A DNA stretch of 37,949 nt from contig JAMORG010000054.1 in NCBI GenBank assembly GCA_027063745.1, forward strand, positions 1-37,949, given 5' to 3'. Source of the stretch: Sulfurimonas sp. (lineage in GTDB: Bacteria; Campylobacterota; Campylobacteria; Campylobacterales; Sulfurimonadaceae). Numbering within the stretch: position 1 is the stretch's first letter; each line of letters begins with the position of its first letter. The notes under the pieces were generated by a model. It searched no databases, was not told where the DNA came from, and saw only the letters and a list, made by a program, of their open reading frames with translations. Shown here in pieces: positions 1 to 37,949 of the stretch. Both the position numbers and the translations under genes were made by a program.

Positions 1-103
1 TTATAAGTGACGATAAACAGAGTGCTTACTCTTATGCTATTGATGCTGAGACTGGCGAAAAATTAGTCGGTATGACCTATACAATGGAGATTGCAAAAAA
101 AGA
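1..103. repeat. Terminal direct repeat, copy 1 (identical to 37847-37949)
   Basis: ttataagtgacgataaacag...gcaaaaaaaga occurs exactly at both ends; joining them restores an uninterrupted ORF. Confidence 0.95.
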
Positions 104-455
104 GGGGCTGTTATCTAAAAAAGGTAGCAAGTGGCTTACAATGCCGGAGCTTATGCTTAGAAAAAGAGCGCAATCTAGCTTTATTAATGAGTTTTTTCCT
201 GAAGTTAAATTCGGCATGCAAACAGTAGAGGAGATTGAAGATACGCATATTATTGAAACATCAATATCTAGTGGAAACGAAACAACTGATTTGAATGAAA
301 TTATTGCAAGTCCTAAAAAAACAACTAAAAAAAGAGCGACAAGAGAAAAGAAAAAAGAAGAGCCAGAAAAAGAAAAAGACCTCTTAGCAGATATTGATGT
401 AGAAGTGGCTCACGAGTATGTCGATGCAGAAACTGGCGAGGTGTTTGATGACTAG
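3..455 (+). CDS. RecT-like phage recombinase, C-terminal part
   Basis: Open from window start in the same frame as 72..455; LTMPELMLRKRAQSSFINEFFPEV is typical of the RecT C-terminal half; acidic/lysine-rich tail. Confidence 0.75.
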   Translation: MSDDKQSAYSYAIDAETGEKLVGMTYTMEIAKKEGLLSKKGSKWLTMPELMLRKRAQSSFINEFFPEVKFGMQTVEEIEDTHIIETSISSGNETTDLNEIIASPKKTTKKRATREKKKEEPEKEKDLLADIDVEVAHEYVDAETGEVFDD

Positions 456-669
456 AGAAAAAGCAAAAAGCGAGCTTAAAAAGTATGTTATTTCTTCTAT
501 TTCAAGTAAAGAAATTCAACATATAAACATTAATGTTGCAAGAAGAGTTATTGATGAGATATTTGACAATTTTGAAAAAGAAAAAGAGCAACTCAAAAAA
601 GACAGAGACTACTGGAAGTTGAGTTTTAATAAACAAGTTTATGCGAGTAGGAGAATAAGAAATGTATAA
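448..669 (+). CDS. Small charged hypothetical protein
   Basis: ATGACTAG overlap with the upstream stop; same frame as ORF 418..669, with a better start at 448. Confidence 0.6.
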   Translation: MTREKAKSELKKYVISSISSKEIQHININVARRVIDEIFDNFEKEKEQLKKDRDYWKLSFNKQVYASRRIRNV

Positions 670-871
670 GTCTTTAACAAGCATAGCAAAAATGTTTGAT
701 GTAAGCACAAACTACATAAAAAAACATTTCTCAAATGATTTTAAAGAGGGTGTGCATTATATCTATGTCGGAAATTTAAAAAGATTTAATGTTAATGAGA
801 TGCGAAAACTCTTAACAACTAAAAAAGAAAATCATAATGAAAATCCTATTCTTGAAAGATTTTTAATTTAA
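662..871 (+). CDS. HTH excisionase-like / DNA-binding protein
   Basis: TSIAKMFDVSTNYIKKHFSNDFKEGVHYIYVGNLKRFNVNEMRKLL resembles MerR/Xis-type wHTH; immediately upstream of the integrase. Confidence 0.55.
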   Translation: MYKSLTSIAKMFDVSTNYIKKHFSNDFKEGVHYIYVGNLKRFNVNEMRKLLTTKKENHNENPILERFLI

Positions 872-903
872 AGGTGTTATTATGTTACCTGATAGTATGA
901 GTG

Positions 904-922
904 CCACTTCTAAAAGGAGTGG
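904..922 (+). promoter_or_regulatory. Hairpin containing the integrase Shine-Dalgarno
   Basis: CCACTTCT-AAA-AGGAGTGG, 8-bp stem with one G-U pair; AGGAG lies in the 3' arm, 10 nt before ATG 930. Confidence 0.55.
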
Positions 923-929
923 TAAAAAA

Positions 930-1985
930 ATGGCATCACATTACAAAAGAGGTAATAAAATATGGATTACTTACTTTGTAGATAAAGTAAGACACAGAAA
1001 GTCAACAGGTCTTGATTACAATGCAAAAAACATCAAGATAGTTGAAAATGAGATTATACCTCAGTTGATGAAAAAAATAGCTACAGGTGAAATATACAAA
1101 AAAAAGCCTAAAAGTTTTGAATACTACGGCGGTATATTTTTAAAACAAAAAAGTATGAATAGGAGCTACTTTACAGCAGTTGGATATTACAAACGAGTAA
1201 TAGAACACTTCAAAGGTAGAAATATTGATACTATTACAAGACTTGATATTAAAGAATATCTAATATCACTTAATATCAAGAATATTTCAAGGAACAAGTA
1301 TAAAAGTTGCGTTAAAGAGATATTTGAGCTTGCAGTGGATGATGGTGTCATACCGACAAACCCTGCTCTAAATATCAAATTTCCTCAAGATCGCAAAACA
1401 AAGATTGAATACTACACCCGTGAAGAAGTAGAAAAGTTGTTAAATGCTGCAAACGGTGTAATGAAAGCTTATCTTGAAATAGCATTTAATACAGGTATGC
1501 GTACAGGCGAAATACTTGGCTTGCAGCTATCTGACTTTAAAGATGATGGCTACATTCATTTAAAGCGTACTAGGACGCTCGGAGTTGTTGGAGAGGGTAA
1601 GAACTACAACGCAAAGAGAAATGTGCCTTATAACGCTTATATGTATGAATTGGCTAAGGCAATACAGCCTAAAGACAACTTGTATCTGTTTGGAAACATT
1701 GATGATGCAAGAAAGTTGAGATTTATGTGGAGAGATGTTTGCATTGATGCAGGTGTTAAAAAACATAAACTCTATTCAACACGACATACTTTTGCAACTT
1801 TAATGCTTCAAGAAAGCATAGTTAGTATAAATGAGCTATCGGGTCTATTAGGACACTCAAGCCCTAAAGTTACACTTGCACACTATGCCAGTGTCATAGA
1901 GTCTAAAAATATTGATTTGGGATCAAATTTTGCACTTTTTAGGCACAATATGGACACAGTACAAAATAAAGAAGCTCTAAAGTAA
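930..1985 (+). CDS. int: Tyrosine-family site-specific integrase
   Basis: Catalytic signatures TGMRTGEILGL (R), STRHTFATLML (HxxR), LGHSSPKVTLAHYA (H, Y). ORF opens at 882, but an AAGGAG site precedes ATG 930. Confidence 0.93.
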   Translation: MASHYKRGNKIWITYFVDKVRHRKSTGLDYNAKNIKIVENEIIPQLMKKIATGEIYKKKPKSFEYYGGIFLKQKSMNRSYFTAVGYYKRVIEHFKGRNIDTITRLDIKEYLISLNIKNISRNKYKSCVKEIFELAVDDGVIPTNPALNIKFPQDRKTKIEYYTREEVEKLLNAANGVMKAYLEIAFNTGMRTGEILGLQLSDFKDDGYIHLKRTRTLGVVGEGKNYNAKRNVPYNAYMYELAKAIQPKDNLYLFGNIDDARKLRFMWRDVCIDAGVKKHKLYSTRHTFATLMLQESIVSINELSGLLGHSSPKVTLAHYASVIESKNIDLGSNFALFRHNMDTVQNKEALK

Positions 1986-2018
1986 CCTATTTAAGGTATT
2001 TTCAGCGTATAAAGGCAC

Positions 2019-2051
2019 AGGATAAGCCGAGTTGCTTATAGTCCTTTTTTA
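2019..2051 (+). terminator. Probable intrinsic terminator downstream of int
   Basis: AGGATAAGC-CGAGTT-GCTTA(TAG)TCCT followed by TTTTTT. Confidence 0.5.
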
Positions 2052-2101
2052 GGGGATTATAACATAAATTGTGGCACTTATACTATCAACAAAGACACAA
2101 T

Positions 2102-2506
2102 TTAGACACACTGACTCATCTTCATAACTAGCCTAGATGCCCTATTTCCTACTTGTCTATACCATAGGCTATCTATCATCTCTTTCGCGGCAGCTCTATA
2201 ATCTTTAACTTCCAAAGCTTTCAACATTCTTTTAAACTTTAATAGTCGTGGAACTCCCAAGTTATATGCCATGTTCAATATTACTTCTTTTGCACACTCC
2301 GGTAAATCTTCAAAAAAAGAAATATTCTTTTTAACTTCACTAACTGCATCGTTAAATCTTTTTTCCAAAAGCAATTCCCCCTCAACTTCATCGAGTGGTA
2401 ATTTAGTTCCATACCCTATCGTAGGAATACCTAAACTATCATTGTATGGATGTGCTACAAAGCTCTCATCTCTCTTTAGTTCTTCAAGTACATTGTTATA
2501 CATCAC
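2102..2506 (-). CDS. Endolysin, GH24 phage-type lysozyme
   Basis: KRDESFVAHPYNDSLGIPTIGYGT with the E...D...T catalytic pattern, NMAYNLG, WYRQVGNRASRL. Confidence 0.9.
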   Translation of the reverse strand: MMYNNVLEELKRDESFVAHPYNDSLGIPTIGYGTKLPLDEVEGELLLEKRFNDAVSEVKKNISFFEDLPECAKEVILNMAYNLGVPRLLKFKRMLKALEVKDYRAAAKEMIDSLWYRQVGNRASRLVMKMSQCV

Positions 2507-2967
2507 ACAACCACCTTTGTATCTACTTTGTTTTTTTTATCGAAACTTCTCATAGCTCCTACACCTAAAATAGATAGAAGTAGCCCTAAAATATCACCGC
2601 TACCCATATCAGGAAACTTTGGAATTTCGGGAACAGTTGCAATAATCTCAGGGTGATAAGTCAAGTAAACTGTATAACACCATACTAAAGTCATAACTAT
2701 TGCCTTTGGAACATACATAAAGAATAGAGTAATAACTCCTACCCATCCAACAGCAGGTCTCCATCCTGCTACAAACAAACTTGGATGCTTCGCTTCTTCT
2801 TCGTTAATTTTCATCTGCCCTTGCATCAATTTAGAATGTAACTGCTTTAACTGTAAATCAAGTTTTGCAAGTTCCGCAGGATCTTTGATTTTTTCACCTG
2901 TAATTGCTTCTCTTGCACTTGTTAAAATATCTCCAACATCAGATAAACTAAAATCAATTAATCCCAT
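2503..2967 (-). CDS. Holin, 3-TM family
   Basis: FVAGWRPAVGWVGVITLFFMYV plus further TM segments; overlaps the endolysin start. Confidence 0.75.
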   Translation of the reverse strand: MGLIDFSLSDVGDILTSAREAITGEKIKDPAELAKLDLQLKQLHSKLMQGQMKINEEEAKHPSLFVAGWRPAVGWVGVITLFFMYVPKAIVMTLVWCYTVYLTYHPEIIATVPEIPKFPDMGSGDILGLLLSILGVGAMRSFDKKNKVDTKVVV

Positions 2968-3314
2968 TACTGTCCTCCAAAGTTAAGAAAATGCATTTTT
3001 GATAGGAACTCAATAACAAGTGCTGCACCTATTGCCATATAAATAACTCGCTCAATCTTTTTAAGTCTTGCATCAATAGATCCATATTTCTCCATCTCGT
3101 TTTTATCATGGAGTATAAAGTTATCTTTGTGCATCTTCATAGTCTCATCAATCTGTGCAAGCTTGTCGTAAATATTGTTATCTACCATCTCCATTCTAAC
3201 AATAGAGTTTTTCATCTCATAAAACTCATCTTTTACTTTTTCAAGGCTTGCTATTTTTGCCTCGATAACCACAATTCTGTCTTCCATATACAATCCAATA
3301 ATATTTTTTGTCAT
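2967..3314 (-). CDS. Coiled-coil plus single TM protein (lysis-associated candidate)
   Basis: Long charged helix then VIYMAIGAALVIEFL; abuts the holin. Confidence 0.5.
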   Translation of the reverse strand: MTKNIIGLYMEDRIVVIEAKIASLEKVKDEFYEMKNSIVRMEMVDNNIYDKLAQIDETMKMHKDNFILHDKNEMEKYGSIDARLKKIERVIYMAIGAALVIEFLSKMHFLNFGGQ

Positions 3315-3349
3315 TGTATTTAACGATACTCAATCAAAGCAATACTATT

Positions 3350-6300
3350 TTAATCATTATTTTCCTTTCGTGCTTGACTTCTTGAGTAGCTTAATGAGTT
3401 AAGCCCGATATTTTTCAATATCTCTTGTCTTGGTGTTCTAGGCTCTACAACTTTATTTCTTCTTCTATTTTTTTTGCTTCTTGCTAAACTCTCGATTAAG
3501 TTCCAACCACTATAAGCTTGAGCAGGTAGTGGCACATAGCTTTGTGTTAGGTACTTTGCATAGTCGTATGCTTTTTGTCCTGCACCTTTGTTTTTATATG
3601 TAACAGGTCGCCCATAATATGGATTTATCATTCCTGCTTTACTTGGTGCAGTGAGTGTATTTACTACTGCATTTGTTGTTGGACCACTTATATTAGATAC
3701 AAAAAAGTTTATAGGATCAGTTAGCTCAATGTATGGTATCCATCTATCAGTCTTTAAAGTATGTATAGTGTCTCCACTTCTTCCTATGCCAAACCTACGC
3801 CCTTTGAAGTCTTCTGGCTTGTTTCCACCATAAAAAGGAATATTATCAAGTGGAGTTACTGCTCCACCTGTAAGTACATATTCAAGTCCTGCTAGTGTTC
3901 CCATTGCAAGAGCTGCTTTTTTTGCACCCTGCTTTGTTTTAAGAAGTTTCCAAATAGCAGGCATTGTGTAATAACTCCACGATATAAAAGGACTTATTCC
4001 TGTATCCCTTAATGCTCTAAAACCTTTAGGCATAGGCTTAGAATAATCCGGCATTATTGTTAGAACTGCTTTTCTTGCTTCATCTTTACTCATACCAACT
4101 TTTTCTCTTAGATGCGCATACATTGCTATTTTATTTATAGCATCTTCCCCGTGATACATATCCTCACTAAACTTATCTATCTTTCCAAGCACACCTTTTT
4201 TCTCAAGCTTTTGCTCTCCTGCAAGTATGTCATTTAACTGGCTTCTTCCAAGTAATCCACCATCTTTAGCCTCTAAGAAGTATTTTAAATCTTCTCCCAT
4301 CTCTTCAAGCTCTTTTAAGTCTGCTTTTGTTGCCTGTCCTAGCATCTTTTTTTGCATCAGTTTCTCAAGTCTGCTACCTTCATACATCATCTTTCCTGCA
4401 CGACCTATTGCTGTAACAATCTCATCAGCTCTCATTCCTGCTAAGTGCATTAAAAACTGATTGCTCATAAAGTTATTAATATGTGATGGAACATTCCAAA
4501 CAGTTTTTGACTTTTTCCAAAGAGATAAATAGTTTTTCCATATCCTCGCAAAAGCTCCATCGCTTCCATGAAAAGTATTAAATATCTCATCATTTCTAGC
4601 ACTAATATCATCAAACACATCTTTTCGTATATGTTTTCCTGCAAGCACCCCATATTTAGGACTGTTTGGAGCTTTTATGAAACCTGCTGCACTTATCTCA
4701 TCATCACTAAACTTCTCAGCATCTTTGAGTATTACTTCATCAATCTTTGATACATCTTCTAAAAACTTTGCATTATCTGCCATTCTTTTTAATCGCATAA
4801 GAGTCTCAGGAATTGTTATAGCACCATCTCTTATCTCATTCATAGCATCGCGTTCTGCTCTGGTCCAATCTCTTCTTAGCTCATATTTTCCATTTGCCAG
4901 TTTTTGAAGTCTAACACCACCATCTCGTAAAGGTTTTTGCGTATTTGCTATAAACTTAGGATCAACAAGTAACTTTTTAGCTTCTTTTTCACTTATTACT
5001 TGTATATTACCTCGTTTGTGTATATCATCAATCTTAAAACCTTTTTTCATAAGATTTTTTACATCTTTAAAAAAGTGTTGCTCATAATTTCTATGTATGT
5101 AGTACCCTGCCCACTCGTCATATTGTTCCTGTGTTAATACACCCTTTGATACTAAATCCTTGCTTAAATTATCAATATCTTGTTTAAGCTTGTCAGCAAG
5201 TGGTTTTAGAGTTGGATTTATATCCTTTGTCTCTCCGGCTATGTAGTCATGCAATGAAACACGATCCGCTTCATTTAGCTCTTTTAAGGCTTTATGTAGC
5301 CTCTCAAGCTTAACACTCATACCATTTGTTGAAGCAGTTGCACTCTCTCTTAAATCGTGATATTTTGCTCCTAAAGTATCAAAAAACCATCTTTCTAATG
5401 TACTTGCAGCATCTCCCCACTCTTTTTGAGCCTCTTTGCTTACTATTTTAGATACATGGGCATAACCTTTTTTCTTTGCTTCTTTTACTTTGTTTAAAAA
5501 CTCCTCTTTAGTTTGACTCATTTGTTTGTCTTGTGGTATAATCTCATCAGCACTTCGGTTTTCCCACTTATTGAGTGCGGATGTTTTACCTTTATTGGTC
5601 GTGCTTTTTGCACCGCTGGAGTGCTTGAAATACATCAAGTTACCATCAGTAGCTTTTATCATATTCTTTATACTTCCAATATCTTTATTAAATGATGTTA
5701 TCTGTTTCAAGTTTCCATTATTATCTTTTACTATCCCTACATAATGAACAAGTCCATTTTCATCTTTGTATGGTTTGTAATATTCTATCTGCTTTTTAAT
5801 AGGATTTTTTATAACAAAAAGTGGCTCTTCAAGTGCATCTTTAAATGCTCCGGTTAGCCAAGCTCTATCTTGAAAATATGTATTATCTGTAAAGTGCTTG
5901 TATATCTTTGATACATTAAAAGAAACATCGCCTATCGGAGTTTTAACTTTTGTCCATTCCCTGGTATTAAACATATTTTTAAATTCTTGAAAGCTTAAAG
6001 GCTTCGGCAACTCGCTAGCATCTTTCATTATCTCATTTTCAAGTACCCTATCACTACTTTTATTGAGATACTTATCTTCTAACTCTCTTGCGTGTTTTTG
6101 AGTAAGTCCATCAATGAGAGCATCATCGCTGTTATTAAATCGCATTACTGCATCTTCCGGTGCAATATCTTCACTACTGAATGGTGTTATCTTCTCTCTT
6201 TGCTCTGGGGTATAGTCTGCCCTTGCCTGAACATCTCTTGCTTCTATCTCTCCTGCGAGCTTCTGATACATATTAAAAGCTTCCTCTTTACCACCATCTT

Positions 6301-9300
6301 TATATTTACTCTCAAGCTCACTAAGCTGCTTTAGCTTTTTATCTCTTATGAAATCATCTGGCTCAAACTCTAACTCATATTTTAAAAGATTTATCTTTTT
6401 CTTGAAGTCATTATAAAACTCTTGTGCTGATCCTCCACGCGCAAAGCCTTCCTCTTTTTGAATAGAGTGTTGCAACTCATGCAATAGAGTAGATTTAAAG
6501 TCATCTTTCGTTTTAAAGTCTTTCATACCTACCTCTATTCCATCTCTTGAAAAACTTGATCCACTGCCATTGTGAAACTTAATATTTATATCTTTTAACT
6601 CTGGGTAATTATCAAATAACTCTTTATGATCCAGTATATTTTCAAGCTTTGTTCCTTCTTTAGTATTTACATATCTAGCTAGATTTTTTAACTTAGCTTT
6701 ACTATCATCAATCTCAAACCGCTCTAAAGTATCATATTTTCCATCAAAAGTCTTTCCGGAACTCTTTGCAGCATCAAAACCTTTTGCCTTGCTACCTGCG
6801 AATAGTCCAGCTTTAAATCCGCCCTCTTCTTCTTCAAAGAGTTTAGGTGCTGCTTTTTTAAGTGCATTTATTCCTACTGCTCCTATTCCTGCACCTATTA
6901 AAATATCAATAAGGTCTGTTTTCCCATCTCCATTATAATCTCTTTGATTTATAGCGGTATCACTTCCGCCTGCAAAAGCGCCTGCCATTGTATGCGTAGG
7001 ATTTACAAATAAAATACCCTCTTTTTCTGCAACTTTTGCTATCTTTTCAGCTCTTGCACCATCTATTTTAGGATTATATTTTGATACTTTCAAGCCCTTT
7101 TTCTTTAGTAATTCTATAGTTTCTTTGCTAGTACCATTTGGAACTAAAGCTACTTTGAACTCTCCTAAATCAACTTTTCTAAGTATCTTAGTTTCAAAAT
7201 ATTCAGTTGGCATCTCTTGCATTGCTGTTTTTAGATTTTCAATATCATCTTTTATACTTTTTGGTAAGTCTTTAATACCGTACTCATTTAATACTCTATC
7301 AAGTGGAGCATCTGCAATTTCTGATAAAATTCCGTTTAGTGTATCATTTGAAAAACTGGTGTTTCCTGTATGCTCATTCAAAGCATCAGATATTTTAAAG
7401 TATTCATCCTCTACCTCTTTTTTAACAACTTCAAATTCATCTTTAGAAACAAGTCTATCTTTTGCTTTTTGTATCTGTGCTAGTGATTTAAACTGTGGTG
7501 TGTGTAATGCTCTTATACTTCCTGTTCCATAGTTAAAGCCCTCTCCACCTCTTAAATCTTTTTTTAGTTTTTTAACTACATTATCTATGTTGTGGTCTAT
7601 CCACTTTTGCCTGCCGTTTCTATCTGTACCGTTATAAATTTTTTCTTCTGCTCCATGCTGTTTATAATAATCATCTACATAATCTTTAAACTCTTGCTTG
7701 TGTTTTTTGTCTATAATCTTAGATACATTTGATCGTGTTGCATAAAAATCCGGTGATTTCCCTTTTTCAATTTTTCTTAGTGTATCTTTCATTATTTGAG
7801 CATAATTTTTTGCAACTCTTTGTATTTGCGTTTCGCTCCAATCGTTTATATCATCGCCTATTTTATTTTTCAAAAACTCTTTAACTTTTGAGATAAACTT
7901 ATCATCATTCACATAGTCTCTGTTTAATTTTCCATCTTCATAAAAAGGCTTAAATGTTTTTGCAATTTCTATATTCTCTTTTTTTGGTGCATCATATTTT
8001 AAAACTTTATCTTTCTTATATCCTTTGCTTTCAAGGAATTTCATTTTTAAGCCTATATCATCTATAAGATTATCGACATCTACATACCCGCCTCTAGCTA
8101 CTAAATCGTGATATTTATCTAAATCATCTTCAATATTTCTAATTGCTTTATGTGATAATTGTTTTTTTATTTGTGGGTATCGTGGACTGTAAATATCTGC
8201 ACCATAAGTTTTAGTGTCTCTTTTAGGTGTTATTATCTCTTTATCACCTAAAAGTGTAATATTTCCAAAACCATCAAGCGGAGTATCTTTTTTAGTAACT
8301 GCAATACTTGGTACTGCTAAACCTCCTTGCTTATCAGCAAACTTTACATTATCCTCAGTAAGGTTGTGCTGTGCTATTAAATCTTTTTCTTCTTTTTGAG
8401 CTTTACTTTTAACTGGACTCATAGAGTTAAAACTATTTCCACGCTTCTGCACCTCTGGGTTAAAGTTTACCCTATCAAGTGCATCTACTGCAATATCTTT
8501 TAACTTACCTCTTATTGTTCCATTTTTAAGTGCTTGTTTGACTGCTGTATATCCACCTAAACCTAAGATAAACTTCTCAGGATCAAAAGTTATATTTCCG
8601 TTTTCATCCTGTCCTATTCCTGCATACGCTCCAACTGCTACATTGTCTAAACCTTTTGCAAAAACTGCATTTGCTTCTTCCCATTCACTTGGTGATAGCT
8701 TAACATCTGTATCATCAAGCTTTGCAAGTTCTGCTTTGTAGTCAATATTATTTTCACTATTAAATGACTTCGCATAGTCTGGGTGATTATCTAAAGTGCT
8801 TAAATCAGTTTCAAGCTTACTAAGAAGATCATCATCATATTTTCCTTTGTAAAGCTTATCTACATCACCTTTTGTTAAATGAAAATCATGCGCATAGTTT
8901 TTCTCGTAAACTGCTCTATCGTAAGCGTGCTTATTCTCTCCACCATATCCATCAAGCTCTCTATATCCACCTTTGCTTACCAACCTTTGTGGACTTCTTG
9001 CATCTTTGGCACTTACACTTTCTCTCATGCTTAATAGCTCTTGTAGTCGTGGGTGTGCTGCTATTTTTTGGTATCTCTGCATTAATTCCGCATCTGCATT
9101 ATATGGTACCGGTATGTTATTGTTAAAATCTCCACTTACAAAGTTTGGATTATAAGGCTGTTCTGGTTGCTGTGGATAAATACTCTCTTTAGTATATTGT
9201 GGTTGTACTTCGTATTTATGTTGATAAATAGGTTCTAAACCTTGTGCTACCCTCTTTTTATCTGCTTCTTTTGCCAATACTTCTAAGGCTGTATTTATAT

Positions 9301-10168
9301 CCATTGTTGCAGGTGGATTGTTCGGTCTCATTTGGAAATTTGGCTCTTTTTTAGCACCAAAGCCCGCCTGCTCTACTTTGTAAGCATCCGGTACTTTTGG
9401 ATATTTTCCTTGCAAAATCTCTCCGCTAATTGCTTCTGTTTCTTGTGGCGATAATCCTAGAGCGTCTGCATTATTTAAGATCGCGCTTGCTATGTCTTCA
9501 TCACTTTTTGCGCCTTGTACCATTTCAGGCTTAATTACATTATTTACCCTGCCTTTTGTAAAAGCGGATATAATGCCATTTAGTCCTGCAACTATGCCTG
9601 CACCAATCTCTGCATTATGCACTTTCTCTGTTGTACTCATTGCATCGTTTCCATAGTCTTTTGCAGCCATAGTTCCTGCGCCAATACCTGCACCTAAACC
9701 CATACTTGTTGCTACTGCTCTTGGTTTTGTTTTGGTTGCACCAACTGCTAATTTTTCAATAAGACTTCCTGCCTTACCTATTTTTTGCCCTTTAGATACT
9801 ATTCCTGCTGGTGTAAGATTTAAAGGGTCTCCTATCATTTCTCCTGCTAGTCCAACCCATTCATTGTCTATATTTCTATCTAGTGTCTGACTTGCTACTC
9901 TTGCCCTGTTTTGTAAAGATTTATTACCAAACAGTTTAGCTGCCGATGCTGTGTAGTCTGTAATATTTTTTGCTGCTCCGTGAATAAAATCCTCTGCAAA
10001 ATCTGGTATATACTCATCTATTTTATCCATTCTTACTTGACTATTATTCTGCTCTTGTTTAAACTTAGCATAAAGCGGATCTTGTTTGTATGATGAATTT
10101 TGTTGCTGATTATTTTGTGATTGTTCTTGCTTGAATTTCTTATAAAGAGGATCTTGTCTGTAGTCCAT
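3350..10168 (-). CDS. 2272-aa polyvalent-type phage protein (LPD38-like C-terminus, HExxH metalloprotease-like domain, putative nuclease-like domain)
   Basis: Single ORF; HELQHSIQKEEGFARGG...GEIEARDVQAR; C-terminal NVPSHINNFMSNQFLMHLAGM / ISPFISWSYYTMPAIWKLL region typical of large polyvalent proteins. Confidence 0.8.
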   Translation of the reverse strand: MDYRQDPLYKKFKQEQSQNNQQQNSSYKQDPLYAKFKQEQNNSQVRMDKIDEYIPDFAEDFIHGAAKNITDYTASAAKLFGNKSLQNRARVASQTLDRNIDNEWVGLAGEMIGDPLNLTPAGIVSKGQKIGKAGSLIEKLAVGATKTKPRAVATSMGLGAGIGAGTMAAKDYGNDAMSTTEKVHNAEIGAGIVAGLNGIISAFTKGRVNNVIKPEMVQGAKSDEDIASAILNNADALGLSPQETEAISGEILQGKYPKVPDAYKVEQAGFGAKKEPNFQMRPNNPPATMDINTALEVLAKEADKKRVAQGLEPIYQHKYEVQPQYTKESIYPQQPEQPYNPNFVSGDFNNNIPVPYNADAELMQRYQKIAAHPRLQELLSMRESVSAKDARSPQRLVSKGGYRELDGYGGENKHAYDRAVYEKNYAHDFHLTKGDVDKLYKGKYDDDLLSKLETDLSTLDNHPDYAKSFNSENNIDYKAELAKLDDTDVKLSPSEWEEANAVFAKGLDNVAVGAYAGIGQDENGNITFDPEKFILGLGGYTAVKQALKNGTIRGKLKDIAVDALDRVNFNPEVQKRGNSFNSMSPVKSKAQKEEKDLIAQHNLTEDNVKFADKQGGLAVPSIAVTKKDTPLDGFGNITLLGDKEIITPKRDTKTYGADIYSPRYPQIKKQLSHKAIRNIEDDLDKYHDLVARGGYVDVDNLIDDIGLKMKFLESKGYKKDKVLKYDAPKKENIEIAKTFKPFYEDGKLNRDYVNDDKFISKVKEFLKNKIGDDINDWSETQIQRVAKNYAQIMKDTLRKIEKGKSPDFYATRSNVSKIIDKKHKQEFKDYVDDYYKQHGAEEKIYNGTDRNGRQKWIDHNIDNVVKKLKKDLRGGEGFNYGTGSIRALHTPQFKSLAQIQKAKDRLVSKDEFEVVKKEVEDEYFKISDALNEHTGNTSFSNDTLNGILSEIADAPLDRVLNEYGIKDLPKSIKDDIENLKTAMQEMPTEYFETKILRKVDLGEFKVALVPNGTSKETIELLKKKGLKVSKYNPKIDGARAEKIAKVAEKEGILFVNPTHTMAGAFAGGSDTAINQRDYNGDGKTDLIDILIGAGIGAVGINALKKAAPKLFEEEEGGFKAGLFAGSKAKGFDAAKSSGKTFDGKYDTLERFEIDDSKAKLKNLARYVNTKEGTKLENILDHKELFDNYPELKDINIKFHNGSGSSFSRDGIEVGMKDFKTKDDFKSTLLHELQHSIQKEEGFARGGSAQEFYNDFKKKINLLKYELEFEPDDFIRDKKLKQLSELESKYKDGGKEEAFNMYQKLAGEIEARDVQARADYTPEQREKITPFSSEDIAPEDAVMRFNNSDDALIDGLTQKHARELEDKYLNKSSDRVLENEIMKDASELPKPLSFQEFKNMFNTREWTKVKTPIGDVSFNVSKIYKHFTDNTYFQDRAWLTGAFKDALEEPLFVIKNPIKKQIEYYKPYKDENGLVHYVGIVKDNNGNLKQITSFNKDIGSIKNMIKATDGNLMYFKHSSGAKSTTNKGKTSALNKWENRSADEIIPQDKQMSQTKEEFLNKVKEAKKKGYAHVSKIVSKEAQKEWGDAASTLERWFFDTLGAKYHDLRESATASTNGMSVKLERLHKALKELNEADRVSLHDYIAGETKDINPTLKPLADKLKQDIDNLSKDLVSKGVLTQEQYDEWAGYYIHRNYEQHFFKDVKNLMKKGFKIDDIHKRGNIQVISEKEAKKLLVDPKFIANTQKPLRDGGVRLQKLANGKYELRRDWTRAERDAMNEIRDGAITIPETLMRLKRMADNAKFLEDVSKIDEVILKDAEKFSDDEISAAGFIKAPNSPKYGVLAGKHIRKDVFDDISARNDEIFNTFHGSDGAFARIWKNYLSLWKKSKTVWNVPSHINNFMSNQFLMHLAGMRADEIVTAIGRAGKMMYEGSRLEKLMQKKMLGQATKADLKELEEMGEDLKYFLEAKDGGLLGRSQLNDILAGEQKLEKKGVLGKIDKFSEDMYHGEDAINKIAMYAHLREKVGMSKDEARKAVLTIMPDYSKPMPKGFRALRDTGISPFISWSYYTMPAIWKLLKTKQGAKKAALAMGTLAGLEYVLTGGAVTPLDNIPFYGGNKPEDFKGRRFGIGRSGDTIHTLKTDRWIPYIELTDPINFFVSNISGPTTNAVVNTLTAPSKAGMINPYYGRPVTYKNKGAGQKAYDYAKYLTQSYVPLPAQAYSGWNLIESLARSKKNRRRNKVVEPRTPRQEILKNIGLNSLSYSRSQARKENND

Positions 10169-10194
10169 TTCAATAGCCTATTTTTTATTGATAG

Positions 10195-10230
10195 ACTACC
10201 AAAATGTATTTTTCAAAATAAGAGTATTTT
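10195..10230 (-). promoter_or_regulatory. Putative late promoter motif, copy 1
   Basis: + strand actaccaaaatgtatttttcaaaataagagtatttt; related copies at 11309 and 24321; upstream of CDS 10168. Confidence 0.5.
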
Positions 10231-11068
10231 AACTATAACCTTGTAGCTTTTTCCATTCTAAAAACTGTTTCTCTTCATCATCAGTAGTTTTTTGAGATAC
10301 ATTTGTTTTATTTTTCTGAGTATTTTTCTTCTGCGTATCAAGTGAGTAAGTATCACTAAACCATCCATCTTCTTTTTTTATGTTTGGAATAGTTCCTGTA
10401 TTGATATAATGTTGAGATACTTGTCTTTTTATTCCCTCATCTAAATCATCCCACTCAGGAACAAGAGCAGCAGGGTTTTTCGTGAATATTTTAGTGCGTT
10501 CTAGTTTATACTTTTCATCATTGTTTTTTGCACCTAAAGATGATTGAAATTTCTGCATATCAAGGTCATGTGTTCTATCAAACTTCTGCACATTAAAGTT
10601 AAAAGACTTATCAAACTGTGACCCTTGTTGAGAGAGTCTCTGATTTTGCAAATACTCTTTTTCTAGCCTATTTTGCTGTGATTGATACTTATCATTTTGA
10701 AGTCTTTGTGAAAACTGTCTATTTTTTAAGTTCATTGCATCATACTGTTGCTGCATACCTGCATTTCGCTTATCTGTTAGGTACTTTAAAAAGTTTCCTA
10801 TTTTTGCAGTATTCTCCTCTCCAGTTTGTAAGTGTACTTGTGGAGCTTTCATACCGTTTGGAAAATTATTAGGAAAATATGAGGACTGCTGCTGTGATTG
10901 TGCAAGTAAGCTAATAAACTTGTTTTTCTTTGGCTTTGGCGGATCAAAATTCATTGTTACCTTGTTTCCATAGCTTCCATCAGGTCGCTGTAACCCTGCT
11001 CGGTAGTCAATACTTTTAGTACCTATTACAGTACCATCATCTCTTTTCATATTCATTTGAAGTTCCAT
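10229..11068 (-). CDS. Q-rich coiled-coil virion-associated hypothetical protein
   Basis: Long ORF in the structural block; QQQQ/SQQ-rich heptad-like sequence. Confidence 0.65.
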   Translation of the reverse strand: MELQMNMKRDDGTVIGTKSIDYRAGLQRPDGSYGNKVTMNFDPPKPKKNKFISLLAQSQQQSSYFPNNFPNGMKAPQVHLQTGEENTAKIGNFLKYLTDKRNAGMQQQYDAMNLKNRQFSQRLQNDKYQSQQNRLEKEYLQNQRLSQQGSQFDKSFNFNVQKFDRTHDLDMQKFQSSLGAKNNDEKYKLERTKIFTKNPAALVPEWDDLDEGIKRQVSQHYINTGTIPNIKKEDGWFSDTYSLDTQKKNTQKNKTNVSQKTTDDEEKQFLEWKKLQGYS

Positions 11069-11292
11069 ATACTCTTTAACTCATGCACTTCTTTCCATTT
11101 TTTAGCAATTTCATTTGTTTTTTGTTCATACTCATCTGCAAGATTTTTCAAAGAAGTTGTATCAACGGCATCTGCATTTATTACTTTTATCATTGTTTTT
11201 TTTATATCATTTAGCTGCTCTTGAATAACAAGAATATTATCTTTTGTTTCATGATATAAACCTCGTGCATAAATTCTTTCATCCATTTTCAA
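11053..11292 (-). CDS. Small coiled-coil hypothetical protein
   Basis: 79-aa ORF overlapping the next gene start; preceded by the repeated late motif. Confidence 0.6.
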   Translation of the reverse strand: MKMDERIYARGLYHETKDNILVIQEQLNDIKKTMIKVINADAVDTTSLKNLADEYEQKTNEIAKKWKEVHELKSIWNFK

Positions 11293-11308
11293 ACCTTTTT
11301 AACTGTAG

Positions 11309-11344
11309 ATTACCAAAATAGAATTTTTAAAATAAGAGCATTTT
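11309..11344 (-). promoter_or_regulatory. Putative late promoter motif, copy 2
   Basis: + strand attaccaaaatagaatttttaaaataagagcatttt. Confidence 0.5.
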
Positions 11345-12701
11345 AATCACCAATTACAGGATAACCCCTATCTATCATATTGTGTTTTGCAAAAAGCTCA
11401 CCTAAATCACTTCTTGGAATAGGATATCCCCATTTGTTTATTTTAAAAACATTTAATTTTGTCTTGCTCATCGTATATACATAGTCTGAAAAATTTGCTA
11501 TTGCATAAGAATAGTTATATAGAAATGATGTTCCTTTCTGAATAATATCTGTAGATTTATAGCTTATATAATTTTTTGAATAGTATATTTCACCACTTGG
11601 ACCTATTGAAAAATATGCCTCTTTTGCATCTCCAAGATAACAAATTTTAGATGCAGGAGTGCTTGCCTTCGGATAGTCGTGCAAATTATGTTTTTCGTTA
11701 TAATGCAAAACCTTTCCATCTCTGATATAATCAAAACGAATTTTAGCATCTGATGCAAAATAGTCTAATCCTTGTATCTCTTTTATTTCTCCTCTATCAA
11801 CATAGTATGTATTGCTATTTGTCATAAAATATGCATCATCATAAGCTGATTTTTTATTTCCTCTTGATGCGCTAGACGCGCTGAAATCACTTGTTGCAAT
11901 ATTTCCATTATCGACATCTTGCAAAGAAATAGTTCCGTGCATACCTACAATATAAACATTATCACCATCACTAATCATAAACGGTACAACTTCGTATATT
12001 CCAACTTGTAGTATTTTTGTAAATCCATCTTCACTATACTCATAGATTTTATTTCCTGCATAAAAGAAGTTTCTTTTATTTATCGAATACACAAATAGAG
12101 GAGTTCCAAAATCATCTACATTAACATCAAAAAGTTTTACTTTATCAACTCCTGAAAATTTGTAAAAAGCATAAACATCACCGCTAGTATTTTCGCTACT
12201 GCTTCCGTCATCTGTTTTTTCAAAAATTACCAAAAATTTATTTATTCCATCATCATATCTTGAAACATTTTTTCTATATGTTGATATTTCATTTGATACA
12301 TCAACAGTTCCTATAAACTCTACATTTTGAGGACACATTGCAGTAGATACAATCATAGGCTTTTCTCTTCCAAGTTCAACTTTTACAGGCAAAACAGCAT
12401 CTTCAAGACTTTTATTCCTATCATATACAATAGGATCATCAGATACATTGTTTACATCAGTTGCATCTGGCTCGTTTCCTCTTTCCATATCTTTTATTAT
12501 GTCTGGTGAGTCAGGCACATAAACATATCGCTCTTCTCCGGTTTGAGAGTTTTTTATCATCATATTTATAGATGCTATATAAGTACCATTTATAATCTCT
12601 TTTGCAAGTAGATTATCATCGTATGCTGGGTGAGGATAAGGTATGCTTATCTCTTCTGCCATTGATAAAACTCCTAAAATTAAAAACAAAATAGACTTCA
12701 T
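11343..12701 (-). CDS. Hypothetical protein with signal-peptide-like N-terminus
   Basis: MKSILFLILGVLSMAEE start; 452-aa ORF in the structural block. Confidence 0.65.
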   Translation of the reverse strand: MKSILFLILGVLSMAEEISIPYPHPAYDDNLLAKEIINGTYIASINMMIKNSQTGEERYVYVPDSPDIIKDMERGNEPDATDVNNVSDDPIVYDRNKSLEDAVLPVKVELGREKPMIVSTAMCPQNVEFIGTVDVSNEISTYRKNVSRYDDGINKFLVIFEKTDDGSSSENTSGDVYAFYKFSGVDKVKLFDVNVDDFGTPLFVYSINKRNFFYAGNKIYEYSEDGFTKILQVGIYEVVPFMISDGDNVYIVGMHGTISLQDVDNGNIATSDFSASSASRGNKKSAYDDAYFMTNSNTYYVDRGEIKEIQGLDYFASDAKIRFDYIRDGKVLHYNEKHNLHDYPKASTPASKICYLGDAKEAYFSIGPSGEIYYSKNYISYKSTDIIQKGTSFLYNYSYAIANFSDYVYTMSKTKLNVFKINKWGYPIPRSDLGELFAKHNMIDRGYPVIGD

Positions 12702-12726
12702 AACATATCTCCAAAAAATATGTTAT
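12700..12726 (-). promoter_or_regulatory. RBS hairpin at the start of CDS 12701
   Basis: ATAACATAT-N9-ATATGTTAT perfect 9-bp stem; GGAG in the loop and the first two bases of the ATG in the stem. Confidence 0.45.
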
Positions 12727-12740
12727 ATTTTACTACAATA

Positions 12741-13790
12741 TTATGTAAAATTCCTGATAGCCATAATGTAAATATCAATACTATCAAATAAAATATCTAC
12801 CATTACGATACTCTGCGTGCTATCTATTGTTTTATCACCCATTGCATCAAAAGCCAAAGTTACATTATGCCCGTTTGGTATGAACTCAATAGTGTATAAC
12901 TTACCTAAATCTATCTCATAATTACCATCTGCATCTTTTGTTATATCAAAGCTTAAATCTCCACCGACATCAACATAATAATAGTTACCTACGATCTCTT
13001 TAAAGTTTTTTGCTATGTTTCCACTTGGTCCATCCATACCATCAAAAGGCTGTGGCTCTGCACCTCCTACCGGTGCATCAACTTCTTCTATTGCATCACC
13101 TGCTGCATTTACTGCAAGAAATTTACCTGCTGTATATGTATCTGGTGTATCTGTAAGCTCTAAAAATGTTGTTGCTCCGCTTCCAGTTCCACTGTCTCCA
13201 TCTTTTCCTACAAAACGAATAGCACTGCTCCATACTCCATCACCCTGCTTAAAAGAGATATAAATATCTCCATCCTGAAAATTATCATGCCATGATGATC
13301 CATCGTTTGAATATCTAAAAAATATTGTCTCTGTATAGACTGTATCACTATCTCTATGCATAAAGTAGTCACGCATAGCATCATTATAGCTAGCATAAAT
13401 AGCATCTGCATCACTTGCATACCCATTGTACCCTACCCATAAAAAAGAGAGTGCTTTGTATATAACTGCAAATGCTAAACCCTCATCAGTATCTAGTACT
13501 CCATCAATCGTCGGCTCTGTTGGAACTCTTATAAACTCAGTAGATGATATTTTTTTAAACTCTGTTGCAGTGCTATCATTACTCTCTAAAAGAGTTAATG
13601 GTGTTGTATTGAGTGCTGCATCTCTCAACCCAAAGTATAAAGCCTCTAACTTGCTAGTATTATCTTTGCTCTCTAGCGGATGGGCAACATAATTTCCTGA
13701 GTCATCTTTACTGTCATCACTTTTCTTATATGCATCAACTGTGTCTGTGATAATTGTATCAATATAATTAAGTGCTTTTGATACTAACAT
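12741..13790 (-). CDS. Tail fibre / spike-like protein
   Basis: GKDGDSGTGSGATTFLELTDTPDTYTAGKFLAVNAAGDAIEEVDA is a typical phage fibre motif. Confidence 0.65.
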   Translation of the reverse strand: MLVSKALNYIDTIITDTVDAYKKSDDSKDDSGNYVAHPLESKDNTSKLEALYFGLRDAALNTTPLTLLESNDSTATEFKKISSTEFIRVPTEPTIDGVLDTDEGLAFAVIYKALSFLWVGYNGYASDADAIYASYNDAMRDYFMHRDSDTVYTETIFFRYSNDGSSWHDNFQDGDIYISFKQGDGVWSSAIRFVGKDGDSGTGSGATTFLELTDTPDTYTAGKFLAVNAAGDAIEEVDAPVGGAEPQPFDGMDGPSGNIAKNFKEIVGNYYYVDVGGDLSFDITKDADGNYEIDLGKLYTIEFIPNGHNVTLAFDAMGDKTIDSTQSIVMVDILFDSIDIYIMAIRNFT

Positions 13791-13799
13791 ATTCTATCC

Positions 13800-14558
13800 T
13801 TACGCTTTGTAAATTTTTGCAATTTTTATCTGAGTAAGATTTTTATTGTCTTCAATCTCTTTGTTAAGCTCACCTGCTTTTTGAATTGCTTTGAGCTGTG
13901 CAAGCTTGTACTGCACCTCTGTAGCTGAAACTCTTACTTGTTGCGCTGTAAGACCTACTTTTGCCCTCTCGTTATCTGCTTGTGCTTGATAGAGCGGTAT
14001 TTTTGCTTCTTCTAGCCCTACTTGAGCCTGCTTTATTAAAATATCTTTATCCATTATTTCAATCTTTTTATCTTCTGCTTCAATCTCTTTTGTTTTAAGT
14101 TCTATATTTTTTGTTATCTCTTGAATTTGAACAGGCATAAGTGTCTCGATCTCTGCTTTCGCTTTTGCTACATTTACTGCTGAGTTGTTCAGCTTTGCCT
14201 TATCATCATTTTTCATTGACTCTATTTTCTGAACACTCTCATTTGTTCTATTTGTATCGTCTATCTGCATTGATGCTATCTTCTGAGCTGTTTCATCTTT
14301 CATAGTCTGAATTTGAGCATCTTGCAGCGGTGTTTGACCGGCTACTGCTATTGCCTGCACTGTTACATTCGTTATTGTATTTGTAAAGAAGTCATAGATG
14401 CGTTTTGCTTTTTCATCATCACTGATTGATGTATGGTCCGTTAAAAAATTGTCTAAATCTTGTTTTGCCTTACCAAGAATAGAAATATCATTTCCATCAG
14501 CATCTTTTATAAATGCAACTGTATCAAGTATCTCAGTAAGTGTACTTTGTAATCCCAT
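13800..14558 (-). CDS. Coiled-coil virion-associated hypothetical protein
   Basis: 252-aa ORF with long alanine/lysine/glutamate heptad-like helix. Confidence 0.6.
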   Translation of the reverse strand: MGLQSTLTEILDTVAFIKDADGNDISILGKAKQDLDNFLTDHTSISDDEKAKRIYDFFTNTITNVTVQAIAVAGQTPLQDAQIQTMKDETAQKIASMQIDDTNRTNESVQKIESMKNDDKAKLNNSAVNVAKAKAEIETLMPVQIQEITKNIELKTKEIEAEDKKIEIMDKDILIKQAQVGLEEAKIPLYQAQADNERAKVGLTAQQVRVSATEVQYKLAQLKAIQKAGELNKEIEDNKNLTQIKIAKIYKA

Positions 14559-14559
14559 C

Positions 14560-15168
14560 CTAATACTCCTTTATCTCAACATCTGCCAACTCTGCATTAA
14601 CTGTAACATCTTCAAGAACAACACTACCAAGGACTACATTTCCAAGCTCACTATTTATGCTGTAGTTGGGCAAAGATACATCTTCAAGTGTAGTATTTCC
14701 GATATTGACATCGTAGTTAAGTTTAGTCATGTTGTCTTTTAAAATAAACCTCTTTTTTAGTGTTTGCATTACTGTAATTTCCAAAGGGATTTCACAATAA
14801 TAAAAACCATCTATAATGCTTGCAAGATTTCCACTGTTTAAAATAACGCCATTCTCATTAAAAAGTTCGTATGGAACTGTATAGTTTGGCTTATACCCTA
14901 TAACAAAGTGAGGTGTAGGGTGTCCTATCTTTTTAACAATTCTAAATTTTGAGTTTATCTTAGCCAATAAATAGCCATCAAAATAAGGTGCTTTTGATAA
15001 AGCTTTGAAAAATATACCGCTTTGCTGCATTGTATATTCAAGTGGCTCTATCTCATGTGATGCAGAATTAAATGCATAGAGAGATACAACCGGCTCACTA
15101 TCTGTCTGAACAATAATGCTAAAGTCAAGACCTCGTGTGATATTTGTTGTATCTACTCTAACTACCAT
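14560..15168 (-). CDS. Hypothetical structural protein
   Basis: ORF in a tightly packed leftward virion gene block. Confidence 0.6.
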   Translation of the reverse strand: MVVRVDTTNITRGLDFSIIVQTDSEPVVSLYAFNSASHEIEPLEYTMQQSGIFFKALSKAPYFDGYLLAKINSKFRIVKKIGHPTPHFVIGYKPNYTVPYELFNENGVILNSGNLASIIDGFYYCEIPLEITVMQTLKKRFILKDNMTKLNYDVNIGNTTLEDVSLPNYSINSELGNVVLGSVVLEDVTVNAELADVEIKEY

Positions 15169-15176
15169 GAAGTATC

Positions 15177-15737
15177 CTAGTACGCTACTGCTACATCACT
15201 GTAAACTGGTGCATCAGGATCTATAACCTGCTCTACTGTACTATCAACTGTGCGTATTCTCTCTTCAACAATAATTCCATGCTCAGGACTCTCAATTGTA
15301 ACAAGGAACTCACCCTCTGTTTGGATTGCAAACTCTGGCGTTACATAAACACCCGTATTTCCAACCTGTGTAAGCGTTGCACCATCTGCCACTGATGATC
15401 TTAGTTTTGTTCTAAGATAAAGCTTTGTTGCTGTTGCTTTTGTAACATACACATACTTTCCTGTAGCATATTCAACAACATCACCACTTACAACATCATG
15501 CCCACTATCTACAGTGATATAAGTAGCACCGTATGGAGCATAACCGTTTACTGTAGCAGTATGAGCCGTTGCAATACTCTCAACTGCCTCACTCATACCA
15601 CCTGCAACTGATGTTGTATCTGTAAGGTTATTTGTTGGTGCATACACTACACTAAACTCATCCGATGCTGCACCCAAAAGTGTTGCTTTCGTTGAAACAA
15701 CTACATCAAAATTTTGCCCTATTTCGTAAGTCTTCAT
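15177..15737 (-). CDS. Hypothetical structural protein
   Basis: 186-aa ORF; strong GGAG RBS in the AATCAATACAAAAGGAGT leader. Confidence 0.65.
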   Translation of the reverse strand: MKTYEIGQNFDVVVSTKATLLGAASDEFSVVYAPTNNLTDTTSVAGGMSEAVESIATAHTATVNGYAPYGATYITVDSGHDVVSGDVVEYATGKYVYVTKATATKLYLRTKLRSSVADGATLTQVGNTGVYVTPEFAIQTEGEFLVTIESPEHGIIVEERIRTVDSTVEQVIDPDAPVYSDVAVAY

Positions 15738-15741
15738 TGCT

Positions 15742-15760
15742 TACTCCTTTTGTATTGATT
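15742..15760 (-). promoter_or_regulatory. Conserved leader motif AATCAATACAAAAGGAGTA, copy 1
   Basis: Same motif at 22492, 33703 and 36172; hairpin GCCCT-ATCG-AGGGC lies just upstream at 15770-15783. Confidence 0.55.
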
Positions 15761-15789
15761 ATTTCTACCGCCCTATCGAGGGCAGCATA

Positions 15790-17319
15790 TTAGTACATAA
15801 AAATAAAATTGTTTGTACCGTCATAAACTTCTACATCAGGCAATCTAAAATCAACAAAACCGCTATTATCTGTATCTCTTTGAAATACTATTAAGTTTGT
15901 TCCGTTGTCTTTTTCGTAAACCTGTGTAAAACCACTTCCATCTGCAACAATCTTATGCTGCCGCATAAGTGTTTTTCCGTTTAACTTGTAAATGTTTCCA
16001 TCAACATCAACTGCGATTACTGCTCTTGCTACCGATGCAGATGTTTTTGATGCAGATTGCATAAAACATAGACTTCTACTTATAGTATGCGATGATGTTG
16101 CAGCTACGCCAGCCCATCCACAAGTAGGTAATGTTTGTCTTTCATACCACGACTTATAGGCATCTAGCCATGATGTTTTTACAATACTTTTTCTAAAAAC
16201 ATTATCTGCAGAACGATTAACAATATCGCTTGCAACACCAACTTTACCTAACATAAGTCCATCAATGGAACTTCTTGATGCAATACCTAAACCATAGATA
16301 TTTGATGCAATGATTTTTCCATCTTTTATTAGCTTGTTATCTGTAGTCAAGTGATAACCGCCTGCTGACTTAACAATATTATTGCTTCCATCACTTAGCT
16401 TTACTTCTCTTGCTCTTCCATTCCCATCAAGTGCAAGATCTACTATGTCCTCACCATGAGCAACTACGCGTTCACCATCGTAAACATAATCACCAATAGC
16501 AACAGCATCACCTGCATCTGTAAGTATAGATTTATCAATTACACCTACTTTTGCCTGCTGCAGCATTTTACCGCCTGCAACTCTTATGATTTTTTCATAA
16601 AGATTTCCGTATTTATGATAGTTGCCATAAGAAAAAGGAGCATAAACAAAAATTGCCTTATCATCAATATTTCTACATATAAAAGTGCTGTTGTCTCTCA
16701 TAACAGTAAACTCAGATATAAAAGGATTTGGAACGGCATCACCCATGTTGAAACGCTGTCTAGCTTCACCGCGAACAACATTTACATATCCATCGGCATC
16801 TAGGTATGCGTAACCATTTCGTATTGAAACAAGTTGAATAGCATTAATCTTAATATCATACGGAACTGCACCTGTAAATACTATTCCACCATTCATCCCA
16901 GACACTCTGCCACCCGAAACGCTTTTATTGTTAATCCCATGCGCTACATATTCACCTGTTGTATAACCGGCTATTGCAAACTCACGAAGTTTTTGCAGAG
17001 AAACATTTGTTACATTTCCATCTGCATCAGTAAAACTTTCCTCAATGTCTTCAACACCATTAAAAAGCTTGATACTTCTTGTAAGCGTTGGGGTTATCTG
17101 CGGAGTATATGCACCACTACTATCTGCTGATATTACACGTTTAATAGTATCCGGCGGATTTTTAGGATCAAATGTAAAAGTCGCATTTCCAAGTCCAAGA
17201 AGAATAGAGCATTTCCGATTGTTTAGCGTAGGATAGATAGTAACCTTCCCATCACTAACATTTGCCTTATACCCACACCCTGCATCTACGCTAGGTTCTT
17301 TTCTACTTGCTCTACTCAT
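15790..17319 (-). CDS. Hypothetical virion protein
   Basis: 509-aa beta-rich ORF in the structural block. Confidence 0.65.
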   Translation of the reverse strand: MSRASRKEPSVDAGCGYKANVSDGKVTIYPTLNNRKCSILLGLGNATFTFDPKNPPDTIKRVISADSSGAYTPQITPTLTRSIKLFNGVEDIEESFTDADGNVTNVSLQKLREFAIAGYTTGEYVAHGINNKSVSGGRVSGMNGGIVFTGAVPYDIKINAIQLVSIRNGYAYLDADGYVNVVRGEARQRFNMGDAVPNPFISEFTVMRDNSTFICRNIDDKAIFVYAPFSYGNYHKYGNLYEKIIRVAGGKMLQQAKVGVIDKSILTDAGDAVAIGDYVYDGERVVAHGEDIVDLALDGNGRAREVKLSDGSNNIVKSAGGYHLTTDNKLIKDGKIIASNIYGLGIASRSSIDGLMLGKVGVASDIVNRSADNVFRKSIVKTSWLDAYKSWYERQTLPTCGWAGVAATSSHTISRSLCFMQSASKTSASVARAVIAVDVDGNIYKLNGKTLMRQHKIVADGSGFTQVYEKDNGTNLIVFQRDTDNSGFVDFRLPDVEVYDGTNNFIFMY

Positions 17320-17321
17320 TG

Positions 17322-19862
17322 CTAATTACCTCCCGTTGGTATCAATACTTTTTTATCACCAATGGTGAAAAACTTAGCATCAAGTCCGCCATTAGTCCAT
17401 GTTATTTCGATGCTGCCGTCTTCATTCGTTTTAAAGTTGTATATAACCTTGTCTTTTTCATCAATAGGTTTTTTTGATACATCTTTTACAAGAAAATCTT
17501 CGCTGTTCACATCTTCTATAATGCACTCTTGAAATTCCGGTTTTGTCTCAGTTGTTTCTACATCATAATGGCAAACACCGTCATCATCTTTATAAGTTTT
17601 TGTGTACTTGTTCTCATAATATTCCATATAATGATTAGTGACTCTTTTAAGTGTAACATCTCGACTTTTCAGTGCAATATTATAAGATTTTGTATCTTCT
17701 GAATATTGTGCAGAAATAGAATATTTTATATATTTATGCTTATCAAAAGTAGATTGGCTGTATGGATAATTAATTAATCCTGTTGTATAAATAAGTGCTG
17801 AACGCAATGCATCATCTGACTGCTGTTGTGCATTAGGATTTGATGTGTAAATATCTACATCATTCTCGCCCCAGTTTATATTTTTTTCAATAAACAATAC
17901 TGTCTTATTTGTACCTTCAATACTATTATCACCAAACATATACCAAACCGCTTTAGTTTCGTAATGATGTAGCGCATACATATCTGACTCATCCGGACAT
18001 CTGTCTGTTGATGCTTTTGATGAACTTGATACCATTGTATCACCAGTATTTGCACAGTTAAATCCGCTTCTCTCACCTCCTAAATTCAAATAAGCAATAA
18101 TGTTAGGAGACTGCATAGCACCATGAAGAACATCTCTAAGTTTTTCGTAGAACTCAATCTGCATAAAATCTTTAAGTGTCTTGTGATAGCCATTATTTAC
18201 AATAGCTTCTGCTGCACCAAATATTTTAACAACCGCATCTCTATCTTTGCCAACAAACCCATCATAGTTGAGCTTGTAGTAGTCATCTGAGTAGTAATCA
18301 TCTAATCCATCATTGAGATTAAAAACCATTGTTTCAATAAAAGTCTTACTTTTTTCAACAAGCTCATAACAACTTCTTGTATCTCCATTGATTAGTTTAG
18401 GACTCTCGACACCTGTTCCGTACAAATGCACACCAAAACTAGGCACTTCAAGCTCTTCAATATCTGAAAATAGTTTGTCAGGCAAAGTTACAGCATCACT
18501 CAATATCACTTTCGGAGCATCAACATAAGGCTTGACTTTTACATATTGAGCATAAGTACATTTCACATACACACCACGCTCATACACTGCTTCACCATCA
18601 TAAAAAATCTGCGTGTTCGGATAATCTACAATATGCTCAGGATGAATAGTAAAATGAAATTCTCCTGTTTCAGGGTCAAGTCCTTTACTGAGTCTATCTC
18701 TCTTATCATTATCCGATGCAGCACATTTTCGATGATTAATTGACAAATTAGGATTATCAAAAATTTCAAGACTGAGAAGATCATCACAAATTTCAAAGTT
18801 AAAAACAACTTCATCAAAAGCAATAGTAGATAAACTTCTCTTTATATTTTTAGATGCAAAGAAGTAATCATTTATATTTGATTGTGTGTACTCTGTATCT
18901 ATTGCATAGTATTTCTCAAGTACATTTCCATCTTCATCAGAAAAAGAGAACTCTTTAAAATCATCTACATAAATAGAGTTTATTGCGATAAGTACCTCTT
19001 TAATTTCAGAATAAGAATATCTACTGTTTGTAGCCTCAAGCTTTCTTTTCTCAACTCCATTTTCAATGTATTTAGAGATTTTAAACTCAAAAGCATTATC
19101 TTTATCAAAAAAAGAATATTTTGAAGTATCTACAGATGACAAGTTATCAAATTCATAAAACTTAGCCAGTATGATTGACTTCATCATGTTTTCATAAGTT
19201 GAAACTTTAGAGTGCGATGCATCAATAAACCCAAGATCAGAAATGTTTTTACCAAAGTTTTCTGTATCTTCTGAATTGTAATAAAACCCAATATCTTTTT
19301 TAGCATTTACAACTTTATTTACTTTTTCAAGTTTTTCAATAAAGGCGTTTGACAGATCATTGTCTGCATCAAAAAAGCTTATATTGCTATTTCCATTTTC
19401 ATCAAGATTAATATCAATTTGTCTTGATAAAGAAAGTTTAGCTTTTTTTCCATCCACCACTCTTTTAATCAAGTGCATATCAACAAGATTTACAAACTTT
19501 TTATATGCTGCAAACTTATCATTAAATGAATTGTCTTTTACAATAATAAGCTTATCTTTATCATCCTCATTGAGGCATAAATAGCACTCTTCTTCATTCG
19601 TTAAAAAAACAATATCAAGATAAACAGACACAGGATATTTTGAGTTGCTTTCACTGTCTAAGTGATCTGTATTGTCGTATAGTTTAAGCTTGTTCGTTTT
19701 TACCTTTGCATCAATGTTTTCTGTATCGCAGATATAAGATAGCTCAACTTTTCCACTATCAAAATCAATATCAACATGATACTTTTTACCACCTACAATG
19801 TACTCACCGCTTTGTGTGAGTACAATAGTTTCACCATTTTTGAATAATGTGATTTTTCTCAT
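17322..19862 (-). CDS. Large hypothetical virion protein (tail component candidate)
   Basis: 846-aa ORF in the structural block; no family confidently recognised. Confidence 0.65.
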   Translation of the reverse strand: MRKITLFKNGETIVLTQSGEYIVGGKKYHVDIDFDSGKVELSYICDTENIDAKVKTNKLKLYDNTDHLDSESNSKYPVSVYLDIVFLTNEEECYLCLNEDDKDKLIIVKDNSFNDKFAAYKKFVNLVDMHLIKRVVDGKKAKLSLSRQIDINLDENGNSNISFFDADNDLSNAFIEKLEKVNKVVNAKKDIGFYYNSEDTENFGKNISDLGFIDASHSKVSTYENMMKSIILAKFYEFDNLSSVDTSKYSFFDKDNAFEFKISKYIENGVEKRKLEATNSRYSYSEIKEVLIAINSIYVDDFKEFSFSDEDGNVLEKYYAIDTEYTQSNINDYFFASKNIKRSLSTIAFDEVVFNFEICDDLLSLEIFDNPNLSINHRKCAASDNDKRDRLSKGLDPETGEFHFTIHPEHIVDYPNTQIFYDGEAVYERGVYVKCTYAQYVKVKPYVDAPKVILSDAVTLPDKLFSDIEELEVPSFGVHLYGTGVESPKLINGDTRSCYELVEKSKTFIETMVFNLNDGLDDYYSDDYYKLNYDGFVGKDRDAVVKIFGAAEAIVNNGYHKTLKDFMQIEFYEKLRDVLHGAMQSPNIIAYLNLGGERSGFNCANTGDTMVSSSSKASTDRCPDESDMYALHHYETKAVWYMFGDNSIEGTNKTVLFIEKNINWGENDVDIYTSNPNAQQQSDDALRSALIYTTGLINYPYSQSTFDKHKYIKYSISAQYSEDTKSYNIALKSRDVTLKRVTNHYMEYYENKYTKTYKDDDGVCHYDVETTETKPEFQECIIEDVNSEDFLVKDVSKKPIDEKDKVIYNFKTNEDGSIEITWTNGGLDAKFFTIGDKKVLIPTGGN

Positions 19863-19871
19863 TACTTCAAC

Positions 19872-20447
19872 CTATGTAATTTTAAGTTCGATTGTGTAAT
19901 CCGTACCATCAAGTAAAGAAGTATCATAATCAAGAACATAAGCGTTTTTGTTTGCGTTGTAAGTAAGATTTGTTACAATCTCATCACCATTTAAGGCAAT
20001 AATGCTTACCTGTATCTTTTGAAGCACTTTTGAAGTTATTGAAGTGATAAAGTCAGCATCAGACAAAAGACTAGACTTTATATCAGTTTCACTTGGGATA
20101 GACTCAGACAAGCTGCTGATACCTGATGATAGCTTCTTTTCTACCGAGCTTATTTTCTCATCAATAGCATCAAGATCTTCTTGCTTCATCTGCCCTGCTA
20201 CTTCTTTCATAACAGTAACACCATTTTGCTTCTCTACAACAACCAAAGAACTTCCGAAAACTACATTTACATCATTTTCATAGCTTTCTCCAAAGTTTGA
20301 TAGTAAAAGATTTTTCAAGTCTTTTTCGCCTAAATTTTGGTTATCAATTACAAAGTTGATTTTCTTATTTGTAGCGGATGATAAATCAATACCACCCTCT
20401 ACATAACCACCCTCTACATAACCATTTACTACATAATTGTTTGGCAT
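19872..20447 (-). CDS. Hypothetical virion protein
   Basis: 191-aa ORF; short VNGYVEGGYVEGG repeat at the N-terminus. Confidence 0.6.
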   Translation of the reverse strand: MPNNYVVNGYVEGGYVEGGIDLSSATNKKINFVIDNQNLGEKDLKNLLLSNFGESYENDVNVVFGSSLVVVEKQNGVTVMKEVAGQMKQEDLDAIDEKISSVEKKLSSGISSLSESIPSETDIKSSLLSDADFITSITSKVLQKIQVSIIALNGDEIVTNLTYNANKNAYVLDYDTSLLDGTDYTIELKIT

Positions 20448-20482
20448 ATTTTTTCCTTAATTTTTTAAGTTTTTTGCTAAAT

Positions 20483-21055
20483 TTATGATAGCATTTCTTC
20501 TACTTGAACGATCTCATACGATAAATCAGTGTTTGGATAAATTCCATTGTTTTTAACTTTATCAAAAAAGACAACTTTTGCATTAAAAAGTTTATTGTCT
20601 GCAATATCTGCTCCAACCATATATTTTACACCTGTACCTGTTGGCTCACTTTCTAAATATAATTCCGTGTTTGTGTCTATCCAAAAGCTACCATCTTCCT
20701 CGGTTCTTGCATAAATAAAAGCTTGATAAGATACATTGCGTGGTACATTTTCATTATTTTCTCCCGCCACCTCTGAATATTCGTTATATTCAACATAACC
20801 GATAGGATAATTGCTATCCACGATGTCAATATTTTTCATTGCCTCTACTTGTTCATTAGTGAGTGTAAAAACCGTTACTGCAAAAAATTCTTTAACTTCT
20901 GAATTTTCATCATTTGTATGTGCAAGTAAAATACTTTTTCCTGTATTTTCTGCAAGTGCCTCAAAGTTTCCATCAAGCTCACCGTGTGTTAATTCAACTG
21001 TTTTGTTTTTTCTGAGTGTTAATTCTGTTTTGTAAGTTTGCTCTAAAATAGCCAT
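20483..21055 (-). CDS. Hypothetical virion protein
   Basis: 190-aa ORF in a colinear block. Confidence 0.6.
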   Translation of the reverse strand: MAILEQTYKTELTLRKNKTVELTHGELDGNFEALAENTGKSILLAHTNDENSEVKEFFAVTVFTLTNEQVEAMKNIDIVDSNYPIGYVEYNEYSEVAGENNENVPRNVSYQAFIYARTEEDGSFWIDTNTELYLESEPTGTGVKYMVGADIADNKLFNAKVVFFDKVKNNGIYPNTDLSYEIVQVEEMLS

Positions 21056-21072
21056 TTTTTGTCCTTTTCTTA

Positions 21073-21450
21073 TTAAATTACTACCGCTGTAGTCTCAGCG
21101 TCTTGTTGCTCTAAAGCCACAATTCTGTCTGTATGCTCAACTAAAGTTTCTTCTACCACATTCAACTCTTCTTCTTTTGCAAACTTACTTGTATCGAGTA
21201 TTTCAAACTCTAATGTCGTAAGATCATACTTGTCTGCGCACGCATCAGAGAACACACGATAAATATTACCGGTGCGACTATCAAAAATATCACCGAAAAA
21301 GTAGTCTTTGTATGTTCCATCTGAATTTTTGTTGCTGCTTGCTTCTTGAAAAGTATTGTTTAGCCAGTTCTTCGTCCAGTCTTTAGCACCTTGAACTGTA
21401 ATTGTTGAAGTAGGTCTGATAACGACTTCTTTTTTATATAAACCTGCCAT
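21073..21450 (-). CDS. Hypothetical virion protein
   Basis: 125-aa ORF in a colinear block with RBS-like AAAAGGG. Confidence 0.6.
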   Translation of the reverse strand: MAGLYKKEVVIRPTSTITVQGAKDWTKNWLNNTFQEASSNKNSDGTYKDYFFGDIFDSRTGNIYRVFSDACADKYDLTTLEFEILDTSKFAKEEELNVVEETLVEHTDRIVALEQQDAETTAVVI

Positions 21451-21508
21451 ATATAACCCTTTTAAATAGATGCAGAAGGCAAAAGCCTCTCTGCTAATAG
21501 TGTTGCAG

Positions 21509-22486
21509 TTAGATTACTGCACCATCTCCGTCACCGCCAGATGCTCCACCTGCACAATCTCTTGACGCAAGTCCTAAAGATGCACGAAATTTATTGCCAA
21601 TACCGCAAATATCCATAGAAGATGCTTTTAGATCTCTTGCATCTGAGTATGCTTTCAGCTCTTCTACTGCTTGCTCCAACTCATGAACGCGCTTTGTTTC
21701 ATTCGCATCTACTTTTGCCTCAACATCAGATAAACGAGTAACTACGCCCTTAACAAGATTTCCATCTTCATCTGTTGTATCATTTAGTGTTTTTTCAACA
21801 CCGGTTACACGCTCATCAAGACCGGCTACTGTTGCAGCAGTATCACCCGTGATAGCTTCGATTTTTTCATCTGTGTAAGCTTTTGCAGTGTCGATAGCTT
21901 CTGTTTTAGCAGTTGAAATTGCTACATTTGTACGAGCTGCCTCATCTGCTATTGACTTAGCAATAGATCCATCTACAGTCTCATCACCAGTAAGTGTCTC
22001 AAGTGTACCCTCAACTCCAGATAAGCGATTTTCAACATCTACATTAACTGCATCCTGAGCTTCTTTTAGTTCATTTGCTTTTGATGCAATACTTGTAATT
22101 GCAGCTTCATTGGACGCTATTCTGTTTGCATTTGAAGTGATTTGTGATTGTAGAGCTTCCTCCGCTGCTGTAGCACGAGTGACTTCATCTAAGATAGCCT
22201 GCTTGTTTTCAAGAATTTTTCCGAGAATGTTTTGGATTGCACCATTTTCATCTGAAATAACTGCATTGATCGCTGCAATTTTCTCAGCTAACGACTCAGC
22301 ACCATTGTCTGCATCAAGCTCTGTAATAGCCGTGATTTGTGCTTGTAAGTTTGCTTCCGCTGCTTGAAGTTCTGCAACTGTTGCATAACCCAATGACTCC
22401 ACATACTCCTTGACGGATAAACCCATCTCTGAGGCTAAGTCTTGCAATGCCTGTTCTAGTTCGTCTGTTGTTACATTATCTGCCAT
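21509..22486 (-). CDS. Coiled-coil fibre-like virion protein
   Basis: Long coiled-coil (ITSNANRIASNEAAITSIASKANEL...) and AxDERVTGVEKTLND-type repeats; strong RBS with conserved leader. Confidence 0.65.
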   Translation of the reverse strand: MADNVTTDELEQALQDLASEMGLSVKEYVESLGYATVAELQAAEANLQAQITAITELDADNGAESLAEKIAAINAVISDENGAIQNILGKILENKQAILDEVTRATAAEEALQSQITSNANRIASNEAAITSIASKANELKEAQDAVNVDVENRLSGVEGTLETLTGDETVDGSIAKSIADEAARTNVAISTAKTEAIDTAKAYTDEKIEAITGDTAATVAGLDERVTGVEKTLNDTTDEDGNLVKGVVTRLSDVEAKVDANETKRVHELEQAVEELKAYSDARDLKASSMDICGIGNKFRASLGLASRDCAGGASGGDGDGAVI

Positions 22487-22491
22487 AATAT

Positions 22492-22510
22492 AACTCCTTT
22501 TGTATTGATT
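22492..22510 (-). promoter_or_regulatory. Conserved leader motif AATCAATACAAAAGGAGTT, copy 2
   Basis: Near-identical to 15742-15760; hairpin TGAGC-CAC-GCTCA just upstream. Confidence 0.55.
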
Positions 22511-22557
22511 TTATTGTTTGAGCGTGGCTCACAATAATGCTACTTGTAGCACTATAA

Positions 22558-22725
22558 TCAGCTATCTCTTGGATGCAAACCTAAATGTTTTCTAAGTGTA
22601 TCTTTAGCAGGTTTTACATTAACAGGCTTCGTAGTATCAAGATACTCTTTGATAGATATACCCATTTCAATAGCAAGTTTTTCAAGTGCTTTTTCAAGTT
22701 CTTTCGTGGTTATTGTTTTAGACAT
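22558..22725 (-). CDS. Short paralog of the 21509..22486 protein (N- and C-terminal ends only)
   Basis: MSKTITTKELEKALEKLAIEMGISIKEYLDTT vs MADNVTTDELEQALQDLASEMGLSVKEYVESL; ends LRKHLGLHPRDS vs FRASLGLASRDC. The ORF track start at 22758 is probably too far upstream. Confidence 0.65.
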   Translation of the reverse strand: MSKTITTKELEKALEKLAIEMGISIKEYLDTTKPVNVKPAKDTLRKHLGLHPRDS

Positions 22726-22897
22726 TAAAAAGTCTTTTAAGCTCAGTAAACAAAACAAGAAAAAGTATAGTAGCTTGAACAGATAGGAATATTCTTTCTG
22801 CTATTTTTCTATTGTTTTTTTTGATCTCTACTGATATTTTTTCCTCAATATCTTCACCCATTTTCTCAACAAGTTTTTCAACTTCTTTTTCAGTCAC
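22718..22897 (-). CDS. 59-aa protein with C-terminal TM segment, GTG start (absent from the ORF track)
   Basis: GTG ACT GAA AAA GAA GTT...: (M)TEKEVEKLVEKMGEDIEEKISVEIKKNNRKIAERIFLSVQATILFLVLFTELKRLFNV; stop overlaps the ATG of 22725. Confidence 0.55.
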   Translation of the reverse strand: MTEKEVEKLVEKMGEDIEEKISVEIKKNNRKIAERIFLSVQATILFLVLFTELKRLFNV

Positions 22898-22914
22898 GCT
22901 AAACCCTTGTTAAA

Positions 22915-23340
22915 TCAAACTTCATACTGTGAAAAATCTACACTGTTGCTTTGATAAATGCTAACTATTGATTGTGCCTGCTTTGCATAATCAACATTCT
23001 TTTTATTCGTTAAATAACTGCACATATAATAGATTACAGCCTGCGTAAGCTCTTCATCAATGTCTATCTTCGCATTATCATCAATGCTTACAATGGGCTC
23101 TCTTATATACCAATGGTTATAGACTTCATCAATATCATTGTAAGTGCTGTATATTCTACGAAAAACATCTGTTTTTGTGTCATCATAAGAAGACACTAAA
23201 TGAGATGGAATACATCGAAGCATTACATCTCTAAGTGCCATTTTGAGATAAGTATCATCAGATGTTAAGAACTCTTCTGCTTTGGAGTTATCACCCCTTA
23301 GCAGTCCAACAACTGATTTCTTTACCTCTGAGTAAGTCAT
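22915..23340 (-). CDS. Head completion / adaptor-like protein
   Basis: 141-aa ORF directly downstream of the major capsid protein. Confidence 0.5.
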   Translation of the reverse strand: MTYSEVKKSVVGLLRGDNSKAEEFLTSDDTYLKMALRDVMLRCIPSHLVSSYDDTKTDVFRRIYSTYNDIDEVYNHWYIREPIVSIDDNAKIDIDEELTQAVIYYMCSYLTNKKNVDYAKQAQSIVSIYQSNSVDFSQYEV

Positions 23341-23343
23341 GGA

Positions 23344-24282
23344 CTATTTCCACCCTTTTGCAGATGCGAACATATCCCCGTTTTTAACCTCTAAAGTAAG
23401 GTCAGAATAGTAACGACCATATTTTGCAGTTTTAGATGTTGGTACTTCTGAGAAACTCGTTTGAGATACATACATAGCTCTTGCCTCTTTGAATTTACCT
23501 GCAAGCATCTTATCTTTGAGCTTGTCTCCTGCAAAGTGTCTGTGTAGTTGAAACTCTACCTCTCCAAAGTCTGTTACAATTCTTGTTACTGTTGGATCGA
23601 TTTTTCCGTTAGTTGGCTGATTGTACTTAACGATGTAATCTTTACACGCTTGATTTACTTTTTGTTTTAGCTTAGAGCCTAAAAGGATTTTAAAAGTATC
23701 ATCTTCCATAGCTCCACGCTCCCAAAGAGGTTCTAAGAACTTATGCAGCTCATCAAGTGAAAAATCAACAAAACTTGCTTCATCTGATGGATCATAACCA
23801 TCAACTGTATATTTTTGCTCATCAGGTACAAAGTAGAACAGTCCTGCCATTCTTGGTGCTTTGGTTGCTGTTGCAACAACTGGTGCAGCTTCAATACTTG
23901 AATTACCCAAACCTAAAAGTGCATACTCAATATCTTTAAGATGCTCTTTACCTTTTTTACCGACTTGATAAGCCCACTCTTTACCACCGTACTGGCTCAT
24001 CTCCATTTGACGCTTAGTTACACCAACCTCATTTTTAATGATTTGTGCGACATTCGTGTTTTTTGTTTTTGTTGGTACTGTGTTTTCATCAAGGTCTGAT
24101 AACTCTAGATTTGCATTGTCTTTTGCATCTGCATATCTGTCATTGATCCAACTATGCTGCGGTGCTGAGATGCTACCTGTTCCAATCATTTGGATAATAG
24201 GTGCAGTTGCTACACCCTGCTTGATAATCGCATCGACTATCGACGGCTTCTGCGTTAATGCTGTGTTTAATGTTGTTAGCAT
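23344..24282 (-). CDS. Major capsid protein, SU10/DUF5309-like
   Basis: QHSWINDRYADAKDNANLELSDL...NTNVAQIIKNEVGVTKRQMEMSQYGGKEWAYQVGKKGKEHLKDIEYALL pattern; follows portal and scaffold. Confidence 0.75.
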   Translation of the reverse strand: MLTTLNTALTQKPSIVDAIIKQGVATAPIIQMIGTGSISAPQHSWINDRYADAKDNANLELSDLDENTVPTKTKNTNVAQIIKNEVGVTKRQMEMSQYGGKEWAYQVGKKGKEHLKDIEYALLGLGNSSIEAAPVVATATKAPRMAGLFYFVPDEQKYTVDGYDPSDEASFVDFSLDELHKFLEPLWERGAMEDDTFKILLGSKLKQKVNQACKDYIVKYNQPTNGKIDPTVTRIVTDFGEVEFQLHRHFAGDKLKDKMLAGKFKEARAMYVSQTSFSEVPTSKTAKYGRYYSDLTLEVKNGDMFASAKGWK

Positions 24283-24320
24283 TGTATTTTCCTCTCTCTT
24301 GTTTTTGTGATGCGAGTATT

Positions 24321-24355
24321 GTTACAAAAATAGATTTTCAAAATAAGAGGGTTTT
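24321..24355 (-). promoter_or_regulatory. Putative late promoter motif, copy 3
   Basis: + strand gttacaaaaatagattttcaaaataagagggtttt; upstream of the capsid gene and downstream of a terminator. Confidence 0.5.
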
Positions 24356-24375
24356 GTGAGATGTGTGTAAAAATA

Positions 24376-24415
24376 TAAAAAATCTCACATAGCCAATTAT
24401 AAAGGCTTGTGAGAT
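24376..24415 (-). terminator. Intrinsic terminator after the scaffold gene
   Basis: - strand ATCTCACAAGCC-TTTATAATT-GGCTATGTGAGAT-TTTTTT. Confidence 0.75.
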
Positions 24416-24429
24416 GTGTAAAATGAGTG

Positions 24430-24942
24430 TTACTCTTTTGATGCACCTAAGATAAAATCACCTAAGTCAATCTCGGATGCCGTACCTTTTTCAACTTTTT
24501 TATTGAAATCACTGCTTTCATTTCCTCCACTGCTTCCGCTGTCTGTAATCTCATCTGGCTTCTCTTCTGGTTGCATAGAACTCTTTACCTTTGCAAACAA
24601 CATATCAAGACCATCTGGGTCAGCTTTCAGTGCCTCTGCTATTTGTGGCTTTGTCTCTGCAAGCTTCTCTAACTCTTTTTGTACTAAAGTAGGATCAATG
24701 TCATCATACTTCTTGCTAACCTCTTCAAAGACTGCTTTCTCTTTGCTCTCTTGCAACTGTGCTTTCATCGCTTGTAACTCCTGCTCATAAGCATCAAGAC
24801 CTAAAGCCTCTTTTGCCATCTGAACTTCATCTACTGGTTGCTGTTGTTGTGCCGGTGCTTGCATTTGCTGTTGTGCCTGCTGCTCTTGTTGCTGTTGCAT
24901 CATCATCTCTTGTTGTTCTGGTGTAATCATAGGTGCTTCCAT
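24430..24942 (-). CDS. Capsid assembly scaffold-like protein
   Basis: Acidic, helical, Q-rich 170-aa protein located between portal and capsid. Confidence 0.6.
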   Translation of the reverse strand: MEAPMITPEQQEMMMQQQQEQQAQQQMQAPAQQQQPVDEVQMAKEALGLDAYEQELQAMKAQLQESKEKAVFEEVSKKYDDIDPTLVQKELEKLAETKPQIAEALKADPDGLDMLFAKVKSSMQPEEKPDEITDSGSSGGNESSDFNKKVEKGTASEIDLGDFILGASKE

Positions 24943-25211
24943 TATTTTGTCTCCTCAGTTTTTTTAACTTCTTTTGTATCATTTTCATTGTTAGGTACTG
25001 CCATACCATCATCTGCTTTTTTCATAGGTACTGCATACTCATTAAGTATCACTTCACCTAGTGTATAGTCCTCTTCAAACTCATCTTTAGGCACTGAATA
25101 CTGCTTGTGTGTCTTGTTTACATCTTGCAATAACACTTGATTACCACTTGCATCAATAACCTCTACTGCTGTAGTCTTTACAAACTTTTTACCTACTATT
25201 GCTGTTGCCAT
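24942..25211 (-). CDS. Hypothetical protein
   Basis: 89-aa ORF abutting the scaffold gene. Confidence 0.55.
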   Translation of the reverse strand: MATAIVGKKFVKTTAVEVIDASGNQVLLQDVNKTHKQYSVPKDEFEEDYTLGEVILNEYAVPMKKADDGMAVPNNENDTKEVKKTEETK

Positions 25212-25214
25212 TTT

Positions 25215-25571
25215 TTAACTCTCCATCTCTGATATTTCGCTACCGATGTTGTTAGCATCATCTTCAAGTTTGATTATCAAGTTATCCAAAACTTTCATAG
25301 CCAAACCAACGCCTTTCATTCTCTCTAATGCAAACTTTGCCTTATGTGCATCATCTGCTGTATATGCCTCCGTAAAAGCACTCTGATATAAAGAGTTTAA
25401 ATCATCCTCCATAAGCAAATAAACATCACTTGCTCTAACCTGCTTTGCTTCTTCAAGTATGCGTACTGTCTCACCTAGATTTCTCTTTAGGTCCGCTATG
25501 CTGCTATCTTCATTATCCATTACCTCCTCTGGTGTGATTTCTTCTTTTTTTGTTTGTTCATTACCTATCAT
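25215..25571 (-). CDS. Hypothetical protein
   Basis: 118-aa ORF overlapping the portal 3' end. Confidence 0.55.
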   Translation of the reverse strand: MIGNEQTKKEEITPEEVMDNEDSSIADLKRNLGETVRILEEAKQVRASDVYLLMEDDLNSLYQSAFTEAYTADDAHKAKFALERMKGVGLAMKVLDNLIIKLEDDANNIGSEISEMES

Positions 25572-27172
25572 TGCATTACCTCCTGTTGTTGTGGTTGCTC
25601 TTGCTGCATAGCCTCTTCCTCTTTCTCTTCTGCGCGCTCTATAATGCTATCCTGCCCTAAAAGCTTCAATTTCTCCATATTTAGGTCGTCTAACATCTGC
25701 ATATATTTCTGTACTCTTGTGCTATCTTGTAACTGCATATAAAGCTGCAAACTCTGTAGTACTGTAGCCGTAGATTTATCAATGCTGTCTATCTGCATCA
25801 TCTTGTTAATTGAGCCAATTCCAACATTGATGATAATCTTCTGTCTCAATGCTCTTTTTCTATCAATACCCATGAAGTTACTGCTTACTTTGTATTTGTA
25901 AATAAGTAAAACTATTCTCTGAATAAGAGGTCTAAAAAAGTTTTCATTAAATGCTCTTGAAATATCATCTATTACATTACTGCCTTGCATCTGCAACGCT
26001 TCAACTTCTGTTGCTGTCTTACCTCTTCCGCTTGCAATTCCCTCACTTAGTTTGGAAATACCGCTTATCTCTTCCGCCTCTCTTGATAATTGACTCACAT
26101 CAAATATACTGTCATTTAGTCTTGGTATAGGCAACTCTCGTATGTTGTTTATGTTATCAACTACAATCTTTTTACGATTAGATATAAGGTCGTCTTCACG
26201 CACTCCGCTCTCTTTTGTAGTGATAAAACGCTGATTTAGCTGTATATCTGTAGCATCTATCTGTTGGTTACGCTTGATAGTATTCTCATTCTGCAAAGAT
26301 ATAAGTGGTGCTATAAAAGCATCTCCATAAGCACGAACAGGATTGATAGGCTCATTTATCATAACAAATTGAGGGTCAAGCGTTCCTACAATAAATGGCA
26401 AACCGTCTTTAAGCAGCTTATCGGCTCTTAATACTGTATCATCATTTAAAATTGTAGATACATACCACTTCCCATTTTTCTTGCGATACACCTCGTGAAA
26501 CTCTACACGCTGATACTTACCTATGTCTGCACTTGTTGTACGCTCAACTCTGTCTGCATAAAGTGAAGAGTTTACATACTTACTCCAATCAACATCTGCT
26601 TTAGCATACTGCTTCTCTAAATCGGCAATAGTCATGCTGTTTACTCTATGAACAAGATAGTTTATATCTGCTGTTGCAGGAGCATAAGGATCAAGGTAAA
26701 CATCATCAAGTCGGCATCTTTCCATCTTGATATTATTCTCTTTCACACTCCAATACACTTTTATAAGTGCCGTACCATAAATAAGGCTCTCTCTCGCTAC
26801 AGGACGCAGGTTTGTGTATAGATTTTTATCTCTTCCATACTCTTTAAGCTCTTTCTTTAGCGCATTTGATACCTTTTCATCTTCCTCGATCTCTTTATCT
26901 TCTGGCTGAATGATTGCAAGCTCATCATTTCCAAAAAATGACTTCATCAAGTCTCTAACAATCTTATCTACCTTTGGCTTGATAAGGTTAGGAGTCAATG
27001 CACTTTTTCGTCTTGCAAGAAGACTCTTACGCTGCTTGTGAGACAAAACATTAACATAGGCACTCTCTAGTGCTATAAAGTCGCTCTTGTGCTGCTCATA
27101 TCCATTGATAGCATCATCTCTGAGTGCAACAAGTTCTGCTACAAGTGCATCACTAAAATTCTCTTTTGCCAT
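25568..27172 (-). CDS. Portal protein
   Basis: 534 aa; RKSALTPNLIKPKVDKIVRDLMKSFF, GTALIKVYWS, RLDDVYLDPYAP, GKTATEVEALQMQG; Q/E-rich C-terminus; podovirus-type portal features. Confidence 0.8.
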   Translation of the reverse strand: MAKENFSDALVAELVALRDDAINGYEQHKSDFIALESAYVNVLSHKQRKSLLARRKSALTPNLIKPKVDKIVRDLMKSFFGNDELAIIQPEDKEIEEDEKVSNALKKELKEYGRDKNLYTNLRPVARESLIYGTALIKVYWSVKENNIKMERCRLDDVYLDPYAPATADINYLVHRVNSMTIADLEKQYAKADVDWSKYVNSSLYADRVERTTSADIGKYQRVEFHEVYRKKNGKWYVSTILNDDTVLRADKLLKDGLPFIVGTLDPQFVMINEPINPVRAYGDAFIAPLISLQNENTIKRNQQIDATDIQLNQRFITTKESGVREDDLISNRKKIVVDNINNIRELPIPRLNDSIFDVSQLSREAEEISGISKLSEGIASGRGKTATEVEALQMQGSNVIDDISRAFNENFFRPLIQRIVLLIYKYKVSSNFMGIDRKRALRQKIIINVGIGSINKMMQIDSIDKSTATVLQSLQLYMQLQDSTRVQKYMQMLDDLNMEKLKLLGQDSIIERAEEKEEEAMQQEQPQQQEVMQ

Positions 27173-27446
27173 CTTCTATCTCCTTTCGTAATCTTTTTAT
27201 TCTGTAAATATTTACATCAAAACCAATATCTTCAAAATGCTTTAGTATGTCTTCATCAGGCATACCCTTATCTACGATACACTCTAGTATCATGTATCTC
27301 TCTATGCTTTTTGGCGTTAGCGTAAACTTAGCACTTGGGTATCGTCTTGCAACACTCAGTGCCTTTGCCCCATCGCCTCCGAACAACTCGTTAATGAGAA
27401 AATATGTGTTAATCTCATTCGTACTTGGTTTTTTATCTTCTACCAT
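27153..27446 (-). CDS. Hypothetical protein between TerL and portal
   Basis: 97-aa ORF overlapping both neighbours by a few bases. Confidence 0.6.
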   Translation of the reverse strand: MVEDKKPSTNEINTYFLINELFGGDGAKALSVARRYPSAKFTLTPKSIERYMILECIVDKGMPDEDILKHFEDIGFDVNIYRIKRLRKEIEDGKREF

Positions 27447-29827
27447 GATGCAAACTCCTCATCTATTTCATCTGCATAAATATCTCTCTCGTGATACTCT
27501 TCAACTTCTTCTGCTGTTGCTATCACTGTGTTACTTGCAAGTGCCATTGCATCTGCAATATCTGGACTTCTCCCTAGTGCCTCTTTTATCTCCTTTTTAG
27601 ATATGATTTGAATTACTCCTTTTTCTGTGATTTTAAATCTCTGTGCTGATAACTCGCCTATTGCTGCATCATCATCAAACATTTTCCCCTCTTCTTCAAG
27701 GATCTTCTTGAGCTTGTAGTAAAGTTCTGCTCTGAGATTGAGGTAAATATCAGGTCGTGAAGGATTCTCGCTTACTTTACAACCTATTGCCGGTATATTT
27801 GTGTACTGTGGCTCATTAAGCACGCTCATAAGTCCGCTGCCCTCGCCTATGCTGTCTATAAAAATAGCTTTAGGCTCTCTTCCTTTTGCCTTTGCACTCA
27901 AATACTCTTCTGCCAACCACCTAGCAGTATTAACCTGTCTGTGCTTCCCTGTAATAGGACACTCTTTTTTCTCATAAAAATAATTCCCTACTCTTTTAAC
28001 AAGTATAGTTCTATCATCTCCTGCATCTGCATAGTCCAATCCCCACACTTCCGCACCATAGTCGTTATAATCATCTCCAATATTCAAAGCATCTTCAATG
28101 ATATACATAGGGATAACCGCATCACTTGATGTTCTAGGGAAACGACCTTGTACCCTTACTCTGTAAGCATCGCTATCAACTCCGTACTCTTTTTTCTTAC
28201 GCTCTATACTCTCCTTTGTAACATTCTCACTCTCTTCTGCATTAAATACATGAATTTTCCATAGCTCTCTGTTTTTGTGATGTGAGTCATAGAAATATCC
28301 ATCGGTCCTTGTAGGGTTGGCAGTAAGCAGCCGTAAATGCTCCTCTCCTGTTAAACTTCCCTCGATTACTTCAAAGATTGTGTTAGGAACTCCACTCGCT
28401 TCGTCTATAATCCAACACAAAAAAGTAGCGTGAAAACCTTGCAAACCCTCGGGTGCTTCTTTTCTTGCTGTTCTTGCCACACATTGATTATTATTACAAA
28501 AAGCTACGCTGTCATTTTTTACTACTACACACTCTTTAAGTTCTTTTGGTAGTTTTTCACGCCATTTTCTAACCTCTGGTAATAACAATCTTACAAGCTG
28601 CGGTGCTGTCGGCGCTGTTGCCGGTATCTTTGCATCGTATTTGAACAAGCCTACCCATAAAATAACCCATGATAAGAGAGTAGATTTACCTGTATTATGT
28701 AAAACCGTAAAATCCCCACCTAAAAACTTATGATTTCCATCCAATTCAAAACCGTAATAATCGCCTATTCCTAAACACTCAACTGATTTAATGCCAAAGT
28801 GTAAATTACTTCTTTGGCTTGGTATATCTTTGTTTATTTTGTGTCTTTTGCAAGGGATAATCTCCGTATTTCTACCGATACTTAATCTATAATAATCTAT
28901 ACCTTTAACTGTTTTGATTTTAATTGTTGTATGAAGTCCTACACTCTTACAAAGATACTGCATATCTTTTGCCAACTGAATAAACTTTGTAATAAATTCA
29001 TATTGTCTTTTTTCTAAGCTTCCATCTGTGTCTAATAAACCTGCGATTAACTCCAATCTCTGTTTTTTGCTTGATGTTAAATATTGCTTGGGTATATGTT
29101 TATTTTTTAATAAATTTAAGGATTTTAACTCTTGTTTTAACTCTAATTTATATTTATTACAATTATTTTGAGTATTTTTATATGTTAAAGTATTTTCTAA
29201 ACTTCTGATATACTCTGCAACTGCATCTTTTTTATTACCCATCCAAATATAATCATTACTGCTTCCACCATCTCCTAGCCACGCTCCTAAAATATAAGGA
29301 TGAATTAAAAGGTTTTTTTCACTAAACTCTGTTGAATTTCTATAAATAGCATGAGTTCTTTTTCTTCTATCACTCCATTTAAGATAATCCTCTACTGTAA
29401 CTGTTACTTTATCCCCTGTTATCTGTTTTCCGTGTGTTTGAGTAGCAACTAAGCATAAAATATGAGACTTATTAAAAATATGCTCTGTATTATCTCTATA
29501 CACAAACCGATACATTTCTTCTCGACCTCTGTATAACTCTAAAACATTCCGCTCACTTTTTCCATCATCTCCCATAAGCTTATCGCCCACTTTTATATCT
29601 TGAACTGCTTTTATGCTTCCATCACTTAGCATTATTTCTGTATCTATTCCAAAACATCCATGACCTGATGCGATGCTTATATCTTTAACTCCTGCGTCTA
29701 TATCTCTTAATACTGCTTTTTGTTGGCTTGATGGACTTCTATCACTCTTTGCAAACAAACACTCATCTACAAATAGTTCTATGCTTGAAGCCCATCTCTC
29801 TAGCAGTTCTTTAGTTTTCATCAGCAT
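27440..29827 (-). CDS. terL: Terminase large subunit interrupted by an intein
   Basis: Walker A restored as SGHG|TGKST across the intein, Walker B FLCWIIDEA, nuclease region VWGLDYADAGDDRT, AIFIDSIGEGSG, PDIADAMALA. ORF opens at 29866; start at 29827 or 29821 more likely. Confidence 0.9.
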   Translation of the reverse strand: MLMKTKELLERWASSIELFVDECLFAKSDRSPSSQQKAVLRDIDAGVKDISIASGHGCFGIDTEIMLSDGSIKAVQDIKVGDKLMGDDGKSERNVLELYRGREEMYRFVYRDNTEHIFNKSHILCLVATQTHGKQITGDKVTVTVEDYLKWSDRRKRTHAIYRNSTEFSEKNLLIHPYILGAWLGDGGSSNDYIWMGNKKDAVAEYIRSLENTLTYKNTQNNCNKYKLELKQELKSLNLLKNKHIPKQYLTSSKKQRLELIAGLLDTDGSLEKRQYEFITKFIQLAKDMQYLCKSVGLHTTIKIKTVKGIDYYRLSIGRNTEIIPCKRHKINKDIPSQRSNLHFGIKSVECLGIGDYYGFELDGNHKFLGGDFTVLHNTGKSTLLSWVILWVGLFKYDAKIPATAPTAPQLVRLLLPEVRKWREKLPKELKECVVVKNDSVAFCNNNQCVARTARKEAPEGLQGFHATFLCWIIDEASGVPNTIFEVIEGSLTGEEHLRLLTANPTRTDGYFYDSHHKNRELWKIHVFNAEESENVTKESIERKKKEYGVDSDAYRVRVQGRFPRTSSDAVIPMYIIEDALNIGDDYNDYGAEVWGLDYADAGDDRTILVKRVGNYFYEKKECPITGKHRQVNTARWLAEEYLSAKAKGREPKAIFIDSIGEGSGLMSVLNEPQYTNIPAIGCKVSENPSRPDIYLNLRAELYYKLKKILEEEGKMFDDDAAIGELSAQRFKITEKGVIQIISKKEIKEALGRSPDIADAMALASNTVIATAEEVEEYHERDIYADEIDEEFASW
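28694..29656 (-). mobile_element. 321-aa LAGLIDADG intein in TerL
   Basis: Begins CFGIDTEIMLSDGSIKAVQDIKVGDKLMG, DOD motifs ILGAWLGDGGS and LIAGLLDTDGS, ends GFELDGNHKFLGGDFTVLHN followed by extein T. Confidence 0.93.
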
Positions 29828-30317
29828 TGCTCTTTTGCTTATTTTTGTTGTAGAAATACTCTGCAAACTCTGCTAGTGATATGTCGCTACTTTTTTGCTT
29901 GTTGTCTTTCTCGTAGTAGCCTAGTATCTTTCCTATCTCAACCAAAGCACCCTTTGCACTTGCTAAATTTGTATCCCTCATCTCAACTTCAATCGTATTC
30001 GTTATTCCATCTCCTGCACCCTCTGTTACAATATGACTACTTGAAACATCGCCTATACCTATCTCAAAGATGCGTGTATGAGCTTTAATTATTTTCTCTA
30101 CACTCCACTTGCTCTCTTCTTCTGCTTTGGCTTGTAGCTCTTTTAACCTTGTGGTAATATTGTGGTTACTTAAAAGCTTTGATGCACTTTCTATAATCGT
30201 TTTATCTTTCATTCTTGAAGTAGAATAAGCATAACGATAAGCTTCGCTAGCATTACCACACTCAAAATATTTAAGTACGAATTTCTCTTGCTTTACTGTT
30301 AGCTTTTTACTCATCAC
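29811..30317 (-). CDS. terS: Terminase small subunit
   Basis: KLTVKQEKFVLKYFECGNASEAYRYAYSTSRMKDKTIIESASKLLSNHNITTRLKELQ matches the Terminase_2 style. Confidence 0.88.
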   Translation of the reverse strand: MMSKKLTVKQEKFVLKYFECGNASEAYRYAYSTSRMKDKTIIESASKLLSNHNITTRLKELQAKAEEESKWSVEKIIKAHTRIFEIGIGDVSSSHIVTEGAGDGITNTIEVEMRDTNLASAKGALVEIGKILGYYEKDNKQKSSDISLAEFAEYFYNKNKQKSNADEN

Positions 30318-30385
30318 AAAACCTCTTTTTATAATTAATCATATTTCTATCAAAGATGGAGTGTAAAACACTCTCTATCTTCTTT

Positions 30386-30598
30386 CTAATAATCTGTATC
30401 ATCAAGATCACCATCAACAACTACTGCACTGTCTCTACTACTAAGCTCATCTCGTCTTATATCAATAGCTCTCATTAGGTACTCTCTCGCTCTTCCTGCA
30501 ACACTACTTAATGCTAAAACCTTTTCAAACTCTTCTAACTCTTTAGCTCCCATATCTCTAATACCTTCTATCTTCTCTCTTAACATTTCTTTAGTCAT
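30386..30598 (-). CDS. Small hypothetical protein
   Basis: 70-aa ORF overlapping RusA. Confidence 0.55.
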   Translation of the reverse strand: MTKEMLREKIEGIRDMGAKELEEFEKVLALSSVAGRAREYLMRAIDIRRDELSSRDSAVVVDGDLDDTDY

Positions 30599-31037
30599 TT
30601 TCTAACTCCTTAAAATAATAAATTGTTCTTGGATTTGTGCCATATACTTTTTTAGCGTTGATGCTGTATATCTGGCTATCGTTCTTGTAAATAGTTCCCT
30701 CTAGTGCATCAAGTACACTTTTAAGTAAATTATCTGTATCTGGCTTACAGATGTGAGGCTGTCCTACAATAGCCTCTCTCTTTTTCTTACTCCAACTCTT
30801 TGGAATAGGCATAACAAAAATAATCTCTAACTCTAAAGCACCTGTTAGAAATTTCTTGTTTTGCATTTTGGATAGCTGTAAAAAAGCACTCTTGTAATTT
30901 GTGTATTTTTGGTTGTTATATGCTCTTGATACTCTCTTGCCATTTATAACTTTTGTAACTACTCTTGGTCTTGGTGCTGATACTGGTATCAAATTAATAA
31001 CTGTGCTTTTGATGTCGTGCATAACTTTAGTCTTCAT
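30591..31037 (-). CDS. RusA-family Holliday junction resolvase
   Basis: PVSAPRPRV...PIPKSWSKKKREAIVGQPHICKPDTDNLLKSVLDALEGTIYKNDSQI. The upstream gene's stop overlaps ATG 31037; ORF opens at 31061. Confidence 0.85.
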   Translation of the reverse strand: MKTKVMHDIKSTVINLIPVSAPRPRVVTKVINGKRVSRAYNNQKYTNYKSAFLQLSKMQNKKFLTGALELEIIFVMPIPKSWSKKKREAIVGQPHICKPDTDNLLKSVLDALEGTIYKNDSQIYSINAKKVYGTNPRTIYYFKELEND

Positions 31038-31227
31038 ACACCAACCCCTTATAATTCTCATCCGCCCACTTCATAGCTCTATCGGCTGTTCTAAAGTTTT
31101 TCTCTGTGTATCTCTCTAAGTTCTTGTCTGCAACTGTAAAGCCCATCAATGTAAAGTTTTCATCTACAACACCTGCTATGATGTATGGCTTGTCTTGTCT
31201 GTTTGAATAATTGATTAGTTTTAGCAT
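31027..31227 (-). CDS. Hypothetical protein
   Basis: 66-aa ORF coupled to both neighbours. Confidence 0.55.
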   Translation of the reverse strand: MLKLINYSNRQDKPYIIAGVVDENFTLMGFTVADKNLERYTEKNFRTADRAMKWADENYKGLVYED

Positions 31228-31955
31228 TACTCACATATCCCGTACTGATTTACACATTGATTTTCATTTCCCATCTCTAAAGTAGGTCTTAAATGCTTGT
31301 CTCTATCAGGTGCAAAAAAAGTCGCATTTTTTTGATTATCTACAATCTCACTCATATCTTTTTCAAGTCTCCTAAGTCTTTGAACATACTTATCTTCCAT
31401 AAGCATAAGCTCGTGCTTTCTTGCATAGATACACGGGTAACATCCAACACGGCTAAAACCTTTTTTATAGAGCGGATTAACATCAATGCCGTTTTCTTTG
31501 TGATAATCAAATACTCGCTGTGTGCTCCAATACGCAATAGGATATAAAGTCTTTATTCCGTCTTGTGAAATTGCAAAACTCTCTGTATTTGCTCTTGCTT
31601 CGCTTTCATCTCGTCTTACGCCTGTGATATTTATAAAGTCAATTCCTTTATCTTGAAAAGTCTTATAAAACTCAATAGCAGGCTTTATTTTTAAATTTTC
31701 CGTACAAAATCTAAACATTCTATTTGGCATCATTTTTTTTCGCTTACTAAGGGCTTCCATCCCCTCACTTTCTAATCTAATTATTTCAACATCAAGCTTC
31801 TCTTCAAGATAATCAAGATACTCATAAACTGCATCGTGTTCCCATTTAGTGTCTATGTAATATGGGAGGATGTCCTCTTTTGGAAGAGTATTTAACGCCC
31901 ACAATAAACACGCTGTACTGTCTTTACCACCGCTTAGGCTTACTAGATATTTCAT
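31227..31955 (-). CDS. PAPS-reductase-family (PP-loop) protein
   Basis: LSGGKDSTACLLWAL PP-loop; RFCTENLKIKP; GCYPCIYARKHE. Confidence 0.85.
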   Translation of the reverse strand: MKYLVSLSGGKDSTACLLWALNTLPKEDILPYYIDTKWEHDAVYEYLDYLEEKLDVEIIRLESEGMEALSKRKKMMPNRMFRFCTENLKIKPAIEFYKTFQDKGIDFINITGVRRDESEARANTESFAISQDGIKTLYPIAYWSTQRVFDYHKENGIDVNPLYKKGFSRVGCYPCIYARKHELMLMEDKYVQRLRRLEKDMSEIVDNQKNATFFAPDRDKHLRPTLEMGNENQCVNQYGICE

Positions 31956-32545
31956 TATGCCACCCCTTTCAGCATTTTTTTAACCCGCTTATTTTCGATT
32001 GAGTTAGTAGCTAAGTATTTAATCTCTATGGCTCTTCTTATCTCTGCTGCTATTTTTGCAACAACTACAGCACTATTCTCATAATTTTTTATGTCGATAA
32101 GCCAATCCCCACCGCCGAGTGCATTGAGCACATAAAGCTCTTTTTTCGTATATGCTTTATCTCCGTGCTTTGTCTTTAAATTTGCATAGTCACAATTTAT
32201 AAAAAAGGCTCTGTCACTCTCTATCTCGTTTCTGTGCTTGGTACAAAACTTAAGCATTGCTGTATTTTCAGCATAAAACTTGTCATACATCGCTTTTGCT
32301 TCTTGTTCAACATCTGCAAAGAGTACATCCCTAGTCGTATCATGCGCAAGTATCTCTGCCGGTGTTGGCAGCCCTTTAAACTTTCTGGTCTTTGCTACTT
32401 CTCTTATGCTGTTCTCAAAACTTTCATCGCTCATCTCTTTAAGCACCGCATAGTAAACATCCAGCTTTGCATCGTTTAGTTCTTTCTCTCCCAGTGCTAT
32501 GCTTAAAAAAGTCATTCCTTTTGCAAATACAATCTCACTTAGCAT
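31955..32545 (-). CDS. Helicase loader/inhibitor-like replication protein
   Basis: ELNDAKLDVYYAVLKEMSDESFENSIREVAKTRKFKGLPTPAEIL resembles G39P-type phage proteins; located beside a replication initiator. Confidence 0.4.
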   Translation of the reverse strand: MLSEIVFAKGMTFLSIALGEKELNDAKLDVYYAVLKEMSDESFENSIREVAKTRKFKGLPTPAEILAHDTTRDVLFADVEQEAKAMYDKFYAENTAMLKFCTKHRNEIESDRAFFINCDYANLKTKHGDKAYTKKELYVLNALGGGDWLIDIKNYENSAVVVAKIAAEIRRAIEIKYLATNSIENKRVKKMLKGVA

Positions 32546-33321
32546 ATTGCACCTCCTTGTTTGGTATGTGGACCATTGATCTTATTCATTGCCCACTGCC
32601 CTGCTGCCTGCATTGTTCCGCTTGTAGTGCTTGTTTGAGTTGGCATAGTGTTGTAGTCCTCCATAAACGGAGTGATGCGTTTAGCGAACTCTTTTTTGTC
32701 GTGCTGATGTGCTATGTAGTCATGTAGCAGGCTCTCTTTGTCTGCTATTTGCTTGAAGAAGTTATATCCGTCTTTAGTTTTAGTAACTTTTGATTTTATA
32801 GGAGCTTGAGATTTTAAAAGCTTGATAAAATCATCATAGCCTTTTTGTGTATTTTTTATAGAAGTCTCAGTTGTAATCTCTGTTGTAGTCTTAGTCAAAG
32901 ATTTTACTATAATAGTTTCGTCTTTTTGGGGAGTACAGTTTCCACCTTTTGGGGAAACAGTGCTACCCATTTCGTCGTTACTTGTTTCCACGCTGTTTTC
33001 ACACTCTTTTTCAAGATTATTTAAACATTCTGCAAATTTATTCCAGTCAATTTCATAGTATGTTTTTGCAGGAATACCCTCTCTTGTTATTGTTATAAAA
33101 TCAAGCTTTTTTATAAGTTTTTTTGCACTCTCAATCTCTTTTCTTGTAAGTAGAGTTTCTTCCATTATCTCTGCATCTGTCTTGAAAAATTTGTCTTTTT
33201 TACTAAACCAGTACATAACCTGAGACAAATAGATACCTGCCGTTGTTGATCCTGTTATCTTTCTATATGCAGGATAGTATGCAATAGGTCTTTCATTAAG
33301 TGCCTGTAGTATATTTTTCAT
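32539..33321 (-). CDS. Phage replication initiator-like protein (wHTH)
   Basis: GSTTAGIYLSQVMYWFSKKDKFFKTDAEIMEETLLTRKEIESAKKLIKKLDFI. Confidence 0.65.
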   Translation of the reverse strand: MKNILQALNERPIAYYPAYRKITGSTTAGIYLSQVMYWFSKKDKFFKTDAEIMEETLLTRKEIESAKKLIKKLDFITITREGIPAKTYYEIDWNKFAECLNNLEKECENSVETSNDEMGSTVSPKGGNCTPQKDETIIVKSLTKTTTEITTETSIKNTQKGYDDFIKLLKSQAPIKSKVTKTKDGYNFFKQIADKESLLHDYIAHQHDKKEFAKRITPFMEDYNTMPTQTSTTSGTMQAAGQWAMNKINGPHTKQGGAIC

Positions 33322-33548
33322 TACGCAGCACCTAACACTTGTTTAGCTTTTTTGAGTTGATTGTTTGCTATGTATCTAAGCTTTATTTTTGCATCGCCTC
33401 TTTTAGCCCATTCGCTTGTTATAAGTCCTGCATTCTCAAGTTCACAAAAGTATTGATTAGGATTTGATATGTAGTTAAAATCTGTAGCCGTAAGTTTTGA
33501 TTTTGTTTCGTATAGTTTTTTGAGGATCGCTTTTGCGTGTTTTCTCAT
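33321..33548 (-). CDS. Small winged-helix-like hypothetical protein
   Basis: 75-aa ORF; RBS AAAAGG before ATG; overlaps the replication gene. Confidence 0.55.
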   Translation of the reverse strand: MRKHAKAILKKLYETKSKLTATDFNYISNPNQYFCELENAGLITSEWAKRGDAKIKLRYIANNQLKKAKQVLGAA

Positions 33549-33553
33549 TTTTA

Positions 33554-33661
33554 TTGCCTTTTGGTGTTAGCAACTTCAAAAAGAGTAAGGTTAAGCGGTC
33601 TAACACCACATAAACACCGCTTACCCTTTTTGAAATTAGTTTGGTTGAAACACTAAGGCAA
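33554..33661 (-). promoter_or_regulatory. Complex leader structure upstream of CDS 33548
   Basis: Nested inverted repeats: TTGCCTT/AAGGCAA, TTCAAAAAG/CTTTTTGAA, AGCGGT/ACCGCT; competing GGTGTTAG/CTAACACC. Confidence 0.6.
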
Positions 33662-33702
33662 AAAACGATATAATTTTTTGTTGTCTTTTACCTCGTGTAA
33701 TT

Positions 33703-33722
33703 GACTTCTTTTGTATTGATTT
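33703..33722 (-). promoter_or_regulatory. Conserved leader motif AAATCAATACAAAAGAAGTC, copy 3
   Basis: Matches the leader motif of copies 1, 2 and 4; hairpin CTTGCA/TGCAAG upstream; no ORF starts just downstream. Confidence 0.5.
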
Positions 33723-33811
33723 CAGATTACTGATTTCATCGCTCTTGCAGCCTGCCAGTTGCAAGGGCATCAATAACCTTGATAAAGCGCCTCTAAAGAC
33801 ACTCTACAAAG

Positions 33812-34057
33812 CTACTTCGTTACTAAATCAAACGCTACCGCAATAGGGTTTTCAACAATTAAAGTTGCTTGATCCTTCACATCTCTAAAAACAGATTTGC
33901 AAAGAATATTTACAACCTTGCTATGAGAGTAACCTTTTGATTTTGCTATTTCGTCTATAAACCTAAAAGTCTCATCATCAAAGCTTGTAGTAATTCGGTT
34001 TAACTTCTTATCTTCATCACGCTCTTCACTATCTCCAAATAGCACACCTGTTCTCAT
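33812..34057 (-). CDS. RHH/Arc-like DNA-binding protein
   Basis: LNRITTSFDDETFRFIDEIAKSKGYSHSKVVNILCKSVF ribbon-helix-helix-like. Confidence 0.55.
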   Translation of the reverse strand: MRTGVLFGDSEERDEDKKLNRITTSFDDETFRFIDEIAKSKGYSHSKVVNILCKSVFRDVKDQATLIVENPIAVAFDLVTK

Positions 34058-34281
34058 AACTTCGCACCTTTCAACACTTGTTCACTTTTTTTTGATTTAG
34101 TATTATTTTCTTGTAGGTAAAGTTTAATATCTCTCCACGCTTCAAGTGGAATATTAAATTCATCTTTTAACTTAAACATTTTGTCCGCTGTTGGCTTAGT
34201 TATTCCACTAAACCATTGGCTCACTGTTGAATGAGATACATTAAGTGTTTTTTGTATTTCTTTTCTATTTATATTTTTCAT
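34054..34281 (-). CDS. Cro-like HTH regulator
   Basis: RKEIQKTLNVSHSTVSQWFSGITKPTADKMFKLKDEFNIPLEAW; divergent from the repressor. Confidence 0.8.
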   Translation of the reverse strand: MKNINRKEIQKTLNVSHSTVSQWFSGITKPTADKMFKLKDEFNIPLEAWRDIKLYLQENNTKSKKSEQVLKGAKL

Positions 34282-34289
34282 ACTGAATT

Positions 34290-34362
34290 GTAAGATTATC
34301 TTACTTTATTTTTCTTTAAAATAGTAAGATTTACTTACTTTTTTTGTGTTAGAATAACTTAC
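34290..34362. promoter_or_regulatory. Operator cluster A (three 15-bp sites) between cro-like and repressor genes
   Basis: GTAAGATTATCTTAC (34290-34304), GTAAGATTTACTTAC (34324-34338), GTTAGAATAACTTAC (34348-34362). Confidence 0.8.
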
Positions 34363-34376
34363 ATAAAGGAATAAAA

Positions 34377-34958
34377 ATGAGTTTTGGAACATTATTAAGA
34401 GATGCTAGAAAAAAAATGAATATGTCTCAAGATGACTTGGCAAAATTACTTGGAGTTAATAGAGTTTCAATTTCAAATTATGAGCAAGATAAAAATACTC
34501 CAACTTTATCTAATTTGAATAAAATAAAAAAGATATTAAAACTTAGCCCAGACTATTTTGAAGAAGATAAAAGCTTAATTAAAATAAAAACAATCCCACT
34601 TATAGGTATTGCCTCATGTGGAGTTCCTAGCCAGTCATACGATGATATCATAGAGTACATACCTGTACCTGATAAATTTGCTCGTGATGGTGTATATGCT
34701 GTTACTGCTGAGGGCGATAGTATGCTTCCGCGCATTGCTCATGGAGATATTGTTATGTGCGATAAAGATGCTCCATGTGAAAATGGAAACATAGTACACT
34801 ACACTACAAACGATGGAGATAGCGGACTTAAAAAGTTTATGCTCAAAGATGGAATAGTTACACTATACCCACTAAATACTGACGGCTTTACACCTATTAT
34901 GCTTAAAGAAGATGAGCTCAGATGTGCTAAAGCTATTAAAATAATTTCGGATTTGTAA
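34377..34958 (+). CDS. CI/LexA-like repressor, HTH plus S24 peptidase domain
   Basis: MSQDDLAKLLGVNRVSISNYEQDKNTPTL; GIASCG cleavage-type site; TAEGDSMLPRI serine; GDSGLKKF lysine. Confidence 0.9.
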   Translation: MSFGTLLRDARKKMNMSQDDLAKLLGVNRVSISNYEQDKNTPTLSNLNKIKKILKLSPDYFEEDKSLIKIKTIPLIGIASCGVPSQSYDDIIEYIPVPDKFARDGVYAVTAEGDSMLPRIAHGDIVMCDKDAPCENGNIVHYTTNDGDSGLKKFMLKDGIVTLYPLNTDGFTPIMLKEDELRCAKAIKIISDL

Positions 34959-34959
34959 A

Positions 34960-35157
34960 ATGATTTTTACAAGAAAACAAAAATTTAGATTAAGTATAGT
35001 AATATCTATTTTTTGGGTTATAGGATGGTTGTTATTTTCATTATCATTTCACGGACATTGGCTATTTAGTAAAAAAATGTATATGTTTATCGTTATTGGT
35101 ATAGTACCTACTTCTTTATTTTGGTCTTACTATTGGATAAAAAGTGCTAAAGACTAA
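34960..35157 (+). CDS. Small two-TM membrane protein in the repressor operon
   Basis: 65 aa; SIVISIFWVIGWLLFSL and MYMFIVIGIVPTSLFWSYYW; begins 2 nt after the repressor stop. Confidence 0.6.
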   Translation: MIFTRKQKFRLSIVISIFWVIGWLLFSLSFHGHWLFSKKMYMFIVIGIVPTSLFWSYYWIKSAKD

Positions 35158-35558
35158 TATGCCTTTAACATCACTTTATCATCTATAACTATCTTAGCAT
35201 TACCAGAAATCCATATCATTTCAATACTTTTACAGTCATCGGATACAGTTCCTCTAAAATATCCACTTTCATCAAAATATTCATCATTTTTACCATCATA
35301 ATTTTTAGTAACTGAATTATACTCCTGCATTTTCAACTTATTACCTTTTAGAGTTATATTTGTATCTGCCGTACTCATTCCAAACTCATCTGTATATTTT
35401 ATCTTACCTTTGTATAAATCAGACTTTTTACTATTTACTTTCAAAACTACATTTTGCTTAAAATCTTTATCTACTAATGCTGTACCTTTATATGATTTAT
35501 ACAAATCACAAGAAAACAAACTACTATACAAAACAAACAACACTAATAAAACTTTCAT
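35154..35558 (-). CDS. Secreted/lipoprotein-like protein, lysogenic conversion candidate
   Basis: MKVLLVLFVLYSSLFSC signal plus lipobox-like end; beta-rich domain; own TATAAT box (35577-35582). Confidence 0.6.
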   Translation of the reverse strand: MKVLLVLFVLYSSLFSCDLYKSYKGTALVDKDFKQNVVLKVNSKKSDLYKGKIKYTDEFGMSTADTNITLKGNKLKMQEYNSVTKNYDGKNDEYFDESGYFRGTVSDDCKSIEMIWISGNAKIVIDDKVMLKAY

Positions 35559-35636
35559 AAAAATCCTTTTTTCATAATTATACCTAAACTCATAATAATA
35601 CCTCTTCTCTTAATTTCAAAAAGAATTATATCAAAA

Positions 35637-35685
35637 GTAAGTTATTCTTACAAATTTAAACTACAATTAAGTAAGTATATCTTAC
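35637..35685. promoter_or_regulatory. Operator cluster B (two 15-bp sites)
   Basis: GTAAGTTATTCTTAC (35637-35651) and GTAAGTATATCTTAC (35671-35685); same half-sites and 34-bp spacing as cluster A. Confidence 0.75.
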
Positions 35686-35696
35686 AATTTTCTCAA

Positions 35697-36163
35697 CAAA
35701 ACAAAAAACAGCTTTTTAGCTTAACTTTGTTTTGAGTTCCTAAAAGTGAAGGCGATAACAATACGCATAGATATTGAGGCTTGATGATAATTGTTTCAAG
35801 CAAAGCTTTTAGGATTGACTTAGAGATGTGTCACGCAGGATTGGCACTTGTTAAAAAAGATACCCACTAACCTATCAAGCGAGGTTATGGATGAATGAAG
35901 CATAACAAAATTTTCATAAAAGTACACAAGTAGAACGGCAATGCATTCACTAACGCTTAAATTCGGGTAGTTACCGATGAGCAGAGTCGCTTGTGTGCTT
36001 TTTAGAGAGTTTACAAAGCTTCCCATAAAGTCACTCAATGGGCTTTCTCATATTGGTCCACAGACTCCTTTATGAAGATACAAAACTATTATACAGGTAG
36101 AGAGTTAGCCTTTGGGAAGCTCTGTAAGCTCTTTAGCTTAAAGGAAACAGTCGCCGATGGCAG
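35697..36163 (+). ncRNA. Structured non-coding leader or ncRNA region
   Basis: Series of inverted repeats, including an 11-bp stem followed by TTTTT at 35921-36003 and a ~25-bp imperfect inverted repeat at 36004-36134. Confidence 0.4.
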
Positions 36164-36171
36164 TCGGTTAA

Positions 36172-36190
36172 AAATCAATACAAAAGAGGA
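36172..36190 (+). promoter_or_regulatory. Conserved leader motif AAATCAATACAAAAGAGGA, copy 4
   Basis: Matches copies 1-3; preceded by hairpin CCGA-TGGCAG-TCGG. Confidence 0.5.
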
Positions 36191-36197
36191 CAAAAAC

Positions 36198-36332
36198 ATG
36201 AGTATCAAAAAAATAAATCTCCTTACAAAAGTCTATCTTGATACAAAGCCAGATGCAACAGCAGGCGAAGTAGCAAGATTTATAAAAGATGTAGAAATCA
36301 CACTAAAACTTTCGGAGAGAAAAAATGCTTAA
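36198..36332 (+). CDS. Small hypothetical early protein
   Basis: MSIKKINLLTKVYLDTKPDATAGEVARFIKDVEITLKLSERKNA; AGAGGA RBS 8 nt upstream; ORF opens at 36072. Confidence 0.6.
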   Translation: MSIKKINLLTKVYLDTKPDATAGEVARFIKDVEITLKLSERKNA

Positions 36333-36564
36333 ATTCAACACAGACCAGTTTTTAGCTCACTTCTTTAAAAAAGATGAGCGTGTAGATGTAAATGCTGACG
36401 AGCTGCAGCGTCTAGTAAGAGAGTCACGATCAAAAGATGCTGAGATAAAGAGACTTTGCAAAATCATTGCAGAGCAAAAAATGTTGCTGCTAACAAAAGA
36501 TGACAAGATACTGTCTCTTGAAGCAAAGATAGAACCTACATACAGACTTGATTTGAGTGCGTGA
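36325..36564 (+). CDS. Small coiled-coil early protein
   Basis: 79-aa ORF overlapping the previous stop. Confidence 0.6.
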   Translation: MLKFNTDQFLAHFFKKDERVDVNADELQRLVRESRSKDAEIKRLCKIIAEQKMLLLTKDDKILSLEAKIEPTYRLDLSA

Positions 36565-36572
36565 GGTGTTTT

Positions 36573-36674
36573 ATGAGTAGTGTAATAATAGGGTCGGTTA
36601 TATGTATTGCATCTGTGATTATCATCATTGATGCTTATATTTCATACAGTAGAAAGTGGGGAGAAAATGAGTGA
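36573..36674 (+). CDS. 33-aa single-TM microprotein
   Basis: MSSVIIGSVICIASVIIIIDAYISYSRKWGENE*; overlaps the next ATG. Confidence 0.5.
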   Translation: MSSVIIGSVICIASVIIIIDAYISYSRKWGENE

Positions 36675-36750
36675 TTTGAAAAAAGATGCTGCATATTATG
36701 AAAAAGCAGTTAAGAATTTTAGAAAACAATTTAAGGAGATGAAAAGATGA
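36667..36750 (+). CDS. 27-aa basic microprotein
   Basis: MSDLKKDAAYYEKAVKNFRKQFKEMKR*; ATGA overlap with the RecE-like start. Confidence 0.45.
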   Translation: MSDLKKDAAYYEKAVKNFRKQFKEMKR

Positions 36751-37547
36751 GTGCAATTCCAAAAGTAATGCAAAAGATGAGTGATAAAGACTACTTTGCC
36801 ACCGATGCCCTCTCAAACAGTGACTTTAGACTGCTTAAAGAGTCCGTTTTGCACTATGAGAATAAAGAACTGTTCCCTATCTCTTCAACAAGTATGAAGA
36901 TAGGAAGTGCAGTACATAAACTCGTGCTTGAGCCTGAGAGCTTCAATGATGATTTTATCATTGAGGAGTTTGAGGGCTGTGAGTTAAACAAAAACACAAA
37001 AGCCTATAAGGAAGCAAAAAAAGCGTGGCTTGATTGTGTAGGGGATAGAGAAGTGCTGAGCGTGCAGGAGTTTGACTCCATTGCGACAATGGCACGCAAT
37101 GTTAAAGCTATTGCAGGTGGACTGCTTCAAAATGGTATCGCTGAACACGCTTTCTTTAGCGAGTTTGACGGCATACCTGTAAAATGTAAGGCAGACTACT
37201 ATCGTGAAGACTTAGGCGTGGTTATTGACCTTAAAACGACTAAAAGCATTAAGGACTTTAAGAAGTCTATCTTAGAGTACGGCTACGACACTCAGTCAGC
37301 TTTCTACACGGATGTTATTTCAAGCCTTGGTTATAAAGCAGATAGATTTATCTTCATCTTGGTAGAAACACAGTCGCCACATATGGTTAGCGTGCAGGAG
37401 ATGAGCCTAGAGTCCATAGAAGAAGGTAGAGCAGTTTATAGTGAACTACTGCAAACTTGGCGTGATTATAAAAAAGATGGTGTTGTTAATGTTGTTAAAA
37501 CAACTGGACTTCCTGAATGGTATTTAGAAAAAAGACGAGGAGCATAA
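36747..37547 (+). CDS. RecE-like PD-(D/E)XK exonuclease
   Basis: STSMKIGSAVHKLVLEPE, GIPVKCKADYYREDLGVVIDLKTTKSIKDFKKSILEYGYDTQSAFYTDV matches the RecE/DUF3799 nuclease core. Confidence 0.88.
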   Translation: MSAIPKVMQKMSDKDYFATDALSNSDFRLLKESVLHYENKELFPISSTSMKIGSAVHKLVLEPESFNDDFIIEEFEGCELNKNTKAYKEAKKAWLDCVGDREVLSVQEFDSIATMARNVKAIAGGLLQNGIAEHAFFSEFDGIPVKCKADYYREDLGVVIDLKTTKSIKDFKKSILEYGYDTQSAFYTDVISSLGYKADRFIFILVETQSPHMVSVQEMSLESIEEGRAVYSELLQTWRDYKKDGVVNVVKTTGLPEWYLEKRRGA

Positions 37548-37548
37548 A

Positions 37549-37949
37549 ATGGGTGCATTGGTAAATTTAGAAACAGAAGAGAGACTTTTAGAGTTAGAAG
37601 TAAAAAGATTTGAACTTGAACAAAGAAGAGCTATGGCACTAAGTAAAAGTGCCTTTTTTCCTGACAATCTAAAGGGAGATGTTGCAAGTGCAGTTATTAT
37701 CTATGATTTGGCTAGCCGTATGAATGTTAGTGTTATGGAAATAGCACAAAGCATCTATATTATTTACAACAAACCATCTTTTTCAACAAGCTACTTGGTT
37801 GCAAGACTAAACACTAGCGGTCGCATAAAAGGCAGCTTGGTTACAGTTATAAGTGACGATAAACAGAGTGCTTACTCTTATGCTATTGATGCTGAGACTG
37901 GCGAAAAATTAGTCGGTATGACCTATACAATGGAGATTGCAAAAAAAGA
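37549..37949 (+). CDS. RecT-like phage recombinase, N-terminal part (continues at window start)
   Basis: ATG at 37549 directly after the RecE-like stop; MGALVNLETEERLLELEVKRFELEQRRAMALSKSAFFPDNLKGDVASAVIIYDLASRMNVSVMEIAQSIYIIYNKPSFSTSYLVARLNTSGRIKGS is RecT-like; in frame with 72..455 across the circular junction. Confidence 0.75.
   Translation, partial: MGALVNLETEERLLELEVKRFELEQRRAMALSKSAFFPDNLKGDVASAVIIYDLASRMNVSVMEIAQSIYIIYNKPSFSTSYLVARLNTSGRIKGSLVTVISDDKQSAYSYAIDAETGEKLVGMTYTMEIAKK
37847..37949. repeat. Terminal direct repeat, copy 2 (identical to 1-103)
   Basis: Exact match to window positions 1-103. Confidence 0.95.

Follow-up and report, generated by a model that had tools for sequence, protein, structure and literature searches.

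Among the closest described counterparts of the locus reported here are the TerL1-a and TerL1-b inteins of mycobacteriophages, some of which have active homing endonucleases. They reside in the Walker A loop of a phage terminase large subunit (TerL), and the ATP site is rebuilt by splicing (PMC5050341). That survey gives seven intein sites in TerL or terminase-like proteins, two of them in the P-loop, and states that all five terminase inteins tested spliced readily and that two cut intein-free TerL. It also discusses regulatory roles. The TerL of cyanophage Mic1 carries two inteins, for which a biosensor role in packaging has been proposed (PMC7156551). Published work already covers inteins in the P-loop of TerL, shows that they splice and can cut alleles lacking the intein, and raises the possibility that they set the timing of packaging.

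The DNA analyzed here, referred to as the window, is the whole of a Sulfurimonas sp. contig of 37,949 nucleotides (positions 1-37949). Its ends share a 103-base overlap, and therefore it probably represents a complete phage genome, circular as assembled and about 37.85 kb in size, with recT split by the contig ends. Since genes for an integrase, a CI-like repressor and RecT/exonuclease are present, the phage is read as temperate, and its terL intein is that of a temperate phage in a Campylobacterota bin. The placement of the bin and its relatives in Campylobacterota of the Sulfurimonas/Sulfurovum kind is a judgement based on named contigs with related DnaB inteins and on genus-mates that share the same DnaB inteins. 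The terL precursor is encoded on the minus strand, as are all window features described below, by a single uninterrupted open reading frame (27440-29866; 808 aa from TTG). Residues 71-391 of this precursor, flanked by SGHG and TGKST, are a 321-aa in-frame intein (28694-29656) with the edges C...HN, which interrupts the Walker A loop (SGHG|TGKST). This is the position at which the sequence-only reading had placed a LAGLIDADG intein; every coordinate was right, and the motifs, Pfam, the AlphaFold2 model and the match to PI-SceI agree with it. That the interrupted protein is TerL is also borne out. The precursor frame falls in phrog_2 (terminase large subunit), the joined extein, with the intein removed, matches the same family with 4.2e-39, and terL is adjoined by the portal gene and by terS for the small terminase subunit, which lies just upstream (29811-30317; phrog_51, 1.8e-22). 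An extein of 487 aa, as first proposed, results only if the upstream TTG is taken as the start; alignment with relatives points to ATG 29821 or 29827 as the likely start and thus to 472 or 474 aa. The N-extein, with its start inferred by alignment with the related viral contig L011, comprises 55 aa from ATG 29821 and ends in SGHG (29657-29821), while alignment with intein-free TerLs delimits a C-extein that starts with TGKST (27440-28693, stop codon included).

The intein has the complete anatomy of class 1. Block A (CFGIDTEIML, 29627-29656) starts with the nucleophile Cys1 (codon 29656-29654), and C1 and T6 are invariant in 11 inteins. Block B (NKSHIL, 29456-29473) reads N62-K-S-H65, with Asn where Thr is usual (T-x-x-H); this Asn is common to 73 of 73 aligned relatives, in which H65 is likewise invariant. 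The two LAGLIDADG dodecapeptides are LGAWLGDGG (29264-29290) and IAGLLDTDG (29021-29047), both of which keep the catalytic aspartate (Asp129 and Asp211), and the C-terminal blocks F and G, YYGFELDGNHKFLGGDFTVLHN (28694-28759), end in His-Asn and are followed by Thr at position +1 (VLHN|T). The sequence NKHIP begins at 29104. Profile searches, which had been suggested as a check, returned Hom_end_hint (PF05203) with 6.4e-18 at residues 71-145 of the open reading frame and LAGLIDADG_3 (PF14528) with 1.2e-7 in the middle of the intein, both above the gathering cut-off. AlphaFold2, supplied with a 73-sequence alignment, yielded a confident model (pLDDT 94.2, pTM 0.91), for which the PI-SceI miniprecursor was the top Foldseek match (E 3e-25, TM 0.81); together with PF05203, the Foldseek matches to the PI-SceI and Prp8 inteins establish the Hint fold. 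The GC content is 30% for the intein and 39% for the extein. Chance as the source of these features is excluded; this is a real, full-length class 1 LAGLIDADG intein of the textbook kind that is probably active.

Although PI-SceI, the yeast VMA1 intein, is the best PDB match in both sequence and fold and likewise combines Hint and LAGLIDADG parts, it is larger (454 aa) and has no P-loop GK site. The idea that it shares the exact P-loop site was dropped, as the PDB alignment shows a C-extein beginning with CGE.

The commonest intein site in the Walker A loop is K|S/T. In the window, the cut within this loop lies three residues upstream of Lys|Ser, at G|TGK. This register sets the intein apart from the two mycobacteriophage alleles, since TerL1-a separates Lys from Thr and TerL1-b is shifted by one residue. 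In sequence, the window intein is only about 27-29% identical to its mycobacteriophage TerL matches. The same register in TerL is occupied in Vibrio phage pYD38-A (JF974312; GGRG|SGKT), and the G|TGK site is therefore not new to databases; the pYD38-A intein, however, is only about 30% identical, has Ser at +1, and resides in a protein annotated only as large terminase subunit. Inteins of the same clade occur in the same register in Acinetobacter boissieri (SGHG|TGKT) and Methylovulum (SGHS|TGKT), but these stem from gammaproteobacterial genomes and share 53% and 48% identity, respectively, with that of the window. A literature search that covered the accessible text of PMC5050341 and PMC7156551, with most subscription journals outside its range, found neither the G|TGK site in TerL nor an earlier report of TerL inteins in Campylobacterota.

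Close phage relatives provide empty as well as occupied alleles. Three related phages (L004, L005 and L006) encode TerLs that are 97% identical to that of the window, and three more (L007, L008 and L010) share 87-90% identity; SGHGTGKST is uninterrupted in all six, which align unbroken across G|T. A break in the alignment of intein-free homologs at this point would have refuted the sequence-only reading, which thus passed its own test. On the occupied side, viral contig 3300026484_000341 has an identical locus with a 100% identical intein, and viral contig 3300026512_000370 (L011) carries a 94% identical intein at the same site. The intein, as judged from these alleles, is polymorphic among close phage relatives; it comes and goes. 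A TerL from a genome of the same order (L081/G056) contains a mini-intein of 207 aa at the same site, which is 60-73% identical to the window intein and from which the central endonuclease region is gone, as expected for a late stage of the homing cycle. Two further loci stand out. In L171 (1-10), a 79% identical intein has Trp instead of Cys as its first residue, but the residue is found at the edge of a contig, where a sequencing error may account for it. Another TerL (L066, 1729-4218) has an intein-like block at GK|S (GK|MHSYEM...THN|S) whose first position shows no obvious Cys or Ser.

Nearly all of 160 related inteins in genomes and viral contigs reside in P-loops. GK|T is the site of most of them, in DnaB and helicases, whereas G|TGK or G|SGK is used by a minority. 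A tree built by maximum likelihood unites 15 inteins at G|TGK with a single GK|T intein from a TerL-like protein in a clade (support 99/95) that reaches Gammaproteobacteria with the A. boissieri and Methylovulum contigs. Inside this clade, the inteins of the window, L011 and L171 cluster with the mini-intein (support 100/98). The site label switches a few times on the tree, and the register is strongly, if imperfectly, inherited. The DnaB inteins of Sulfurimonas, Sulfurovum and other Campylobacterota belong to the same family, are about 40% identical, lie in a P-loop and come from the host's own lineage. However, they are inserted at GK|T of DnaB and fall in a separate clade. An origin from a DnaB intein of the host, considered because the same genus carries many, was rejected on the strength of this tree. 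We tentatively suggest, at somewhat less than even chances, that a TerL-specific lineage homes to the single P-loop register G|TGK and moves among phages whose hosts belong to different bacterial phyla, and that related phages here display all stages of its homing cycle, with empty, full-length and endonuclease-deleted alleles. As an aside, DnaB inteins at GK|T (L077-L083, L091 onward) are frequent in Bacteroidota as well as in these Campylobacterota, and one helicase-like open reading frame of Vibrio phage PS65A.1 (L075) apparently holds two inteins, one at GK|T and one before CHHVL.

Comparison of the window with L011 yields a dS of 0.24 for the intein versus 0.96 for the C-extein and 1.45 for the N-extein. 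Synonymous differences affect 38 of 186 sites in the intein and 162 of 294 in the extein (Fisher p 3e-14). Going by these values, the intein shares a younger common ancestor than the surrounding terL. This fits homing, but recombination without the endonuclease could also contribute: phage genomes are mosaic, and the apparent youth of the intein could be due in part to ordinary exchange. The two inteins are most alike in their first 435 bases, in a tract that starts at the 5' edge, and their identity drops from 97-98% in the 5' half to 85-93% in the 3' half, so that more than one exchange may underlie the gradient. Purifying selection is seen in the splicing part as well as in the endonuclease part, with dN/dS values for the latter of 0.15 against L011 and 0.135 against L171. 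Just upstream of the intein, the window and L004 differ at 25 of 88 bases, compared with 6 mismatches in about 266 flanking bases. Although this contrast is real, it was not taken as proof of a co-conversion tract, since these phages are mosaic and contain comparable divergent stretches at other places, and since either lineage may be the one that changed.

We are highly confident in the following joint reading: a full-length class 1 LAGLIDADG intein resides in terL of a temperate Campylobacterota phage, would splice to give an active ATPase, would home into intein-free terL and is probably a neutral or slightly costly selfish element. By analogy with known intein chemistry, Cys1 would attack the Gly-Cys bond, the thioester would then be transferred to Thr+1, Asn321 would cyclize, and SGHG and TGKST would be ligated to form the active packaging ATPase. 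That splicing would have to precede ATPase function follows from the insertion site and published TerL modelling (PMC5050341). For mobility, the endonuclease would cut intein-free terL in a co-infected or lysogenized cell and repair would copy the intein in. The proposal that the endonuclease targets intein-free relatives has gained ground, as the empty alleles and the dS contrast favor endonuclease-driven movement between related phages. The intein is probably a selfish element placed where imprecise loss is impossible, with an effect on the phage that is probably neutral or slightly costly.

In principle, the intein could splice while its endonuclease is dead or without targets, and its presence or absence could reflect ordinary phage recombination or loss. 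The mosaic flanks, with divergent tracts 480-570 and 870-1000 bases upstream, are compatible with this, as are the 6 to 10 differences from the window that empty alleles show in the 40 bases around the insertion site and the same-site relative that already lacks the endonuclease. We nevertheless regard this explanation as rather unlikely, if well worth keeping in mind, because the Lys block and the two catalytic aspartates are retained, the endonuclease part is under purifying selection (dN/dS 0.13-0.15) and the high-identity tract shared with L011 begins at the 5' edge of the intein.

Far less probable is that the intein acts as a conditional switch, holding packaging back until splicing is triggered by some signal. 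The intein does interrupt the ATP-binding loop of an enzyme that is essential late in infection, and proposals of this kind have been made for the TerL proteins of mycobacteriophages (PMC5050341) and of Mic1 (PMC7156551). However, sister phages with 97% identical TerL manage without it, which argues that no switch role is required; the five mycobacteriophage TerL inteins tested spliced readily (PMC5050341), and the sequence showed no sensor feature. The earlier suggestion of a role in timing or conditioning packaging, already in print for these other phages, thus finds no support in the sequence. Even though the contig is metagenomic, an assembly or frame artefact is practically inconceivable given the identical locus in 3300026484_000341, the 94% identical one in 3300026512_000370 and further same-site relatives in other taxa. 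A selfish mobile intein is the most economical reading.

Because close relatives carry alleles that are empty, occupied or eroded, substrates for studying phage-to-phage homing are at hand, and sister phages with and without the intein lend themselves to comparison when the idea that TerL inteins time packaging is examined. Otherwise, the locus adds a further well-supported phage intein, in the host group Campylobacterota.

Two other genes of the phage deserve mention. A protein of 2272 aa (3350-10168) contains a PBECR5 domain at residues 589-797 (Pfam 6e-20), that is, a Barnase-EndoU-ColicinE5/D-RelE-like nuclease domain, here inside a very large phage protein. Upstream of the packaging genes lies a phosphoadenosine phosphosulfate reductase-like gene (31227-31955; phrog_424, 1.8e-55), which is a frequent phage accessory gene.
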